Origin: Skermanella mucosa
Lineage (GTDB): Bacteria > Pseudomonadota > Alphaproteobacteria > Azospirillales > Azospirillaceae
Length of the DNA: 64,000 nucleotides
Direction of reading: 5' to 3'
NCBI RefSeq assembly: GCF_016765655.2
Contig: NZ_CP086106.1
Location: forward strand, 5,850,501 to 5,914,500
Part shown: positions 1-64,000 of the stretch, piece after piece
Numbering within the stretch: position 1 is the stretch's first letter
How the letters are laid out: every line of letters begins with the position of its first letter
Position numbers and translations under genes: made by a program
The notes under the pieces: model-generated
The model's database searches: none
What the model was told of the DNA's origin: nothing
The model's input: only the letters and a program-made list of their open reading frames with translations

Positions 1-30
1 TGTCCGATGACGGCGATTGCGCCGGGACCG

Positions 31-522
31 TCAGTTCGGACGGCCCGCCGGTTGCTTCGACAGGCTGCGTTGCATCGCCTTGCGGCCGTCGCAGTCGCGC
101 TCCTGCTCACCTCTTTCCGATCCGTTCTCGGGAACCGGGCACTCCCGGGGGGCCACGGCCGCAGGGGCCGCGACCGCATCGCCGCCGGCCAGGACCTCGT
201 CCTGAAGGGCCTTCAGATGGCGGGCCAGCGCCTCGTGCGCCTCCGCCTCCATCTCGCGGTAATGCCGGATGACGCTGTCGCCGAACGCGGTCAGGCCGGC
301 GCCGCCGCCTTTGCGGCCGCCGACCATGGCGTTCACCACCGGCTGGCGGAAGGTCTGGTTGAGATCGTCCACCAGCAGCCAGGCGCGCCGGTAGGACATG
401 TCCAGCTCGCGCGCGGCGCTGGAGATCGACCCGCAGCGCCGGATCGCCTCCAGCAGCGCCACCTTCCCCGGCCCCAGCGAACCTTCCGGCTCGAAATCGA
501 TGCGCAGCCTCAGCTTCGCCAT
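31..522 (-). CDS. modE: ModE-type molybdate-responsive regulator, DNA-binding domain only
   Basis: A 163-residue protein whose first ~115 residues match the winged-helix N-terminal domain of ModE (LysR-like helix-turn-helix; ISSAARELDMSYRRAW around residues 33-48). In ModE of E. coli two C-terminal Mop/TOBE domains bind molybdate; here the tail after residue ~115 is low-complexity and charged, so no oxyanion-binding domain is present. Such short ModE proteins are common in alphaproteobacteria. It is the last gene of modA-modB-modC-modE, 62 bp after modC, and probably controls the operon through the palindrome before modA. Molybdate sensing would need the TOBE part of ModC or another partner (inference). 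Confidence 0.85.
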   Translation of the reverse strand: MAKLRLRIDFEPEGSLGPGKVALLEAIRRCGSISSAARELDMSYRRAWLLVDDLNQTFRQPVVNAMVGGRKGGGAGLTAFGDSVIRHYREMEAEAHEALARHLKALQDEVLAGGDAVAAPAAVAPRECPVPENGSERGEQERDCDGRKAMQRSLSKQPAGRPN

Positions 523-584
523 GGCGGTTGATTCCTCAACTCTGTTCTTGGTCCTTCTACCCCGACTTCACCCTGCACGGCACC

Positions 585-1694
585 CTACAAGGCGACGCTT
601 CGTCCCGCCGGACCGGGAAAGACCCGGTCGAAGGCGACGCTCTTGACCAGCGCGAAGACCGGCGTGCCGACCCCCAGGCCCAGCCGATCGACCGAATGGC
701 GGGTGACCCGCGCCAGCAGGAACGATCCGCCGAGGTCGATCCTGACGTCGCGCGACGGTCCGGCCGCCTCGCCCAGCTCGACGATACGCCCTTCCAGCAT
801 ATTGTGCACGCTGATCCGCGAGGGCGGCTCCAGCGCCAGGATCACGTCGCGCGCCTGGATGCGCACCCGGAGCGGCTGGCCGACGGCGAGGTCGAGCAAG
901 GGCACCGTCAAGGTTCCGCCGGGAAACCGCAGTTCGGTCAGCCCGGTGGCCGGGTCGTGGCCGGCGACGGCGGTGTCCAGCACGGCCCCGGCCTCCAGCC
1001 CGCCGATCACGGCGCCCACGTCCAGCCGCACCGACAGTTCCGCCACGGTGCCCGCCGCCCGCACCCGTCCGTCGGCCACCAGCACCAGGGTGGTGGCGAG
1101 CCGCACCACCTCGTCCACCGAATGGCTGACGAATACGATCGGGATGTTCAGCTCGTCCCGCAGGCGCTCGATATAGGGCAGGATCTCCGCCTTGCGCTCG
1201 GCGTCGAGCGAGGCCAGCGGCTCGTCCATCAGCAGGATGCGCGGCTGGGCCAGCAGCGCGCGGCCGACCGCGACCCGCTGCTTCTCGCCGCCCGACAGGC
1301 TGTAGGGCCGGCGCTTCAGCAGCCCGCCGATGCCCAGCAGGTCCACCACCGGCTCCAGCGCGATGCGCCGCTCCTCCTTCGGCACCCGGCGCATGCCGTA
1401 GAGCAGATTGTCCTGAACCGACATGTGCGGGAACAGGCGCGAGTCCTGGAACACGTACCCGGTCCGCCGCCGCTCGGCCGGCACGTCGATCCGCCGCGCG
1501 CTGTCGAACAGCGCGGCGCCGTCCAGCAGGATATGCCCGGCGTCCGGCCTCGCGAGGCCGGCGATGGCGTTGATGACGGAGCTCTTGCCCGACCCGCTCC
1601 GCCCGAACAGGGCGGTGACGCCCCGGCTCGGCGCCTGGAACCTGATGTCCAGGTCGAAGGCCCCTTGCCGCCGCCGGATCGCCACGTCGAGCAT
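585..1694 (-). CDS. modC: Molybdate ABC transporter ATP-binding protein ModC
   Basis: A 369-residue cytoplasmic ATPase of the molybdate importer. Visible motifs are Walker A GRSGSGKSS (31-39), ABC signature LSGGEKQR (133-140) and Walker B ILLMDEP (153-159); the C-terminal third is a TOBE domain that in this family binds molybdate. The start MLDVAIRR was chosen because homologues begin there and an AGGGAA-like ribosome site precedes it; longer upstream frames run into the palindromic repeat. It lies downstream of modB but is separated from it by a group II intron and a long inverted repeat, so its expression with modAB depends on read-through or splicing. Confidence 0.93.
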   Translation of the reverse strand: MLDVAIRRRQGAFDLDIRFQAPSRGVTALFGRSGSGKSSVINAIAGLARPDAGHILLDGAALFDSARRIDVPAERRRTGYVFQDSRLFPHMSVQDNLLYGMRRVPKEERRIALEPVVDLLGIGGLLKRRPYSLSGGEKQRVAVGRALLAQPRILLMDEPLASLDAERKAEILPYIERLRDELNIPIVFVSHSVDEVVRLATTLVLVADGRVRAAGTVAELSVRLDVGAVIGGLEAGAVLDTAVAGHDPATGLTELRFPGGTLTVPLLDLAVGQPLRVRIQARDVILALEPPSRISVHNMLEGRIVELGEAAGPSRDVRIDLGGSFLLARVTRHSVDRLGLGVGTPVFALVKSVAFDRVFPGPAGRSVAL

Positions 1695-1741
1695 GCTTCT
1701 GCGTTCCCTGGAGAGTTGAGTAATGGTTGAGTGCTTTGTTG

Positions 1742-1855
1742 GGCCACAGATGGACGCAGATAAACACAGATAAGAATACAAACGATCAATGTATTCGATA
1801 TACTGGCAGGAATTGAATTAATGTTAGAAATATTGTATTTTTTTATCTGCGTTTA
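1742..1855. repeat. Long inverted repeat between modB and modC, split by the intron
   Basis: One arm is 1742-1781 (starts GGCCACAGATGGACGCAGAT on the plus strand). The other arm, in inverted orientation, is split: its outer 19 bases are 3756-3774 and its inner 23 bases are 1833-1855, on opposite sides of the group II intron. Joining them across the intron restores an arm of about 40 bases differing from the first at one substitution and a small A-tract length change. The ~50-base loop between the arms is AT-rich, unlike its surroundings. It resembles dispersed CACAGATGGACGCAGATAA-type intergenic repeats, and the hairpin could act as a terminator or processing site. Confidence 0.85.
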
Positions 1856-3755
1856 ATCGCGGTAGGGACGCCCGTTACCGGGCGCCCCCCGCACAGAACC
1901 GGACGTGCCCGATTAAGGCATCCGGCTCCCACCTTGGGTGTTTGACGCGGAAGCGGTTTCCGGGCCAGGGATGGATGATGCGCGGCCGTGGTAGCCAGCA
2001 GTCGGCAAGGCGCGTGAGTTTGTCCCACGGTGTCTTGTCCTTCTGGCTGCGCCGACGCAGCGCCCTCATCCACAGGACGCCGACATGGTAGCGCAGGTTG
2101 GCAAGGGCCCGGTAGTTGGTCGGGACGGCGAAGTAGGCGTAGAAGCCGCGCATCACCTGTCCCAACCACCGGCCTTGCTCCGGGATGCCCTGGTGCCAGC
2201 GCCGCCGGAGTTCCTCCTTGATTTCCTTGAGCTTGGCCTGCTTGCGCTGGCGCCGGGTCTGGCGTCGCAGCAGGAAGCCGCCACGCCGGGACCGCCCACA
2301 GATGTGGGTGAAGCCCAGGAAGTCGAAGGTCTCCGGTTTGCCCGCGCCGCGCTTGGCCCGGTCGGCAGTTGCCTGCCGGCCGAACTCGATCAGGCGGGTC
2401 TTGTCGGCGTTCAGTTCCAGGGCGAACCGCGCCAGGCGCTCCCGCAGGTCCGCGAGGAACCGCTCGGCGTCCGACCGGTGCTCGAACCCGACGACGGTGT
2501 CGTCGGCGTAGCGCACCATGACCATGGTCCCGGTCGCGTGGCGATGGCGCCACTGCCGGGTCCACAGGTCGTAGACATAGTGGAGATAGACGTTGGCCAG
2601 CAGTGGCGATGCCACCGCCCCTTGCGGGCTGCCGGCCGTCGCCGGCTGCCGTTTCCCCGTCTCGTCCACCACGCCTACCGTCAGCCACTTGCGGATCAGC
2701 CGCAGGACGCGGGCATCGCCGATCCGGTGTTCCAGGAACCGCATGATCCACATGTGGTCGATGCTGTCGAAGAACGCCCGGATGTCCGCATCCAGGATCC
2801 AGTTCACCCGGCACTCGCCGATCGCCACCGCCAACGCGTCGAGCGCGTCGTGCTGCCCCCGTCCCGGCCGGAAGCCGTAGGAGAAGCCGAGGAAGTCTTC
2901 CTCGTAGATGGCGTTCAGCACCTCCACCAGCGCCCGCTGGACGATCTTGTCCTCCAGTGCCGCGATCCCGAGCGGCCGCATCCGGCCGTCCGGCTTGGGA
3001 ATGAAATGCCGGCGTGACGGGTGCGCCCGGTAGCGGCCGGAATGCACGCGGTCCTTCAGGTCCGCCAGCCGTTCCTCCAGCCCCTCCGCGTACTCCCGCC
3101 ACGTCATTCCGTCCACACCCGGAGCCGCGTCCCGCTTCAATGCCCGATAGGCAAAGCGCAGCAGGTCGGTATCCACGTGCGTCAGAAGGGTGGTGAACCG
3201 CTCCTCCTTTCGCTCCCGTGCCGCTTGACGTATGCGCTCCAGCCCCGAGAGCACGGGTGCCCGGTCCTGAGCCCGGCCCGTGTGCGGCGGAGACGCATTC
3301 CCCTCGGCCCCACCCCTTCCCTCCACCGGCTCCGCGTCCGCGTTCGCCGACTTCACAGGTACTATGGATGGGTCTGACCTCTTCGGCGCGTGCGTCACCG
3401 GCTACGGCTCCTCGCCTTCCCGGTGCGGACCAGACGGCCATCGGCCTCTGGTCACGCCGAAGATCTCCCGGTTCCTGCGCAAGGAGCGTCCGCACATGCC
3501 AGGGTCTCTGACCACGCCGGACCGCCGGGGTGCTCGCATGACGCACCCCGCCGTATCGCCTTCCAGGCACAGAACCCTGTCGGCATCCGGGATCGAGATT
3601 CTTACGCGGCTCAATGGCTGGCCTATGCGCTCCCCTGTCAACGCTTCGCCGACAGCCTCACGACCGCCGCCGCATGACTCGGGGCCGGTGTGGGGCGCTA
3701 CTCCTTCACCGTACAGGACTTTCACCCGCTACTCCTTGCCGGTCTCCCGGCGCTC
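1856..3755 (-). mobile_element. Group II intron (class C-like) inserted in the modB-modC spacer
   Basis: About 1,900 bases. Boundaries come from the interrupted inverted repeat: the 5' end reads GAGCGCCGGGAGACC (3755 downward) and the 3' end reads CCCTACCGCGAT (to 1856), ending in AT as group II introns do (AY). The 5' end departs from the GUGYG consensus at one base. A 5' domain with GGGTGAAAGTCCTGTACGG and a terminal hairpin region (GTGCGGGGGGCGCCCGG, near 1875-1905) flank the maturase frame. The encoded protein lacks an HNH endonuclease domain and the target is a hairpin, both typical of class C introns, which insert next to terminator-like stems. Splicing in the sense direction of mod transcription could restore the operon mRNA. 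Confidence 0.88.
1875..3398 (-). CDS. ltrA: Group II intron reverse transcriptase/maturase
   Basis: A 507-residue intron-encoded protein. The RT finger/palm is clear: RRHFIPKPDGRMRPLGI (129-145), YGFRPGRGQHDAL (174-186), DADIRAFFDSIDH (203-215), GSPQGAVASPLLANVYL (256-272) and the catalytic YADD (297-300). The maturase (domain X) region follows at about 390-480 with NYRALANLRYHVGVLWM. There is no C-terminal zinc/HNH endonuclease, so mobility should use target-primed or replication-fork priming. Start taken as the first ATG of the open frame at 3398; the first ~50 residues are poorly conserved and a later start is possible. It aids splicing and mobility of the surrounding intron. Confidence 0.93.
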   Translation of the reverse strand: MTHAPKRSDPSIVPVKSANADAEPVEGRGGAEGNASPPHTGRAQDRAPVLSGLERIRQAARERKEERFTTLLTHVDTDLLRFAYRALKRDAAPGVDGMTWREYAEGLEERLADLKDRVHSGRYRAHPSRRHFIPKPDGRMRPLGIAALEDKIVQRALVEVLNAIYEEDFLGFSYGFRPGRGQHDALDALAVAIGECRVNWILDADIRAFFDSIDHMWIMRFLEHRIGDARVLRLIRKWLTVGVVDETGKRQPATAGSPQGAVASPLLANVYLHYVYDLWTRQWRHRHATGTMVMVRYADDTVVGFEHRSDAERFLADLRERLARFALELNADKTRLIEFGRQATADRAKRGAGKPETFDFLGFTHICGRSRRGGFLLRRQTRRQRKQAKLKEIKEELRRRWHQGIPEQGRWLGQVMRGFYAYFAVPTNYRALANLRYHVGVLWMRALRRRSQKDKTPWDKLTRLADCWLPRPRIIHPWPGNRFRVKHPRWEPDALIGHVRFCAGGAR

Positions 3756-3784
3756 TCTGCGTCCATCTGTGGCCAAAAAAACCC

Positions 3785-4474
3785 TTAAAACCGCCCCATC
3801 ATCCGGCGCACCCGGCGGCCCAGGTACTCGGACAGGATCAGGGCGCCCAGCGACAGGCCGAAGGACAGGGCCACGAGCCGCGCCGCCTCCGCGTCGCCGT
3901 CCGGCGTCTGCGTGGCGGTGTAGATCGCCAGCGGCAGGGTCCGGGTCTCGCCTGGGATGTTCGACACGAAGGTGATCGTCGCCCCGAACTCGCCCAGGCT
4001 CGCGGCGAAGGCCAGCACGGCGCCGGACAGGATGCCCGGCAGCATCAGCGGCAGGGTGATGGTCAGGAACCGGTCGAGCGGGCCGGCCCCCAGCGTCCGG
4101 GCCGCCGCTTCCAGCCCGGTGTCGATCGCCTCGATCGCCTGCCGGATCGCCCGAACCATCAGCGGGAAGGCCATGACACCCGCCGCGACCGACGCGCCGG
4201 CGGAGGTGAAGATCAGCCGGATGCCGAAGGTCTCCAGCAACCACGACCCGACCGGCCCGCGCGTTCCCAGCGTTATCAGCAGCAGGTATCCGATCACCAC
4301 CGGCGGCAGCACCAATGGCATGTGGATGATGCCGTCGAACAGGGACTTCCCCCAGAAATCGGCCCGGGCCAGGATGAAGCCGGCCAGGATCGCGAAGGGC
4401 AGCACGGCCAGCGTGCTCCAGGTCGCGACCCACAGGCTGAGGCTGAGCGCCTCGATCTCCAGGGGGGTCAGCAT
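3785..4474 (-). CDS. modB: Molybdate ABC transporter permease ModB
   Basis: A 229-residue inner-membrane permease with about five to six transmembrane segments and the conserved EAA loop (EAARTLGAGPLDRFLTITLPL) that contacts ModC. The start MLTPLEIEAL fits the family length; the longer open frame upstream overlaps modA and has no membrane character. It follows modA by 14 bp, so the two are co-transcribed. Its stop lies about 30 bases before the group II intron, and the next gene of the system, modC, lies beyond that intron. Confidence 0.93.
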   Translation of the reverse strand: MLTPLEIEALSLSLWVATWSTLAVLPFAILAGFILARADFWGKSLFDGIIHMPLVLPPVVIGYLLLITLGTRGPVGSWLLETFGIRLIFTSAGASVAAGVMAFPLMVRAIRQAIEAIDTGLEAAARTLGAGPLDRFLTITLPLMLPGILSGAVLAFAASLGEFGATITFVSNIPGETRTLPLAIYTATQTPDGDAEAARLVALSFGLSLGALILSEYLGRRVRRMMGRF

Positions 4475-4488
4475 CGGCAGGCCGCCCC

Positions 4489-5304
4489 TCAACCCTGCGT
4501 CGCGGGGGCGGGGGTGAAGCCGTATTTCCGGAACACGTCGAAGGCGTCGGGCGATTTCAGGAAGGCCAGGAACGCGGCGGCGTCCGGCGCCTTGCTGGTG
4601 GATGTCCGGGCGACCGGGTAGATGATCGCGGGATAGCTGTCGTCCGGGAAGGCACCGACGATTTCCACGCCCTTGTCCACCTTGGCGTCGGTCTCGTACA
4701 CGATGCCGTACAGGGCCTCGCCGCGCGACACGAAGGCCAGCGCCGAGCGGACGCTTTCGGCGCGGACCAGCTTCGGCTCGACCTTGTCCCACACGCCCAG
4801 ATGGGTCAGCGCCGCCTTGGCATACCTGCCGACCGGAACGCTGTTCGGTTCGCCGGTCGCCAGCCGGCTCTCGCCCAGCCGCTGCAGGATCGGGAAATCG
4901 CCCTTCGCGATGGTCATCGGGCTGGCGGCTGCCTTGGGAGCGATCAGCACCAGCCGGTTGCCCAGCAGGTTGGCCCGGCTCTCCGGCCTGATCAGGTCAC
5001 GCTTGGCCAGATAATCCATCCAGTCCAGGTCGGCGGAAATGAAGATGTCGGCAGGGGCCTGCTGCTCGATCTGCTTGGCGAGCGCCGAGCTGGCGGCGAA
5101 GGACAGGCCGACCTTGGTGCCCGTCTTCTGTTCATAGAGCTTCGCCACCTCCTCCAGGCTGTCCTTCAGGCTGGCGGCAGCCATCACGAGCGTGTTCCGG
5201 GCGTGGGCATCGGGAGCCGCAGCGGCACCGAAAGCCGTCAGGGCGACGGCGAGAACCGCCGCGAGGAAGGTGCGCCGGTTCGGAAAGGCTGCCGAAATCT
5301 TCAT
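4489..5304 (-). CDS. modA: Molybdate-binding periplasmic protein ModA
   Basis: A 271-residue solute-binding protein. Residues 1-33 form a signal peptide (hydrophobic stretch FLAAVLAVALTAFGAAAA, cleavage near AHA). The mature part starts NTLVMAAASLKDSLEEV and continues with LSFAASSALAKQIEQQAPADIF, the molybdate pocket pattern of ModA, and ends with the family-typical FRKYGFTPAP. The start at 5304 is preferred over the longer frame because it begins directly at the signal peptide. First gene of the mod operon; the ModE-box candidate lies 22 bases upstream of its start codon. Confidence 0.94.
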   Translation of the reverse strand: MKISAAFPNRRTFLAAVLAVALTAFGAAAAPDAHARNTLVMAAASLKDSLEEVAKLYEQKTGTKVGLSFAASSALAKQIEQQAPADIFISADLDWMDYLAKRDLIRPESRANLLGNRLVLIAPKAAASPMTIAKGDFPILQRLGESRLATGEPNSVPVGRYAKAALTHLGVWDKVEPKLVRAESVRSALAFVSRGEALYGIVYETDAKVDKGVEIVGAFPDDSYPAIIYPVARTSTSKAPDAAAFLAFLKSPDAFDVFRKYGFTPAPATQG

Positions 5305-5325
5305 GTTCGATGCCCTTTCAGAAGA

Positions 5326-5347
5326 GTTGTATCCAGTCATATACAAC
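5326..5347. promoter_or_regulatory. Candidate ModE operator (Mo-box) between modA and the moeA-like gene
   Basis: Perfect palindrome GTTGTAT-N8-ATACAAC. Known Mo-boxes are palindromes of TTATAT-like half-sites with a similar spacing. Its place between divergent mod and moe genes, 22 bases before modA and under 70 bases before the moeA-like start, suits control of both by the ModE encoded at 31-522. Assignment by resemblance and context. Confidence 0.6.
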
Positions 5348-5413
5348 GGAAAAACCGCGTCTTGTAAACCGCTTTCCCGTGCCGCCCCGATGCCGCCGCT
5401 GTACGATAAGGCC

Positions 5414-6613
5414 ATGATGCCGCCTGAAACCATTCCCGATCCGACCTCCCGCCCGCGCATGCGGGGATTCGCCGCGCGGGCCGGCCTGGAGCAGGCCTGG
5501 GCCTGGATCGACGCCCGGTCCTCCGCGCGCGACGCCGAAACGGTCGAAACCCGGGAAGCCGTGGATCGCCACGCCGCGTCCGACATCACCGCCGGATGCG
5601 ACCTGCCGCCGGCCGACCGGGTCGCGGCGGACGGCTTCGCGGTCCGCGCCGCCGACACCGTGGGCGCGTCCGACTACAACCCGATCCCGCTGGGGCTCTC
5701 GTGTCCGCCGGTGGCGGTGTCGGTCGGCGACGCCGTGCCGCCCGGCACCGACGCGGTGGCCGCCGTCGATCAGATCCGTTCCGATTTCGGAATGATCGAG
5801 CTGGTGGCTTCCGTCGCCGAGGGCGAAGGAATCGAGCGGCGCGGCGACGATGTCGTGGCCGGAACGATCGTCCTGGCGGCAGGAAGGCGAGTCCGCGCTT
5901 CCGACGCCGCCCTGCTGACGGCCCTGGGCATCGACACGGTCGCTGTGGTGCGCCGCCCCGTGGTCCGCATCGTCCCGGTCGGGCGTGACGTTGGAGACGG
6001 CGGCGACCTCGACTCGCCGATGCTGGCGGCGCTGGTCGAGCGGGACGGCGGCATCGCCGAGCGCCGCCCCGCCGTGCCCGACGGGTTGGCCGCCCTGCGC
6101 GGGGCGCTTGCCGAACCCGGCGCCGACCTGATCCTGGTGGCGGGCGGCAGCGGCCTGGGCGAGACCGACCGGTCCGCCGAGGCGTTGGCCGCCGCCGGGT
6201 CGCTGGATATCCACGGCATCGCCCTGCGGCCCGCGGACAGCCTGGCGCTGGGGATGGCCGGCGGCGTGCCGGTCGTGGTCCTGCCCGGCCAGCCGGCCCG
6301 CTGCTTCGCGGGGTACGAGGCGGTGGCCGGGCGGGCGGTGCGGCGCATGGCCGGCGGAAACGCCGGCTTTCCGTTTCCGCGGGCAACCCTGGTCACGGCG
6401 CGCAAGATCGTCTCGCCCGGGGGCTGGAGCGACTTCTGCCGGGTCCGCCTGGCGGGGGATGGCCGCGTCGAGCCGATCGGGTCCGGCGGCCTCGCCAGCC
6501 TGTCGTCGGTCGCCCGCGCCGACGGCTTCGTGCTGGTGCCGGCCGACCGCGAAGGGTACCCGGCCGGCAGCGCCGTGACCGTCCACCTGTTCGACCTCCC
6601 TGCCGGGGACTGA
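5414..6613 (+). CDS. MoeA-like molybdopterin-binding protein (divergent)
   Basis: A 399-residue protein of the MoeA/gephyrin family, which inserts molybdate into adenylated molybdopterin. The N-terminal region has [20 protein letters not shown], matching the MoeA domain I/III signature (S/P-x-DG[FY]A), and the C-terminal half is a MoCF-type fold ([14 protein letters not shown], then [10 protein letters not shown]). In active MoeA the latter motif is GG[TV]SxGxxD, so the loop is altered here. ATG at 5414 has AAGG just upstream; an in-frame ATG at 5390 is the alternative. It is shorter and more divergent than the second MoeA at 7003 and may be a binding protein rather than an insertase (inference). 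Confidence 0.75.
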
Positions 6614-6621
6614 CCGGGGCC

Positions 6622-6951
6622 ATGGCGGCGACGTTCCTGCTCTACGCCGGCGCGGCGCTGGCCGAGATCGCGGGCTGCTTCTCCTTCTGGGCCTCGGCGC
6701 GGCTCGGCAAGCCCGCCCTCTGGCTGTTGCCGGGGATGGCCAGCCTTGCCGCCTTCGCCTGGATCCTGACCCGGATCGACGCCGACTTCGCCGGCCGTGC
6801 CTATGCCGCCTATGGTGGGGTATATATCGCGGCGTCGCTGGGCTGGCTGTGGGCGGTGGAGGGCGCGCGTCCCGACCGCTGGGACCTGGCCGGCACGGCC
6901 CTGTGCCTGGCCGGGGCCGCGGTCATCCTGTTCGGCCCCCGGAACGCTTGA
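6622..6951 (+). CDS. ynfA: UPF0060 (YnfA-family) small membrane protein
   Basis: A 109-residue protein with four predicted transmembrane helices. It matches the UPF0060/YnfA family throughout: [15 protein letters not shown] near the N-terminus, [21 protein letters not shown] in the middle, and [20 protein letters not shown] at the end. The family belongs to the small multidrug resistance-like superfamily; substrates are not settled. It starts 8 bases after the moeA-like stop, so it is probably translated from the same mRNA, although no link to molybdenum is known. Confidence 0.92.
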
Positions 6952-7002
6952 TCGGAATGTCTTAGGCGATATGCGTGAAGTTGGTTTTCCCCGAGGTGAG
7001 TG

Positions 7003-8994
7003 ATGTCTGAGTCAGACCTGCGACGGAAGCTGCGCGCCGCGGCCCGGCAGGAACAGTTCCTTGAGGTGGTCGGCCGGGACGAGGCCGCGGCCCGGTTCCA
7101 CCGCCACCTGACCCTGGCCCCCGTCGGGTCCGAGACAGTCCCCCTTTCCGGCGCGCTGAACCGGGTGCTGGCCCGCGACGTGGTGGCCGGGGTCGACGTT
7201 CCGGGCTTCGACCGTTCCGGCGTCGACGGTTTCGCCGTGCGTTCGGCCGACACGGTCGGCGCGTCGGAGGAGCGGCCCCGCGTGTTGACCCTCAACGCCG
7301 AGGTACTGACCCCCGGCCAGGCTCCCGCCCTGACGGTCGAGCCCGGCACCGCGACCCTGATCGCCACCGGCGGCATGGTGCCGCGCGGGGCCGACGCGGT
7401 CGTGATGGTCGAGCATACCGATGTGATCGACGGGACCGAGATCGACGGGGCGGATGACGCTATCAGGGTCGAGTTCCACCGCGCCGCGGCGCCCGGCCAG
7501 TTCATCGCCTATGCCGCCAGCGACATCGCGCGCGGCGAGACGGTGCTGCGCGCCGGCCGGCTCCTGACCTCGCGCGAGATCGGCGTGCTGGCCGCCATCG
7601 GCCGCGCCGAGGTCGAGGTCTGCCGTCGCCCGCGCGTCGCCGTCCTGTCCACCGGCGACGAGATCGTGGCCCCGGGCGATCCGATCGCCCCCGGAAAGGT
7701 CTATGATTCCAACGGGGCCATCGTCGCAGCCGCGGTCGCCGAGCTGGGCGGCGAGCCGGTCCCGATGGGCATCCGCCCGGACGACGAGGCGGCGCTGCGC
7801 GACGCGGTGGAGCAGGGTCTTTCCGGCTGCGACATGATGATCCTGTCGGGCGGCACTTCCAAGGGCGCCGGCGACCTGTGCTACCGGGTGATCAGCCGCT
7901 TCACCGATCCCGGCATCGTCGTCCACGGCGTCGCCCTGAAGCCCGGCAAGCCGCTGTGCCTCGCGGTGACCGGCGGCAAGCCGCTGGTGGTCCTGCCTGG
8001 CTTCCCCACCTCCGCGATCTTCACCTTCCACGAGTTCGTGGCCCCCGTGATCCGGGCGCTGGCCGGCCTGCCGCCGGAACGCGGCGAGACCATCCCCGCC
8101 ACCCTGCCGATCCGCCTGACATCGGAACGGGGCCGGACCGAATTCTCCATGGTCTCGCTGGTCCGCACCGACGCCGGGCTGGCGGCCTACCCGCTCGCCA
8201 AGGGCTCCGGCGCGGTCACCGCCTTCAGCCACGCCGACGGCTTCGTCGCGATCCCCCAGCACGAGGAGGCGGTAGAGGCCGGCACCGATGTCACCGTCCA
8301 GTTGATCGGCCGGGGCGTCGAGCCGGCCGACCTCGTGGTGATCGGCAGCCACTGCGTCGGCCTCGACCATCTGCTGGGGCTGCTCCAGCGGCGCGGTATC
8401 ACCGTCAAGGTGCTGAACGTCGGCAGCATGGGCGGGCTGACCGCGGCCCGGCGCGGCGAGTGCGACTTGGCTCCCGTCCACCTGATGGACCCGGCGACCG
8501 GCCGCTACAACGAACCCTTCCTGAGCGAGGGGCTGACGCTGGTCCAGGGGTACCGCCGCCTCCAGGGCGTCCTGTTCCGCCCCGGCGACCTTCGCTTCGA
8601 GGGCCGCGACGCCGCCGGGGCAATGGCGGACGCCGCGGCCGACTCCGGGTGCCTGATGATCAACCGCAACCCCGGCAGCGGCACCCGCATCCTGGTCGAC
8701 CGCGTGCTGGCCGGCGCCCGCCCGGCCGGCTACCAGGCCCAGGCCAAGTCGCACAACGCGGTCGCCGCCGCGGTGGCGCAGGGCCGGGCCGACTGGGGAG
8801 TCTCGATCGAAACGGTGGCGGCCGACTACGGGCTGGGCTTCCTGCCGCTCCAGCCCGAGCATTACGACTTCGTCGTGCCCGCCGGCCGCCTGGACCGCCC
8901 GGCCGTCCAGGCCTTCGTCGCCCTGCTGGCCGACCCGGAGACACGGCGCTGGCTGGAGGGGAAGGGCTTCAGCCCGGCACCGTCTCCCCACTGA
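7003..8994 (+). CDS. moeA: MoeA fused to a PBP-like (substrate-binding) domain
   Basis: A 663-residue two-part protein. Residues ~30-420 are a full MoeA: DVPGFDRSGVDGFAVRSADT, the MoCF core RPRVAVLSTGDEIVAPG, and GGTSKGAGD, which keeps the GGTSxGxxD metal/MPT motif, then LPGFPTSA. Residues ~430-663 (LVVIGSHCVGLDHLLGLLQ to the end) resemble the PBP-like domain found fused to MoeA and to ModE-type regulators, likely a molybdate- or tungstate-binding module. ATG 7003 is preferred because GAGG sits six bases upstream; GTG at 7000 is an alternative. Its last 26 bases overlap the convergent PPOX gene. It is the likely functional molybdate insertase here. Confidence 0.9.
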   Translation: MSESDLRRKLRAAARQEQFLEVVGRDEAAARFHRHLTLAPVGSETVPLSGALNRVLARDVVAGVDVPGFDRSGVDGFAVRSADTVGASEERPRVLTLNAEVLTPGQAPALTVEPGTATLIATGGMVPRGADAVVMVEHTDVIDGTEIDGADDAIRVEFHRAAAPGQFIAYAASDIARGETVLRAGRLLTSREIGVLAAIGRAEVEVCRRPRVAVLSTGDEIVAPGDPIAPGKVYDSNGAIVAAAVAELGGEPVPMGIRPDDEAALRDAVEQGLSGCDMMILSGGTSKGAGDLCYRVISRFTDPGIVVHGVALKPGKPLCLAVTGGKPLVVLPGFPTSAIFTFHEFVAPVIRALAGLPPERGETIPATLPIRLTSERGRTEFSMVSLVRTDAGLAAYPLAKGSGAVTAFSHADGFVAIPQHEEAVEAGTDVTVQLIGRGVEPADLVVIGSHCVGLDHLLGLLQRRGITVKVLNVGSMGGLTAARRGECDLAPVHLMDPATGRYNEPFLSEGLTLVQGYRRLQGVLFRPGDLRFEGRDAAGAMADAAADSGCLMINRNPGSGTRILVDRVLAGARPAGYQAQAKSHNAVAAAVAQGRADWGVSIETVAADYGLGFLPLQPEHYDFVVPAGRLDRPAVQAFVALLADPETRRWLEGKGFSPAPSPH

Positions 8995-9538
8995 GCAGGC
9001 CTGTCGGCAGGCCGTCCATGCTGCGGGCGTTCTTCTCCCGGCGGTAGGCTTCCAGGCCCTCCTCGCCCTTGGCCGCCGCCCAGCGGTCCAGGTTGCGCCG
9101 GTCGTCGCGGTAATCGAACAGCGGCACGCCGTACCCGCAGGAGGTCTGGACCAGATCGACGTCCAGCACGACGATCTGACGGGCGCCGGTGGGCTCCTCC
9201 CCGCCGAACGCCTCGGACAGCATGCGGGAATAGTCGGCACCGCCGCGATGCAGCACCCGGCCCCTGCCGTACAGGCGGAGGATCGAAGGCGCGCCCTCGA
9301 ACGCGCAGAACATGATCGTCAGCCGCCCGTCGGCCAGCAGGTGGGCCGCCGTCTCGTTCCCGCTGCCGGTCTGGTCGATATACGCGACCGCGTTCTCCCC
9401 GAGCACGCGGAAGGCGTTGGCCGGCTTCGGCGACAGGTTGACCCGCGTCCCCTCGGCGGCCGACGCCGTGAAGAAGATGTGCTGCCGCGCGATGAAGTCG
9501 CGGTGCGCGCCGGTGATATGGGGGAACTGCTTTGCCAT
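8969..9538 (-). CDS. Pyridoxamine 5'-phosphate oxidase-family (PPOX) protein
   Basis: A 189-residue FMN-binding split-barrel protein: FFTASAAEGTRVNLSPKP, VAYIDQTGSGNETAAHL and GRLTIMFCAFEGAPSILRLYGRG are the typical PPOX core. The C-terminal 50 residues (CGYGVPLFDYRDDRRNLDRWA) are a common extension in proteobacterial members. These proteins often bind flavin, F420 or haem; the substrate is unknown. It is convergent with the MoeA-PBP gene and overlaps its 3' end by 26 bases. Confidence 0.85.
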   Translation of the reverse strand: MAKQFPHITGAHRDFIARQHIFFTASAAEGTRVNLSPKPANAFRVLGENAVAYIDQTGSGNETAAHLLADGRLTIMFCAFEGAPSILRLYGRGRVLHRGGADYSRMLSEAFGGEEPTGARQIVVLDVDLVQTSCGYGVPLFDYRDDRRNLDRWAAAKGEEGLEAYRREKNARSMDGLPTGLLSGETVPG

Positions 9539-9703
9539 GGTGCCGTCGTGCTCCCGGAGTTCCGGTCACCTTACCGTGTTTCGGGCGCTGTCGAACAGCC
9601 AATCCTCCAGCGCCGGCAAGGCCGTATCCGTCCGCCTCGTGGAGGTCGAAAACCATCATCGGATGCGCGCTCATTATAATTTTCAGGAGAAACTATAGGA
9701 AGC

Positions 9704-10951
9704 TTACGGCGCCACGCGCTCGACCAGGCGGCGCAGGGTGAGGCCCTGGACGATGATGGTGAAGACCACGACCACGTATGTGGCGGCCAGGATGATGGAT
9801 TTTTCCTCGACCTCCGGGATGGAGAGCGCCAGGGCCACCGAGATGCCGCCGCGTAGGCCGCCCCAGGTCAGGATCGGGACGGTGCCCCGGACGAACGGTG
9901 TCCAGCGGTCCAGGACCAGGACCGGCAGGGACACCGACAGGAAGCGGGCGCCCAGCACCAGCGGGACCGCGACCAGCGGCAGCCAGCCGTAGGAGGTGTC
10001 CAGGCGCAGCACCAGCACCTCCAGTCCGATCAGCAGGAACAGGATGGAGTTCAGGATCTCGTCCGCCAAGGTCCAGAAGCCGAACAGGTAGCGCTCGGTC
10101 AGGTCGCTCATGGCATGCCCCGGCCCCCGGTTGCCGATCAGCAGCCCGGCGACCACCACCGCGATCGGCCCGCTCATCTCCAGCCGGGACGCCAGCGCAT
10201 AGGCTCCGGTCACCAGCCCCAGCGAGATCAGCACCTCGACCGAGTAGTTGTCGATCTGCTTCATCGCCTTGTACGCGGCGAAGCCGGCGGCCAGCCCGAG
10301 CGCCGCCCCGCCCAGCGCCTCCAGCGCGAACAGTTCGGCGACGCCGCTGAAGCCGGTGGCGCCGTGGCCGGAGCCGGCCGCCACGGTCAGCGCGATCGTG
10401 AAGATCACGACGCCGACGCCGTCGTTGAACAGGGACTCGCCGGTCATGTCCATCTCCAGCGACTGCGGCACCTCCACCGCCTTCAGGGTGCTCAGCACCG
10501 CCACCGGGTCGGTCGGGCTGATCAGCGCGCCGAACACGAAGCACCAGCTCAGCGGCACCGGAACGCCCAGCAGATCCGAGGCGAACCACAGGCCCACGGC
10601 CACGATCGTGGTCGAGAGCAGCACGCCGAACGTCGCCATGACGCCGACCGCCCAGGCGCGGCTGCGGAGCGCCGACAGGTTGACGTGGAGCGCCCCCGCG
10701 AACAGCAGGAAGGCCAGCATGCCCTCCAGCACCGTCCGCTTGAAATCGACCTGGCGGATGATCCCGGCCAAGTCCTGGTACAGGGCGGTTTCGGGAAAGG
10801 ACAGCTCGACCAGCAGCAGCACGATCGAGGCGGCCAACCCCATGACCAGCAGGCCCACCGTATCCGGCAGTCCGAGGAAGCGGCTGTTGAGCCAGCCGAA
10901 GGCCGCCGTCAGGACGAGCAGCACCGCGATCAGTTCGAAGGGAGAGAGCAT
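9704..10951 (-). CDS. Na+/H+ antiporter, CPA1 (NhaP-like) family
   Basis: A 415-residue integral membrane protein with about 12 transmembrane helices. CPA1 signatures are present: FGALISPTDPVAVLSTLK (the TDP-containing ion site), ESLFNDGVGVVIFTIAL (the ND pair in helix 5/6), and LTWGGLRGGISVALALSIP. It exchanges cytoplasmic Na+ (or K+) for protons across the inner membrane. The gene is monocistronic as far as can be seen, with a 165-bp spacer to the PPOX gene and 107 bp to the SWIM gene. Confidence 0.92.
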   Translation of the reverse strand: MLSPFELIAVLLVLTAAFGWLNSRFLGLPDTVGLLVMGLAASIVLLLVELSFPETALYQDLAGIIRQVDFKRTVLEGMLAFLLFAGALHVNLSALRSRAWAVGVMATFGVLLSTTIVAVGLWFASDLLGVPVPLSWCFVFGALISPTDPVAVLSTLKAVEVPQSLEMDMTGESLFNDGVGVVIFTIALTVAAGSGHGATGFSGVAELFALEALGGAALGLAAGFAAYKAMKQIDNYSVEVLISLGLVTGAYALASRLEMSGPIAVVVAGLLIGNRGPGHAMSDLTERYLFGFWTLADEILNSILFLLIGLEVLVLRLDTSYGWLPLVAVPLVLGARFLSVSLPVLVLDRWTPFVRGTVPILTWGGLRGGISVALALSIPEVEEKSIILAATYVVVVFTIIVQGLTLRRLVERVAP

Positions 10952-11058
10952 CTTTCACCGGGACGGAATGGGAAGGGAAGGAAAGGCTGACGGGACCGTC
11001 TGCCCCTGCTAACCGCCGGAACCCGGAAAACGTCCTCCCGGACCGCTCCCTCCCGCCT

Positions 11059-11895
11059 TCAGGATCCCTCGGCCAGCGTCCGGCCCCGCGCGGCGGCCCG
11101 GTTCACGGCGGCATCCACCCCGTCCAGGAAATCCGCTTCCCCGCGCCAGAACGGCAGGGGACCCAGCGTCGCGGCCAGCACCGTCGGCGCGCCGGGCGGC
11201 GACGCCGCGCCGAACAGGTCGGCGGGGACCGGGCGCCCCTGCCAGAACGCGGCGGCGTCGGCGCGCAGCGGTGCGGGCGGCACCGGCGGCGGCTCCGGCA
11301 CCGCCGTCTCGGCCGGCCCGCCGAGCAGGGCCACGAAGTCGTCGCGCGTGCGTCCGCGCAGGCGGAACAGCAGGAAGGGGTCGGTGTCGAAACTCTCGGC
11401 CAGCAGGTAATAGACCGCCGCCACGTGCTTGCACGGGTTCGACCAGTCGGGGCAGGCACACCGGGTCTCGAGATCGCCAAGCCTCGCCGGGAACAGCGGC
11501 GCGCCGGCCGCCTTGAAAGTGTCCTCCAGGGTTTCCGGCATCTCCCCTCCGATCAGGCGGGCGGCGCTCCAGGTATCCTCCGACACCGCTTCGCCGACCT
11601 TCCGCCATTGGGCGTCGGTCAGCGGCTTCATCCGTATCTCGACCTCGTAGGGCCAGGGGCGCGATCCCTGGACCTTGGCGGCGACCACTCCCGGTTCCAC
11701 CGTGAGGTCGAGCACCTGGCCCTTGCGGGCATAGGTGCGGCCCCGGCCCAGCCGCCCGCCGATGTCGAAGCTCTCCAGCACCTCGATCCAGCGCCGGCCC
11801 CACCAGCTCTCGGCGAAGCCGCCGCGCCTGCTGCGCGCCTTGATCCCGCCCCTGGCCTCGCGCGGGCGGGTCGGTCCCCATTCGTACCAGGACAT
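11059..11895 (-). CDS. SWIM zinc-finger protein
   Basis: A 278-residue protein with the SWIM motif CACPDWSNPCKHVAAVYY (CxCx..CxH), a zinc-binding module that contacts DNA or protein. The N-terminal part (FAESWWGRRWIEVLESF, YARKGQVLDL) is characteristic of bacterial SWIM proteins encoded beside SNF2 ATPases. It follows the SNF2 gene by 15 bp in the same direction, so the two likely form a complex that remodels or translocates on DNA. Its role is unknown. The C-terminal 70 residues are proline/alanine rich. Confidence 0.85.
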   Translation of the reverse strand: MSWYEWGPTRPREARGGIKARSRRGGFAESWWGRRWIEVLESFDIGGRLGRGRTYARKGQVLDLTVEPGVVAAKVQGSRPWPYEVEIRMKPLTDAQWRKVGEAVSEDTWSAARLIGGEMPETLEDTFKAAGAPLFPARLGDLETRCACPDWSNPCKHVAAVYYLLAESFDTDPFLLFRLRGRTRDDFVALLGGPAETAVPEPPPVPPAPLRADAAAFWQGRPVPADLFGAASPPGAPTVLAATLGPLPFWRGEADFLDGVDAAVNRAAARGRTLAEGS

Positions 11896-11910
11896 GACGG
11901 CGCTCCTCCC

Positions 11911-14900
11911 CTATTCCACCGCGTCGCGGCCCAGGCTCAGCAGGTCGCGGAGCCGGGACGTGTCCAGTTCGGTCAGCCAGTCCTCGCCGGCGCCGACGAT
12001 GGACTCCGCGACGCTCCTCTTGGCCTCGATCATCTCGTCGATCTTGTCCTCCAGCGTGCCCGCGCAGAGGAACTTGTGAACCTGCACCCGACGGGTCTGG
12101 CCGATGCGGAAGGCCCGGTCTGTCGCCTGGTTCTCCACGGCCGGGTTCCACCAGCGATCGTAATGGAACACGTGGTTGGCGGCGGTCAGGGTCAGGCCGG
12201 TGCCGCCCGCCTTCAGCGACAGCAGGAAGACCGGCGGCCCGGAACCGTCGCCGGCCTGGAAGCGCTCGACCATGCGGTCGCGCTTCGCCTTGGGCACGCC
12301 GCCGTGCAGGAACGGCACCTCCCGGCCGAACCTGTCCTGAAGATGGCGCTGGATCATCCCGCCCATCTCGGTGAACTGGGTGAAGACCAGCGCCTTCTCC
12401 CCCACGGCCAGCACCTCCTCCATCATCTCGGTCAGCCGGGCCAGCTTGCCGGAGCGGCCCTCGATCGCCGTGTTGTCGCCCAGGAACTGGGCCGGGTGGT
12501 TGCACACCTGCTTCAGCTTCGCCAGGGTCGCCAGCACCAGCCCCTTGCGGCGGATGCCCTCCGCCTTCTCCATCTCCGCCAGGGATTCCTCGACCACGGC
12601 GGCGTAGAGCGACGCCTGCTCCCGGGTCAGGGTGCAGAACACCTTCATCTCCAGCTTTTCCGGCAGGTCGTCGATGATGGAGCGGTCGGTCTTCACCCGG
12701 CGCAGCACGAAAGGGGCGGTCAGGCTTTTCAGCCGCGCCATGGCCTGCTCGTCGCGCCGGGTCTGGATGGGGGTGAAGAAGTTCCGCTTGAAGGCGGCCT
12801 GGGTGCCCAGGAAGCCGGGGTTCAGGAACTCCATCAGCGACCACAGGTCGCCCACGTTGTTCTCCACCGGTGTGCCGGTCAGCGCCACCTTGTACCCCGC
12901 CGGCATCGCGCGGGCGGCCTTCGCCTGCCGGGTCTCGGCGTTCTTGATGTTCTGCGCCTCGTCCAGGATCACCCCCGTCCAGGGGACCGACTTCAGCGCC
13001 TCCGCGTCGCGCTGGAGCAGGGCGTAGCTGGTCACCACGATGTCGTGCTTCAGGCATTGGCGGCGCAGCGCCGCGGCGGTCTTTTCCCGCGCGGCGCCGT
13101 GGTGGATCATCAGCTTCAGGCCGGGCGTGAAGCGGGCCGCCTCCCGATGCCAGTTGCCCACGACCGAGGTCGGGCAGACCAGCAGCACTGTCGGCTTCTT
13201 CTCGGACGTCTCCCGGTCGTGCTGCACCAGGGCCAGCGTCTGGACCGTCTTGCCCAGGCCCATGTCGTCGGCCAGGCAGGCGCCCAGGCCCCAGCGCCGC
13301 AGGAAGGCCAGCCAGGAATAGCCCCGCCCCTGGTAGGGCCGCAGGGTGGCCCGCAGCCCCTCGGGTGCTGCCAGCTCCGCGACCGCCTCCCGGCCGGTCA
13401 GGCGAGCCAGCAGGTCGTCGATCCAGCCCTCGGCGGCGATCCCCTCCACGTCGGCGTCGTCGCCGCCGCCCAGCGCCAGCCTGACAAGATCGCGGACGCT
13501 GGCCTGTTCGCCCCGCCGCTTCAGGCGCGCCGCCGCCTGCCGTATCTCCTCGGCGTCCAGCAGCACCCATTGGCCGCGCACCCGGACCAGCGGCGCCTTC
13601 AGCCGGGCCAGCGCCGCCAGGTCCTTGGCCGAGAGGGTGTGGTCGCCCAGCGCCACTTCCCAGTCGAACTTGACCAGATCGTCCAGGGACAGCCCGCTGC
13701 CGCCCTGCATCTTCGACGGGCGGACCTTGGCACGGGCGCTGATCCGGGTCTTCGTCCCCCGCGCGGTCCACCAGGCCGGCAGCAGCACGCCGAAGCCCGC
13801 CTGTTCCAGTCCCGCGGCAAAGCGGGTCAGGAAATCCACCGCCCCCGCGGCGTCGGTCTCGAAGCCTTCCGGGATGCCGCGCTTCAGGCTGGCCTCGACC
13901 GGCGGGCACAGCCGCCCGGCCTGGCCGAAGCTCAGCAGCAGGAATTCCCGCAGGTCCGCCCCTCCGCCGGTCAGCCGCGCCAGGTCGCCGTCCCCCTTCC
14001 AACCGCCCTTCCACAGGTCGGACGCGGGCACCAGCAGGCTGGGGTCGTCGTGGGGCTGCAGCAGATAACGCACCGTCCACGGGCCGGCGGGGCTGACCAC
14101 GGCGGGGGCGCCGTCTTCGTCGTCGGGGTCGTCCTCGACGGAAACCGGCGGCTCCTCCAGCCGGAAGCACAGCCGGACCGGGCTTGCCGCCGTCAGGGCC
14201 ACCGGCCGGCGCCACTGGGCGAGCCGCGCCTCGAACTCGCGGACCGCAGCCTCGTCGGCAATCACCCGGGCGTCGGCCCCCGTGAGCGCCGCCAGCCAGC
14301 GGTCGTCGAGAGTCTCCCCCGCCGGCTTCGGCGGACCGCCCGGTTCCGCGCGGATCAGGGAATCCGCCACGGCCGCGACGAATTCCGACAGCACCGCCGC
14401 CGGACCGGCGTCGGGCGGTGCCGCGACCGGAACCCCGCCGGAATCCCTGGCCGGACCCACGGCACGGGCCGCGTCGGGCATGCACCGGGCCAGCCGGGCC
14501 AGCGCCTGGGTGTCGCGGCTCAGGAATACGGGGCGCCAGCGGGCGAACACGGCGTCGCCGGCGCGGACCAGGTCGGGAAGCACGGCGCCGCGCGCCGCGA
14601 CCGCTCCGGCGAAGCGCAGGGCCATGGCCCAGTAGGCCAGGTCGGGGCCGGCGAACAGGCCGGGGCCGAAGGTCCCGTCCGCCGGGCATTCGGCGAGCAG
14701 CCGGACGATGTCGCCCGGTTCCAGCGCCAGCGCCACGGTGTCCCAGGGCGCCGGGGCAAGAGGGGTTGCCTCGTCCGGCGGCTCCTCGACCACGGGGCTG
14801 GAGGCCAGCGGCCCGTCCGGCCCCGTGGGCAGCCAGAGCGTCACGCGGCCCACCCCGGCCGCGAGTTCCATGACCTCGGCCAGGTCGTCCAGCGCCTCCG

Positions 14901-15048
14901 CGCCGATGTCGAAGGGATTCGAGGGCGGCCGCGGCTGCTTCGTCCGCCGCCCGCGCGGGGCCGGAAGCGGCACCGCGGCGGACCGCGCGGTCTCGCCCCA
15001 GAGCCAAAGCCGGCCGTCCCGGAATGCGGCATGAAGGAATACGCTCAT
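11911..15048 (-). CDS. SNF2-family (RapA/HepA-like) DEAD/DEAH helicase
   Basis: A 1,045-residue protein. The C-terminal half is a complete SNF2 ATPase: Walker A DDMGLGKTVQTLAL, DEAQ box LDEAQNIKN, GTPVENNVGDLWSL, and helicase C motifs LSLKAGGTGLTLTAANHV and DRAFRIGQTR. The N-terminal ~500 residues carry the SNF2 N-terminal domain seen in bacterial partners of SWIM proteins. The start MSVFLHAAF was chosen because the upstream frame overlaps the neighbouring gene and lacks family similarity. Probably a DNA translocase acting with the SWIM protein; similar pairs are widespread and sometimes lie in defence islands, but nothing here shows that. Confidence 0.92.
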   Translation of the reverse strand: MSVFLHAAFRDGRLWLWGETARSAAVPLPAPRGRRTKQPRPPSNPFDIGAEALDDLAEVMELAAGVGRVTLWLPTGPDGPLASSPVVEEPPDEATPLAPAPWDTVALALEPGDIVRLLAECPADGTFGPGLFAGPDLAYWAMALRFAGAVAARGAVLPDLVRAGDAVFARWRPVFLSRDTQALARLARCMPDAARAVGPARDSGGVPVAAPPDAGPAAVLSEFVAAVADSLIRAEPGGPPKPAGETLDDRWLAALTGADARVIADEAAVREFEARLAQWRRPVALTAASPVRLCFRLEEPPVSVEDDPDDEDGAPAVVSPAGPWTVRYLLQPHDDPSLLVPASDLWKGGWKGDGDLARLTGGGADLREFLLLSFGQAGRLCPPVEASLKRGIPEGFETDAAGAVDFLTRFAAGLEQAGFGVLLPAWWTARGTKTRISARAKVRPSKMQGGSGLSLDDLVKFDWEVALGDHTLSAKDLAALARLKAPLVRVRGQWVLLDAEEIRQAAARLKRRGEQASVRDLVRLALGGGDDADVEGIAAEGWIDDLLARLTGREAVAELAAPEGLRATLRPYQGRGYSWLAFLRRWGLGACLADDMGLGKTVQTLALVQHDRETSEKKPTVLLVCPTSVVGNWHREAARFTPGLKLMIHHGAAREKTAAALRRQCLKHDIVVTSYALLQRDAEALKSVPWTGVILDEAQNIKNAETRQAKAARAMPAGYKVALTGTPVENNVGDLWSLMEFLNPGFLGTQAAFKRNFFTPIQTRRDEQAMARLKSLTAPFVLRRVKTDRSIIDDLPEKLEMKVFCTLTREQASLYAAVVEESLAEMEKAEGIRRKGLVLATLAKLKQVCNHPAQFLGDNTAIEGRSGKLARLTEMMEEVLAVGEKALVFTQFTEMGGMIQRHLQDRFGREVPFLHGGVPKAKRDRMVERFQAGDGSGPPVFLLSLKAGGTGLTLTAANHVFHYDRWWNPAVENQATDRAFRIGQTRRVQVHKFLCAGTLEDKIDEMIEAKRSVAESIVGAGEDWLTELDTSRLRDLLSLGRDAVE

Positions 15049-15074
15049 GGCGCGACCATAGCCGTCATCGCCGG

Positions 15075-15452
15075 TCAGATCATCCTCTGGCCGAACAGGT
15101 CCTCCTCGATCAACCCGATCTCCTCCGTCAGGTCGAAATACCGGGCGGTCCAGGCCTCGTCGCCCCGCTTGCAGCCGTGCTCGTTGACCTCGCAGGTGTG
15201 GGCCGTGCAGATCGGGCGCAGGTGCGGGGCGACGGTGCAGCCGCGCGGCCCCATGAAAGGCAGGGCGGGATGCCAAGTCGGCTCCAGCCTCTCGCCCCAA
15301 TATTCCAGCGCGAAGTCGCGCGTCAGGTCGCAATACATCGGCGCGCAGCAGGACAGCGGCTTGGCGCATCGGCTGCCGGCGCATTCGGGTTCGGTGTGGG
15401 CGGCCAGTTCGGCATAGAGCACGATCAGGCGCTGCCGCGGATCGTCGGGCAT
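15075..15452 (-). CDS. Cysteine-rich protein of unknown function
   Basis: A 125-residue soluble protein with eight cysteines, grouped as ECAGSRCAKPLSCCAPMYC near residues 18-36 and CTVAPHLRPICTAHTCEVNEHGC near 72-94. The pattern suggests a metal or FeS site, loosely like YkgJ-type zinc/iron-chelating proteins, but I do not recognise the family with certainty. It lies 26 bp upstream of the SNF2 gene in the same direction and may be its operon leader. Confidence 0.65.
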   Translation of the reverse strand: MPDDPRQRLIVLYAELAAHTEPECAGSRCAKPLSCCAPMYCDLTRDFALEYWGERLEPTWHPALPFMGPRGCTVAPHLRPICTAHTCEVNEHGCKRGDEAWTARYFDLTEEIGLIEEDLFGQRMI

Positions 15453-15668
15453 CTGCCTGTTCCTGGAAGCGGTTCCCGATGGTGCGGCGGCGGCACGCCG
15501 GAATCAAGACCCTCCTGCCCGATCTATCGGGGCATCCGGCTGAATCCGGTCAACCCTTCTGTAAGGCAACCCAACGAATGCCCATCTGTTAATAGATGTA
15601 ACTGTCTAAAAGCGGAACCGGCGCCCGCCGTCGCGACCGCTCGCCACTCGTCGATGCAAGGAACAGCA

Positions 15669-15890
15669 ATGAAGTCGCAGAAAAGTCAGGTTGGGTCGAT
15701 CAACGATCTCAACGCTCTGGTCGACGAGTATCTCGCCAAGGGCAACAAGATCACCCAGTGCCCGCCCGGTCCGTCGGAAGAAGTCGTCTACAAGAACCAG
15801 TACCGCAAGCGCCCCAAGAAGCCCGACGCCGCGGCCGCGCCGGCCGAGGCGCCCGCCGAGAAGACCGACGCGCCGACCGCGTCGGAGTAA
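15669..15890 (+). CDS. Small conserved-looking protein, unknown function
   Basis: A 73-residue protein. The first ~50 residues look folded (SINDLNALVDEYLAKGNKITQCPPGPSEEVVYK); the last 25 are an Ala/Pro/Glu-rich tail. The motif ITQCPPG is reminiscent of short proteins seen in Azospirillaceae, but no function is known to me. ATG at 15669 follows GGAACAGCA, a usable ribosome site. The gene stands alone between divergent and convergent neighbours. Confidence 0.65.
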   Translation: MKSQKSQVGSINDLNALVDEYLAKGNKITQCPPGPSEEVVYKNQYRKRPKKPDAAAAPAEAPAEKTDAPTASE

Positions 15891-15913
15891 CAGAACCCGC
15901 TCCGGCACCCCCA

Positions 15914-15930
15914 GCGGGGCTCAGCCCCGC
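15914..15930. terminator. Hairpin between two convergent genes
   Basis: GCGGGGC-TCA-GCCCCGC, a perfect seven-pair GC stem; the loop is the stop codon of the minus-strand gene at 15921. No U-tract follows on either strand, so it may only help termination or stabilise mRNA ends. Confidence 0.4.
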
Positions 15931-16244
15931 CGGGCCGTGTCGATGATTTCCGCCATCAGGTCGCGGGCATCCTTCAGCCGCTCGTGGTTCAGCCCTACCA
16001 CCGGGAAGCTCCCCGAGGTCATCACGCTGACCACGGCGTTGACATGGTCCAGGTGCTCGTCCAGGTCCGGCGACGGTCCTTGCCTCCGGCGCTCGTGGAT
16101 CAGGTGGTCGCGCATCGCGACCAGGCAGCGCAGCACCTCCACGACCTCCTCGTGGTGCTGCTCCGGCCTCTCGGCCAGGACCCGGTCCAGCATTTCCAGG
16201 GCCTTGCCGCAGCCGTGCCGCTCGATCACCTCGGGCCCGATCAT
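15921..16244 (-). CDS. Small all-helical protein at the end of the formate dehydrogenase operon
   Basis: A 107-residue protein predicted to be mostly alpha-helical (MIGPEVIERHGCGKALEML, HHEEVVEVLRCLVAMRDHLI). Its ATG overlaps the stop of the NrfD-type gene (ATGA), so it is translationally coupled to the formate dehydrogenase subunits and may assist assembly or electron transfer. The family is not recognised. Confidence 0.65.
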   Translation of the reverse strand: MIGPEVIERHGCGKALEMLDRVLAERPEQHHEEVVEVLRCLVAMRDHLIHERRRQGPSPDLDEHLDHVNAVVSVMTSGSFPVVGLNHERLKDARDLMAEIIDTARRG

Positions 16245-17353
16245 GGCAGCCGCCTCGCGCCGCGCGCGGCGAGATCGCGGTCGACGCGGCGGCGCGGGGA
16301 AGTCCCCTCCGGTTCCCGCCGGGTCAGGCGGAAATACTCGTCCGGGCGCTCCGCCGACCGGTTGCCGGCCTGGAAGACGGCCTGGCGCATGACCATCCCC
16401 CCCGCCAGGATCGCGAGCGAGCCCAGCACCGAAAGCCCCCGGCTCGGCCGCTTCGACAGCGCGTTGACCGCGTGGCAGGCCAGCGGCACGCCCAGGCCCA
16501 GCGCCAGCGCCCCGGCCTTGTATCCGGCGCCGATCGGCCCCTCGCGCAGGGGCTGGCCGACGCCGGCCTCGCGCTGGCGGCGCTCCGCCACGGCCGAGGC
16601 CACCAGTTCCCCGGCGGCGGCGATGGCGGCGAGGCCGTCCAGCCGCCGGCAGTTCCCGGGATCGCCCGCGACCTGCTCGCCGAGGGACAGGGCCGCCGCG
16701 GCCGTCGCCATGGCCGAGGTGCCGAACTGCACCGCCATGGCGCGGGGCGCGGCCGCCCACAGGGGCGTGCTGGTGGCGCTGAGCAGCGCCGCGGTGTAGG
16801 TGCTCATTCCGGCACCCAGGAAGGCGGCCGGGACCTGCGCCATGTCGGCCGCGCGCCGAAGACCGGACCGGCTGCCGTCCCGCCGCCGCTCGCCGGCCAT
16901 GTGGCCCAGGGCGGTCAGGCCGCTGGCGAGGCCGAACCCGGTCAGGATGTAGGACCCGAACGACATGGGCGAACTGGTCCGGTAGATCCGCAGCATGTTG
17001 TAGAATCGCTCGGGCGTCTTCAGGTCGGCGATCAGCAGCGGCGGCCCGGCCAGCGCGCCGGCCAGCGCCAGATAGCGCCCGTTGCGCACGATCGTCTCGT
17101 CCCGCCCGTCGCCCAGCCGGTCGGCGAGCGTCGCGACGATCTGCGACGATCCCGCGATGCCGGCGATATAGACATAGGCGGCGATCTTCCAGTCGAACGG
17201 GCTCGGCTTCAGGGACGCCTGGCCGTAATAGGTCTCGCCCTTCCAGTCCTTCGCCATAGCATCGGGCGCCATCGCATCGGGCGCCATCGCATCGGGCGCC
17301 ATCGCATCGGGCGCCATCGCATCGGGCGCCATCGCATCGGGAACCGCGTTCAT
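16241..17353 (-). CDS. nrfD: NrfD/PsrC-type membrane anchor of formate dehydrogenase
   Basis: A 370-residue membrane protein with about eight to nine hydrophobic segments. PERFYNMLRIYRTSSPMSFGSYIL and the following helices match NrfD/PsrC quinone-reactive subunits. It should pass electrons from the FeS beta subunit to the quinone pool, replacing the cytochrome b556 gamma subunit of FdnGHI. Start and stop codons overlap its neighbours by ATGA on both sides, indicating tight coupling. The N-terminus carries six PDAMA repeats ahead of the conserved WKGETYYGQASLKPSPFDWK. Confidence 0.85.
   Translation of the reverse strand: MNAVPDAMAPDAMAPDAMAPDAMAPDAMAPDAMAKDWKGETYYGQASLKPSPFDWKIAAYVYIAGIAGSSQIVATLADRLGDGRDETIVRNGRYLALAGALAGPPLLIADLKTPERFYNMLRIYRTSSPMSFGSYILTGFGLASGLTALGHMAGERRRDGSRSGLRRAADMAQVPAAFLGAGMSTYTAALLSATSTPLWAAAPRAMAVQFGTSAMATAAAALSLGEQVAGDPGNCRRLDGLAAIAAAGELVASAVAERRQREAGVGQPLREGPIGAGYKAGALALGLGVPLACHAVNALSKRPSRGLSVLGSLAILAGGMVMRQAVFQAGNRSAERPDEYFRLTRREPEGTSPRRRVDRDLAARGARRLP
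17252..17341 (-). repeat. Six 15-bp tandem repeats coding PDAMA
   Basis: Residues 5-34 of the NrfD-type protein are six direct copies of PDAMA, encoded by almost identical 15-base units. The unit contains an in-frame ATG, so each copy offers an alternative start codon. Copy number is likely to vary by slippage. Confidence 0.95.
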
Positions 17354-18258
17354 CGGTCCCCTCCCCGCCCGGCCGACATCAGGGCCGCGGCGGCGAGGGT
17401 CAGCCCGGCCATGGCGGCGAGCCCCGTCAGGAAGCTGGGCCGGACCCGCCCGCTCGCCCGGGTCGGCGCTGCGGGCAGGTTGTAGACCTCCGGCCTGTCG
17501 GTCAGCAGGAAGAAGGCGTTCAGGTGCTTCAGGCCGCCGGTCGCCCCCGGCGTGTCCGGCGCGCCGTAGAGATAGGCGTCGGTGGCGCCCTTCTCGTGAA
17601 GGCTCTCGACCCGCTGCCGGGCGCGGTCGAACAGTTCCTCCACCTCGCCGAACTGGATGCTGTCGGTCGGGCAGGACTTGGCGCAGGCCGGCTCCAGCCC
17701 GCCCTTCAACCGGTCGTAGCACAGCGTGCATTTGTGCGCCTTGCCGTCCGCGGCGCTCAGCTCGACCACGCCGAACGGGCAGGCCGGCACGCAATAGCCG
17801 CAGCCGTTGCAGATATCCTGCTGGACCACCACGGTGTCGAATTCGGTTCGGAAGATCGAGCCGGTCGGGCAGGCTTCCAGGCAGGGAGCGTTGGCGCAGT
17901 GCTTGCACACGTCGCTCATCATCAGCCAGTTGCTCTGGAACGGTGCCATGTCCCGGGCGCGGTCGCCGCCGCTGCCGATCTTCTCGACGAAGGCGACGTG
18001 CCGCCACGTGTCGGCGCCCAGGTCGCCGGTATTGTCGTAGCTGTGCCCGGTCAGGCCCAGGTTGTCGGCCGGCAGCCCGTTCCATTCCTTGCACGCCACC
18101 TCGCAGGCCTTGCAGCCGATGCACAGGGTCGTGTCGGTGAAGAAGCCATAGCTTTTGCCCGGCACGATCTTGGTGCCGCAGGTCAGTTCCGACTCGTCCG
18201 GGATCACCCCGTTCGGGAAGGACTCAGCATAGTCGAGTGCCCGGGGGTGGACGCCCAT
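17350..18258 (-). CDS. fdhB: Formate dehydrogenase beta (4x[4Fe-4S]) subunit
   Basis: A 302-residue ferredoxin-like electron-transfer subunit. Four cysteine clusters are visible: CIGCKACEVACKEW, CKHCANAPCLEACPTGS, CNGCGYCVPACPFGV and CTLCYDRLKGGLEPACAKSC, as in FdnH/FdoH. A single hydrophobic helix near the C-terminus (SFLTGLAAMAGLTLAAAALM) would anchor it in the membrane. It overlaps fdhA and the NrfD-type gene by ATGA junctions, so the three subunits are made together. Confidence 0.93.
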   Translation of the reverse strand: MGVHPRALDYAESFPNGVIPDESELTCGTKIVPGKSYGFFTDTTLCIGCKACEVACKEWNGLPADNLGLTGHSYDNTGDLGADTWRHVAFVEKIGSGGDRARDMAPFQSNWLMMSDVCKHCANAPCLEACPTGSIFRTEFDTVVVQQDICNGCGYCVPACPFGVVELSAADGKAHKCTLCYDRLKGGLEPACAKSCPTDSIQFGEVEELFDRARQRVESLHEKGATDAYLYGAPDTPGATGGLKHLNAFFLLTDRPEVYNLPAAPTRASGRVRPSFLTGLAAMAGLTLAAAALMSAGRGGDR

Positions 18259-21200
18259 CAGTCTTCTCCTCGGGAACCGTCATGTCTCATCAGGCGTCCG
18301 CGCCTGACATTGCAGACCAGCGCCTTGTTCTCGTGCATGCTGGTGTTGGGGTCGCCGACCACGGCGGTCAGCACGTTGGCGATGTCGCCGGTGGCGTAGC
18401 CTTTCCAGCCGAAATGCCAGGGCATGCCGACCTGGTGGACGACCCGCCCCTCCGCGAGGCGGAACGGCTGCATCCGGTCGGTCACCAGCGCCCGCGTCTC
18501 GATCTCGCCGCGCAGCGTCGAGATCACGATCCAGTCGGTGTTCCCGATGCCGAGGTCCCGCGCCAGCTCGGTCGGGATCTCGGCGAACCCTTCCGGCTGA
18601 AGCTCCGCCGTGACCGGGACGGAGCGGGTCGGCGTGCCGCCGGAATGGTGCTCGGTCAGCCGGTACGTGGTGAAGGCGTGGGGGAAACGCGGATCGCCGG
18701 GCTCCGCCAGCTGGTTGTCGGCCTCTTCCCAGCGCTTGGCGACCGGGTTGGACTGCCGCCCGTACAGGGGATTGCGCACCGGGCTTTCCAGCGGCTCGTA
18801 ATGGGTCGGCAGCGGACCGTCCTTCATTCCCGACGGGGCGAACAGCGACGCCTTGCCGTCGGCGATCATGATGAAGGGGCTGCGGCCGTCCAGCGCTTCC
18901 ATGCCGACCGGGTGCTTGCTCCAGTCCGGGTCGTATCCGGGCGCCTTGGTCTTGGGGAAGTCGATCGAATCGTCGCCGGTCCAGCTTTCCTTCTCCGCGT
19001 CCCACCAGACCAGCCGCTTCTTCTCCGACCAGGGCTTGCCCTCGGGGTCGGCGGAGGCCCGGTTGCACAGGGTGCGGCGGTTCTCGGGCCAGGCGAAGCC
19101 CCAGCCCAGGTGGGTTCCCGGTCCCTGCGGCCCGTCGGCCCGGCGCGAGCGGGACCGGTTGTCGCCTTCCTCAGGGAAGACGCCGCAATAGATCCAGCAA
19201 CCGCAGGCGGTGGAGCCGTCGTCCTTGATGTCGTTGATGCCGGTCAGCTGCTTGCGCTCGACCCAGGTATAGCCGTTGATCTCCTTCAGCACGGCCTCGG
19301 CGGACGGGTCGCGGTCCAGCCCCATCTCCGGATAGTCCCAGGTCAGGTTCCGGATCGGCAGGTCCCGCTCCTTGTCGCTGTCGGCGTACAGCGCCTTCAG
19401 GCGGAGGCCCAGGTGATAGATGAACCAAAGCTCCGACTGGCTGTCGCCCGGGCCGTCCACCACCTTGTCATGCCACTGCAGCAGACGGTGGGTGTTGGTG
19501 AAGGTGCCGTCCTTCTCGCCGGCCAGCGAGCCCGGCATCAGGAAGATCTCGGTCTTGATGTCCTCCGGCTTCAGGTCGCCGTCGCGCACCAGATGACCTT
19601 GGTACCAGAAGGAGGCGGTGTCGGTCTCGGCGCAGTCGCGTACCACCATCCAGTCCAGTTCGGCCATGCCGGCCTGCACCATCTTGGAATTGCTGCCGCC
19701 GATCGCCGGGTTCTGGCCCAGGAAGAACATGCCGCGGATCACCCCGTCGCGCATCGCCAGCGTCTGGGGAAGCTGGCTGTGGTCGCCGACGATCTTGGGC
19801 AGCCACTCGTAGCCGAAGCCGTTGGACGGGGCCGCATGGTCGCCGTACCAGGCCTTGAGCAGGCTGACCATGTATTTGGGGAAATTGTGCCACCAGCCGG
19901 TCGGCGTCTGCTCGGTCTCCAGGAACTGCTTCAAGTCCTTGTGCGGCCGGTAGGCGTGGGGCTGCTGGAGATATCCGGGCAGCATGTCGTACAGGGTCGG
20001 GATGTCGGTGCTGCCCTGGATGCTGGTGTGCCCGCGCAGCGCCAGCACACCGCCGCCCGGCCGCCCGACATTGCCCAGCAGCGCCTGGATGATCCCGGCG
20101 CCGCGGATCATCTGCACGCCGGTGCTGTGGTGCGTCCAGCCGACCGCGTAGCAGATCGCCCCGGTCCTGTCCCGGCCGGAATTCCGGGTGATCGCCTCGC
20201 AGACCTTCAGGAAGGTCGAGGCCGGGCAGCCGGTCACCCGCTCGACCATCTCCGGCGTGTAGCGGGCGTAGTGCCGCTTCATGATCTGGTAGACGCAGTT
20301 GGGATGCTGGAGCGTGCGGTCGTGCGGCGGCGGCCCTTCGCTGGTGGTCTTTGAGGTGTCGTTGAAGGACTCGGTCGTGGTCGCGTGGTGCTCGGCCAGC
20401 GACGACGGCACCTTCATGCCCTCGTACTGCCAAGTGTCGAGCACGTAGCTCTTCTTCCCCTCGTCCCAGCCGGAGAAGACGCCGTCCAGCTGCTCCGGGT
20501 CCTGGTAGTCGGGCGAGATGATCATCGCGATGTTCGTGTATTCAAGGGCGTATTCCTTGAACCACAGGTCGTTCTCCAGGATGTAGCGGATCATGCCGCC
20601 CAGGAACGCGATGTCCGATCCCGCGCGCAGCGGCGCGTGGATGTCGCACATGGCCGAGGTCCGCGTGAAGCGCGGGTCGGCATGAACGATCGTGGCGCCC
20701 TTCTCCTTCGCCTGCATCACGAAGCGGAAGGCGATCGGATGGTTCTCGGCCATGTTCGACCCCATCACCAGGACGAAGTCGGAATTGGCGAGATCCCACT
20801 GGGCGAGCGTCGCCGCTCCCCTGCCATAGGTGGCACCCAGACTGGGCACCGACGAGCTGTGTCAGACGCGGGCCTGGTTCTCGATCCAGACCATCCCCAG
20901 GCCGCCCGAGAACAGCTTCTTGATCAGGTAGTTCTCTTCGTTGTCCAGGGTGGCGCCGCCCAGCGAGCCGAGGCCCAGCGTGTGGTTGACGGTGGTGCCG
21001 TCGGGCAGCTTGTGGACGAAGGTCTCGTCGCGGGTCTGCTTGACCAGATGGGCGATGCGGTCCATCGCCCAGTCCATCGGCTTCGCCTCCCACCGGTCGG
21101 AGTGGGGCGCCCGGTACAGCACCTTGTCGATCCGGTCGGGCATGGTCATGAGGCCCAGGGTGGCCGCTCCCTTGGGGCACAGGGTCCCCTGGTTGATCGG

Positions 21201-21458
21201 GCTCCGCGGGTCGCCCTCCACATGGATCACCCGGCCGTTCTTGGCGTACATCAGCTGGGCGCAGCCGACCGCGCAGTAGGGGCAGATGTTGGTGCCGACC
21301 GTGTCGGCCTCCTCCAGCCGGGGCCTCAGGCCCCGCGACATGGAGCTTTCCGCCGCCTTGGTGGCGGAGGACTGGCCGGCGACCTGGCGCGGGACGGACC
21401 ATTCGCGGACGAAGCTCCCGATGCGCTCGGGGATCGTGCGGCTGCGGATGCGTTTCAT
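18258..21458 (-). CDS. fdhA: Selenocysteine-containing formate dehydrogenase alpha subunit
   Basis: One 1,066-residue protein read through an in-frame TGA at 20862-20864, decoded as selenocysteine at residue 199 (context NQARV-U-HSSSVPSLGATYGRGA, as in E. coli FdnG). N-terminal Cys59, 62, 66 and 94 bind a 4Fe-4S cluster (CPYCAVGC, CPKGAAT). The rest is the bis-MGD molybdopterin domain and the C-terminal dinucleotide-binding domain. It oxidises formate to CO2. Unlike FdnG there is no twin-arginine signal peptide at the start (MKRIRSRTIPERIGSFV), suggesting a cytoplasmic-facing enzyme. GAGGG lies about eight bases before the ATG. A purely automatic reading would split it into two genes at 20862. 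Confidence 0.95.
20832..20864 (-). promoter_or_regulatory. Bacterial SECIS element following the UGA codon
   Basis: UGA (20864-20862) is followed after 11 bases by the stem GGUGCCC/GGGUGCC (seven pairs, two wobble) with loop AGUCU. It aligns base by base with the E. coli fdhF element, whose loop is GGUCU. SelB should bind this loop to deliver Sec-tRNA. Confidence 0.88.
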
Positions 21459-21494
21459 GGTCGTGCCCTCGCTCTGAATCTCATCACCGGCGAT

Positions 21495-21740
21495 TCACCG
21501 GCCGGTCCCGTCGGCCAGCCACATGTCCTGGACGATGCCGGCGATCAGGCCGTCGGCATCCTTGTAATGGACGGTCACCCGCGCCTGGGACCGCTGGAGG
21601 CCCGGCAGGTCCTGCGGCTCGACCGGCGCCGAGGGCGCCAGGACGAACAGCATCGGCTGGCCGTCCTCCGGCTCCATCTTGAACCGCCCTTCCTGGACGA
21701 TCGTGATGGTGCCGGTCATGGTCTTCAGCGCGGACTTCAT
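21495..21740 (-). CDS. Small protein between selD and fdhA, unknown function
   Basis: An 81-residue soluble protein (MKSALKTMTGTITIVQEG..., VTVHYKDADGLIAGIVQDMW). The beta-strand-rich pattern resembles a small OB-like or barrel domain. It lies 30 bp after selD and 36 bp before fdhA, so it is part of the same operon and may be an accessory to formate dehydrogenase. No family recognised. Confidence 0.7.
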   Translation of the reverse strand: MKSALKTMTGTITIVQEGRFKMEPEDGQPMLFVLAPSAPVEPQDLPGLQRSQARVTVHYKDADGLIAGIVQDMWLADGTGR

Positions 21741-21770
21741 GGACCCGGACCTTTCGCCCTCGCGGCGTCT

Positions 21771-23966
21771 TTACCGTCGAAACTCCCGGTTTGGTAACGA
21801 CGGCCAGGGCGGGAGGTTCCCAAGAATGATTCGGGGTTCGGAACCGGCGGCGGATTCGACGGCACCGACCACCGCCGCGTGGACATGGCCAAGGTTCCGG
21901 AGCGCCGCGACGCAATCCTCCGCCCGGTCGGCCGGCACCCCGGCGAGCAGGCCGCCGGCGGTCTGCGGGTCGAACAGCAGGTCCGGCACGGGACCGTCGG
22001 CATGAGCCGCAGCCGCGGCGTTGCCGGGATGCAGGGTGCTGCGGACGCCGGCCTCCAGCAATTCGGCGGCGCCGTCCAGCGCCGGGACGGCGGCGGGATC
22101 GAGGCGGAGGGTGGTTCCCGACGCCTGCATCATCTCGACCAGATGGCCGAACAGGCCGAACCCGGTCACGTCGGTGCAGCCGCCGGCCCCATGCTCCGCC
22201 AGGCAGCGGGCGGCCGGTCCCGACGGCTGGTCCATCGCCGCGAGCGCCCCCGCCACCCAGCGCGCCCGCGCCCTGCCCCGCATCGCGCCGGCGAGCAGCA
22301 CCCCGGTGCCGAGCGGCTTGGTCAGGATCAACCGGTCGCCCGGCCGGAGGCCCCCCTTGCGCAGCAGGCGTCCCGGCTCGACCGAGCCGGTGACGGTGAA
22401 GCCCAATGCCGGCTCCGACGCTTCCGCGCTGTGGCCGCCGACCAGCAGGGCGCCCGCGTCCCGCAGCACGTCCAGCCCGCCCCTCAGCATCTGGAACAGG
22501 TCGTCCTCGACGATGTCCGGCCGCCCCGGAGGCACGCAGGCGATTGCCAGGGCGGTCGAGGGTTCCGCCCCCATGGCGTGTATGTCGCCCAGCGCGTGGT
22601 TGGCCGCGATCCGGCCGAACAGGTAGGGATCGCCCGTGAAGGCGCGGAGGAAATCGACGGTCTGGACGGTCAGCCGCCCGGCCGGCGGCGGCTGGATCAC
22701 CGCGGCGTCGTCGGTTCCGGAGTCCAGCCCGAGCCGGCGCAGCGCGCCCTTCAGGGCCTCCGCCGGCACCTTGGCGCCGCAGCCGGCGCAGCGCGGTTCG
22801 GCCGGCGAAGCCGACATGGGTTTCGGCGTCATCGCCGGGACCTCCTGGAACTTCCTCATGAAGCCCCGGTCGATCCGGTCCTTCAGCCACCAGGCCCAGC
22901 GCCCCTCCGCGGAGAAGCCCCCGCGCGAGGCGACGGCGTAGCGGTCCCCGGTGCTGATCAGCTTCAGGTAACTCCGCTGCGGCGTGAAGGGCACCGGCGG
23001 CTGGCCGGCCAGGGCACGGCGCAGGTTGCCGGTCAGCGGCGGCCCCTGGCGGACCGCGAAGACCCCCGCCTTCTCGCGCGGGTGTTCCAGCACCGCGGCC
23101 ACGTCGCCCGCCGCGAACACCCGGTCGTCGTTCACGGAGCGCAGCGTCGCTTCCACCGCGACGAAGCCGCGCTCGTCGAGCGTCAGCCCCGTCCCGCGCA
23201 GCCAGGGCGCGGCACCCGCCTGGACCGCCCACAGCGCCTCGTCGAACGCGATCCGCCGGCCGTCGGCGCAGACCAGGGCGCCCGGTTCGACCGCGGCCAC
23301 CTCGGCGTCGGTGAGCACCTCGACCTCCCGCTCGGCCAGCAGGCGGACGAAACGGTCACGGACCCGCGCGCTGTCGTTCGCCAGGAGTTGCCCCCGCGTC
23401 ACCAGCACCACGCGGGGCCGGAGCGCCGCTTTTCCTTCCGCCGCCATGAGACACTTCAGCCGGTGGTCGATCGACAGCGCCAGTTCCACCCCCGCCGCCC
23501 CGCCGCCGACCACCGCCACGTCGAGCCGCCGGTCGGCCGCGCGGACCCGCTCCACCACCGCCGCCCAGCGGCCGGCCAGCCTGTCCACCGGCTTGACCGC
23601 CGTCGCGTGCTCGGCCGCACCCGGAACGTCGTGGGCCCGGGGCGTCGACCCTATGTCCAGCGACAGCACGTCGTAGCGCACCGGCGGCCGGCCGGTCAGC
23701 AGCACGGCGCGGTTAGCCCGGTCCAGGCCCGCCGCCTCGGCATGGATCAGCCGGGCGCCGGCGAACCCCGCCAGCTTCATCAGGTCGATATGGCAGGCAT
23801 CATGGTCGTAATGGCCGGCGATGAAGCCCGGCAGCATGCCGGAATAGGGCGTCTCCACGTCCCGGGTCACCAGCGTGACCCGCACCCCCGGCATCGGGCG
23901 CATGCCGAAGCTCCTGAGCACATGGACGTGGGAATGGCCGCCGCCGACCAGCACCAGCTCCGCCAT
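21771..23966 (-). CDS. selD: Selenide, water dikinase SelD fused to an NADH-dehydrogenase-like flavoprotein
   Basis: A 731-residue fusion. Residues 1-~375 are a type II NADH dehydrogenase-like FAD/NAD(P) domain (VLVGGGHSHVHVLRSF at the N-terminus, second Rossmann VAVVGGGAAGVEL at 151-162, FAAGDVA at 284-290). Residues ~390-731 are SelD, which makes selenophosphate from selenide and ATP. The catalytic Cys is kept (Cys396 in AGCGAK, with Lys399), while the second Cys of the usual GCGCK is Ala. Later motifs TVDFLRAFTGDPYLFG, HALGDIHAMGA and TDVTGFGLFGHL are typical. The start MAELVLVGGG excludes a non-conserved upstream stretch. It supplies selenium for the selenocysteine of FdhA encoded next in the operon; the flavoprotein may reduce selenium to selenide (inference). 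Confidence 0.93.
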   Translation of the reverse strand: MAELVLVGGGHSHVHVLRSFGMRPMPGVRVTLVTRDVETPYSGMLPGFIAGHYDHDACHIDLMKLAGFAGARLIHAEAAGLDRANRAVLLTGRPPVRYDVLSLDIGSTPRAHDVPGAAEHATAVKPVDRLAGRWAAVVERVRAADRRLDVAVVGGGAAGVELALSIDHRLKCLMAAEGKAALRPRVVLVTRGQLLANDSARVRDRFVRLLAEREVEVLTDAEVAAVEPGALVCADGRRIAFDEALWAVQAGAAPWLRGTGLTLDERGFVAVEATLRSVNDDRVFAAGDVAAVLEHPREKAGVFAVRQGPPLTGNLRRALAGQPPVPFTPQRSYLKLISTGDRYAVASRGGFSAEGRWAWWLKDRIDRGFMRKFQEVPAMTPKPMSASPAEPRCAGCGAKVPAEALKGALRRLGLDSGTDDAAVIQPPPAGRLTVQTVDFLRAFTGDPYLFGRIAANHALGDIHAMGAEPSTALAIACVPPGRPDIVEDDLFQMLRGGLDVLRDAGALLVGGHSAEASEPALGFTVTGSVEPGRLLRKGGLRPGDRLILTKPLGTGVLLAGAMRGRARARWVAGALAAMDQPSGPAARCLAEHGAGGCTDVTGFGLFGHLVEMMQASGTTLRLDPAAVPALDGAAELLEAGVRSTLHPGNAAAAAHADGPVPDLLFDPQTAGGLLAGVPADRAEDCVAALRNLGHVHAAVVGAVESAAGSEPRIILGNLPPWPSLPNREFRR

Positions 23967-23992
23967 GGTCCCGACGGAGGACGTCCCGCCGC

Positions 23993-25285
23993 TCACAGGC
24001 GCCACAGCAGGACCCCGTCGGGCACCGCGGCCCGGTCCAGGCATGATTTGACGTCCACCGCCAGCCCCCGCCCGCCGTCGAGCAGCCGGGCGATGCCGGG
24101 CCAGCCCGCCTTGAGGTAGCCGGCGTGCGGGACGGCCAGGATCACGGCGCCGGCCGGCGGCAGGGCGTCGAGCGGCAGCAGCTCGATGCCGTACTCGTGC
24201 CGAGCCTCGGCCGGGTCGGCCAGGGGATCGTGCAGGGCGACGGCGACGCCGAAGCTTTCCAGCTCGCGCACGATGTCGACGACGCGGGTGTTGCGGATGT
24301 CCGGCACGTTCTCCTTGAAGGTCAGGCCCAGGACGGTGACCCGCATCCCGCTGCCCGCGCCGCCGCCTTCCCGCATCAGCCGCTTGACGGTTTCCTGCGC
24401 GATGAAGGCGCCCATGCCGTCGTTGATCCGTCGCCCGGCAAGGATCACTTCCGGCTGGTAGCCCGCCTGCTCCGCCCGGTGCGTCAGGTAATAGGGGTCA
24501 ACCCCGATGCAGTGGCCGCCGACCAGGCCGGGGGTGAAGTTCAGGAAGTTCCACTTGGTCCCCGCCGCCTCCAGCACGTCGCGGGTGTCGATGCCGAGGC
24601 GCTGGAAGATGCAGGCCAGCTCGTTCATCAGGGCGATGTTCAGGTCGCGCTGGGTGTTCTCGATCACCTTGGCGGCCTCCGCCACCGCGATCGACGGCGC
24701 CCGATGGATGCCGGCCCTGACCACGCCGCCGTACAGCGCCGCGACCCGGTCGAGCGCCGCCGGGCTGGAAGCCGAGACCACCTTGGTGATCGTCTCGAAC
24801 CGGTGCTCGCGGTCGCCGGGATTGATCCGTTCCGGAGAATAGCCCACTTCGAAGTCGCGACCGAACGACAGCCCGGACTGCTCCTCCAGGATCGGCACGC
24901 ATTCCGCCTCGGTGGCACCCGGGAACACCGTCGATTCGAACACCACGAGGTCGCCGCGCTTCAGCTGTCGCCCCACGGTGCGCGACGCGGACAGCAGCGG
25001 CCCCAGGTCGGGCCGCTTCGCGTCGGAGATCGGCGTCGGCACGGTGACGATATGGACGGTCGCCTCCGCCAGGGCGGCGGGGTCGTCGGTCAGCTCGATC
25101 CCGGCCTCCGCCAGCGCCTCCGCCGTGACCTCGCCGGTCCGGTCGCGGTGACGCCGAAGTTCGGCGATCCGCCGGGAGTCGATGTCGAACCCGATGACCC
25201 GCTGGCCGCTCCGGCCGAACGCGACCGCGATGGGCAGTCCCACATATCCCAGCCCGACGATGGAGATGGCGTGATCGCTGCGCAT
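23993..25285 (-). CDS. Nucleotide-sugar dehydrogenase (UDP-glucose/GDP-mannose dehydrogenase family, TviB/WbpA-like)
   Basis: A 430-residue NAD-dependent enzyme. The Rossmann start SIVGLGYVGLPIAVAFGRSG is followed by TVPTPISDAKRPDLGPL, FESTVFPGATE, GYSPERINPGD and the catalytic cysteine motif GGHCIGVDPYYLTH; the C-terminal binding domain has VLGLTFKENVPDIRNT. The pattern fits enzymes that oxidise UDP-GlcNAc/UDP-GalNAc to uronic acids for surface polysaccharide. It starts 26 bp upstream of selD in the same direction and may head the selenium/formate operon, an odd pairing. Confidence 0.88.
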   Translation of the reverse strand: MRSDHAISIVGLGYVGLPIAVAFGRSGQRVIGFDIDSRRIAELRRHRDRTGEVTAEALAEAGIELTDDPAALAEATVHIVTVPTPISDAKRPDLGPLLSASRTVGRQLKRGDLVVFESTVFPGATEAECVPILEEQSGLSFGRDFEVGYSPERINPGDREHRFETITKVVSASSPAALDRVAALYGGVVRAGIHRAPSIAVAEAAKVIENTQRDLNIALMNELACIFQRLGIDTRDVLEAAGTKWNFLNFTPGLVGGHCIGVDPYYLTHRAEQAGYQPEVILAGRRINDGMGAFIAQETVKRLMREGGGAGSGMRVTVLGLTFKENVPDIRNTRVVDIVRELESFGVAVALHDPLADPAEARHEYGIELLPLDALPPAGAVILAVPHAGYLKAGWPGIARLLDGGRGLAVDVKSCLDRAAVPDGVLLWRL

Positions 25286-25376
25286 GGGCCGGGTTTCTTT
25301 CGGTGTGGAGGACGGGAGCGGACAGATAGCAGATAGGCGCTCCCGCGGGAAATCCGATGAACCGGCCCCTCCGGAC

Positions 25377-25412
25377 GAAAAAAGCCCCGGCGCGCGCGGG
25401 CGCGCACCGGGG
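25377..25412 (-). terminator. Rho-independent terminator after the curli operon
   Basis: On the minus strand a GC-rich hairpin with outer arms CCCCGG/CCGGGG is followed by CTTTTTTC. It lies 84 bp after the last curlin gene and before the nucleotide-sugar dehydrogenase start, separating the curli and selenium/formate operons. Confidence 0.8.
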
Positions 25413-25495
25413 TAAAGTCTGGCTATCGCCGCACTCTCGTGCGTGCACGGCCCCCCTCTCCTGCCGCAATGGCAAGGGCCCATGCCTGGGAACGG

Positions 25496-25900
25496 CTACC
25501 GGATGGTCCTGACGGAGACCTTGGCCCCGGTGCCGAATTGGGTGATGGTGACCGGCGGGGCGTTCGGATTCGCCGTCACGTTGCTGGAGAACGTGGCCTC
25601 GTGCCGGTTCCCGTTCTGCGTGATGGTCGCCGCCATGGTGCCGGTCTGCAGGCCGGCCGCCTGATTGCGGTTGCCGGTCTGGTTGACGACCGCGAAGTTG
25701 CCGGACCCGGACTGGAGGAGGGAAGTCTCGTTCCGCTGTCCCCTCTGCCGGGTCTCGAAGAAATTGTTCGATCCGTTTTGCGTGATCGAGACCGCATTGT
25801 CGCGTCCGATCTGGTCGATATAGGCGCTGCTGGACCCGGCGATGGCCGGACCGGAGCCGAGTGCCGCCAGGATCAGGGCGGAGAACAGGAGCTTGCGCAT
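25496..25900 (-). CDS. Curlin-repeat protein, short (fourth paralogue)
   Basis: A 134-residue secreted protein: signal peptide MRKLLFSALILAALGSGPAIAG, then about five curlin units of the type YIDQIGRDNAVSITQNGSNN and QTGNRNQAAGLQTG. Curlin units form the beta-helix of curli amyloid fibres. It is the shortest of four paralogues and the last gene of the operon; it could be a minor or nucleating subunit like CsgB, but sequence alone does not separate CsgA from CsgB roles. The start is the ATG of the signal peptide. Confidence 0.85.
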   Translation of the reverse strand: MRKLLFSALILAALGSGPAIAGSSSAYIDQIGRDNAVSITQNGSNNFFETRQRGQRNETSLLQSGSGNFAVVNQTGNRNQAAGLQTGTMAATITQNGNRHEATFSSNVTANPNAPPVTITQFGTGAKVSVRTIR

Positions 25901-25991
25901 CGTCGCCTCCCGGCTGGAAGAGTGAAGGAGAAGGGGGGAAGCCCGGAGGCTTCCCCGAAGCGTGCCCCGGGGATCGATGCCGGACCTGGTG

Positions 25992-26927
25992 TCAGTTCTG
26001 CTTGACGGCGGACTGGTTGCCGTTGCCGATCTGGGCCGTCGAGCCGTAGTTGCCGTTGCCGATCTGGGACATGCCGGAGCGGTTCTGCGAGCCGTGCTGC
26101 TGAACCATCGACTTGTTGGCATCGCCGTTCTGGTACTGCCAGGAGATGTTGCCCCCGCCCTTCTGCGTCAGGTCCAGCAAATTGCCGTCGCCGTAGGTGA
26201 CCTGCATGCCGAAGTTGCCGATGCCGTCCTCCTGGAGGATGCCCGCCACGTTGTCGTCGCCCACCTGGATCTGTCCCGCGAAATTGCCGGCGCTGACCTG
26301 GTCGATCTCCGCCAGGTTCCGGCTGCCGGCCTGGGCCTGCGCGGCGATGTTGTCACCGCCTCTGGGTCTGGAGGTGGCGATGGCTTCGTTGTCGTCGCCC
26401 GACTGGAACTGGGCCGCGATGTTGCCGTTCGACGAGTGCCGTATGGTGACCTTGTTCCGGTTGCCGTCCTGCTGCTGGTACGCCCGGTTGTTCTCGACCT
26501 CGGGCTTGGCGAGGGTTCCCTTCTGGACGAGGATCGCCTGGTTCGAGGTGCCTTCCTGGAGGACGATCGAACCGTTGCCGTCGCCCACCTGCGTCTGCCG
26601 GCTCCAGTTCTTCGTACCGCTGACGACGGCCGAGGCGCTGTTTCCGTCGCCCTTCTGGTACTGGAAGGACCGCGAGTCATAGCTGATCCCGTCCACCGGG
26701 GTGGAGTACTGCAGGTACCCGTTGTCGGTGCCGGTCTGCGACATGGAGGCGGCGTTGCCGTCGCCTTCCTGGGTGACGGTGATCTCGTTCCGGCTGCCGC
26801 TCTGGGCCGTGTCGTTGAAGTTGCCGTTACCGATCTGGTCGATATAGGCATAGTTGTTGTCCGCCAGCACCGGCCCGGCGGCTGCGAGGGTGGCGAGGGC
26901 CACGGTGGAGAGAAGAATTTTCCGCAT
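25992..26927 (-). CDS. Curlin-repeat protein (third paralogue)
   Basis: A 311-residue secreted protein with signal peptide MRKILLSTVALATLAAAGPVLA and some ten or more curlin units (YIDQIGNGNFNDTAQSGSRN, VTQEGDGNAASMSQTG, QVGDGNGSIVLQEG, and the C-terminal MSQIGNGNYGSTAQIGNGN). Gln, Asn and Gly dominate, as in CsgA. A likely structural fibre subunit exported through CsgG. It is flanked by the paralogues at 27046 and 25496. Confidence 0.88.
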   Translation of the reverse strand: MRKILLSTVALATLAAAGPVLADNNYAYIDQIGNGNFNDTAQSGSRNEITVTQEGDGNAASMSQTGTDNGYLQYSTPVDGISYDSRSFQYQKGDGNSASAVVSGTKNWSRQTQVGDGNGSIVLQEGTSNQAILVQKGTLAKPEVENNRAYQQQDGNRNKVTIRHSSNGNIAAQFQSGDDNEAIATSRPRGGDNIAAQAQAGSRNLAEIDQVSAGNFAGQIQVGDDNVAGILQEDGIGNFGMQVTYGDGNLLDLTQKGGGNISWQYQNGDANKSMVQQHGSQNRSGMSQIGNGNYGSTAQIGNGNQSAVKQN

Positions 26928-27045
26928 GGTCGTTCAGCCTCTCTTGATCGTAAGCGCCGGTCGCTCGCCGGCTTGACGCGGGGGAATGGACGGACGAAGG
27001 CCCGTGGGGACGCGCGGGAGCACGGAGGCTCCCGCGCCGGCCCGC

Positions 27046-28209
27046 TTAGCGCTGGGTCACGGTGGACCGGTTGCCGGAACCGTTCTGCGTCACGTAGGCG
27101 GCGTTCTTGGAGTAGTACTGCTCGACCTTCGAGTTGTTGCCGCTGCCGGTCTGCGAAACCAGGGCGTAGTGTTCGGAACCGTTCTGGCGGGTGGTGGAGA
27201 CGTTCCACGAGCCGGCCTGCGTCACGTCCGATTCGTTGGCGTCGCCGATCTGGTACTGGTAGGAGACATTGCCGCCGTAGCCGGACTGGCTCAGCCTGGC
27301 CAGGTTGTCGTTGCCTTCCTGCAACTGGAGGCCGTAGCTGAAGGCGGCGGTGCCCTGGGTCATGTGGGCTACGTTGGAGTCGCCCGCCTGGACCTGCTCG
27401 CCCTTGCTGAAGTTGCCGGTCTGCGTGACGTAGGCCTGGTTGTAGTCGCCGACCTGGGTCTGGTAGGCCGCCAGCCCGAGGCCGTCCGCCTTGGCCTCGG
27501 CGCGGTTGTGGTCGCCCCTCTGGAACTGGTCGATCAGGCCAAGCGCGCCGCCCTGCGTGTTGACGATGGCGACGTTCACGTCACCGTCCTGCTTCTGCTT
27601 GGTGGTCAGGGACGAACCGGTGCTCTGGTAGGCGATGGCGTCGTTGTGGCCGCCGTCCTGCTCCTGGTCGATCAGGTTGTTCGAGCCGATGCCCGGCTGA
27701 CCGGCGACGGCATAGTTCTCGACGCCGTCCTGGTCCTGCAGGATGGTCTGCCTGGACCCGCCGTGCTGGGTCGCGATCGCGTTGTTCTTGTGGTTCTTCT
27801 GCTCCTGCGAGATCCGGTTCTTGCTGCCCGCCTGGGTCGCCTCGGCCTTCTGCTCGGTGCCGGTCTGGGTCTGGTCGATGCCGTAGACTGCGGTGCCGAT
27901 CCGGCGGCCGAAGACGTAGATGTCCACCGGGCGGTTGTCGGAGCCGGACTGGACCGCCGTGGCAAGGTGGTCGGAGCCGGTCTGCGTCTGCGTCGTGCTG
28001 TTGCGCGCGCCGGTCTGCGTGATGTAGGCGTCGGAGCCGTTGCCGCCGGACTGGGTGACCTTGCCATACAGGTCGGCACCGGTCTGCTTGACGTCGGCCA
28101 TGTGGTTGTTGCCGACCTGATCGACATAGGCCGCGTTGCTGTCCGCCAGCGCGGCGCCCGAGACGGTCAGCGCGGCGAAAGCGACGGTGGAAAGAAGAAG
28201 AGTGCGCAT
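27046..28209 (-). CDS. Curlin-repeat protein (second paralogue, longest)
   Basis: A 387-residue secreted protein with signal peptide MRTLLLSTVAFAALTVSGAALA and more than a dozen curlin-type units (YVDQVGNNHMADVKQTG, QTGSDHLATAVQSGSDN, YQTQVGDYNQAYVTQTGN). Some units are spaced irregularly, for example around PVDIYVFGRRIG, so the array is less regular than E. coli CsgA (five units). The ATG at 28209 directly precedes the signal peptide; a longer frame upstream lacks support. Confidence 0.88.
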   Translation of the reverse strand: MRTLLLSTVAFAALTVSGAALADSNAAYVDQVGNNHMADVKQTGADLYGKVTQSGGNGSDAYITQTGARNSTTQTQTGSDHLATAVQSGSDNRPVDIYVFGRRIGTAVYGIDQTQTGTEQKAEATQAGSKNRISQEQKNHKNNAIATQHGGSRQTILQDQDGVENYAVAGQPGIGSNNLIDQEQDGGHNDAIAYQSTGSSLTTKQKQDGDVNVAIVNTQGGALGLIDQFQRGDHNRAEAKADGLGLAAYQTQVGDYNQAYVTQTGNFSKGEQVQAGDSNVAHMTQGTAAFSYGLQLQEGNDNLARLSQSGYGGNVSYQYQIGDANESDVTQAGSWNVSTTRQNGSEHYALVSQTGSGNNSKVEQYYSKNAAYVTQNGSGNRSTVTQR

Positions 28210-28334
28210 GTCCTTGGACCTTTCTTTGATTATAACAAAAGCCAGAAACAACGACCACTGAAATGGCCTAACCAAATCATTCACCGAATTACAGGCAATC
28301 AGGCGGGAGCATAAATACTCCCGCACCGATCCTT

Positions 28335-29282
28335 TTATTTCTGCGTAACAGAGGAACGGTTATCACTTCCTTTTTGGGAAACGATCGAGTAGTTGTAAGA
28401 ATTCTCCTGTTTCTGGAAAGAATAGTTGTTGTTACCGCCGAACTGCTTCACCCGGGCCTCGTTGTCGCTGCCGAACTGGAGCTGCATGGCGTCGTTGCCG
28501 TTGCCGAGCTGTTCCGCCTTGGCGAAGTGGCTGTAGCCGACCTGGATCTGCGTCAGGGTGTTGTCGGAACCCGACTGGAGTGCTTCGGCCTCGTTCCACG
28601 TGCCGTACTGGCCGACAGTCGCCTCGTTGCCGCGGCCGACCGCCTGATCGACCGTCGCCTTGTTGTCCGTGCCGTACTGGGTCACGTCGACCTTGTTGGC
28701 GGTCTGCGCCGTCGCGATGCCGGACTGGGTGACGCGGGCCTCGTTGTCGTCGCCCCACTGGTCGATCTTGTTGTCGTTCTCGTAGCCCGACTGGACCGAG
28801 AACGCCTTGTTGGCCAGGCCACGCTGATCGATGTCGGAGTCGTGCTGCCCGCCGGCCATCGACTGCGACGCTTCGTTGTACGAGCCGTACTGGTCGATGT
28901 AGGCGTCCTGGATGCCGCCGGACTGCGTGGCGGCCGCCCGGTTCTTGTAGCCGTCCTGGACGATGCCGGTGAAATTGGCACCATCCTGCTGGTTCTGGAT
29001 CGCCTCGTTCTCGACGCCCTTCTGGTTGATCCTGGCGTCGTGCTTGGTCCCGCGCTGGGTCGTGGAGGCGGTGTTGCGCTCGCCGTCCTGCCTGGTGTCG
29101 CTCAGGTGACCGATGACGGAGTGGGCGTTGTTGTTGGTCTGGTCCTGGGTGTTGACGTTGCCCGAACCGATCTGCTCGACATAGGCCTCGTTGCTGAGCT
29201 TGGCGTCCTTGGGCGCCGCCACCGCGGAACCGGAGATGGAGAGAGCCACGAGAGCGACGGTGGAGAGAAGAACCTTACGCAT
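28335..29282 (-). CDS. Curlin-repeat protein (first paralogue)
   Basis: A 315-residue secreted protein: signal peptide MRKVLLSTVALVALSISGSAVA, then repeated units such as YVEQIGSGNVNTQDQ, YIDQYGSYNEASQ, VTQYGTDNKATVDQ and VGQYGTWNEAEALQSGSDN. It is richer in charged residues and in QxGxxNEA units than the other paralogues. First curlin gene after csgG, 163 bp downstream. The spacer lacks a clear terminator, so co-transcription is likely. Confidence 0.88.
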   Translation of the reverse strand: MRKVLLSTVALVALSISGSAVAAPKDAKLSNEAYVEQIGSGNVNTQDQTNNNAHSVIGHLSDTRQDGERNTASTTQRGTKHDARINQKGVENEAIQNQQDGANFTGIVQDGYKNRAAATQSGGIQDAYIDQYGSYNEASQSMAGGQHDSDIDQRGLANKAFSVQSGYENDNKIDQWGDDNEARVTQSGIATAQTANKVDVTQYGTDNKATVDQAVGRGNEATVGQYGTWNEAEALQSGSDNTLTQIQVGYSHFAKAEQLGNGNDAMQLQFGSDNEARVKQFGGNNNYSFQKQENSYNYSIVSQKGSDNRSSVTQK

Positions 29283-29445
29283 GGAGTTGTGAACTTTCGC
29301 TTGCTGAGAAATACTGGTAGGGTGATGAAGTCGACCTGAAATGGTCTAACGAATTTCTTTTCCGAGAACTTCCCGCAAGTCGGGCACAAAGCTTGCCTGA
29401 CTTGCGGGCTCTCCTTGTCGTCTTCCAGATATACTGACCGGCGCG

Positions 29446-30513
29446 TCACTCCTTGATCGACGGCGCGCCGGGGATCGGGCTGCGGCCGTCGGGCAGCACA
29501 TAGACCGGGGCCGGAGGGGCGGGCGGCAGGCCCGGCTGCACTTCCGGCTGGATCTGGCCTTCCGGGCTGGGCCGGACCTGGGGTTCGTCGCTCGGCGGCG
29601 GCTCGATCCGGGTGCCGTTCTGGCCGTTCCGGTACTCCTCCAGTGTCGCCTTGACCGTCTGGACGCCGTAGAGGCCGTCCTTCTCGCGCCAGTACCGGTC
29701 GATGAGCGGCTGGGCGAGCGACTGGTCCTTGAGGCCCCAGTAACCGTCCACCAAACCCTCGACCACCAGGGCGTAGACCGACTTCTCGATCGCCTGGCGG
29801 ACAGCCAGGGTCGGCGGCTCGTTGGTGGTGAAGCCGGTCTCTATCTCCAGCAGTTCCTTGAAGCCGACGAAGCGGAAGGCACCGCCCTGGGCGCCGACCG
29901 AGTAGATGGTCTTGGTCGTGCTGACCGACTTCAGGATTTCGCCGGTCTGCACCGCGATGGCGCGGAGATAGACGGTCACCGTGTCGCGCCGATACTTCAC
30001 GTCGCCGCCGATGCCGAGATAGCGGGCACCGACGCCACCCGTGATGGTGTTGCTGTCGTAGCCGATGATGCCGCCGTCCAGGATGATCCCGGCGAAGCTC
30101 ATGGGCGGCAGCGCCGGCTGATTGCGCCCGCCGTATTCCTCGCGGGTCGCCCGGATGATCTGGCGTTCCTGGAGGACCGAGGGGAGCGAGGCCCTCTCGA
30201 CGGTGGTGAACCATTTGCGGCCGCCGGCCTTCTCCAGCGCCTGGACCAGGATGGTGGCGCCGCCCTGGGTCACCGCCCGGCTGTATTCGGAGAAATTCTC
30301 ATTCGGCTTGTTCTGGCCGGTCAGGTCGTCGAACCGGTAGACCGCGACCGAAAGCTTGCGCGCCGGTTCCGGAAGCGAAGCCAGTTCATCGAGGCTGACG
30401 GTCTGCTGCTCCAGCATGGGCTGTTCGGACAGGGCCAGTTCGGGGTGGGTCGAGGCGCAGGCCGACAGGGCGGCCAGGCTGGTCGCGACAAGGGCGAGTT
30501 TCTTGAAATTCAT
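29446..30513 (-). CDS. csgG: Curli secretion channel lipoprotein CsgG
   Basis: A 355-residue outer-membrane lipoprotein. A signal peptide with lipobox LSAC (Cys at about residue 19) leads into the CsgG core: LSVAVYRFDDLTGQNKPNENFSEYSRAVTQG, WFTTVERASLPSVLQERQIIRATREEY, and GGVGARYLGIGGDVKYRRDTVTVYLRA. It forms the nonameric pore that secretes curlins. The C-terminal ~75 residues are a Pro-rich tail not found in E. coli CsgG. It lies 60 bp after csgF. Confidence 0.94.
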   Translation of the reverse strand: MNFKKLALVATSLAALSACASTHPELALSEQPMLEQQTVSLDELASLPEPARKLSVAVYRFDDLTGQNKPNENFSEYSRAVTQGGATILVQALEKAGGRKWFTTVERASLPSVLQERQIIRATREEYGGRNQPALPPMSFAGIILDGGIIGYDSNTITGGVGARYLGIGGDVKYRRDTVTVYLRAIAVQTGEILKSVSTTKTIYSVGAQGGAFRFVGFKELLEIETGFTTNEPPTLAVRQAIEKSVYALVVEGLVDGYWGLKDQSLAQPLIDRYWREKDGLYGVQTVKATLEEYRNGQNGTRIEPPPSDEPQVRPSPEGQIQPEVQPGLPPAPPAPVYVLPDGRSPIPGAPSIKE

Positions 30514-30573
30514 GATCGGATATCTCCGTCGTCATCGATTGTCCGCGGGTTCTGGCAGGAGGTCCGGAGACGC

Positions 30574-30996
30574 TCAGAACCGGGGGATGGTGATGACGGA
30601 GGTGCCGCCGCCGCCGCTCAGGGTCAGGTTGATGTCGTTGCCTGCGCGGTTCCATTCGATGATCTGGTCATCGATGACGACGCGGCCCGCGTCCTGCGCG
30701 TTCTCGCCATAGATCTGCTCGGAGATCTGGCTCGCGACGCGGCTCAGGATGCTGGAGCGGATGATGCGGGAGAACTCGTCCTGCTGGGTCGTGGCCCCGT
30801 AACTGAAATCCTGGGCCGACGGGTCCTTGTATTTGTCGATGGCGCTGGCGATGCCGAGCAGATGGGCGGAGTTGCCAGGATAGCCGCCGAACGAGGGATT
30901 GACCGGCTGATAAACCAGCTCTCCTGCGGAAGCCGAAGCGATGCCGGCGGTCAGAATGAGAGTTGAAAGCAGAGAGTATTGAGCGATCTTAGCCAT
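30574..30996 (-). CDS. csgF: Curli assembly protein CsgF
   Basis: A 140-residue secreted protein with signal peptide (SLLSTLILTAGIASASA) followed directly by the conserved CsgF start GELVYQPVNPSFGG, the part that inserts into the CsgG pore. The C-terminus NDINLTLSGGGGTSVITIPRF is also typical. First gene of the curli operon; AGGGA before the ATG is a fair ribosome site. No csgE or csgD is present in the window. Confidence 0.93.
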   Translation of the reverse strand: MAKIAQYSLLSTLILTAGIASASAGELVYQPVNPSFGGYPGNSAHLLGIASAIDKYKDPSAQDFSYGATTQQDEFSRIIRSSILSRVASQISEQIYGENAQDAGRVVIDDQIIEWNRAGNDINLTLSGGGGTSVITIPRF

Positions 30997-31507
30997 CGTC
31001 GTCCCTATTTTTTATAGTTACTGACCGTTTACTGTCAGTACCGGGTCGATTTTGATTGCCGGACTTGGTTGTTCGTCGTCACCGGCATGACCAAGACATT
31101 ACCGATTAACGGCATTTTAGCCAAATGCCCGTGTGAGGATAAAAAACATATAAAGTTTTATACTTTCTCGGAACGGAACCACTCCCCGGAGCTTCCCGTC
31201 GTGAGCGCCAACCGCTCCACAGGTTAACAAAGTGTAAATACATATCGGGGTAGCCGCGCCCGGTCGCGGTTCCCTTCCGGCAGGCCGGGGTCGTACCCCT
31301 TGGGGGCCGCGCCATCACAAGGCTTCCGAGGGTCGTCCGCCAACTGGACATCATATCCGGTTGGCCGCCTTCTCCCGAAACTGATTTTCCGCATGGCAGG
31401 AGGCTGACCGGTCTGTCCGTTTCCACGGCTTCGCCAAGGAACCCGGAACTTCCCCAACCCGTTCTCCGGGTTCCGGCGCAAGGCGCCTTGGTGGGAGATT
31501 AGGGATC
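30997..31507. other. Intergenic region upstream of the curli operon
   Basis: About 510 bases with no credible gene. It is noticeably AT-richer near 31010-31170 than the surrounding DNA (for example TATAAAAAATAGGG before csgF and ATAAAAAACATATAAAG near 31138-31160), as expected for divergent promoters of csgF and the gene at 31508. It includes the palindrome at 31019-31040. No RNA gene recognised. Confidence 0.6.
31019..31040. promoter_or_regulatory. Palindrome upstream of csgF, possible operator
   Basis: TACTGAC-N8-GTCAGTA, perfect seven-base arms, 22 bases before the csgF start codon. The geometry suits a dimeric regulator of the curli operon; the protein is unknown. It could also fold in the 5' leader of the mRNA. 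Confidence 0.4.
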
Positions 31508-31903
31508 ATGAGAAGCACAGCACTAGGCGCTGCCTTGGCCGCGGGTGTCCTGGCGGTCTTCGCTCCGGGCGGGGCCCGGGCCCAGGACGTCAAGGAGACG
31601 GTCTGCGCGCAAGGGACCTATTCGGAGCCGTGCCCCCAGGTGATCTGGTGTCCGGCGTCCAATTGCGGGATCGGCATCCCGCAGCCCGACGGCCAGCTCG
31701 AGATCATTTCCTCGACCGAGAAGAAGATGGACGGCACGCAGCGCCGCCCGGTCCAGGCCGGCAAGCCGATGACGCTGGAAAGCATCACCGGCCGGGTGAT
31801 CGTGTTCGAATGGGAGGATGCCGGCCAGGTCGAGCAGGCGGGATCGGACCTCACGATCAAGGACATCCTGTACGTCGTCATGCCGCCCGCCGGGTCCGGC
31901 TGA
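31508..31903 (+). CDS. Exported protein of unknown function
   Basis: A 131-residue protein with signal peptide (ALGAALAAGVLAVFAPGGARA, cleavage after about residue 26). The mature part has four cysteines in a short stretch (CAQGTYSEPCPQVIWCPASNC), probably two disulfides, then a beta-rich region. It precedes the molybdenum hydroxylase genes by 76 bp in the same direction, so it may be co-transcribed. Family not recognised. Confidence 0.65.
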   Translation: MRSTALGAALAAGVLAVFAPGGARAQDVKETVCAQGTYSEPCPQVIWCPASNCGIGIPQPDGQLEIISSTEKKMDGTQRRPVQAGKPMTLESITGRVIVFEWEDAGQVEQAGSDLTIKDILYVVMPPAGSG

Positions 31904-31979
31904 GCGTCGGATTTAACCAGGCGCCCGGCTCCGCGCCGGGGACGGTCCATGAACGGCATTCGAACGGGAAGAGAATCTG

Positions 31980-32432
31980 ATGATCAAGTTGCGCATCAAC
32001 GGGCAGGAAAAGCAGTATGACGGTGACGGCGAGATGCCGCTGCTGTGGTACCTGCGGGACGAGCTGGGGCTGACCGGCACCAAGTTCGGCTGCGGCATCG
32101 CGGCGTGCGGCGCCTGCACCGTCCATCTGGAAGGCGAGGCCGTCCGGTCGTGCCAGACCCCCGTCAGCGCCGCCGAGGGCATGTCGGTGACCACCATCGA
32201 GGGCCTGGACCCCGAGGGCGAGCATCCGCTCCAGAAGGCGTGGCGCGCCCAGGCCGTTCCCCAGTGCGGCTATTGCCAGACCGGCCAGATCATGCAGGCG
32301 GCGGCCCTGCTGAAGCAGACCCCGGACCCTACCGACGAGGATATCGACAGCGTGATGTGGGGCAACATCTGCCGCTGCGGCACCTATAACCGCATCCGCA
32401 GCGCGATCCGCGCCGCGGCGAAGGAGGCCTGA
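31980..32432 (+). CDS. iorA: Small [2Fe-2S] subunit of a molybdenum hydroxylase (IorA-type)
   Basis: A 150-residue subunit with two [2Fe-2S] centres. The plant-type ferredoxin cysteines are in [13 protein letters not shown] with an upstream [16 protein letters not shown], and the second centre is CGYCQTGQ plus [13 protein letters not shown]. It passes electrons from the molybdopterin subunit encoded next. The one-base spacer to the next ATG shows coupling. No FAD subunit is present, as in IorAB-type aldehyde or isoquinoline oxidoreductases. Confidence 0.92.
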
Positions 32433-32433
32433 G

Positions 32434-34722
<2,289 letters not shown>

Positions 34723-34782
34723 CCGCCGGGGAACGGAAGACGGGAAAGGCCGGGCGCATCCAGGGGCGGCACCAGGGATATT

Positions 34783-34796
34783 TGAACAGCTGTTCA
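34783..34796. promoter_or_regulatory. Palindrome TGAACAGCTGTTCA
   Basis: A perfect 14-base palindrome in a less GC-rich stretch 61 bp after iorB and about 35 bp before the riboswitch. It looks like a TetR-type operator and could sit in the mntP promoter. No cognate regulator is adjacent. Confidence 0.3.
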
Positions 34797-34829
34797 GATT
34801 GACAGGTGCCGCTACCGGCACTAAGGTGC

Positions 34830-34953
34830 CCCCGACCATTGGGGAGTAGCCACCCTCCTGCGGGAGGGGTTCGCGCCAACAGACTCGGGGATAGCCCGTG
34901 GCGCGTGCGGCAACCGGGCGTCAAGTCCGGAGGCTCGGCGAGACTGATGGCAC
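34830..34953 (+). ncRNA. yybP-ykoY (Mn2+-sensing) riboswitch
   Basis: The leader contains GGGGAGTAGCC (34841-34851) and, ~90 bases later, GGCGAGACTGATGG (34937-34950), the conserved halves that build the Mn2+ pocket of this class. Between them are GC-rich stems. It sits about 70 bases before mntP, the manganese exporter that this riboswitch class commonly controls. Boundaries are approximate. Confidence 0.85.
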
Positions 34954-35020
34954 GACCGCCGCCCGAAGGCCAACCGGGTGCGGGCGTGCTATCCTGTTTC
35001 GTCTGGCCGGAGATACCCGG

Positions 35021-35584
35021 ATGTTCGGCGCCACGTCGTTCGCGCTCGCCTTCAGCCTTTCCATGGATTCCTTCGCCGCAGCATTGGGACGCGGCGCCGC
35101 CCATTCGCGGCCCGGCCTGCCCGAGGCGTTTCGCGTCGGGGCCACTTTCGGCGCGTGCCAGCTCCTGATGTCGGTGGTCGGCTGGGCGGTCGGCGTGTCC
35201 TTCGCCGAGGCGGTCCAGGGCGTCGACCATTGGATCGCCTTCGCGCTGCTTCTTCTCATCGGCGGCAGCATGGTCCGCAACGCGCTGGCGGGAGAAGCCG
35301 ACGACGGTGCCGCGGCCCGGCGATCCGGCTGGCTGTCTCTGCTGGCGACCGGCGTCGCCACGAGCATCGACGCCAGCGCGGTCGGCGTCGGCCTCGCCAT
35401 GGCCGACCTGGACATCGTGGTGACGGCGACGATCGTGGGTCTCGTGACTTTCCTGATGGGGTTCGGCGGCGTCATGCTGGGCCACATGGCCGGCCCGCTC
35501 CTCGGGCGCCGCGCCGAATTGATCGGGGGGCTTGGCCTGATCGGCATCGGCACCAAGATCCTACTCGAACACCTGAAGTCATGA
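35021..35584 (+). CDS. mntP: Manganese efflux protein MntP
   Basis: A 187-residue membrane protein with six transmembrane helices. FALAFSLSMDSFAAALGRGA (helix 1) and ATGVATSIDASAVGVGLAM (helix 4) carry the paired Asp residues of the MntP/YebN family; PLLGRRAELIGGLGLIGIGTKILLEH is the usual C-terminus. It exports Mn2+ and should be switched on by the upstream riboswitch when Mn2+ is high. Start at the ATG preceding FGATSF; the longer frame runs through the riboswitch. Confidence 0.94.
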   Translation: MFGATSFALAFSLSMDSFAAALGRGAAHSRPGLPEAFRVGATFGACQLLMSVVGWAVGVSFAEAVQGVDHWIAFALLLLIGGSMVRNALAGEADDGAAARRSGWLSLLATGVATSIDASAVGVGLAMADLDIVVTATIVGLVTFLMGFGGVMLGHMAGPLLGRRAELIGGLGLIGIGTKILLEHLKS

Positions 35585-35641
35585 TGCATATTGTCCGGTA
35601 CCTATCGGACGCGAGACCATCAAGAGCCTGGAGATCCTGCC

Positions 35642-35818
35642 ATGTGCTGCCGCCCAGCCGTCGAACGAGCCTTTTCCGAGATGAAGGCGTCCGGAGCCCC
35701 CGACCGGCACGCGCTCGAGGCCGCACTGATCATCCACCGCTTCCACCATCCGGAGATCCCGTTCGACGAGGCGCTGACGGAAGTATCGCGATGGACCGTC
35801 GGGCGCCTGGTGCATTAG
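35642..35818 (+). CDS. Small hypothetical protein
   Basis: A 58-residue protein (MCCRPAVERAFSEMKASG..., ALIIHRFHHPEIPFDEALTEVSRWTVGRLVH), predicted helical. It begins 57 bp after mntP in the same direction with weak ribosome site AGATCCTGCC. The reading frame looks protein-like but no family is recognised. Confidence 0.5.
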   Translation: MCCRPAVERAFSEMKASGAPDRHALEAALIIHRFHHPEIPFDEALTEVSRWTVGRLVH

Positions 35819-35850
35819 GCGCCCGGTCCGGGCGGGCGTGGGAAGCAACA

Positions 35851-35873
35851 GGGGCGGCAGGTTGCGCCGCCCC
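35851..35873. terminator. Hairpin between convergent genes
   Basis: GGGGCGGC-N7-GCCGCCCC, eight perfect GC pairs, between the small plus-strand gene and the minus-strand TerB-like gene. There is no U-tract, so efficiency as an intrinsic terminator is doubtful. Confidence 0.5.
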
Positions 35874-35891
35874 TCCGATCCGATCCGCTCC

Positions 35892-36569
35892 TCAGGAAGC
35901 GACGCTGTCCAGTTCCCGGCGGCGGGCGTCGGGAATGTTCAGGCGGCTCGCCAGGAAGTCCAGGTAGCGCCGCTCGGTCTCGGAACCGCCGCGGATCGCG
36001 ATCTCCGATGCCAGATAGACCTGCTCGGCGGTGTCCTGGTCCCTGACCTGGCGGATGATGTCGTCGGTCGAGCGGGGCTGGCGGATCTCCTGCTCGACGA
36101 TCTGCCGCTCCTCCGGTCCGGCGCCGGCCTTGTCCAGGTGCTGCACGATGCGCTGGCGCTCCTCGGCGGTGATCTGGCCGTCGGCGTTCGCCGCGGAGAT
36201 CATGGCGCGAATCAGCAACAGGGCCTGGTCCTCGTCCATGCGGGGTTCCGCCGGCACTTCCTTGGTCGGCTGGAACACCCCCAGGGCGTCGAAGATCGGG
36301 GCGAAGGGACCGCTGGCGCCCGTCTTCTGCGTCGGCTCCGCCGGTGTGGACGCGGCCTGCCCGCCGCTGCCGCTGTCCCGGTAGGCCTTGTAGGCGAGAT
36401 AGGCCAGCGCGGCCATGCCGGCCTTGCCGCCCAGGCCCATGCCGGCCTTCGTCCTGCCGCCGCCGAGCAGCATCGGCGCGGCGGTCGCCAGCGCGGCGCC
36501 GCGACCGCCGGTCCGTCCCGCGAGCCCGGATACCAGCATCGTGCCGAGCACCTTGGTCAGATTGGCCAT
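35892..36569 (-). CDS. TerB-like/DUF533 family protein
   Basis: A 225-residue protein. The C-terminal half is a TerB-like helical domain (LLIRAMISAANADGQITAEERQRIVQHLDKAG) of the DUF533 (YebE-like) type; the N-terminal half is Gly/Ala-rich with a short hydrophobic stretch (GMAALAYLAYKAY). YebE-type proteins are inner-membrane associated and stress induced; function unknown. The ATG at 36569 is preceded by GGAGG, which fixes the start. Confidence 0.88.
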   Translation of the reverse strand: MANLTKVLGTMLVSGLAGRTGGRGAALATAAPMLLGGGRTKAGMGLGGKAGMAALAYLAYKAYRDSGSGGQAASTPAEPTQKTGASGPFAPIFDALGVFQPTKEVPAEPRMDEDQALLLIRAMISAANADGQITAEERQRIVQHLDKAGAGPEERQIVEQEIRQPRSTDDIIRQVRDQDTAEQVYLASEIAIRGGSETERRYLDFLASRLNIPDARRRELDSVAS

Positions 36570-36658
36570 GTCAGCCTCCCGTATCTTGTTTCGATGGATC
36601 GTTAACGATTGCCGGGCTCCGAGGTTCAGCATGCCCCGGGGTTCCACGGCCGTGGGTC

Positions 36659-36693
36659 GTAGGTCGGCTAGAGCGAAGCGGCAGCCGACCTAC
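36659..36693. repeat. REP-like hairpin GTAGGTCGGCT...AGCCGACCTAC
   Basis: Perfect 11-bp arms (36659-36669 and 36683-36693) around AGAGCGAAGCGGC. This is the form of dispersed extragenic palindromes in many proteobacteria. The stop codon of the DUF6064 gene (36690) lies inside one arm, so the element has supplied the 3' end of that gene. Confidence 0.75.
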
Positions 36694-37358
36694 GGTTGAG
36701 TGTCATGGTCGCCGTTTCCGCGGGCAGCGATCACCAGCGCCACCATGGCGGCCAGCGGCGGGACCAGGGCGTCGGAAGCTCCCATCGTCCAGAGCGTGGC
36801 GCCGCTGACCATGCACCACAGGACGGGTAAGACCATCAGAACCCACCGCCACGGGCCGGACGCCAGCGCCACGATGCCGAGCGTGCCGACGGCGGTGGGA
36901 TCGGGCGTCATGGCGAAGACCTCCACCTGCGACCAGTCCCGTCCGGCCAGCACGCCGGCGAGCGGCTGCGCCGCCAGGGCGAAGGCGAACAGGCCGAGCC
37001 GCCAGGGGCGGCCGGCGGCGAGGTCCAGCTTGCCGCCCAGCGTGCCGGCCAGCACCAGCAGCGCGGCTTGCGCCAGGAACAGGCCCGCGAACCAGGTCGC
37101 CGCCCAGTTGATCGTGGCGTAGCGGGTGTAAAGGAAGCTCCAGGCGACCCACGCCCAGCAGGCCGCCAGCAGGGCCGCGGCGATGCGGCCCCTGGCCGGG
37201 CCGCCGCGCGCAGCCAGCGCCAGGATCGCGACGCCGACGGCGAGCGCCGCCAGATGCGCCGGCCACAGGTCCGCGTTGTGAAGCTCGAACAGGCGGTGAT
37301 ATGTCCGGGACGAGAACAGCAGGAAGTCGGAGAGCGTGTAGGTCCACCACTCCGACAT
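36690..37358 (-). CDS. DUF6064-family membrane protein
   Basis: A 222-residue membrane protein with six or more hydrophobic segments. The start MSEWWTYTLSDFLLFSSRTYHRLFELHNADLWP is characteristic of DUF6064. Function unknown. Its ATG overlaps the stop of the aldo/keto reductase (ATGA), so they are translated together. The C-terminus ends within a REP-like palindrome. Confidence 0.82.
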   Translation of the reverse strand: MSEWWTYTLSDFLLFSSRTYHRLFELHNADLWPAHLAALAVGVAILALAARGGPARGRIAAALLAACWAWVAWSFLYTRYATINWAATWFAGLFLAQAALLVLAGTLGGKLDLAAGRPWRLGLFAFALAAQPLAGVLAGRDWSQVEVFAMTPDPTAVGTLGIVALASGPWRWVLMVLPVLWCMVSGATLWTMGASDALVPPLAAMVALVIAARGNGDHDTQP

Positions 37359-38302
37359 CAGAGATCCTCGACATGGGCCGCCATGCGCCGGCGCATCGCC
37401 TCGTCCGGCATCGGTCCCCGCGCGGCGGCCATGTTCTCCCGCACATGGTCGACCCGGGTTGTCGCCGGGATGGCGCAGGTCACCGCCGGGTGCGAGACGA
37501 TGAACTTGAGCAGCAGCTGCGCCCAGGTGTCGCACCCGATCTCAGCCGCCCAGCCGGGTAGCGCCTCCCCCTCCAGCCCGCGGGTCAGGGCGCCCTGGCG
37601 GAACGGACGGTTGACGATCACCCCGATGCCGCGCTCGGCGGCCAGCGGCAGGATGCGCTCCTCCACTTCGCGGTCCAGCACGTTGTAGCTGACCTGGACG
37701 AAATCGAGCGGGTGGTCGCGCATGATCCGCTCGAACTCGCCGTGGCGCCGGCCCTCGGAGGTCGTGATGCCGACATAGCGCAGCCGGCCCTCCGCCTTCA
37801 TGGCGAACAGGGTCTCCAGGTGCCGCTCCCACGAGAGCAGGTTGTGGACCTGGAGCAGGTCGAACCGGGGCACGCCCCAGTGGCGGCGCGACTCCTCGAT
37901 CTGCCCGGGACCGGCGGCGGGGGACGAGATCCAGACCTTGTCGGTCGAGAACAGGGCCGGCGGGTGGCCGAGCCGGTCCAGTCCGTGGCCGATCACCGCC
38001 TGGGACGAACCGTACATGGGCGAACTGTCGATCATCCGCCCGCCGGCCTCGAAGAAGGCGGCCATGACGTCGGCGCACTCGTCCCGCAGCACCGGGTCGT
38101 CGCCCACATTGAAGGTGATCCAGGAGCCGAGGCCGACCATCGGCATCGCCTCGCCGCTCGACGGGATGGGCCGGGTCAGCGGCGGCGAGGGCGGAGGCGA
38201 GGCCTGGGCCCTGCCCGGGGAAGGCGTCAGGACGGCCGCAGCCCCGGCCGCCGCCATCAGTCCCAGCAGGGAGCGGCGGCTGAGTCTCGGCGTTTCGGTC
38301 AT
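37358..38302 (-). CDS. Tat-exported aldo/keto reductase
   Basis: A 314-residue NAD(P)H-dependent oxidoreductase with an N-terminal twin-arginine signal (RLSRRSLLGLMAAAGAAAVL). The AKR core is visible: GRMIDSSPMYGSSQAVIG (catalytic Asp and Tyr), STDKVWI (Lys), FDLLQVHNLL (His) and GIGVIVNRPFRQG. Export of an AKR is uncommon but known for a group of alphaproteobacterial proteins; the substrate is unknown. It is coupled to the downstream DUF6064 gene. Confidence 0.88.
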   Translation of the reverse strand: MTETPRLSRRSLLGLMAAAGAAAVLTPSPGRAQASPPPSPPLTRPIPSSGEAMPMVGLGSWITFNVGDDPVLRDECADVMAAFFEAGGRMIDSSPMYGSSQAVIGHGLDRLGHPPALFSTDKVWISSPAAGPGQIEESRRHWGVPRFDLLQVHNLLSWERHLETLFAMKAEGRLRYVGITTSEGRRHGEFERIMRDHPLDFVQVSYNVLDREVEERILPLAAERGIGVIVNRPFRQGALTRGLEGEALPGWAAEIGCDTWAQLLLKFIVSHPAVTCAIPATTRVDHVRENMAAARGPMPDEAMRRRMAAHVEDL

Positions 38303-38363
38303 CGGGCAGTCTCCATCTCGGGGGGAACCGTTTCCCCTGAGATGGACCTCCGGGCCGCCGGAG

Positions 38364-38918
38364 TCAGGCCGGATCGTCGGGTTTCTTCGGGGCGCGCCCC
38401 TCCGGCACCGACTTTTCCCCGGTCCGGGCGCCGGGCGACCTGTTCCTGGGCGGAGACAGGACCTTGAACCGTTCCAGCTGGTCCGGCTCGTTGTAGCCGC
38501 CCAGGAACAGGTCGCCCAGCGCCCGGCGGCTGAGCGCCCGGACACGGTTGCGGATGGCGTTGCGCAGCGCCTCCTGGCTCATCTGACAGCGCTGGCAGAG
38601 CTTGCGGAGCTTGCCGCTGACGTCGCCGGACAGCCGCACGAGGCGGACCGTCACCGGCATGTCGCGGACCTCGGCGTACTCGACCACGTTCGGCCAGGCC
38701 GCGCGGCGCCCGCGCCGGTCGCGCCAGGTCTGGTCTTCGGCATCGAACCAGCGCCCATCCGCCAGGCAGCGTACCACCGTGCCGTGCTTCCGCCCGCAGT
38801 CCCGGCAGCGCTCGTTGGCGCTGACCGGTGTCGTGTCCGTGTAGCGCACGCTCTCGCCCGAAGGGTCGAGCTGCGGCCGGTATGTCGCCTTTCGCCGTCC
38901 TGCGCTGCTCAAACTCAT
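38364..38918 (-). CDS. Hypothetical protein with CxxC motifs
   Basis: A 184-residue basic protein. It has CRDCGRKHGTVVRC near residues 38-51 and CQRCQMSQEALRNAIRNRV near 108-126, which suggests a zinc site followed by a helical, perhaps DNA-binding, segment. The start MSLSSAGRRK is preferred; the longer frame reads through non-coding-looking DNA. The tail is Pro/Lys/Arg-rich. Family not recognised. Confidence 0.55.
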   Translation of the reverse strand: MSLSSAGRRKATYRPQLDPSGESVRYTDTTPVSANERCRDCGRKHGTVVRCLADGRWFDAEDQTWRDRRGRRAAWPNVVEYAEVRDMPVTVRLVRLSGDVSGKLRKLCQRCQMSQEALRNAIRNRVRALSRRALGDLFLGGYNEPDQLERFKVLSPPRNRSPGARTGEKSVPEGRAPKKPDDPA

Positions 38919-39211
38919 GTCCCCTTGACCACCGGGCCACCATGTCACACCTACGCCGCGGCGGCCATGCGCCTCCGCTCGCACGAGGCCTATGCCATTA
39001 GCAATAGGCGGACGCTCTGAAATCTGTCCATGCGTACAGCTTCGGCGGTTTTCCAGCAAAATGCACGCAGGCGATGCACGATTCCACTTGAACCGGAGGC
39101 CGATCCCTCTCATGTTGCAGTGCAGCAAGAGACGGGATCGATCGTTCCTCCAAACGGACGGGCCCGGCTCCTCGACACCATCAAATCATCATCTTTTTGG
39201 GAGACGCTTTC

Positions 39212-39676
39212 ATGAATACGTTCACTCCGTTCAAGGTTCCCGGCTTCGAGCAGTTCAAGGTTCCCGGTTTTGAACAGTTCAAGGTTCCCGGCTTCGACTT
39301 CAACGCCGTGTTCGACATCCAGCGCCGCAACATCGAGGCCCTGACCGCCGCCGGCCAGACCTTCGCCCAGGGCATGCAGACCGTTGCCCAGCGCCAGGGC
39401 GAGATCGCCCGCCAGTCCATGGAGCAGTTCCAGGGCCTCCTGTCGAACGCCGCGCCGACCGCCAAGGTCGAGGACAACATCATCAAGCAGGCCGATCTGG
39501 TCAAGGCCGCCTACGAGAAGAACGTCTCGAACGCCCGCGAGCTTCAGGACATCGTCTCCAAGGTCACCAACGAGGCTGCGGACATCCTGAGCCGCCGCGT
39601 CGTCGCCAGCCTGGACGAGATCAAGGCCGTCGCCCAGCCGAAGAAGGCCCCGGAGCGGACCGTCAAGGCCGCCTGA
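39212..39676 (+). CDS. Phasin-family granule-associated protein
   Basis: A 154-residue protein of the Phasin_2 type: DFNAVFDIQRRNIEALTAAGQTFAQGMQTVAQRQ, then MEQFQGLLSNAAP and NARELQDIVSKVTNEAADIL. Phasins coat polyhydroxyalkanoate granules. The N-terminus has three tandem KVPGFEQF-like units (last one KVPGFDFN). ATG 39212 follows GGGAG. The 293-bp region upstream (38919-39211) holds no other gene. A single-gene transcript is likely. Confidence 0.9.
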   Translation: MNTFTPFKVPGFEQFKVPGFEQFKVPGFDFNAVFDIQRRNIEALTAAGQTFAQGMQTVAQRQGEIARQSMEQFQGLLSNAAPTAKVEDNIIKQADLVKAAYEKNVSNARELQDIVSKVTNEAADILSRRVVASLDEIKAVAQPKKAPERTVKAA

Positions 39677-39899
39677 GGCAGGGTTCCGGGCCTTTACCGG
39701 GCCTGATCGGGAACCGGGAACCTCAGATTGCACCCATTTTTAGCGGTGACAATGTGAGGTTCTCGGTCCGCTTTGCTGGAATAGTGACTCGGTTGTGGTA
39801 GTTTCCACTGACCGAAAGGATACTGGGGGACCGGTTTCCGGCCCTGATTTTCACCGCGACGCGGCACCTTGCCAGGAGCCGGGGATCCATAGGGAGAAC

Positions 39900-40238
39900 A
39901 TGATGCGCGACATCGCCATTACCCTCGAACAGGCCGCCCATTGGCTGAATTGCAGCACGGCGAAGGTCAAGGAATATCTGGCGGCCGGCCGTCTGCGCGC
40001 GTTCGAAGGCAAGTCGGGCGATGCCGCCAAGGTGATCTCGCTGAACGCGACCGTGATCCTGGCCGAAAGCCTTCCTCCGGAAGCCGGCATCTTCCAGATC
40101 GCCGAGAAGCGCGACTACGACTCCGCGCCCCGGCCGCGCCAAGCCGGCATGGGCCGTGAGCGTCCGCCGCTCGAAGTCGTCCGCGCCTCCGGCCCGATCG
40201 TCGAGCGCCGCCCGCTGCGGCCGTTCGTGGCCCGCTGA
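39900..40238 (+). CDS. Small protein with a MerR/excisionase-like helix-turn-helix
   Basis: A 112-residue protein. Residues ~6-60 (ITLEQAAHWLNCSTAKVKEYLAAGRLRAF) resemble the HTH of excisionases and other 'helix-turn-helix domain' proteins: AA..L..S...V..Y...G.L. The Arg/Pro-rich C-terminus is unstructured. AGGGAGAA precedes two adjacent ATGs (39900 and 39903), either of which may be used. A strong terminator follows. No integrase is near, so it is more likely a chromosomal regulator. Confidence 0.65.
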   Translation: MMRDIAITLEQAAHWLNCSTAKVKEYLAAGRLRAFEGKSGDAAKVISLNATVILAESLPPEAGIFQIAEKRDYDSAPRPRQAGMGRERPPLEVVRASGPIVERRPLRPFVAR

Positions 40239-40259
40239 TATTTGCAGTACCCGACGCAT

Positions 40260-40290
40260 GGATCGGCCCCGTCTTTGGCGGGGCCGATCC
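40260..40290. terminator. Strong bidirectional hairpin terminator
   Basis: GGATCGGCCCCG-TCTTTGG-CGGGGCCGATCC, twelve perfect pairs with a seven-base loop, followed by ATTGTCGTT on the plus strand. It lies between the convergent genes ending at 40238 and 40298. Confidence 0.75.
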
Positions 40291-40297
40291 ATTGTCG

Positions 40298-41218
40298 TTA
40301 TGATGATCCTTCGGAGTCGGCCTCCGGCACCAGCGAGATGCCGTTGAGACCCGCCGTGATGTCCGACAGCATCGGCACGTAATCGTCGCCGTGCCCGCCG
40401 GTGACGGCCAGCGCGTAGGAGTTCCGGACGGCCGCCCCCAGCGGGTTGGCGATACCGGCCGCGTTGGCGAAGGACGACATGTAGGTCATATCCTTCAAAG
40501 CGTTGCGCAGCGTGAAGCGGTGGGCGTTCCGGTCGCGCTCCAGCACATATTTGAAGAAGGTCTGGTAGAAGCCGCAGTCCATCCGGCCGCCCCGGATCAC
40601 GCTGTCGAACACCGCCGGCGTCAGGCCCGCCTTGGCGCCCAGGGTCAGCGCCTCCGAATAGAGCGCCGCGTAGCCCATCGACAGGAAATTGTTGAGCAGC
40701 TTCATCGTGTGTCCGGTCCCGGTCGGCCCGGTCTCGATGACCCGGCCGGCGAAGCAGTCCAGCACCGGGCGCGCCCGCGCGACGGCTTCCGCCCCGCCGC
40801 CCACCATCACGTCGAGCGTGCCTTCCCAGGCGTCCTTGGGCGTCCGGCCCAGCGGCGCGTCGATCAGGGTGATGCCCTTGGGCTCCAGCTCGGCCGCGAG
40901 GCGGGTGGTCACCGCCGGCTCCGACGTCGAGCAGTCTATGATGAGCAGCGGCTTGCCGGCCGAGGCCAGGCCGTCAGGCCCGTTGATCACCGCCTCGACC
41001 TGCGGGCTCCCGGTCACGCAGAGCACGACGATGTCGCAGGCTTCGGCCAGTTCGCGGGCGCTGCCGGCCTCGGCCGCGCCGCGCCGCTTCAGGTCCTCGA
41101 CCGGCTCGCGGTTGCGGTGGCCGAGCACGGTCAGCGGATAGCCCTTGCCGACGATGTTGGCGGCCATGCCGTGGCCCATCAGCCCGACGCCGATGAAGCC
41201 GATTCTTTCCTTGCCCAT
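40298..41218 (-). CDS. NAD(P)-dependent beta-hydroxyacid dehydrogenase (3-hydroxyisobutyrate dehydrogenase family)
   Basis: A 306-residue enzyme. The Rossmann start IGFIGVGLMGHGMAANI, the substrate loop LIDAPLGRTPKDAWEG and GPTGTGHTMKLLNNFLSMGY with the catalytic Lys are all present. The family includes 3-hydroxyisobutyrate, tartronate semialdehyde and glyoxylate reductases; the DAPLGRT loop (rather than DAPVSGG) points to a less-studied branch. 47 bp downstream of corA in the same direction. Confidence 0.88.
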   Translation of the reverse strand: MGKERIGFIGVGLMGHGMAANIVGKGYPLTVLGHRNREPVEDLKRRGAAEAGSARELAEACDIVVLCVTGSPQVEAVINGPDGLASAGKPLLIIDCSTSEPAVTTRLAAELEPKGITLIDAPLGRTPKDAWEGTLDVMVGGGAEAVARARPVLDCFAGRVIETGPTGTGHTMKLLNNFLSMGYAALYSEALTLGAKAGLTPAVFDSVIRGGRMDCGFYQTFFKYVLERDRNAHRFTLRNALKDMTYMSSFANAAGIANPLGAAVRNSYALAVTGGHGDDYVPMLSDITAGLNGISLVPEADSEGSS

Positions 41219-41265
41219 GGATGTCTCCCCTCGATTGTTCTTTGTGGATGGGTGTTCAACGCCTG

Positions 41266-42234
41266 TCAGAGCCATCCGCTCCGCTTGAAGCGCAAATAGA
41301 GCCACAGGCAGACCGCCGCGATGACCGCTACCGTCGCCGGATAGCCGTAGCGCCAGTGCAGTTCGGGCATATGCTCGAAATTCATGCCGTAGAGTCCGGC
41401 GATCGCGGTGGGCACCGCCAGGATGGCGGCCCAGCCGGCCAGCTTCTTCATCACCTCGTTCTGCCGGATCGAGACGATCAGCAGGTTCGCCTCCAGCGCC
41501 GAGGCCAGCAGCTCGCGCAGGTTCTCGATCCGCTCCGCCAGCCGGGTGGTGTGGTCCTGCACGTCCCGGAAATAGGGCTTGAGATCCTCGTCGATCAGCG
41601 GCACCTCGACCCGCGCGAGCCGCCCGGCCATCTCGATCAGCGGCGTCACCGAGCGGCGCAGCACCTGGAGTTCGCGCCGGATCTCGTAGATGCGGGCGAT
41701 CCGCTCCGGCGAGAAGGCGGCGGTCAGCACTTCCGCGGCGGTCTCCTCGACCTCCGCCTCCAGCGTCTCGACGATCGGGAAATACTTGTCCACGACGAAG
41801 TCGATGATCGAGTAGAGGACGAAATCGACGCCCTTGCCGAGCATCCCGGGCACCGTCTCGCAGCGCTTGCGCAGTTCCGCGTAGGAGGACGATGCGCCGT
41901 GGCGCACGGTGATGACGTAGCCGTGCCCGATGAAGACATGGGTCTCGCCGCACTCGACCCGGCCCGACTTGAGCTCGGCGGTGCGCAGCACGACGAACAG
42001 CGATTGCCCGTAGGCCTCCAGCTTGGGCCGCTGGTGCGCCCGGTGGGCGTCCTCCACCGCCAGGTCGTGCAGGCCGAACCGGGACTGGACGGTGTGAAGC
42101 AGCTCCTCGCTGGGCTCCAGCAGCCCGATCCAGACGAAATGGTCCGGCTGATCCGGCGGCTCCGCCTGGTCGATGCTCACCGAGCGGTTGCGATGCCCCC
42201 CGATATAGAGGGCGCTGTCGACCACCATGTCCAT
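41266..42234 (-). CDS. corA: CorA-family magnesium/cobalt (or zinc) transporter
   Basis: A 322-residue channel protein: long cytoplasmic N-domain, then two C-terminal transmembrane helices with the signature YGMNFEHMPE at the first helix end and AVIAAVCLWLYLRFKRSGWL at the C-terminus. Imports Mg2+ (ZntB-like Zn2+ export is an alternative). ATG 42234 or 42228 (MVVDSALYIGG) could be used. Encoded 76 bp after the kinase gene. Confidence 0.92.
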   Translation of the reverse strand: MDMVVDSALYIGGHRNRSVSIDQAEPPDQPDHFVWIGLLEPSEELLHTVQSRFGLHDLAVEDAHRAHQRPKLEAYGQSLFVVLRTAELKSGRVECGETHVFIGHGYVITVRHGASSSYAELRKRCETVPGMLGKGVDFVLYSIIDFVVDKYFPIVETLEAEVEETAAEVLTAAFSPERIARIYEIRRELQVLRRSVTPLIEMAGRLARVEVPLIDEDLKPYFRDVQDHTTRLAERIENLRELLASALEANLLIVSIRQNEVMKKLAGWAAILAVPTAIAGLYGMNFEHMPELHWRYGYPATVAVIAAVCLWLYLRFKRSGWL

Positions 42235-42310
42235 GGAGCTGTCCCGTCGCGCGCAAAGCGCGATCATAGGCACGTATGCGTCGACCTGTCGAGCGACGGC
42301 GCCGCGCGCC

Positions 42311-45184
42311 TCACTTCCGGCCCGACAGCGCCGCCTCGAAGTCGCCCAGGAGCTCGATCATATCCTGGTGGCGCTCGGCGCCGCGGAGCGACAGGCCCTT
42401 CAGCAGGACCTTCTCCACCGCCGGCGGGATCGCGACGCCCAGGCGGGACGGCGGGACCAGGTCGTCCTGCTCGATCCGGGCCAGCGCGTCGGCCGGCATC
42501 TGGCCGGCGAGCGTGCGGTAGAGGGTGGCGCACAGGGCGTAGACGTCGGTCCAGGGTCCCTGGCGGCCGCCGGCGTTATACTGCTCCAGCGGGGCGTAGC
42601 CGCGCTTCAGGATCACCGTCAGGTTCTGCTCGCCCTGGGACAGCGCCATGCGGGCGGCGCCGAAGTCCAGCAGCTTGGAGCGCTTGTCGTTGGTGATGTA
42701 GATGTTGTCCGGGCTGATGTCCCGGTGGAGCACGTTCTTCTCGTGGACCCGCGCCAGGCCGCGCATCACCGGCAGGATCACGCTGAGCGCCTCGCCGAAC
42801 GGCAGCTTTCCGCCCCGCTCGTTCAGAACCTCCTGCAGCGAGCGGCCCTCCAGGTATTCCATCACCATGTAGGCGGTGCCGTTCTCGGTGAAGAAGTCCA
42901 GCACGTCCACGATTTCCGGCGTGGTGCGGAACTGGGCCAGCAGGCGCGCCTCGTCCAGGAACTTCTCCATCCCGGTCCGGTACGGCCCGGCCTGCTCGGC
43001 CCCGCTGGGCGCCACCAGCGCGCTGGCCGGCATCCGGACCGAATACATGGAGGGGTAGTATTCCTTCACCGCGACCAGCGCGTGAAGCCGTTCGTCGCGG
43101 CCGACATAGGTGATGCCGAAGCCGCCCAGCCCGAGCACCCGTCCGATCCGGTAGCGGCCGGTCAGCATGGTGCTGGGGGCCAGGATGAAGCTGTCGCGCT
43201 GGCTCGGCACGTGGCGGTAGCCGCATGCGGGGCACATGTCGGTGAATCCCGGGGCGAAGCAGCTCGGGCAGACCCGGACCTCGACCGCGGGCGCCCCCAA
43301 CCGCGTGGCGCCGGAGCCGGCCATGGCGCCGTGATCGAGCAGCCGGGTCGGCGCCGGCTCGGCGGGCTTCGAGTCGACGCCCCGGCCCGCCACCCAGTCG
43401 CCCCGGCCCTCGGTGGTCCGCGGCTCCGGCTGGGGCACGGCGGCCAGCAGTTCCTGGAGGGACGCCAGCTCGCGCTTGCGCTCGGCCGGATCGGTCAGGT
43501 CGGACACCACCAGCGTCTCGAAGCCGTTGCGCGCGACCAGGGCGAACAGCCGGGTGCGCGCCATGTCCAGCGGTCGGCCGGGGGTCAGCAGGCCCTGGGT
43601 GCAGAGCTGGGCCAGCTTGATCACCCGCTGCCGCAGGCTCAACTCGGGATTGTCCAGCTTCTCCAGGATCCGGTTCTCGGTCAGGAACTCGGTGAAGACC
43701 GTGTCGACCATATGGAGCAGCTTGGACCGGATGTCGCCGGGAAGCTGGGCGGCGCTCAGCAGGGCGTGGGTGTTGCTCAGCACCTTCATCTTCTGGACCG
43801 GGTGCGACCCGCTGTCCACGAAGCTGCTGATCAGGCGCGGCCGGGCCGCCATGTCGTCCAGGGCTTCCAGCATCAGGCGGGGCTGGCGCTGGGCCAGCGA
43901 CGATTGGGCCAGCGCCTGGATATAGTTGATCTTGCGCGCCGGCTCGCCCATCAGGGCCAGCAGCCTCGCCATCGCCTCCTTCAGGCCGGCTAGACCGCCC
44001 TGTTCCTGGGTCCGCGCGTGCCGCGAGGTGATCGCCTCCGCCATCTCGGGCCCGCCCTCGACTCCCTGCTCGGTCACCAGCCGGTCGAGCAGCGCCATGA
44101 AGGAGGAGGCCTTGGCGTCGCGCGCGGACGGGCGGCTGTCGCCAAGCTGCACCTGGATGTGGAACAGCGCCGCCCGGCGAGCCTGGGGCAGCCGGCCGGC
44201 GTCGAACTGGTGGGCAAGCGCCCGCAGGTTGTCGGGCAGCGAGGCCAGCAGGGCCGAGGTCTCGTCGCCCCGGACCACGTCGTACAGCCGGCACAGGCGG
44301 AGGCTGGGGTCGGCATCGGGTCCGAACAGCTCGCGGACGGCGGCACCCGACGCGAACAGGTCGGCGACCAGCCCGTCCAGCACGGCCGCCGCCTTGTCGT
44401 CGACCGGTTCGTAGAGCCAGTCGGTCAGCCGCGACAGCTTGCCGGCCCAGTCGCGGGCCCCCAGCAGCTCGGTGCAGGCGGCATGGGTCAGGGCGAAGCG
44501 GGCATCGTCGGGCCTGCCGGCCGGTTTGCCTCCCTTGGCCGTTCCCTTGGCCCCGCGCCCCGGGTCGCCCGACCCGGCCTTGCCGAACCGCTCGGCCAGC
44601 GGCGCGAAGGCCTGGCGGGACTTGAAGTTCCGCTGATAGGTGCCGCGCGCGGCGCGGGCGCGGGTCGCCAGCTCGTCGATCCGCCGGTTCAGCGTGTTGC
44701 GCGCCCCGGCGGCGTCGCTGCCGGTCAGCCGGGCGTGGCTGCCGGCGGCGGTGGTCACCGCGCTCTTGATCAGCGGGATCACGGCCAGCAGCTTGTCCGC
44801 CTCGTCGGCGCAATGGAGCACTTCGCTGACCAGCAGCATCTTCTGGTCGAGATAGTCGGCCAGCAGGCGGCGGATCGTCAGCCGGCTGGGGAGCTCGTAG
44901 TAGTTTTCCAGCGACTCGCAGAACGGCGCCTCTATGCCGTCGGCGATCCGGACCTGGGTCAGCGGCATCGACGTCTTCATCACTTCGGAGACGACGACGC
45001 CGACGCTGCCGCCGTCCTGCCGGAGGATCTTCTTGGTGACTCGGACGCCGGCCGTGGTCGGCTGGAGCATCAGCCGGTCCGCAGCGCTCTTGGCCTGATC
45101 CTCGTCATCCAGCAAATGCTCCAGCATCCACTGTTCGTCGCGGAAGATCAGAACCTCGTAAGCGGACTTCTTTTTGCGCAGCAT
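42311..45184 (-). CDS. Large Ser/Thr protein kinase with zinc-ribbon and unknown N-terminal region
   Basis: A 957-residue cytoplasmic protein. The C-terminal 280 residues (from ~678) are a eukaryotic-like kinase: YRIGRVLGLGGFGITYVGRD, VAVKEYYP, HRDISPDNIYI and LLDFGAARMA, followed by GYAPLEQY. Just before it (~639-660) a ribbon CPSCFAPGFTDMCPACGYRH probably binds zinc. The first ~600 residues are helical with no recognised domain. No transmembrane segment is seen. The start MLRKKKSAYEVLIF is taken because similar proteins begin near it. Possibly a sensor of envelope or metal stress given corA downstream (speculation). Confidence 0.85.
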   Translation of the reverse strand: MLRKKKSAYEVLIFRDEQWMLEHLLDDEDQAKSAADRLMLQPTTAGVRVTKKILRQDGGSVGVVVSEVMKTSMPLTQVRIADGIEAPFCESLENYYELPSRLTIRRLLADYLDQKMLLVSEVLHCADEADKLLAVIPLIKSAVTTAAGSHARLTGSDAAGARNTLNRRIDELATRARAARGTYQRNFKSRQAFAPLAERFGKAGSGDPGRGAKGTAKGGKPAGRPDDARFALTHAACTELLGARDWAGKLSRLTDWLYEPVDDKAAAVLDGLVADLFASGAAVRELFGPDADPSLRLCRLYDVVRGDETSALLASLPDNLRALAHQFDAGRLPQARRAALFHIQVQLGDSRPSARDAKASSFMALLDRLVTEQGVEGGPEMAEAITSRHARTQEQGGLAGLKEAMARLLALMGEPARKINYIQALAQSSLAQRQPRLMLEALDDMAARPRLISSFVDSGSHPVQKMKVLSNTHALLSAAQLPGDIRSKLLHMVDTVFTEFLTENRILEKLDNPELSLRQRVIKLAQLCTQGLLTPGRPLDMARTRLFALVARNGFETLVVSDLTDPAERKRELASLQELLAAVPQPEPRTTEGRGDWVAGRGVDSKPAEPAPTRLLDHGAMAGSGATRLGAPAVEVRVCPSCFAPGFTDMCPACGYRHVPSQRDSFILAPSTMLTGRYRIGRVLGLGGFGITYVGRDERLHALVAVKEYYPSMYSVRMPASALVAPSGAEQAGPYRTGMEKFLDEARLLAQFRTTPEIVDVLDFFTENGTAYMVMEYLEGRSLQEVLNERGGKLPFGEALSVILPVMRGLARVHEKNVLHRDISPDNIYITNDKRSKLLDFGAARMALSQGEQNLTVILKRGYAPLEQYNAGGRQGPWTDVYALCATLYRTLAGQMPADALARIEQDDLVPPSRLGVAIPPAVEKVLLKGLSLRGAERHQDMIELLGDFEAALSGRK

Positions 45185-45415
45185 GGCCGGACAGAAGGAA
45201 CTGAAACGCCGACCGGGCACGGAAGCCGTTGCACCTCCCTCCGGGAGATCCCTTCGGGCGATTGCACCGCGACAAGTCGAATCAATTCCAACTTATTGTT
45301 CCGGGATCGAACAGTAAAGCGCCGCGTGACGGTAGCGGCCGGCTTTCGCCGATTAGCCGCAGGCGAAGCCCGTGTTACCCGGATCGGTAATCGGCTTTCG
45401 CCCGCGCCGCCCCCG

Positions 45416-45598
45416 TCAGTGGCCGTGCCCGGCCTTGGCGCCCGGCTTCAGCTCGAAGCGGCGTCCGCAGTAGGGGCAGTCGGCCCGGCCCGATTCGCTG
45501 AGCGTCAGGTAGACCATGGGATGGCCGAGCGCGCCGCCGCCGCCGTCGCAGCCCACAGTTTCCGTCTCCACTTGAATTGTTTCTGTCGGCTGCATCAC
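45416..45598 (-). CDS. Zinc-finger domain protein (NDUFS6-like)
   Basis: A 60-residue protein with the pattern ETVGCDGGGGALGHPMVYLTL and CPYCGRRFEL: Cys-His-CxxC zinc site as in the mitochondrial complex I subunit NDUFS6 and its alphaproteobacterial homologue. In alphaproteobacteria it is a small complex I-associated protein. The gene stands alone, 231 bp upstream of the kinase and divergent from the ABC ATPase. Confidence 0.88.
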   Translation of the reverse strand: MMQPTETIQVETETVGCDGGGGALGHPMVYLTLSESGRADCPYCGRRFELKPGAKAGHGH

Positions 45599-45803
45599 CT
45601 ATGTCCCTGTCTTGAATCCGGCGCGCCGCTGGAACGCCGCCCCGGCATGTCCTGACGGCCGCCGGGATGATACAAGACGGCGCTGCCCGATCAACGCGAT
45701 TGTTGGTACCCGCGTACCGGGGTCGCAGCCCGCGGCGCGGCCTTGAACGACGCCGGGCGGAGAGAAGCCGCCCCGGCACCCCTGAAGTGGAACCGATCCG
45801 ATC

Positions 45804-46841
45804 ATGAATTCGCCCTCCCCCTCCGTCCAGGCCGCCGAACCGACGATCCCGACCACGCCGCTGCCCGCCTGCGCGGTCGAGGTGCGCGGCCTGACCAAGA
45901 CCTACAAGGCGGCGGGCCGGGCGCCCGCGAAGGAGGCGCTGAAGGGGATCGACCTGGCGATCCCGCGCGGCTCGCTGTTCGGCCTGCTCGGCCCCAACGG
46001 CGCCGGCAAGTCCACGCTGATCAACATCCTGGCCGGGCTGGTCAACAAGACCGGCGGCGAGGCCCGCATCTGGGGCCGCGACATCGACCGCGAGGCCCGC
46101 GCCTCGCGCGCGGCGATCGGCGTGGTGCCCCAGGAGCTGAACATCGACCCGTTCTTCACCCCGCGGGAGCTGCTGAACCTCCAGGCCGGCCTGTACGGCG
46201 TGCCCAAGCAGGAGCGCATCACCGAGGACCTGCTGAAGGCGGTGGGTCTCCAGGACAAGGCCGACGCCTATGCCCGGACCCTGTCGGGCGGCATGCGGCG
46301 GCGGCTGATGGTGGCCAAGGCGATGGTGCATTCCCCGCCGGTGCTGGTGCTGGACGAGCCGACCGCCGGCGTCGACATCGAGCTGCGCCAGATGCTGTGG
46401 GAGCAGGTCCGGGCGCTCAACCGCGCCGGCACGACGGTGCTGCTGACCACCCACTACCTTCAGGAGGCGGAGGAGCTGTGCGACACCATCGCGATCATCA
46501 ACCACGGCCAGGTGGTGGCGATGGACAGCACCAAGGCGCTGCTGCGCCGGCTGGACAGCAAGGCGCTGGTGATCCAGCTCGACCGCGACCTGACGGCGGT
46601 GCCCGCCGGGCTGGACGGCCTGCAGGTCGAACTGCCGGAACCGCGCCGGCTGGTGGTGCGCTACAAGCCGAGCCGCACCCGCGTCGGCGACGTGCTGGCG
46701 GCGATCCAGGGGACCGGGCTGACGATCCAGGACCTCAGCACGGTGGAGGCCGACCTGGAGGACATCTTCCTCCAGCTGACCCGCGGCTCCCATGATGCCG
46801 AGGCCGGCGATCCGACCCTGGTTCCGGGATCGCGGCGCTGA
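45804..46841 (+). CDS. ABC-2 type transporter ATP-binding protein
   Basis: A 345-residue ATPase. Walker A GPNGAGKST, signature LSGGMRRRLMVAKAM, Walker B VLVLDEPTAGVD and H-loop TTHYLQEAEELCD are complete. It is of the DrrA/YadG type and has a ~100-residue C-terminal extension. No permease gene is adjacent; the next gene is a lipoprotein hydrolase 16 bp downstream. The ATPase must pair with a permease elsewhere. Confidence 0.9.
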   Translation: MNSPSPSVQAAEPTIPTTPLPACAVEVRGLTKTYKAAGRAPAKEALKGIDLAIPRGSLFGLLGPNGAGKSTLINILAGLVNKTGGEARIWGRDIDREARASRAAIGVVPQELNIDPFFTPRELLNLQAGLYGVPKQERITEDLLKAVGLQDKADAYARTLSGGMRRRLMVAKAMVHSPPVLVLDEPTAGVDIELRQMLWEQVRALNRAGTTVLLTTHYLQEAEELCDTIAIINHGQVVAMDSTKALLRRLDSKALVIQLDRDLTAVPAGLDGLQVELPEPRRLVVRYKPSRTRVGDVLAAIQGTGLTIQDLSTVEADLEDIFLQLTRGSHDAEAGDPTLVPGSRR

Positions 46842-46857
46842 CCGGGGCCGCGCGCGG

Positions 46858-47901
46858 ATGGCGCCGCCGTCCCGGGCCGGACGCCCGCGGGCGCGGATCG
46901 CGCTCCTTGCCGCGCTGCTGCTGGCGGCGGGGTGCTCCGCCACCTTCCAGCCGAGGGGACCGATGGTCCGCGCGCCTGACCTGACGGCGGAGCGTATCGT
47001 CACGCCGGACGGCGTGGCGCTGCCGATGCGCCTCTGGGCGCCGGAGCCGGACGGGCCGCCGATCCGCGCGGTGGTCCTGGCACTGCACGGGTTCAACGAC
47101 TATTCCAACGCGTTCGAGGGGACCGGACGCTTCTTCGCGGCCCACGGCCTCGCCACGTACGCCTACGACCAGCGCGGCTTCGGCGCCCATGACAGGCCCG
47201 GCATCTGGCCCACCGCGGACACCCTGGTCGCCGACCTGCACACGGCGGCGGCGCTGGTGCGCCGGCGGCATCCCGGCCTGCCCCTGTACCTGCTGGGCGA
47301 GAGCATGGGCGGAGCGGTGATCCTGAGCGCGCTGGCCGGTCCGCCCCCGCCCGGGTTCGAGCCGCTGGAGCCGGCGGGCACGATCCTGTCGGCCCCGGCG
47401 GTGTGGGACCGCGACTCCATGACCACGCTCCAGCGCGCGGCGCTCTGGGTCAGCTACCGCACGGTCCCCTGGCTGCGGCTGACGGCGCCGCGCGAGCTCA
47501 AGATCAAGCCCTCGGACAATATCGAGATGCTGCGCGGGCTGAGCCGCGACCCGCTGGTGATCAAGGGCACCCGGGTCGACGCGGTCGAGGGGCTGGTCCG
47601 GCTGATGAGCCGCGCCGCCGCGGCGGTGCCGAGGCTGCCGGCGCCGGCGCTGGTGCTCTATGGCCGCAACGAGCAGGTGATCCCCCGCGCGCCGATCGAG
47701 AAGGCGCTCGCGGCCATGCCCCGCCGGGTGCATGTCGCGGTCTACGACCAGGGCTACCATATGCTGATGCGGGACCTCCAGGGGGAGACCGTGCTGCGCG
47801 ACATGGTCAGCTGGATCGGCGATCCGTCCGCGCCGCTGCCCAGCGGTGCCCACCGGCAGCCCTTCTCCGAACCGGCGGGCACCGAGATGGCCGGCCGGTG
47901 A
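46858..47901 (+). CDS. Lipoprotein alpha/beta hydrolase (monoacylglycerol-lipase-like)
   Basis: A 347-residue serine hydrolase with an N-terminal signal and lipobox (LLLAAGC). The nucleophile elbow is GESMGG; ALHGFNDYSNAF and YDQRGFGAHDRPG are typical of monoacylglycerol-lipase-like (YtpA/PldB type) enzymes. It should be anchored in the membrane facing the periplasm. Start at the ATG preceding APPSRAG; close spacing to the ABC gene suggests one transcript. Confidence 0.88.
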   Translation: MAPPSRAGRPRARIALLAALLLAAGCSATFQPRGPMVRAPDLTAERIVTPDGVALPMRLWAPEPDGPPIRAVVLALHGFNDYSNAFEGTGRFFAAHGLATYAYDQRGFGAHDRPGIWPTADTLVADLHTAAALVRRRHPGLPLYLLGESMGGAVILSALAGPPPPGFEPLEPAGTILSAPAVWDRDSMTTLQRAALWVSYRTVPWLRLTAPRELKIKPSDNIEMLRGLSRDPLVIKGTRVDAVEGLVRLMSRAAAAVPRLPAPALVLYGRNEQVIPRAPIEKALAAMPRRVHVAVYDQGYHMLMRDLQGETVLRDMVSWIGDPSAPLPSGAHRQPFSEPAGTEMAGR

Positions 47902-47964
47902 ATGGACCTTCCCGGCACGTCGCGGGTTTCCCCTTGACTGCATGGGACGATGGAAGGAAGCGCA

Positions 47965-48462
47965 ATGGCTGACACGCTACGGGACGGCACGGGAGCGGCC
48001 GGCCGGGATCCGGCGTCGCGAAGGTTCCGGCCGCTGGCCGGGTTCGTCGCCGGGTTCATCGGGGTGCTGGTGTTCCACCAATTGATGCTGGCCGTGCTCA
48101 ACCTCGCCGGGCTGACCGCCGGTCAGCCCTGGGCGCTGCGGCCGGCACCGCCGCTCGGGATCCCCGCCGTGCTGTCGGCGGCGTTCTGGGGCGGCCTGTG
48201 GGGCATCGCCCTGGCCGCGGCGGAGCGGTTCTTCCCGCGCGGGGCGGGATACTGGCTGGCCGCCTTCCTGTTCGGCGCGGTCCTGCCGACCCTGGTCGCC
48301 TGGTTCGTCGTCTTCCCGCTGAAGGGGATGCCGGCCGGAAACGGGTGGCAGCCGGCCGGCATGCTGACCGGCGTGCTGGTCAACGGCGCCTGGGGATTGG
48401 GCACGGCATTCATCCTGTCGCGGTTCTCCACCGGGCGACGGAACCTTACCAAGGCGGTATGA
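47965..48462 (+). CDS. Hypothetical membrane protein
   Basis: A 165-residue protein with four predicted transmembrane helices (FVAGFIGVLVFHQLMLAVLN, FWGGLWGIALAAAERF, YWLAAFLFGAVLPTLVAWFVVF, MLTGVLVNGAWGLGTAFIL). ATG 47965 is preceded by GGAAGG. The family is not recognised but similar four-helix proteins are common in Rhodospirillales. Follows the hydrolase by 63 bp. Confidence 0.75.
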   Translation: MADTLRDGTGAAGRDPASRRFRPLAGFVAGFIGVLVFHQLMLAVLNLAGLTAGQPWALRPAPPLGIPAVLSAAFWGGLWGIALAAAERFFPRGAGYWLAAFLFGAVLPTLVAWFVVFPLKGMPAGNGWQPAGMLTGVLVNGAWGLGTAFILSRFSTGRRNLTKAV

Positions 48463-48494
48463 CGGGATCGGATGCTCCGGCCCGGGATCGCTTG

Positions 48495-48516
48495 AACAGT
48501 TGAACAATCAACTGTT
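48495..48516 (+). terminator. Hairpin AACAGTTGA-ACAA-TCAACTGTT with T-run
   Basis: Nine perfect pairs followed by TTTC, 33 bp after the membrane-protein gene. AT-rich for this genome. It may terminate that transcript or serve as an operator before the PAP2 gene. Confidence 0.5.
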
Positions 48517-48566
48517 TTTCGGGAAAACTGCGCGCATCTTCCAGAACATCCCCGTGCGCCCCCGAC

Positions 48567-49151
48567 ATGATGCATACCGTTACGAGCCTCGGCGATTCAG
48601 GGCTGCTGCTGCCCGCTTCCGTCTGCGTGTTCGCCTATCTGCTGTGGCGCGGCGCCCCTTCGGTGGCGCTGCTGTGGGCTGCGACGCTCGCGGTCGGGCT
48701 GGGGACCACGCTGGTCGCCAAGCTGGGCTTCATCGCCTGCGGAAGCTCCGTCGGCCTGGCGGCGCTGGAAAGCCCGAGCGGGCATACCAGCTTCGCGGCG
48801 ATCTTCTTCGGCTGCTGCGCCCTGATCGCCGGGTTCGGCCGGCCGGCCTGGCAGCGGCTCGCCATCCTGGCGGTCGCCGGGACGGTAATCCTGCTGGTGG
48901 CGGTCAGCCGGGTCGCCCTGCGCGCCCATACGGCGGAGGAGGTCGTCGGCGGCCTGGCGATCGGCTGCGCCTGCGTCGGCCTGTTCGCCTGGGCCCACGC
49001 CCGGATCGATCCACCCGCGGTGAGGCTGCGCCCGGTCGCCGTGGTCTTCGCGGTGCTGGTGGTCCTGCTGAATGGCCACAGCCTGAGCGCCGAGCCGCTG
49101 ATCCGCGACATCGCGCACAAGCTGCGCATCACCATGGATGTCTGCGGTTAG
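48567..49151 (+). CDS. PAP2-family phosphatase
   Basis: A 194-residue integral membrane phosphatase. Motif 2 PSGHTSFAAIFF and motif 3 SRVALRAHTAEEVVGG (SRx5Hx3, with Glu where Asp is usual) are present; about six transmembrane helices. It likely dephosphorylates lipid phosphates such as undecaprenyl pyrophosphate or phosphatidic acid. It is convergent with greB and the stops are 3 bp apart. Confidence 0.9.
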   Translation: MMHTVTSLGDSGLLLPASVCVFAYLLWRGAPSVALLWAATLAVGLGTTLVAKLGFIACGSSVGLAALESPSGHTSFAAIFFGCCALIAGFGRPAWQRLAILAVAGTVILLVAVSRVALRAHTAEEVVGGLAIGCACVGLFAWAHARIDPPAVRLRPVAVVFAVLVVLLNGHSLSAEPLIRDIAHKLRITMDVCG

Positions 49152-49154
49152 GGA

Positions 49155-49721
49155 TCAGGGAGCCCGCTGGCGCGGCGGCGGATAGGAGATCGCGACCACC
49201 TCGATCTGCTCCGGTCCGGCGGGGGTGCGCAGGTCGACGACGTCGCCGACGCGCGCCTTGAGCAGCGCCTTGGCGACGGGGGAGATCCAGCTGATGCGCC
49301 CCCGGTCCAGGTCCGTCTCGTCGATGCCGACGATGGTGACGGTGCGTTCCTCGTCCCGTTCGTTGGCATAGGTGACGGTGGCGCCGAAGAAGACGCGGTC
49401 GCGGTTCTTCTGGGCCGAGGGGTCGACCACCTGGGCCGCCTCCATCCGCTTGGTCAGGAAGCGGATGCGCCGGTCGATCTCGCGCAGGCGCTTCTTGCCG
49501 TAGATGTAGTCGCCGTTCTCGGACCGGTCGCCGTTGCCGGCGGCCCAGGAGACGACCTCGACCGTCTTCGGGCGCTCGACCCGCATGAGCTGCCTGAACT
49601 CGTCCTGGAGGCGCTGGAACCCCTCGGGCGTGATGTAGTTCTTGACGCCCGCCGGCCGGGTTTCCTTCTCGTCCGGCAGATCCTCATCGGCGTCGCTTTC
49701 GCGGACGAAGGCCTTGCTCAT
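49155..49721 (-). CDS. greB: Transcription elongation factor GreB
   Basis: A 188-residue Gre factor. The N-terminal coiled-coil (GVKNYITPEGFQRLQDEFRQLM) with acidic tip NGDRSENGDYIYGKKRLREID and the C-terminal FKBP-like domain (FFGATVTYANERDEERTVTIVGIDE, ISWISPVAKALLKARVGD) identify GreB. It stimulates transcript cleavage in stalled RNA polymerase. Start MSKAFVRES; GGAAAAAGCCGC lies upstream. An N-terminal acidic stretch (SDADEDLPDEKE) is typical of alphaproteobacterial GreB. Confidence 0.93.
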   Translation of the reverse strand: MSKAFVRESDADEDLPDEKETRPAGVKNYITPEGFQRLQDEFRQLMRVERPKTVEVVSWAAGNGDRSENGDYIYGKKRLREIDRRIRFLTKRMEAAQVVDPSAQKNRDRVFFGATVTYANERDEERTVTIVGIDETDLDRGRISWISPVAKALLKARVGDVVDLRTPAGPEQIEVVAISYPPPRQRAP

Positions 49722-49834
49722 GGGTTGCGGCTTTTTCCAACTGGTTGACACGGTCCCGGCCGTGCAGGGTGCCGCCCCGTGTCGTGCCCGCGCAAGGGAT
49801 AATCATGCCGGATGGAAAGCTTGTCCAGGCACGA

Positions 49835-49872
49835 CGAAGCCTCCGGAGGAGCGGGCTCCTCCGGAGGCTTCG
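49835..49872 (-). terminator. Long perfect hairpin after the DUF892 gene
   Basis: CGAAGCCTCCGGAGGAGC-GG-GCTCCTCCGGAGGCTTCG, eighteen perfect pairs. It lies 19 bp beyond the stop of the minus-strand ferritin-like gene. There is only a short T stretch after it, so it may also be an mRNA stabiliser. Confidence 0.65.
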
Positions 49873-49891
49873 GACCGGATGCCCGGTCGGA

Positions 49892-50407
49892 TCAGATCTT
49901 GGCCGCTTCGCCGCGCGAGCCGATCTCGATGTACTTGCGGGTGATCGGCTCGACCAGGTCGGCGACCTGGCGGGCCATGGTGACTTCCTCGTCCAGCGAC
50001 TGGCGGAGGCCGGTCAGGTTGTTGAAGCCGGCGGCCTCGCCCATCACCAGGAGGGACTTGTACGAGGCGATCTCGTAATTCTCGAACGCGGTGTTCGCCA
50101 GCATGTTCTTGATGATCTCGTCCGACGCCACGGAATGGGCGATCGCCGCGGCGTTGCCCATGAAGCCCTGGACGGCTTCCTTGAGGGAGGACGGGCTTTC
50201 CGCCAGCTGGCTCATCACCTCTTCGAGACGGACGCGCTGCTGCTCGGTTTCCTGGATGTGCCGGCGCAGGAGCTGTTCGAGTTCCGGATAGTTCTCCAGC
50301 CGCTCCACCTGCCGGTTCATGATCTGAAGCGCCTGCTGCTCGAGGGCGTGGGCATTGTGCAGGCCGGTCGTGAAGATATTGCGTGCGGCATCCGTATTCG
50401 AAGCCAT
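49892..50407 (-). CDS. Ferritin-like DUF892 (YciF-type) protein
   Basis: A 171-residue all-helical protein. NIFTTGLHNAHALEQQALQIM, HIQETEQQRVRLEEVM and AFENYEIASYKSLL are the DUF892 core with Glu/His residues that may bind iron in a ferritin-like fold. YciF-type proteins are induced by osmotic and general stress. It is divergent from two tiny membrane-protein genes; a general stress promoter in between is plausible but not proven. Confidence 0.88.
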   Translation of the reverse strand: MASNTDAARNIFTTGLHNAHALEQQALQIMNRQVERLENYPELEQLLRRHIQETEQQRVRLEEVMSQLAESPSSLKEAVQGFMGNAAAIAHSVASDEIIKNMLANTAFENYEIASYKSLLVMGEAAGFNNLTGLRQSLDEEVTMARQVADLVEPITRKYIEIGSRGEAAKI

Positions 50408-50591
50408 GGTAGGAACCCTCCGTTGATGTATCTGGGTGCCTCAACCGCCCGGGCCTCCCGTGGTTCCCGACGAATCCGGGTGATTTTCCGCCACTTGCGC
50501 CTGTTGCGGTATCCAGGGGCCGAACCCCTTTCCATGGCCGGCCGTGGAGATACATCCCTTCTCCCCGATGATCCTGAAAAGGAGGAACACC

Positions 50592-50747
50592 ATGCTGCCG
50601 CTTCCCTTGCCGCCGAACCCGCTGAATCCGTTCGGCATCGTGTCCGGCGCCGTCGCCGTCACCGCGACCGTGGCGGGACTGGGCGTCGGGCTGGCTCTCG
50701 GCGCCGCGATGCTCGCCGCCGGTTCCGCGATGTCCCGCAACCGCTGA
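50592..50747 (+). CDS. Small membrane protein
   Basis: A 51-residue protein with a proline-rich start (MLPLPLPPNPLNPFG) and one long hydrophobic helix (IVSGAVAVTATVAGLGVGLALGAAMLAAG). A perfect AGGAGGA site seven bases before the ATG supports expression. It is followed 11 bp later by another tiny membrane-protein gene. Function unknown. Confidence 0.7.
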   Translation: MLPLPLPPNPLNPFGIVSGAVAVTATVAGLGVGLALGAAMLAAGSAMSRNR

Positions 50748-50758
50748 GGAGCCCTGCC

Positions 50759-50983
50759 ATGATCCGGACCATGATGAACGGTGCCGTGCATTTCGGGGGC
50801 GGGATCGTCCTGGGAGTGCTGACGATCTTCGCCCTCAAGGGAATGGCGGACCGGAACGAGGGGCGGATGACCGCCGGACCTGGCCGGGGGATGGGCGCCG
50901 CCGGCGGAATGGGCGGGACGGGAACCGTGCCGCCCCCGGACTCGGCCGCCGGCCGAGGCTTCGACAAGGCCGAGGGCATCTGA
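50759..50983 (+). CDS. Small membrane protein, glycine-rich
   Basis: A 74-residue protein with one N-terminal transmembrane helix (AVHFGGGIVLGVLTIFALKGM) and a Gly/Met/Pro-rich soluble tail (GRGMGAAGGMGGTGTVPP). GGAG precedes the start by about ten bases. It is co-directional with the gene at 50592. Function unknown. Confidence 0.65.
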   Translation: MIRTMMNGAVHFGGGIVLGVLTIFALKGMADRNEGRMTAGPGRGMGAAGGMGGTGTVPPPDSAAGRGFDKAEGI

Positions 50984-51087
50984 GGCGGGAACCGCCCGGC
51001 GTAATCCGTTGGCGACGTATCCCTGAGGGAGTCCGGGGTGGATTAATGCCGGTCGGATAAACGACTGGCGGTTCCCGAAAGCACGCC

Positions 51088-52710
51088 ATGCCGATAGCGG
51101 ATCTCCTGGCCGAGTATTTCACGGTGACCGGCGACGTCATCATGGTGACGGAGGCGGGGCCTCTCGACGAGCCCGGCCCGGTGATCACCTATGTGAGTCC
51201 CGCCTTCGAGCGCCTGACCGGCTATCCCGCCGAGCACGCCGTGGGCCGGTCACCCCGGTTCCTGCAGGGCGACGGGACCGACCGGGCCGCCCTGGCGCGC
51301 ATCCGGAGCGCGCTCGAACGGGGCCGGCCGGTCCGGGAGGACCTGCTCAACTATCGTCCCGACGGCAGCCCCTTCTGGATCGAACTGGCCATCCATCCCA
51401 TCACGGACGCGCGCGGGAAGCTCCAATGCTTCCTGAGCGTGTTGCACGACATCACGGAGCGGAAGCGCATCGAGGCCATGCTGCGGGACGCCGAGAGCGA
51501 GGCGCGGCAGGCCCGGCGGGTGGCCGAGGAGGCGACGCTGTCGCGGTCCAGGTTCTTCGCCGCGGCGAGCCACGACCTGCGCCAGCCCTATCAGGCGATC
51601 CGGCTGCTCCATCAGCTCCTGGCGGACCGGCTGGAGGATCCCGCCCAGCGCGCCCTCTCGGAGAAGCTGGGGGAGGCGATCCAGGCCGGCGAGTCCCTGC
51701 TGAACGTCCTGCTGGACGTCTCCGCGCTCGAGGCGGGAACCATCCTGCCGCGACTGGACGACGTCGCGGTGGACGTCCTGCTGACCCGCCTCGCCCACGA
51801 GATGGAGCCCCAGGCCCAGGCGGCCGGCCTGCGGTTCCGCGTCCACCCGTGCCGGGCCTCGGTGCGGAGCGATCCGGTGCTGCTCCAGCGGATGATCTCC
51901 AACCTCCTCAGCAACGCCCTGCGCTACACGCCGTCGGGAAGCATCCTGCTCGGCTGCCGGCGGCGGGGCGACGCGGTCCGCATCGAGGTCTGGGACACCG
52001 GGATCGGGATTCCGGAGCATCTTCTCGGCGAGGTGTTCGAGGATTTCATCCAGCTCGGCAACCCCGAGCGCGACCGGACCCGGGGACTGGGGCTGGGGCT
52101 GGCGGTGGTCGCGCGCATGGCGAAGCTGCTGGACCATCCGGTCGAGGTCCGCTCCGTACCGGGACGCGGCTCGATGTTCGCCGTGACGGTGCCGCTGTCG
52201 GAACCCCGAGCCGCCGCGCCCCGCGCCGAACCCGCGCCGGGGAAGCGCGGCCTGGAGGGCGGGACCGCGGTCGTGGTCGACGACGATCCCATCGTCCTGG
52301 AGAGCCTCGGCCTCCTGGTCGAGAGCTGGGGCATGTCGGCGGTCCGCGTCGCCAGCCTGGACGAACTGCCCGCCGCGCTGGCCCGCACGCCCCGCCCTCC
52401 CGACCTGGTCCTGGCGGATTACCGGCTCCAGGGCGACCGCAGCGGGCCCGACGCCGTGGAGATGGTGCGCGGCCATTACGGGACGCCGGTCCCGGCGCTG
52501 CTGCTGACCGGGGACACCCATCCCGACCGGCTCCGGGAGGCGGCGGCCCACGGCTACCGCCTCCTGCACAAGCCGATCCATCCCGGCGCCCTGCGGGAGC
52601 AGGTGGAACTGCTGCTCGATCAGGCCACCTTGCCGAGCGGGACGGCCGCCGTCCCGTCCGCCCCGGACTCGGCCGCCGCGCGGGCATCCTCCGAATCCAC
52701 CGTGACATAG
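51088..52710 (+). CDS. LOV-like PAS hybrid histidine kinase lacking the photoactive cysteine
   Basis: A 540-residue soluble sensor kinase. Residues ~10-125 form a PAS domain of LOV type: GRSPRFLQGDGTD (51-65) aligns with the flavin loop GRNCRFLQ, but the Cys is Pro; NYRPDGSPFWIELAIHPI also fits LOV. A coiled coil leads to HisKA with His162 (AAASHDLRQPY), a HATPase domain (WDTGIGIPEHLL, GLGLGLAVVARM) and a C-terminal receiver (VVVDDDP, VLADYRLQGD, LHKPIHP). The 3' end overlaps the convergent patatin gene by 91 bases. No response-regulator gene is adjacent. Confidence 0.9.
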   Translation: MPIADLLAEYFTVTGDVIMVTEAGPLDEPGPVITYVSPAFERLTGYPAEHAVGRSPRFLQGDGTDRAALARIRSALERGRPVREDLLNYRPDGSPFWIELAIHPITDARGKLQCFLSVLHDITERKRIEAMLRDAESEARQARRVAEEATLSRSRFFAAASHDLRQPYQAIRLLHQLLADRLEDPAQRALSEKLGEAIQAGESLLNVLLDVSALEAGTILPRLDDVAVDVLLTRLAHEMEPQAQAAGLRFRVHPCRASVRSDPVLLQRMISNLLSNALRYTPSGSILLGCRRRGDAVRIEVWDTGIGIPEHLLGEVFEDFIQLGNPERDRTRGLGLGLAVVARMAKLLDHPVEVRSVPGRGSMFAVTVPLSEPRAAAPRAEPAPGKRGLEGGTAVVVDDDPIVLESLGLLVESWGMSAVRVASLDELPAALARTPRPPDLVLADYRLQGDRSGPDAVEMVRGHYGTPVPALLLTGDTHPDRLREAAAHGYRLLHKPIHPGALREQVELLLDQATLPSGTAAVPSAPDSAAARASSESTVT

Positions 52711-53732
52711 TCGAACCGGCCCTCCGGCGCCGGCCCGCTCCGCAGCAATGCCAGCCCGGACCGCATGTCGCGCCCGCCGGCGGCCCGGCGGTCGCGGACC
52801 GACGCGGGCGAGAAGTCCAGCGTCTTGACCGCCAGCTCGTGGGCCGCCGCCTGGTAGGCCAGGTGGAGCAGCCGGGCCGAGGGGCCGTCCGGATCCTGCT
52901 TCTCCAGCAGGGCGAACTCGCGCCGGAGGGCGGCGACGCTGCGCCGGGTGGCGCTGGAGAACAGGATGTCCTGGGTGCGTTCGAGCACGGCGTCCAGGGA
53001 GGCGGGCCGCGGGCTGCGCAGGCTGAACAGGTCGACCGCGATGACGGTCAGGTCGCGGCGGAGCGGCTCCCGGAACGGGTAGTCGAGCGGCAGGTTGTTG
53101 GTGTAGCCGGGATCGCACAGCAGCCGGCCGCCGATCTCGACCGGCGGGAAGGCCGGCGTGATCGCGGCGCTGGCCAGGATGTGCTCCGGTCCGATCCGGT
53201 CGCGGACGGTGTCGAAATAGACCTCGTCGCCGGTTTCCAGATCGACGCAGGCGAGAGTGAACCGGACCTCGCCGCCGTTGAGCCGGTCGAAATCCACCAG
53301 GCGCTCCAGGGTCGCGCGGAGCGGCGCCGTGTCGTACAGGGCGACGTCGTTCGGAACCCACGGCAGCGCCGACCACAGGCCGGGATAGCGGTGCCGGAAG
53401 ATGTTCGGCCGGCCCAATAGCGCCGCCAGGGCCGCGTTCATGCCGTTGTAGAGCTGGCGCGGCTTGACCCCGGGGAAGAGCGGCATGCGGGAGGTCGGCA
53501 GGGTGGCCTCCTCCCAGAAACGGGTCAGCCTGGCGATCCTGTCCTCCGGCGCGTTGCCCGCCAGGATGGCTCCGGTGATCGCCCCCACGGAGGCGCCGAC
53601 GATCCAGCCGGGCCGGACGCCCTGCTCGTGCAGTTCCTCGCAGGCGCCCGCCAGATAGGCGCCCAGTGCGTTGCCGCCGCCGAGGACGAGCGCGATGTCC
53701 CGGTTTCCGCCCGGGATGGAGGAGATAGGCAT
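52620..53732 (-). CDS. Patatin-like phospholipase
   Basis: A 370-residue acyl hydrolase. Oxyanion loop VLGGGNALGAYLAG, nucleophile GASVG (IVGASVGAITGAI) and the Asp of the dyad in LLCDPGYTNNLPLDYP are visible. AAGGAG six bases before ATG 53732 fixes the start; an ATG at 53750 lies further upstream. Cytoplasmic or membrane-associated phospholipase; substrate unknown. Its 3' end runs 91 bases into the oppositely transcribed histidine kinase. Confidence 0.9.
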   Translation of the reverse strand: MPISSIPGGNRDIALVLGGGNALGAYLAGACEELHEQGVRPGWIVGASVGAITGAILAGNAPEDRIARLTRFWEEATLPTSRMPLFPGVKPRQLYNGMNAALAALLGRPNIFRHRYPGLWSALPWVPNDVALYDTAPLRATLERLVDFDRLNGGEVRFTLACVDLETGDEVYFDTVRDRIGPEHILASAAITPAFPPVEIGGRLLCDPGYTNNLPLDYPFREPLRRDLTVIAVDLFSLRSPRPASLDAVLERTQDILFSSATRRSVAALRREFALLEKQDPDGPSARLLHLAYQAAAHELAVKTLDFSPASVRDRRAAGGRDMRSGLALLRSGPAPEGRFDYVTVDSEDARAAAESGADGTAAVPLGKVA

Positions 53733-53968
53733 ATCCGACTCCTTGTGCATTCCTGAATGGTCGGGTCTGGGAGGTGCTCCGTGAAGCGCCTTCGCACCTG
53801 CGAGATGGCGCCCGCGGGGGCAACAGGCAAGCCCCGGGGTCGTTCCAAGGGGCTAGCCCCGACGCCATGGCCGCTCCGACCTTGTTCCTTAAAAATTTAT
53901 TTAAATCCTGGATTAGCCTCGATCGCGTAGGAGCACCCGTTGAAACTTCCAACGACTGGAGAGGCGCG

Positions 53969-54226
53969 ATGGAGAACGAGGATCTGGAGAAGGACGCGGG
54001 CGACAGGCTCGAGATGGAACGGCGGAAGTTCCTGGGACAGTGCGGGCGTTTCGCGATCGCCACGCCGCCGGCGATCACCCTGCTGATGTCGACCAGCCTG
54101 ACGTCGCAGGCGATCGCCAAGTCGGGCGGCAAGGGCCATCCCGGCAACGGGTACGGCCACGGCAACGGCCAGCATGGCGGCGTTCCCGGAAATCCCTGGA
54201 AGAACCACGGCGACAAGTACCGCTGA
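53969..54226 (+). CDS. Small Tat-like peptide rich in Gly/His/Asn, candidate substrate of the adjacent enzymes
   Basis: An 85-residue protein. A charged start (MENEDLEKDAGDRLE) leads into RRKFLGQCGRF (from residue 18) and a hydrophobic stretch with ATPPAITLLMSTSLTSQAIA, which looks like a twin-arginine signal. The last 35 residues (GHPGNGYGHGNGQHGG...) are low-complexity Gly/His/Asn/Pro. The gene is followed 48 bp later by a PqqD-HprK fusion. This architecture fits a modified, exported peptide, by analogy with HPr-rel-A systems; it remains inference. It is preceded by an AT-rich promoter region (53880-53920). Confidence 0.7.
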   Translation: MENEDLEKDAGDRLEMERRKFLGQCGRFAIATPPAITLLMSTSLTSQAIAKSGGKGHPGNGYGHGNGQHGGVPGNPWKNHGDKYR

Positions 54227-54274
54227 AGCCTCCCGGCCCCGTTTCGAGACGCACCAGTGCAGGGAAACCATCTG

Positions 54275-55387
54275 ATGATCGCCGAGGGCGTATCCCTTGC
54301 CTCCATCGGCGGGCACAGGGTGCTCTTCCACGAGGCCAGGCAGGAACTGTACGAACTGGACGACGGGATGGCGTTCGTCTGGAACCGCCTGACCGAGGGG
54401 ACCGCGATCGACCGCATCGCCGAAGAGGCGGCCGGTCGCGGCCTGCCCGAGGGGCAGGTGCGCGCCTGGCTGGACCATGCCGTCTCGGAATGGACCCGCC
54501 TGGGACTGCTCCGGCCGGCGGCCCTCCGCCAGCGACTGAGTATCGGCGGGGTCCGCATCGAGATCCGCTACGCGACCGCCGCGCTCGCGGAGTTCGTCGC
54601 ACCCGGCTTCAGCCATCTGGAGGCGGAGGACGGACCGGACGGTCAAGACGGCTGGGCGGCTGATTGCCAACTCGACTTGGCGGAGGAGGACGGCGCGACC
54701 GTGATCCGCCGCGGCGCGGCCGACCTGGCGACCTGCCGGCGGGACGAGATCATACCAGCATTGAGGGGAGCCCTCACCCTGGAGGCTGTCGGACGGGGAC
54801 GCCACGAGGTGGCGCTCCATGCCGCGACGGTCGCCGCGGGCGGTCATGCCCTCCTGCTCAGCGGCTGCCCGGGGGCCGGCAAATCGACGCTGGCCGTGGC
54901 GCTGGCCTATTCCGGCCTGGGCCTCGCGGGGGGCCTCGCGGGGGGCCTCGCGGGGGACGACGTCGCCCTGCTGGGCGCCGACGGGCGGGTGACGGGACTG
55001 CGGTTCGCGCCGGCGCTGAAGCCCGGGTCGTGGCCGCTGCTGGCGGGGATGCGTCCCGACCTGCTCGACCTGCCGGTCCATGTCCGGTACGACAGCCAGG
55101 GGGTCCGTTTCCTCGACGGCGTGCCTGCCGCCGACGACGGCCCCCTTCCGGTCCGCTGGATCGTCAGCCTCGACCGCCGCGACGGGGCCGAACCCGCGCT
55201 GCGGCCGCTGGACCCGCTGGAAACCCTGCGCGACCTGATCGGCGGCGCCGCCTCCGCCGACGACCGCCTGGGCACGAAGGCGTTCCACGCCCTGGCCCGC
55301 GTGCTGGATGGGGCCGGGTGCCATCGGCTCACCTATTCGCGGCTGGACGACGCCGTGGCCCTGCTGGCCGGGTTATGCGGGTCATGA
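54275..55387 (+). CDS. PqqD-like domain fused to an HprK-related kinase
   Basis: A 370-residue fusion. Residues 1-~85 resemble a PqqD/RRE peptide-binding domain (LYELDDGMAFVWNRLTEGT, WTRLGLLRP); residues ~170-370 are an HPr-kinase-like P-loop domain with Walker A GCPGAGKST (197-205) and a DDVALL motif that fits the HprK core. Tandem 12-bp repeats add GGLA copies between them. In related loci (HPr-rel-A type) PqqD and HprK are separate genes; here they are joined. It could phosphorylate or otherwise modify the small peptide encoded upstream. ATG 54275 is preferred over GTG 54257 because AGGGA precedes it. Substrate unknown. Confidence 0.85.
   Translation: MIAEGVSLASIGGHRVLFHEARQELYELDDGMAFVWNRLTEGTAIDRIAEEAAGRGLPEGQVRAWLDHAVSEWTRLGLLRPAALRQRLSIGGVRIEIRYATAALAEFVAPGFSHLEAEDGPDGQDGWAADCQLDLAEEDGATVIRRGAADLATCRRDEIIPALRGALTLEAVGRGRHEVALHAATVAAGGHALLLSGCPGAGKSTLAVALAYSGLGLAGGLAGGLAGDDVALLGADGRVTGLRFAPALKPGSWPLLAGMRPDLLDLPVHVRYDSQGVRFLDGVPAADDGPLPVRWIVSLDRRDGAEPALRPLDPLETLRDLIGGAASADDRLGTKAFHALARVLDGAGCHRLTYSRLDDAVALLAGLCGS
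54921..54956 (+). repeat. Three 12-bp tandem repeats in the HprK-like domain
   Basis: GCCTCGCGGGGG is repeated three times without a mismatch, coding GLAG-type loops just after Walker A. The reading frame is kept, so copy-number change would lengthen or shorten the loop before DDVALL. Confidence 0.95.
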
Positions 55388-56385
55388 CGAAGATGACCGC
55401 CGCCTCCCGGTTCGACGCCCTGGTCTCGTGCCTGCGGGGACGGCCGCCGGCCGATGCCGACTGGGTCGGCGTGGTCGAGGAGGCGAACCGCTATCTGGTC
55501 GTTCCCGCCGTCCGGGCGGCGCTGGCCGGATGGGCCGGGCCGGAGGTTCCGCGGGACGCCCGGGATTACCTGGACTTCATCCACGGGCGGAACCACGAGC
55601 GGAACCTCAGGCTGCGCGCCCAGGCGGTCGAGGCGGTCGAGGCGCTGAACCGCCGCGGCATCGTGCCGACCCTGCTGAAGGGAGCCTGCACGCTGCTGAC
55701 CGCGGCCGAGGACCGGCTGGGCGACCGCATCCTGTGCGACCTGGACATCCTGGTCCCGGAGGACGGGGTCCCGGCCGCGCTGTCCTGCCTGTCGGCGATC
55801 GGCTACGAGGTCCAGCCCGGCGAGGCCCAGGACCACGCGCCCGCGGCGCTGGCGCGGCGGCGGGACGTCGGGATGATCGACCTGCATGTCCGGCCGCCCG
55901 GTCCGGCCAGGTTCCACCACCCCGGCAGGCTCGCCCGGAGCGGCCGCGTCCTGGCGGTCGGGGCGACCGGCCGGGCCGTGCTGCCGAGCCCGGAGTTCCG
56001 GGCGCTGCACCTGATCGCGCACGACATGTTCCACGACAAGCTCTACCTGAGCGGCGACTTCGAGCTGAGGCGCCTGGTCGACCTGGATGGAATCGTCAAG
56101 GCCCATCCCGGCCTCGACTGGAAAGAGGTCGCCGCCCTGCTGGACGGCCGCGCGGCCCGGCACGCCCTGGAGGCCCAGCTGGTGGCGCTGCGGTCCCTGC
56201 TCGGCGCCAACGTCCCCGCCGTCCCCCTCAGCCACGCCGTTCCCCACTTCCAGCACTGGCGCCGCCTGCAACAGGCCCGGCACCCGGGTTTCAGGACGTT
56301 TCTGCGGGGGATCTACCGGTCGTCGCGACGGCTGGGGGGCGGCGGGACGCGGGGATTGCTGACGGAGCCCCCCGGGGGACTGTAA
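55384..56385 (+). CDS. Nucleotidyltransferase-family protein (NTP_transf_5-like)
   Basis: A 333-residue protein of the type found next to PqqD/HprK pairs. LLKGACTLL (97-105) and CDLDILVPEDG, with the DxD metal motif at residues 119-121, fit the nucleotidyltransferase fold; downstream DVGMIDLHVRPPG and LIAHDMFHDKLY are typical of the family. The ATG overlaps the stop of the PqqD-HprK gene (ATGA), so the two are translationally coupled. It may nucleotidylate a peptide, protein or small molecule; the substrate is unknown. The C-terminus is close to the IS at 56510. Confidence 0.8.
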   Translation: MTKMTAASRFDALVSCLRGRPPADADWVGVVEEANRYLVVPAVRAALAGWAGPEVPRDARDYLDFIHGRNHERNLRLRAQAVEAVEALNRRGIVPTLLKGACTLLTAAEDRLGDRILCDLDILVPEDGVPAALSCLSAIGYEVQPGEAQDHAPAALARRRDVGMIDLHVRPPGPARFHHPGRLARSGRVLAVGATGRAVLPSPEFRALHLIAHDMFHDKLYLSGDFELRRLVDLDGIVKAHPGLDWKEVAALLDGRAARHALEAQLVALRSLLGANVPAVPLSHAVPHFQHWRRLQQARHPGFRTFLRGIYRSSRRLGGGGTRGLLTEPPGGL

Positions 56386-56509
56386 GCAAATGTCTACAAA
56401 TGGGGTGGCGTCGGGCTGGCGGCGTGATCATGGCATCCGGATCCGACCCGGCCGGACCGGCGCTTCCGGCGGGAAGCGATGCTGACATCACCCCCCGGGG
56501 AAATGTCAT
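56386..56509. other. Short spacer with a nested palindrome abutting the IS
   Basis: Between the nucleotidyltransferase stop and the IS end. It contains TGACAT (56483-56488) and ATGTCA (56503-56508) as inverted arms around CACCCCCCGGGGAA. The right flank of the IS has a related GTCAGCATTCGTCA. These may be traces of an earlier element; no coding sequence is seen. Confidence 0.4.
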
Positions 56510-56566
56510 CTCGACTTTGGCCATCCTAAATGGGACTACGAGCGGCTTCGGATTGGTTTTGATAGG

Positions 56567-57931
56567 TCAGGGGGCATAAGCGGCGGCCTGGACGAGCCTG
56601 ACGTAGACGGTGCGAGGAATTTGGACGGTTTCGCCGGGATCCAGGGCTGTGACGAAATTCAGGTCGGTCCACAGGGCGATGCGTACGGCAGCCAGGGCGT
56701 CGGCGAAGGTCGGGGCGGTCTTGGGGTACCAGGCCGCCCGGCGCGGGGTCAGGTCGAGTTGGCCGGCGAAGGCCTGGACATGGAGCGCGACCAGCGAGTA
56801 CAGGCCGAACAGCACCGGGGTGGTGCGGAACACCGCCTTGTCGGCGTGCTGGCGCTGGGTCTCGACGCCGAGGTGGGCGCGCGCCTCTTCATAGGTGAGT
56901 TCCATCAGCCAGCGCCTGGAGAACCAGCCGAGGATGACCAGCGGGTCGGCCGTCAAGTCGGTGCACGCCAACGCGTCGGGGTCGCGCTTGGACCCGGGAT
57001 AGCGCACCAGGATCCAGCGGACCGCGACCGGCGGCTCCCCCGGGTGGTGCCACAGCGCGGTGCCGGAGATGAACTCCGCCTCCCGCGCGTGGCGACGCCC
57101 GGTGCGGACCAGCAGGGCGAAGCGCTGCCAGGGCTCGCCCGCGTCGTGCCGCCGCTTGGCCAGCTTGGTTTGGGCCTTGCCCTTGGTGGCGGGCCGACCG
57201 CCCCGGCCGGGCGGGCGCGGGGCCGGGAAGTCGAACAGCCGGGCGTCCAGGCGGAGCCGGGTCACCACGGTCATTGCGCGGCCCAACTCGCGCAGCAGGC
57301 CGACCGAGGCGAACTCGCCGTCCATCACCGCGACCATGGCGCGCCCCGGCAGCCAGCGCCGCACCAGGCGCAGCAGGCTGAGCGCCCACGCCGTGACCGG
57401 CCGGTATCGCCGGCCCTCGGCCTGGCAGAAGGCTTGGCTCGGCGCCAGCGCGCTGAGCATCGGCAGCGCCCAGACCTTGCGGGCGAACGGCACCTCGGCC
57501 AGCAGCATGGCCGAGACCCAGCGCAGGCCGCGGCTGGTGACCTTGCGCCCGCGCGAGGAGCGCACCGGGTCGTAGTAGTGTGCCGCCGGCCGGACCCGGG
57601 GACCGCGCCGGCGCTCCAGGGTGTGGTCGAGCCCGACCACCACCGGGCCGAGCGGGGCGAACACGCGCACCAGCGCCCGGGTGAGCCGCCGGGCCAGCGC
57701 CAGCCCGGACCACACGTCGCGGCTGAGCACCCGGTGGAAGGTGGCGAAATCGGCCCGTCCGGCCAGGCCGAGCGCGCGTAGCGCGCCGGCCACGGTGCGC
57801 GGGCCAAGCGCCAGCAGGGCGCCGACCGCCAGCGCGGCGGCCTGGGGCCGGCAGGTCGGCGAGAACACAGCGAGCGCCGGGGCGAGCCAGCGGCAGAACG
57901 CCTCGGGCAGCGGCGGGTCAGGGCGGTCCAT
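56567..57931 (-). CDS. DDE transposase of the IS (IS4/IS701-superfamily-like)
   Basis: A 454-residue transposase. Candidate catalytic residues are Asp in VVVGLDHTLERR, Asp in VAVMDGEFASVG and Glu in LTYEEARAHLGVETQRQ. A basic insert (PAPRPPGRGGRPATKGKAQTK) lies in the middle, as in DDE_5/IS701 types. Start MDRPDPPLPEAFC follows GAGGGGACC. The frame is intact, so the element may still be active. Confidence 0.9.
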   Translation of the reverse strand: MDRPDPPLPEAFCRWLAPALAVFSPTCRPQAAALAVGALLALGPRTVAGALRALGLAGRADFATFHRVLSRDVWSGLALARRLTRALVRVFAPLGPVVVGLDHTLERRRGPRVRPAAHYYDPVRSSRGRKVTSRGLRWVSAMLLAEVPFARKVWALPMLSALAPSQAFCQAEGRRYRPVTAWALSLLRLVRRWLPGRAMVAVMDGEFASVGLLRELGRAMTVVTRLRLDARLFDFPAPRPPGRGGRPATKGKAQTKLAKRRHDAGEPWQRFALLVRTGRRHAREAEFISGTALWHHPGEPPVAVRWILVRYPGSKRDPDALACTDLTADPLVILGWFSRRWLMELTYEEARAHLGVETQRQHADKAVFRTTPVLFGLYSLVALHVQAFAGQLDLTPRRAAWYPKTAPTFADALAAVRIALWTDLNFVTALDPGETVQIPRTVYVRLVQAAAYAP

Positions 57932-57989
57932 GGTCCCCTCCGGGCGGTTGGAGTGTTGGACCCAACAGTCCCGCCCCGCGGAGATCGCC

Positions 57990-58271
57990 ATGGCCGCCAA
58001 GACCGACCCCGTGCTCCAGCGCATCCACGCCCACCCCTGGCCGCAAGGTGGCGTCCGCGCCCGGCGCGCCGGTCACGGCTACTCGCTGGTCAGCACCCGC
58101 ACCGGCGCGCCGGTCGCCCGCCTGTGCCCGACCGGCGAGGACGACGAGGTCGAGGTCCTCTGGTGGCGACGCGACGCCTGGGGACCCGCCGGTCCCTTCG
58201 GCGCCATCATGCCCCTTGATGACGCCCTCGACTTCATCGCCGAGGAACCCTTCTTCTGGATCAGGGCCTGA
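57990..58271 (+). CDS. IS passenger gene, unknown function
   Basis: A 93-residue protein (MAAKTDPVLQRIHAHPWPQ..., DDEVEVLWWRRDAWGPAGPFG, PLDDALDFIAEEPFFWIRA) divergent from the transposase and inside the inverted repeats. It resembles small host-like ORFs carried by certain IS elements. GGAG precedes the ATG by about six bases. Family not recognised. Confidence 0.7.
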   Translation: MAAKTDPVLQRIHAHPWPQGGVRARRAGHGYSLVSTRTGAPVARLCPTGEDDEVEVLWWRRDAWGPAGPFGAIMPLDDALDFIAEEPFFWIRA

Positions 58272-58430
58272 TCAAAGTCCCATTTAGGATGGCCAAAGTC
58301 GAGGTCAGCATTCGTCATGAAAGGCCGGGACGCCGAGCGCGGGGCGTCGGCCCCGGAAGGGTGCCGTGGGTTTTCGTATTCACGCTCCAAAGATCCGGCA
58401 CCGGGGTGCGGAGGGAAGTCTGGCACGAAG

Positions 58431-58456
58431 TCATGAAGGAATACTTTCCTTCATGA
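58431..58456. repeat. Palindrome TCATGAAGGAA-TACT-TTCCTTCATGA
   Basis: Perfect 11-bp arms, 20 bp after the stop of the minus-strand nuclease-like gene. Possibly a terminator hairpin, without a U-tract. Confidence 0.55.
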
Positions 58457-58475
58457 AGAGGGTCCCGGGGTGCCG

Positions 58476-59606
58476 TCAGGAAGCCCGGATACGGTCGATG
58501 ATCCAGGACCAAACGGCCAGGAGCTGGGCCATGACGGCGGGATCGGCAAGCTGCTTCAGCGAGACGCCGGGTTCGCCCTTGATGGCGCTCGCAGTCATCT
58601 GCATGCCGGGGATAAGCTTGAGCCGGTCCAGCAGCTGCTGACGCAGTTCCTCGCTGTCGAACGGGGGCTTCTCCTTCAGCCAGACCAGGCTGGTGGCGGC
58701 CCTGTCATGGGGTTTCAGGAACACGGGGTAGTATGTGCGCTGGGCATGGTTCACGCGCATCAGGATCGAAGGGTCGTTGGCGGTCGTCGTGGTGACGTGA
58801 TCGCCATGCTCGGCCATCCAGTCCACCAGGAGGCGCGCTGTCCTGACATGCTCGTCGCCATGGCGGGCCCGCTGCCGGTCGAACCATTGCTCCACCGAAA
58901 TCCTGTTGATGGCATCCTTGCCCTTGCGCCGCTGGGCCTCGGCGGTGCGTCCGATGACACGCGGAACGAGGGTGCGCATATCGTCCGCGACGAACTGCCT
59001 TATTTCGAGCGCCAGCACCTCCGCCGGGTTCATCTGGACGTTCAGGAACTCGACGATGCGCTGGAGTTCCGGATGGATCTCGTCGGCTATGAAGACCATG
59101 CGGATGCGGCCGGCGCGGAGATTGACGTCGGCCTGCCGCCAGAAATTCTCCGGATCGGCATCCGCTCCCAGGAAGCGGGCCAGGATGCCGGCGGCCTCCT
59201 CCTCCGGCTGCTGGGCGGCGCAGGTCCTCTCGAACTGGAGCTTCAGCTCGTCCACGGGCCAATAGACGACGCCGTTGGCGGCGTAGTCCAGCATCTGGGC
59301 GACCACTTCCCGCCGGCTCCGCGTATCGGTGGCGCGCTTCACCTCGACCAGCGTCGGCACGGCGTCCTGGTCGATGAACAGGTGGTCGAGCGACCAGCGG
59401 CCTTCCCCGCCATCCTCGCCCGGCACGGCCTGCTCGCGCGCGATGAGAAGCCAGCGCCGCGGGTTGTCGGGATCGACCTGATCACCGGCTATCAGGCTGG
59501 GATGCGTGGCCAGCAGGCGCTGAAGCAAGTCCTCGGTGGCGTAGGGAGCCGCCCGCATTTCAATGAGGCCGCCGTCGTCGCGGACGAGATAGATGCCGTT
59601 ACCCAT
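58476..59606 (-). CDS. PD-(D/E)XK nuclease-like protein
   Basis: A 376-residue protein. SLDHLFIDQDAVPTLVEVKRATDTRSRREVVAQMLDYA (approx. 73-109) has the D...ExK pattern of a restriction-endonuclease fold, similar to NucS-like or DUF4268-type proteins. The C-terminal half (VNHAQRTYYPVFLKPHD) is a different helical/beta domain. It may be a stand-alone defence or DNA-processing protein; no partner gene is visible. The ATG at 59606 begins the recognisable fold. Confidence 0.7.
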   Translation of the reverse strand: MGNGIYLVRDDGGLIEMRAAPYATEDLLQRLLATHPSLIAGDQVDPDNPRRWLLIAREQAVPGEDGGEGRWSLDHLFIDQDAVPTLVEVKRATDTRSRREVVAQMLDYAANGVVYWPVDELKLQFERTCAAQQPEEEAAGILARFLGADADPENFWRQADVNLRAGRIRMVFIADEIHPELQRIVEFLNVQMNPAEVLALEIRQFVADDMRTLVPRVIGRTAEAQRRKGKDAINRISVEQWFDRQRARHGDEHVRTARLLVDWMAEHGDHVTTTTANDPSILMRVNHAQRTYYPVFLKPHDRAATSLVWLKEKPPFDSEELRQQLLDRLKLIPGMQMTASAIKGEPGVSLKQLADPAVMAQLLAVWSWIIDRIRAS

Positions 59607-59770
59607 GGCGTCTCGTTCTTTTGATATCCTGGCTGATCGGCCAGCCGAAGCGACTGACGATGCAGCATGACGTCGGAGGGGTTAAAATTCTCCCGATACC
59701 AACGTGGACGGTCCCGGAGGATGATTCCTACCTTCAGTACCTGACGCCGTCACAAGGCAGGAGCCCAGCC

Positions 59771-60124
59771 ATGGCAGACCCCATCAACCTCGCCCGGAAG
59801 CTTGGCCTGTTCCAGGATCACTGGTCGCCCAGGATCGTCGCCGGCTTCAACGGCCACGACGTCATGGTGGTGAAGGCCGAGGGGGAGTTCGTCTGGCATT
59901 CCCATCCGGACACCGACGACTTCTTCCTGGTCCTCAAGGGCGACCTCACGATCGAGCTGCGGGACTCGGAGGTCAAGCTGGGTCCCGGCGATCTCTACAT
60001 CGTCCCGAAGGGCGTGGAACATCGGCCGGTAGCCCATGGCGAGGTCCACCTGCTGCTCATCGAGCCGCGCGGCACGCCCAACACGGGCGACGAGGCCACC
60101 GCCGCGAAGAAGGTGCACGTCTAG
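59771..60124 (+). CDS. Small cupin protein
   Basis: A 117-residue single-domain cupin. Motif 1 is WHSHPDTDDFFLVLKGDLTIEL with His/His/Glu-type metal ligands, and motif 2 is GPGDLYIVPKGVEHRPVA. It resembles metal-binding cupins of unknown substrate. ATG 59771 follows AGGAG nine bases upstream, which decides the start against a longer frame from 59621. Alone between divergent and convergent genes. Confidence 0.88.
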   Translation: MADPINLARKLGLFQDHWSPRIVAGFNGHDVMVVKAEGEFVWHSHPDTDDFFLVLKGDLTIELRDSEVKLGPGDLYIVPKGVEHRPVAHGEVHLLLIEPRGTPNTGDEATAAKKVHV

Positions 60125-60153
60125 CACTACAGCCTGCCGTTCCACGTGTCGCG

Positions 60154-60179
60154 ATGCGTTGGGCCGTGGCCCAACGCAT
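60154..60179. repeat. Palindrome ATGCGTTGGGCC-GT-GGCCCAACGCAT
   Basis: Perfect 12-bp arms with a two-base centre, 30 bp after the cupin gene. It resembles dispersed extragenic palindromes (GTTGGG...CCCAAC) of proteobacteria. It may also end the cupin transcript. Confidence 0.65.
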
Positions 60180-60345
60180 GTGATCGGCTGTCCCGGCCGG
60201 ATCTACCTGACCGGGTGCCGCTTCCGCGGTCCCGCACGGTAACGTCAACGAGTTCGGTGGAATGTCGATGCACGGCGCCACCGAAACTCGGAGTTGCCGG
60301 GCAATCCATCGTAGCGCACCGCTCCCGCCCCTCTCCGGGGCCGCC

Positions 60346-61137
60346 TCAGCTGTCCCGGAGAACCTGGGGCAGGATCTGCTCCAGCGCCTCGATCCGCGCC
60401 CTGGGCGCCGGGTGGGTGGATATGAAGGCGGGGGCGGTCCGTCCCCCGGCGCGCTCCATCCGCCGCCACAGTTCCACCGCCTCCCGGGGGTCGAAACGCG
60501 CCCTGGCCATGGTCAGCAGCCCGAGTTCGTCGGCCTCCAGCTCCTGGCGCCGCGAGTAGGGCAGTTCCAGCCCGAACTCCACCCCGACGCCGAGCAGCGC
60601 CGCGATCTCGTTGGCGTAGGTCACGTCCCCGATCTGGAGGGCGGCGCTGACCAGCCGCAGGCCGAACTGCTTGGCCGCCGCGACGCTCAGCCGTTCCTGG
60701 GAATGCTCGGCCTGGTTATGCCCGATCTCATGGCCGATCACGGCGGCAAGCTGGTCCTCGTTGGCGGCGACCCGGAACATGCCTTCGAACACGCCGATCT
60801 TGCCGCCGGGCAGGGCGAAGGCGTTGGGCTCGTCGCGGGCGAAGACGACCATTTCCCACCGGGCGGGGTCCTCGCCGGCGGCCTGGAGCAGGCGCCGGCC
60901 GACCATCTGGAGAGCCTGCTGCAGGTCCCGGGCCTGCGACACCGGCGTCTGCGCCCGGATGCGCTGCCAGCTTTCCACCCCGAGCTGGCGGACGGTCTCG
61001 TCGGAAACGAGCTGGATCGGAAAGCCGCCGATCTCGTCGCAGCCGGCGACCAGAGGCGCAGCGGCGACGCCGGCGAGCAGGCCGAGCATGCGGCGGCGGT
61101 TCAGCGGCGGAGAGCAGGAGCACATGGGATGGCACAT
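60346..61137 (-). CDS. M48-family zinc metalloprotease lipoprotein
   Basis: A 263-residue periplasmic lipoprotein: a signal with RRRMLGLLAGVAAAPLVAGC (twin-arginine-like and lipobox). The zinc site is HEIGHNQAEH (HExxH) plus Glu in RRQELEADELGL, which is the M48 pattern (BepA/LoiP type). It probably takes part in outer-membrane protein quality control. The start MCHPMCSCSPP is the most upstream ATG; the second ATG is equally possible since neither has a clear ribosome site. Confidence 0.9.
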   Translation of the reverse strand: MCHPMCSCSPPLNRRRMLGLLAGVAAAPLVAGCDEIGGFPIQLVSDETVRQLGVESWQRIRAQTPVSQARDLQQALQMVGRRLLQAAGEDPARWEMVVFARDEPNAFALPGGKIGVFEGMFRVAANEDQLAAVIGHEIGHNQAEHSQERLSVAAAKQFGLRLVSAALQIGDVTYANEIAALLGVGVEFGLELPYSRRQELEADELGLLTMARARFDPREAVELWRRMERAGGRTAPAFISTHPAPRARIEALEQILPQVLRDS

Positions 61138-61440
61138 CGTCTGACGGTGGGGTGAAGCGGAGTGAAGTGATGCGGAACCAAGCCACCAACGGGCGGACGG
61201 ACATGCCGGTTGCGTGGGCCGTTTCCGGCGCTCGGGTCCTTCCGGGATCGTTCGCCCGGGCGGCCCCCCAAGGTGGTGGGGTATGCAAGCGTGCTGGAGG
61301 CCGGGGCGCGGTCGGTTGCTGGCCGTGTGGATGCTCCTCGGTAGTATGGAATCGGCATCGTTCGAAGCTCATCCCTCCGAGCCCTCATTCCAGCCATCGC
61401 CCATATTGACAACATGATGTCAATTTAGCATCATGTCTAC
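61138..61440. other. Spacer between the protease and marR genes
   Basis: About 300 bases, no credible gene. The last ~40 bases hold the MarR-type palindrome. The rest shows no RNA gene or repeat that I can support. Confidence 0.55.
61405..61424. promoter_or_regulatory. Candidate MarR operator
   Basis: ATTGACA-N6-TGTCAAT, perfect seven-base arms, 16 bases before the marR start codon, overlapping a TTGACA -35-like box. Typical place for autorepression by the MarR protein encoded next. Confidence 0.6.
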
Positions 61441-61899
61441 ATGTCAGATATTGCCGCTGTCACCGAACTGATCCTTGAATGCTTCCGCCTCAACGGGCGC
61501 TTGCTCGCTGCCGGAGACGCCTTGGTCCGTGACCTTGGGCTGACCAGCGCACGATGGCAGGTATTGGGAGCCGTCATGATGTCACCGGTCCCGTTGCCCG
61601 TGGCCCACATCGCGCGGAACATGGGTCTGTCGCGGCAGAACGTGCAGCGGTTGGCCAATGAGCTCGAGGGGCAAGGGGTTGTCCGGTTCGCACCCAATCC
61701 GCACCATCGGCGGGCCAAGCTTATCCTTCCGACGGAGCAGGGACGCGCTCTCTATGAGGCCGCCATCACGCGCCAGAGACCATGGGCAAGCGCTCTGGCC
61801 GACGGCCTGCCTGTCAAGGACATCGAATCCGCGACCGAGCTGCTGCGGATCGTTCGCGGCCGGCTCCGAACCGGATGTGAAGATGACGACGATCCGTAA
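61441..61899 (+). CDS. MarR-family transcriptional regulator
   Basis: A 152-residue winged-helix regulator: LTSARWQVLGAVMMSPVPLPVAHIARNMGLSRQNVQRLANELEGQG with the wing region NPHHRRAKLILPTEQGR. Many MarR proteins repress a neighbouring gene in response to small phenolic ligands. A palindrome lies directly upstream. It is followed by a DUF1772-like gene, its likely target. Confidence 0.92.
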   Translation: MSDIAAVTELILECFRLNGRLLAAGDALVRDLGLTSARWQVLGAVMMSPVPLPVAHIARNMGLSRQNVQRLANELEGQGVVRFAPNPHHRRAKLILPTEQGRALYEAAITRQRPWASALADGLPVKDIESATELLRIVRGRLRTGCEDDDDP

Positions 61900-61946
61900 A
61901 ACCAAGACCGAGCGCTAGGGCTCGTCGATGCTCCATGGAGATAGCG

Positions 61947-62378
61947 ATGCTGACTGGTCAATTGGCTCTTCTCACGGCCGCCATGTTCACCGGCGCGGCT
62001 TTCTACATCAATGTGGTCGAACAGCCTGCCCGCTTGGGGCTGGACCACCGCTCGCTGCTGGCGGAATGGAAGCCCGCCTACAAACGTGGCGCTGCCATGC
62101 AGGCTCCCCTGGCGATAGTAGGCTTTCTCTTCGGATTGGCGGCGTGGTGGCAGATAGGCCATGTCGGATGGATACTTGGAGCGCTTCTCATGATCGCGAA
62201 CTGGCCCTTCACATTCCTCGCCATCATGCCCACGAACAACCGGCTTATGCTGCTTGAGGCCACGATGGCGGGTCCTGAAAGCCGGAGGATGATCGAGAAA
62301 TGGGGCTTGTTGCACGCCGTGCGGACTGCGCTCGGATCCGGCGCCGCCGCCGCGTTCCTATGGGCTTCCCTCGCCTGA
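61947..62378 (+). CDS. DUF1772-like membrane protein
   Basis: A 143-residue protein with about four transmembrane helices. GAAFYINVVEQPAR and NWPFTFLAIMPTNNRL are the DUF1772 (anthrone-oxygenase-like) signatures. GGAG six bases upstream supports the ATG at 61947; an in-frame ATG at 61935 is an alternative. Probably co-transcribed with marR. Confidence 0.85.
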   Translation: MLTGQLALLTAAMFTGAAFYINVVEQPARLGLDHRSLLAEWKPAYKRGAAMQAPLAIVGFLFGLAAWWQIGHVGWILGALLMIANWPFTFLAIMPTNNRLMLLEATMAGPESRRMIEKWGLLHAVRTALGSGAAAAFLWASLA

Positions 62379-62595
62379 GCGGAACAAGGCTTCGGCGCCG
62401 GACGAGTGCGGCCGCGACGCTTTGGTAGGCGAAAGTAGCGTTGGCGAAGGTGGACCCGATCCGATTCGACCGCACGACCTCTGCCGCAGGACCCTCGCGC
62501 CACTCGCCACGCGAGCGGCACACCGCCGGCACGAAAAACACGTCCACCAGGCATTGCGCGGCGGCTTGGCATGGGCTATGGTCCTTCCCGTCGCT

Positions 62596-62672
<77 letters not shown>

Positions 62673-62951
62673 CTTTTCCGGCCTTTCCGGGTCTAACATC
62701 CCGCTAAAATCCCACTACGATGGGCGAAGCGCCCCCGTCAGGTGTCAGTGAGCGCTGGAGCCTTCCTTGGGATCGTGCTAGCCATCGAAAAAGCTATCCT
62801 TATGGCGTCAGCGAATTGGGTGTTAAAGACGCGGGACGATCACTTCGGCACGACGATGGCGGCAGTCGGATAATGACCGGCACGTTGCTTAGCATTACAG
62901 TTGCAGCAACGAATCCTCTTCCCTGTTGATCGAGTTTTGGGGGAGGGTTCG
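62673..62951. other. Region between tRNA-Arg and the transposase fragment
   Basis: About 280 bases of mixed composition with no convincing gene. It probably contains the left end of the IS701-like element (the stretch TTACAGTTGCAGCAACG at 62896-62912 is a candidate) and possible attachment sequences next to the tRNA; no duplication of the tRNA 3' end is seen in the window. Confidence 0.4.
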
Positions 62952-63578
62952 ATGTCTGGTGTTGCCATTGAGGATCTGCTGGAGCTCTGGTCTGCCGAAC
63001 TTCGGAAAGCGAAGGCCCGTCTGAGTTGGTTGATCGGGCATCCGAGTGTTGTGGCTTCGGCGGCGGCTTTTCTGGACACGCTTCTCGGACCGGAGCGGCG
63101 CAAGACGGGATGGATGCGAGCGGAGGCCGCTGGCGATGCCGGTCCCTGGCGCCAGCAGGCGGTGCTGGGGCGCAGCCACTGGAATGCCGACGCCCTGCGC
63201 GATGTTGTGCGTGATTATACGCTTGAGACGCTGGCCGAGGGGGACGCGGTGCTGGTCATTGACGAGAGCGGCTTTCTCAAGCAGGGCACGGCATCGTGCG
63301 GCGTCCCCCGCCAGTACACCGGCTCGGCGGGCAAGATCACCAATTGCCAGGTCGGCGTCTTCGCCGCCTACGTCTCGACCAGAGGCCACGCCTTCATCGA
63401 CCGGCAGCTCTACCTGCCCAAGGCCTGGACCGACAGCCCGGAGCGCCGGGCGGCAGCCCATGTCCCCGAGGCTGTCACGTTCGCGACCAAACCGCAGCTC
63501 GCGGTCGCGATGATCGAGCGGGCAATCGGCGCCAGAGTGCCGTTTTCCTGGGTGGCAGCGGACAGTGTCTACGGCGTC
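62952..63578 (+). pseudogene. Truncated IS701-like transposase
   Basis: The N-terminal ~209 residues of an IS701-family transposase: MSGVAIEDLLELWSAELRKAK, PERRKTGWMRAEAAGD, LVIDESGFLKQG (first catalytic Asp) and FSWVAADSVYGV (second Asp). The frame then turns to an unrelated sequence after residue ~209, without the C-terminal Glu part, so it is inactive. The downstream DNA is the interior of a kinase gene in another frame. A deletion or recombination event created the junction at about 63,578. Confidence 0.85.
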
Positions 63579-63579
63579 C

Positions 63580-64000
63580 GTCGATGCTCCCATCGCGCGG
63601 GTCATCAGCCGGGCCATGGAAGAGGCCGGCGTCCGCCCGGCGCTCGGCCAGCGCCGGATCGGCGATTATGAACTCGGCAAGATCCTCGACGAAGGCGATG
63701 GCTGGCAGGACTGGGATGGCGTCCACGTCAGCGCCAAGGTGCATCGGCGAATCCGGGTCTATCCCTTCACCACCTCGTCGTCGGATGAAGCCCGCAAGTC
63801 GCTCGGAAGGCTCGCCGCCCGCGAATTCCAAGTGATGGAAGGGATCGATCATCCCGGCATCCTGAAGGTGCGCGACTTCAAGGAAAGCGAGCGCGGCCCG
63901 GCGCTGGTGTTCGATCACGATCCCAAGGCCAAGCGCCTCGACTTCCTGCTGCGCGAACATCTGGACCTGATGGGCGTCGAACTGCGGCTCCAGTTAGTGC
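63580..64000 (+). pseudogene. 5'-truncated PglW/MAD6-like protein kinase, running off the window
   Basis: Open in frame to the last base with no stop: VDAPIARVISRAMEEAGVRP, RRIGDYELGKILDEGDGWQDW, AKVHRRIRVYPFTTSS, REFQVMEGIDHPGILKVRDF and GPALVFDHDPKAKRLDFLL. This matches the kinase N-lobe of large NERD-domain kinases, PglW of BREX type or MAD6 of the MADS defence system. Its N-terminal NERD part is missing, replaced by the truncated transposase. An internal ATG at 63616 could start a shortened protein. Whether the rest is intact cannot be seen. Confidence 0.65.

Follow-up and report, generated by a model that had tools for sequence, protein, structure and literature searches.

A compact unit of three genes (window positions 53969–56385, plus strand; the window is the whole stretch of 64,000 nucleotides analyzed here) encodes an 85-aa peptide, a PqqD-HprK fusion kinase, and an NTP_transf_5 protein, and is read here, with a probability of roughly 0.6, as a RiPP-like tailoring system in which RRE-guided phosphorylation would be followed by nucleotidyltransferase-dependent elaboration of a precursor in which one stretch is both Tat-like signal and leader. 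The probable output of the two enzymes is a family of secreted, modified peptides, because across alphaproteobacterial genomes they travel with export-tagged peptides that combine a near-fixed front end with a variable tail; the chemistry of such modified peptides seems to be undescribed. A preliminary description had suggested a peptide-modification system at this place, and profile searches, fold searches, and the co-occurrence of peptide and enzymes support that interpretation.

The model below is inferred as regards how the leader is bound, which residue accepts the group, the chemistry, export by Tat, the sequence of steps, and what the product does. In it, the peptide would be the precursor, and its front end would serve both as a twin-arginine export signal and as the leader recognized by the enzymes. 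The PqqD domain of the fusion would bind this leader, and before export, with the precursor still in the cytoplasm, the HprK domain would phosphorylate one of its hydroxyls, the best guess being Ser52 or a conserved Ser/Thr of the leader. The nucleotidyltransferase (NTase) would then add a nucleotidyl or sugar moiety onto the phosphate, a step that PsmN seems to carry out for pseudomycoidin, a phosphoglycosylated lasso peptide. Finally, the Tat machinery would export the finished peptide and signal peptidase I would cleave off the leader; this would account for the absence of a recurring protease or transporter family beside these genes. In rhizobial relatives, a single enzyme pair would act on many precursors encoded at scattered sites.

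Table 1. Features of the three-gene unit, in window positions.
Feature	Position	Strand	Basis or remark
Precursor-like peptide, 85 aa	53969..54226	+	Acidic start, ERRKFLGQCGRFAIATPPAITLLMSTSLTSQAIAKSGG leader (Tat-like), then Gly/His/Asn-rich core
Peptide leader segment, aa 18-53, RR.FL..CG[RK]FA..TPP..T.LL.T...A.A.SG	54020..54127	+	Per-position conservation
Ser52 codon, candidate acceptor hydroxyl	54122..54124	+	Second residue past the putative AIA cleavage site
PqqD-HprK fusion kinase, start GTG 54257 or ATG 54275	54275..55387	+	Profile, alignment, fold model
PqqD/RRE domain, about residues 1-87 counted from M54275	54275..54535	+	PF05402 residues 16-78, fold match
HprK-related kinase domain, residues 174-367 match TIGR04352	54794..55375	+	H182, K203, D228, D229 form the H-K-D-D set
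12-bp tandem repeat, 3.2 copies, inside the kinase gene	54919..54956	+	Adds 8 aa (GGLAGGLA) directly before D228-D229
NTP_transf_5 nucleotidyltransferase, 333 aa	55384..56385	+	PF14907 match, catalytic Asp, fold

Reading of the open reading frames confirmed all three genes at the coordinates first proposed, including the ATGA in which the start of the NTase gene overlaps the stop of the fusion gene. The peptide ORF opens with ATG, and a GGAGAGG stretch ends four bases 5′ of it. The NTase has a second in-frame ATG further 5′, at 55375.

The peptide of the window belongs to no Pfam, NCBIfam, or PADLOC family by profile search, and the 50 peptides of the family alignment gave no convincing Pfam or NCBIfam match. 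It is 89% and 84% identical to the peptides of two congeners, and among these three sequences the leader (aa 1-53) has a pN/pS of 0.16–0.34, computed from few changes; congener conservation and pN/pS together rule out a chance ORF. Across the family, the per-position conservation table shows a near-constant leader and a variable core. In the alignment of 50 peptides, columns R18, R19, F21, L22, G26, A29, P33, and P34 are invariant, RR and FL occur in 50/50, A48 in 48/50, and A50 in 44/50. The collection was scanned with the motif CG[KR][FL]A[IVL][AV][TA]PP, which returned at least 80 stretches (49 of the listed matches being confirmed as peptide loci), so that conservation at the CG..A..PP positions is partly by construction. 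The 82/83-peptide conservation table was filtered by E < 1e-10 and a loose [RK][RHQK].F motif (of 100 matches, 3 lacked the motif; 90 were distinct and 83 were kept); because the filter demands this motif, the conservation of RR and F in that table is also partly by construction, and an alignment made without it shows the same RR and F conservation. Position 52 lies outside both motifs and is Ser in 80/82 and Thr in 1/82 peptides; in the unfiltered alignment it is Ser in 48/49 and Thr in 1/49. However, the leader hydroxyls T32, T37, S41, T42, S43, and S46 are likewise conserved, which speaks against Ser52 as the sole candidate, and Ser52 is therefore not singled out as the acceptor. Other Tat signals showed no Ser/Thr at +2 in a control of just one and two sequences, a number too small to weigh. 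Tat export is suggested by a single feature, the RR.FL motif; against this route, the Tat model TIGR01409 matched 1/50 peptides weakly (best E 0.014), and the Pfam Tat models matched none of the 50 at E ≤ 0.1.

Classical HPr kinases have regulatory roles, and much of the conservation, including Thr/Ser 32, 37, 41–43, and 46, falls inside the signal itself. Both points would suit an unlikely reading, control of export, in which the kinase and the NTase reversibly modify hydroxyls of the signal region and gate Tat release, leaving the mature peptide unmodified; in the available part of their paper, the authors describing bufferins speculate that the signal peptide stays masked by a partner protein until the modification has been finished (PMC12452194). 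On the other hand, the conservation of Ser52, which lies outside the signal, is close to that of the signal core, a regulatory role offers no obvious place for the NTase, and the peptide-acting HprK homologues described in the accessible parts of two reviews make lasso modifications (PMC9266682; PMC8498205).

The second gene had been proposed to join a PqqD part to an HPr-kinase-related part, to be recognized by the HprK_rel_A and PqqD_rel models. The first of these models, TIGR04352, does match the fusion of the window (68.6 bits, E 4.6e-19), but below its 200-bit cut-off, and the second, TIGR04353 (PqqD_rel_X; cut-off 35 bits), finds no match in it at E ≤ 1; PF05402 (PqqD) gives 17.7 bits (E 0.0047), below its cut-off of 23.4. 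Both sub-threshold scores count against the model. Among the aligned fusion kinases, TIGR04352 is matched by 22/22 at E ≤ 1e-5 (best 6.9e-33) and PF05402 by 16/22 at E ≤ 0.01. A profile of the 22 kinases reaches the lasso RREs TbiB1 (2.3e-7) and TfuB1 (1.3e-6) over positions 9–97, and HPr kinases (4.7e-7, 9.8e-7) over positions 173–240. The predicted structure of the fusion (pLDDT 89) contains domains that match TbiB1, which was solved with a leader peptide, and HprK/P in a fold search, the RRE part superposing on TbiB1 with an rmsd of 1.7 and a TM of 0.84 by target length. The RRE (PqqD) assignment of the N-terminal part is strongly favored by the profile and fold matches to TbiB1, and the two parts originally proposed are thus upheld by the 22-kinase profile, TIGR04352, and the fold search. 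A Pfam Mg_chelatase match above cut-off, which covers only 30 residues around the P-loop, was taken as a cross-match.

Among the 22 kinases, H182, K203, and D228 are invariant and D229 nearly so, and they align to HprK; the kinase of the window has the P-loop Lys, the catalytic His, and the Asp-Asp pair of HPr kinases; this H-K-D-D set is reported as essential in lasso kinases, according to the part of the review available (PMC9266682). The 12-bp repeat and its 8-aa insert are not present in the other 21 aligned kinases, two congeners among them, and the kinase of the window, with this insert beside the active site, may be altered.

The third gene was correctly described as encoding an NTP_transf_5-like protein coupled to the fusion: it matches PF14907 with 99 bits (cut-off 31.2), as do 18/18 aligned NTases at E ≤ 0.001, and D119 and D121 are invariant in the alignment, D166 nearly so. 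A profile of the NTases found nothing among PDB sequences at E ≤ 0.1. The fold resembles ANT(2'')-Ia and the MenT nucleotidyltransferases, with MenT1 as the top matches and TglT/MenT3 lower in the ranking, and a weak match leads to FKRP (E 0.03–0.07), one entry of which was solved with a CDP-sugar alcohol and a sugar acceptor.

The FKRP match, together with long variants of about 146–186 aa that carry the same leader, would fit a reading that we regard as rather improbable, namely that some of the proteins with this leader have a scaffold or surface role and that their modification, for example with a sugar phosphate, anchors them to the envelope or to exopolysaccharide instead of yielding a bioactive peptide. 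Three enzyme loci with no peptide were read, and two of them (L227 and L229) have, close to the enzymes, a gene that reads as a sugar-transferase-like exopolysaccharide gene. However, FKRP is a distant match, and outside the Bradyrhizobium group and its near kin the comparison showed no recurrence of sugar-synthesis genes. The MenT matches would make the NTase a toxin, with the kinase or the peptide as its partner in a toxin-antitoxin or defense module, which is very improbable: the fold is common to aminoglycoside nucleotidyltransferases, two NTases of the family had no PADLOC match at E ≤ 0.01, the PADLOC matches of the kinase span only about 20–40 residues at the P-loop, and neither the fixed pairing with an RRE-kinase nor the many scattered export-leader peptides per kinase fit such a module.

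The tie between peptide and enzymes that the preliminary description had proposed holds across genomes. Among 163 genomes of one bacterial family, the peptide was found in 12, and a full-length fusion was present in 12/12 of these, vs. 1 of the 151 genomes without the peptide (G728; a second, G674, has a partial match; Fisher p 2.7e-17); after removal of five genomes of the bait set, the fusion was found in 7/7 peptide-positive genomes. In the class sample, the fusion was found in 6/9 peptide-positive genomes vs. 1/280 peptide-free genomes (p 7.6e-10). This count retains G319, whose peptide matches are doubtful (the ORFs concerned measure 530 and 396 aa, and the places differ), and three genomes of the sample apparently repeat handle genomes, with equal coordinates (G325/G192, G328/G110, and G332/G135). 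The one class-sample genome with a fusion and no detected peptide (G228) has PqqD-HprK joined to a TTL-type ATP-grasp domain, and this protein may belong to another system. Against the model, the peptide occurs without the kinase in G135, G142, and, doubtfully, G319, and the fusions of G728, G674 (partial), and G228 occur with no detected peptide.

Forty of the 49 confirmed peptide loci served as handles; the remaining nine lie in genomes judged, by record title, to be represented already. Among the matches listed, the kinase was found in 39/40 named peptide genomes, including 8/9 of the genomes whose detected peptide loci all lacked an adjoining enzyme. PqqD lies in the same chain in 38 of the 40; the fusion indeed forms a single chain in the window, but it is the rule in this branch and no peculiarity of the window. 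One natural chain unites all three domains as NTase-PqqD-HprK (locus L149). Both enzymes lie near the peptide in 31/49 loci among the matches listed, in six gene orders. Carriers include Sinorhizobium and Bradyrhizobium, and 26/40 carrier genomes, again among the matches listed, have at least two peptide matches (at E ≤ 1e-5, a few being fragments), usually with one kinase; the maximum of 11 comes from one Bradyrhizobium genome.

The neighborhoods were compared all-against-all over ORFs of at least 60 aa from 72 loci sorted into genome groups by record title. Only the peptide, the kinase, and the NTase recur over 21–23 groups; beyond these and their antisense frames, real families reach about six groups, and no fourth conserved gene was found in these loci. 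Genes that read as H-NS-like and sugar-synthesis genes recur in Bradyrhizobium and near kin. Against the proposed route, a C39-peptidase ABC exporter lies near the peptide in locus L132 and about 4 kb away in L031, so that a dedicated exporter is possible in places. That the unit is the remnant of a lasso-peptide cluster is scarcely credible: it shares the tailoring parts of kinase-type lasso clusters (RRE, HprK-like kinase, and NTase, as far as the sources available describe them), but no cyclase or leader peptidase occurs among the group-shared families of the 72 loci, and the cores have no conserved C-terminal Ser. The neighbor comparison, the fold matches, and the PADLOC results thus disfavor the lasso and toxin-antitoxin explanations alike.

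A search of the papers available found none on HPr-rel-A or the HprK-related kinase, which are named by NCBIfam, and, among the papers listed, nothing on this pairing, the accessible parts of PMC9266682, PMC8498205, PMC12452194, and PMC7470986 included. The HPr-rel-A cassettes (TIGR04352 HprK_rel_A, TIGR04353 PqqD_rel_X) likewise have a PqqD-type protein, an HprK-related kinase, and an NTP_transf_5 protein in a row, so that the similar parts first pointed out as separate genes in such loci are indeed there, with PqqD as a gene of its own. PF14907 scored above cut-off in 5/5 cassettes tested, and the separate PqqD proteins exceeded the TIGR04353 cut-off in 4/4 (55.9–62.7 bits). A leader-bearing small protein (RRR.L.K......(V/A)P.[VI].TL......A.A) lies upstream of the kinase in 18/30 loci and was not matched in 12/30, by a leader model of 12 seed stretches, 8 of which come from the same 30 loci, 10 of the 18 matches being non-seed. 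The window has the composition of such a cassette (leader-bearing protein, PqqD, HprK-like kinase, and NTase), with PqqD fused to the kinase. By contrast, HPr-rel-A kinases score above 200 bits against 68.6 for the kinase of the window, which, being below the cut-off, makes the window system a related variant; most HPr-rel-A precursors are larger, and their first Ser/Thr is at +2, +3, or +4, vs. +2 for Ser52 here, which counts against the model. In the branch of the window, the peptides are short, their leader reads RR.FL..CG.FA..TPP, and a genome often holds several of them. It is tempting to speculate, at somewhat less than even odds, that this branch represents an undescribed class of exported peptides with a phosphate-based modification (phosphoglycosylated or nucleotidylated), where the Tat signal is also the RRE-recognized leader, one kinase-NTase pair serves up to about 11 scattered precursors, and the HPr-rel-A systems, long unexplained, are cousins.

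Lasso clusters (paeninodin PadeK, ThcoK, and SyanK; pseudomycoidin PsmK/PsmN) resemble the system, by the partial descriptions available, in bringing an RRE, an H-K-D-D HPr-kinase homologue, and an annotated NTase to a ribosomal peptide; here, by contrast, no B2 protease or cyclase occurs among the recurring neighbors, the peptides have no conserved C-terminal Ser, and the leader is of the export type. Bufferins and other MNIO-modified RiPPs also have precursors bearing an export signal, which in bufferins is part of enzyme recognition by the authors' preliminary results, according to the part of the paper available (PMC12452194); there, however, the signal is of the Sec type, the enzyme is an iron enzyme, the partner protein is different, and the chemistry is mostly Cys-based. 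If RiPP-like tailoring is correct, signal-peptide-bearing RiPPs of the bufferin type would gain a branch using phosphate chemistry, and the HMM-named, chemically blank HPr-rel-A cassette and the unannotated export-leader peptides would become one testable pathway, for which the model predicts the substrate, the leader, candidate acceptor residues, and the order of steps. HprK/P, which acts on Ser46 of HPr, shares the P-loop kinase core and the catalytic residues with the kinase of the window, whereas it has neither an RRE nor an NTase partner.

The three genes in the table form a real, compact unit, confirming the preliminary description's reading of a peptide, a PqqD-HprK fusion (hereafter the kinase) and an NTP_transf_5 nucleotidyltransferase (NTase) coupled through ATGA. 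The peptide is separated from the fusion by 30 or 48 bases, depending on whether the GTG or the ATG start is used, and ATGA is the overlap of the fusion stop with the NTase start.

Genes of the three-gene unit in the window
Feature	Position	Strand	Basis
Precursor-like peptide, 85 aa	53969-54226	+	ORF in window
PqqD-HprK fusion	GTG 54257 or ATG 54275 to 55387	+	ORF in window
NTP_transf_5 NTase	55384-56385	+	ORF; over PF14907 cut-off

In profile searches, the window NTase clearly exceeded its cut-off. Against TIGR04352, whose cut-off is 200 bits, the kinase part scored 68.6 bits; for PqqD the score was 17.7 bits against PF05402 (cut-off, 23.4). With the window's own scores below these two cut-offs, the claimed PqqD and HprK parts are supported by a family profile and by fold searches. 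When the profile of 22 kinases was compared with proteins of known structure, its first 97 positions matched the RREs of lasso systems, TbiB1 and TfuB1, and positions 173-240 matched HPr kinases, with the Asp-Asp pair, catalytic His and P-loop Lys all aligned. A Foldseek search with the AlphaFold2 model of the window fusion (mean pLDDT 89.3) placed PEP carboxykinases on top (to E 7.6e-7), and also retrieved HprK/P (1.9e-4) and TbiB1 in a structure determined together with its leader (8.3e-4; TM 0.84 by target length, rmsd 1.7). For the NTase, the model (pLDDT 87.2) matched the folds of the nucleotidyltransferases MenT1 and ANT(2'')-Ia; D119 and D121 do not vary across 18 NTase sequences, and D166 hardly does. 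In the window fusion, a 12-bp unit present in 3.2 copies (54919-54956) yields GGLAGGLA directly ahead of the active-site Asp-Asp pair, an 8-residue insert absent from its relatives, both congeners included. Beyond the NTase lies a 485-aa ORF that reads as transposase-like (56567-58024, minus strand); C-terminal residues present in NTases of relatives from other genera are missing in the copies of the window and of a congener (L037).

The claimed co-occurrence of peptide and enzymes was borne out for the kinase in 39 of 40 carriers, and for the fusion in six genomes of the class and 12 of the family. Within Skermanella, two peptide-bearing congeners carry the fusion and two peptide-free congeners lack it. 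When the genome collection was scanned with a motif of the peptide alone, at least 49 loci were confirmed; both enzymes lay near the peptide in 31 of the 49 listed (flanks of up to 6 kb), the linked loci showing six different gene arrangements around the peptide. When the 40 genomes reached through peptide loci were searched whole, all contained peptide matches (one in 14 genomes, at least two in 26, maximum 11) and 39 contained the kinase, which shared a chain with PqqD in 38; in G333 PqqD is a separate ORF adjoining the kinase, and G337 encodes two kinases. Nine genomes showed no enzyme beside any peptide locus found, and eight of these encode the fusion elsewhere, the exception being G332. 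Among 289 genomes of the class, the peptide occurred in nine (counting a doubtful one in G319), a chain spanning PqqD and kinase in seven (in G283 the chain is split across two contig ends) and both in six (p 7.6e-10), although such p-values overstate independence because some genomes are close kin. Linkage within ~2 kb was found in five of these six, the pair being unlinked in G102. Patchy presence within one family is a stronger argument than the p-values: in 163 genomes from the family of Bradyrhizobium sp. 141, the peptide was found in 12 and a full-length fusion in 13, with 12 shared, seven of them outside the bait set. In G728 the fusion is divergent and no peptide was detected; G674 has a partial kinase match, and four further family genomes have a kinase-only match.

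When the ORFs surrounding 72 loci were compared all against all, the kinase was shared by 23 groups of genomes, the NTase by 22 and the peptide by 21; no fourth gene recurred as widely, the next real families reaching ~6 groups. The parts are joined differently in places: in G233 (locus L149, 505-2706) one ORF comprises NTP_transf_5, PqqD (slightly below the Pfam cut-off) and kinase, and in MAG51 (L105) PqqD and kinase are two adjacent ORFs, as in HPr-rel-A. ABC transporters with a C39 peptidase lie ~260 bases from the peptide in locus L132 (6483-8807, minus strand) and ~4 kb from it in L031 (14850-16952, minus strand), which counts against a system lacking its own exporter. The L031 stretch also holds, by our reading, two small double-glycine-leader-like ORFs. 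Elsewhere, a single chain (L239, 909-3353) combines a tubulin-tyrosine-ligase-like ATP-grasp domain, PqqD and an HprK-like kinase, and is possibly another RRE-kinase tailoring enzyme. In Bradyrhizobium (L220, L222), genes for a short GNNG-type peptide and for a long one of ~165 aa that shares its leader lie ~3 kb apart, apparently with H-NS-like and LuxR-type regulator genes between them; similar pairs are present in other Bradyrhizobium genomes.

Among 83 distinct peptides (E<1e-10), RR, FL, G26 and P34 are present in all, C25 in 76, T32 in 80, A48 in 80 and A50 in 76, a conservation partly built in, because the scan motif spanned C25-P34 and the filter selected for F21 and an RR-like pair. 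Of the positions set by neither motif nor filter, 40 is Leu in 79/83 and 52 is Ser in 80/82 and Thr in 1/82; in the set of 50 peptides to which no table filter was applied, position 52 is Ser in 48/49 and Thr in 1/49. The residue preceding Ser52 is variable (2.89 bits), and past Ser52 the sequences diverge, with cores that include GNNG[FWY]GNG..DG.P, amphipathic (PNWLERFLDWLF), His- or Lys/Gly-rich and Thr-Ala repeat types. Judged by sequence, this constant leader with a variable core follows the pattern known for RiPP precursors. In appearance the leader resembles a Tat signal; Tat-signal HMMs hardly responded to the peptides. Weak matches of 13 of the 50 peptides to TIGR04117, the Cys-Xaa-Xaa-Xaa repeat radical SAM target protein (best E 0.011), hint at similar leaders on other RiPP precursors. 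In G102, three small Cys-containing peptides encoded in tandem (L078, 1112-2023) carry a related leader (RRAFLHKAAKVG.VTP.AVTMMLAAG); they lie on a contig other than that of the G102 kinase. The core of a Microvirga peptide, GNNGVGNGVDPQPPGNPPVNDGPGT (L139, 5968-6240), resembles a motif of large secreted repeat proteins.

According to the lasso peptide literature, precursor peptides are phosphorylated at their C-terminal Ser by PadeK, ThcoK and SyanK, kinases that use H-K-D-D, and PsmN, annotated as a nucleotidyltransferase, is required for one or two hexoses on the lasso Ser phosphate (PMC9266682, PMC8498205). Preliminary evidence is reported by the authors of work on bufferins that an export signal can take part in RiPP-enzyme recognition (PMC12452194). 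On the basis of this chemistry and signal recognition, we propose that the PqqD domain of the fusion would bind the peptide leader, that the bound peptide would be phosphorylated and then elaborated in an NTase-dependent step, and that it would be exported by Tat and cleaved by an ordinary signal peptidase. The parts and their co-distribution are what the data establish; the mechanism is a proposal by analogy. Ser52 is the preferred candidate acceptor because it is the sole near-invariant hydroxyl outside the signal, the alternative candidates being leader Thr/Ser residues. The peptide-modification system suggested earlier is supported, with amendments.

The kind of system is already known, as HPr-rel-A, and is chemically undescribed. 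TIGR04352 matched above cut-off in 43 of 299 phylum genomes. The resemblance to HPr-rel-A with separate genes, noted earlier, held, a separate TIGR04353-like PqqD being present in 23 of 30 such loci; 18 of the 30 have an upstream leader-bearing protein (eight of the 18 being seeds of the leader model), and the cassette NTases are NTP_transf_5 in 5/5 tested. HPr-rel-A leaders (e.g., RRRKLIKGLALCAPMVVTLRPGAALA) show the same twin-Arg, P.[VI].TL and A.A layout as window-type leaders. Since cassette parts and leader layout are common to both, the window system looks, from its sequences, like a branch of the HPr-rel-A architecture in which PqqD and kinase are fused and the peptide is small, although the window kinase fails the TIGR04352 score test.
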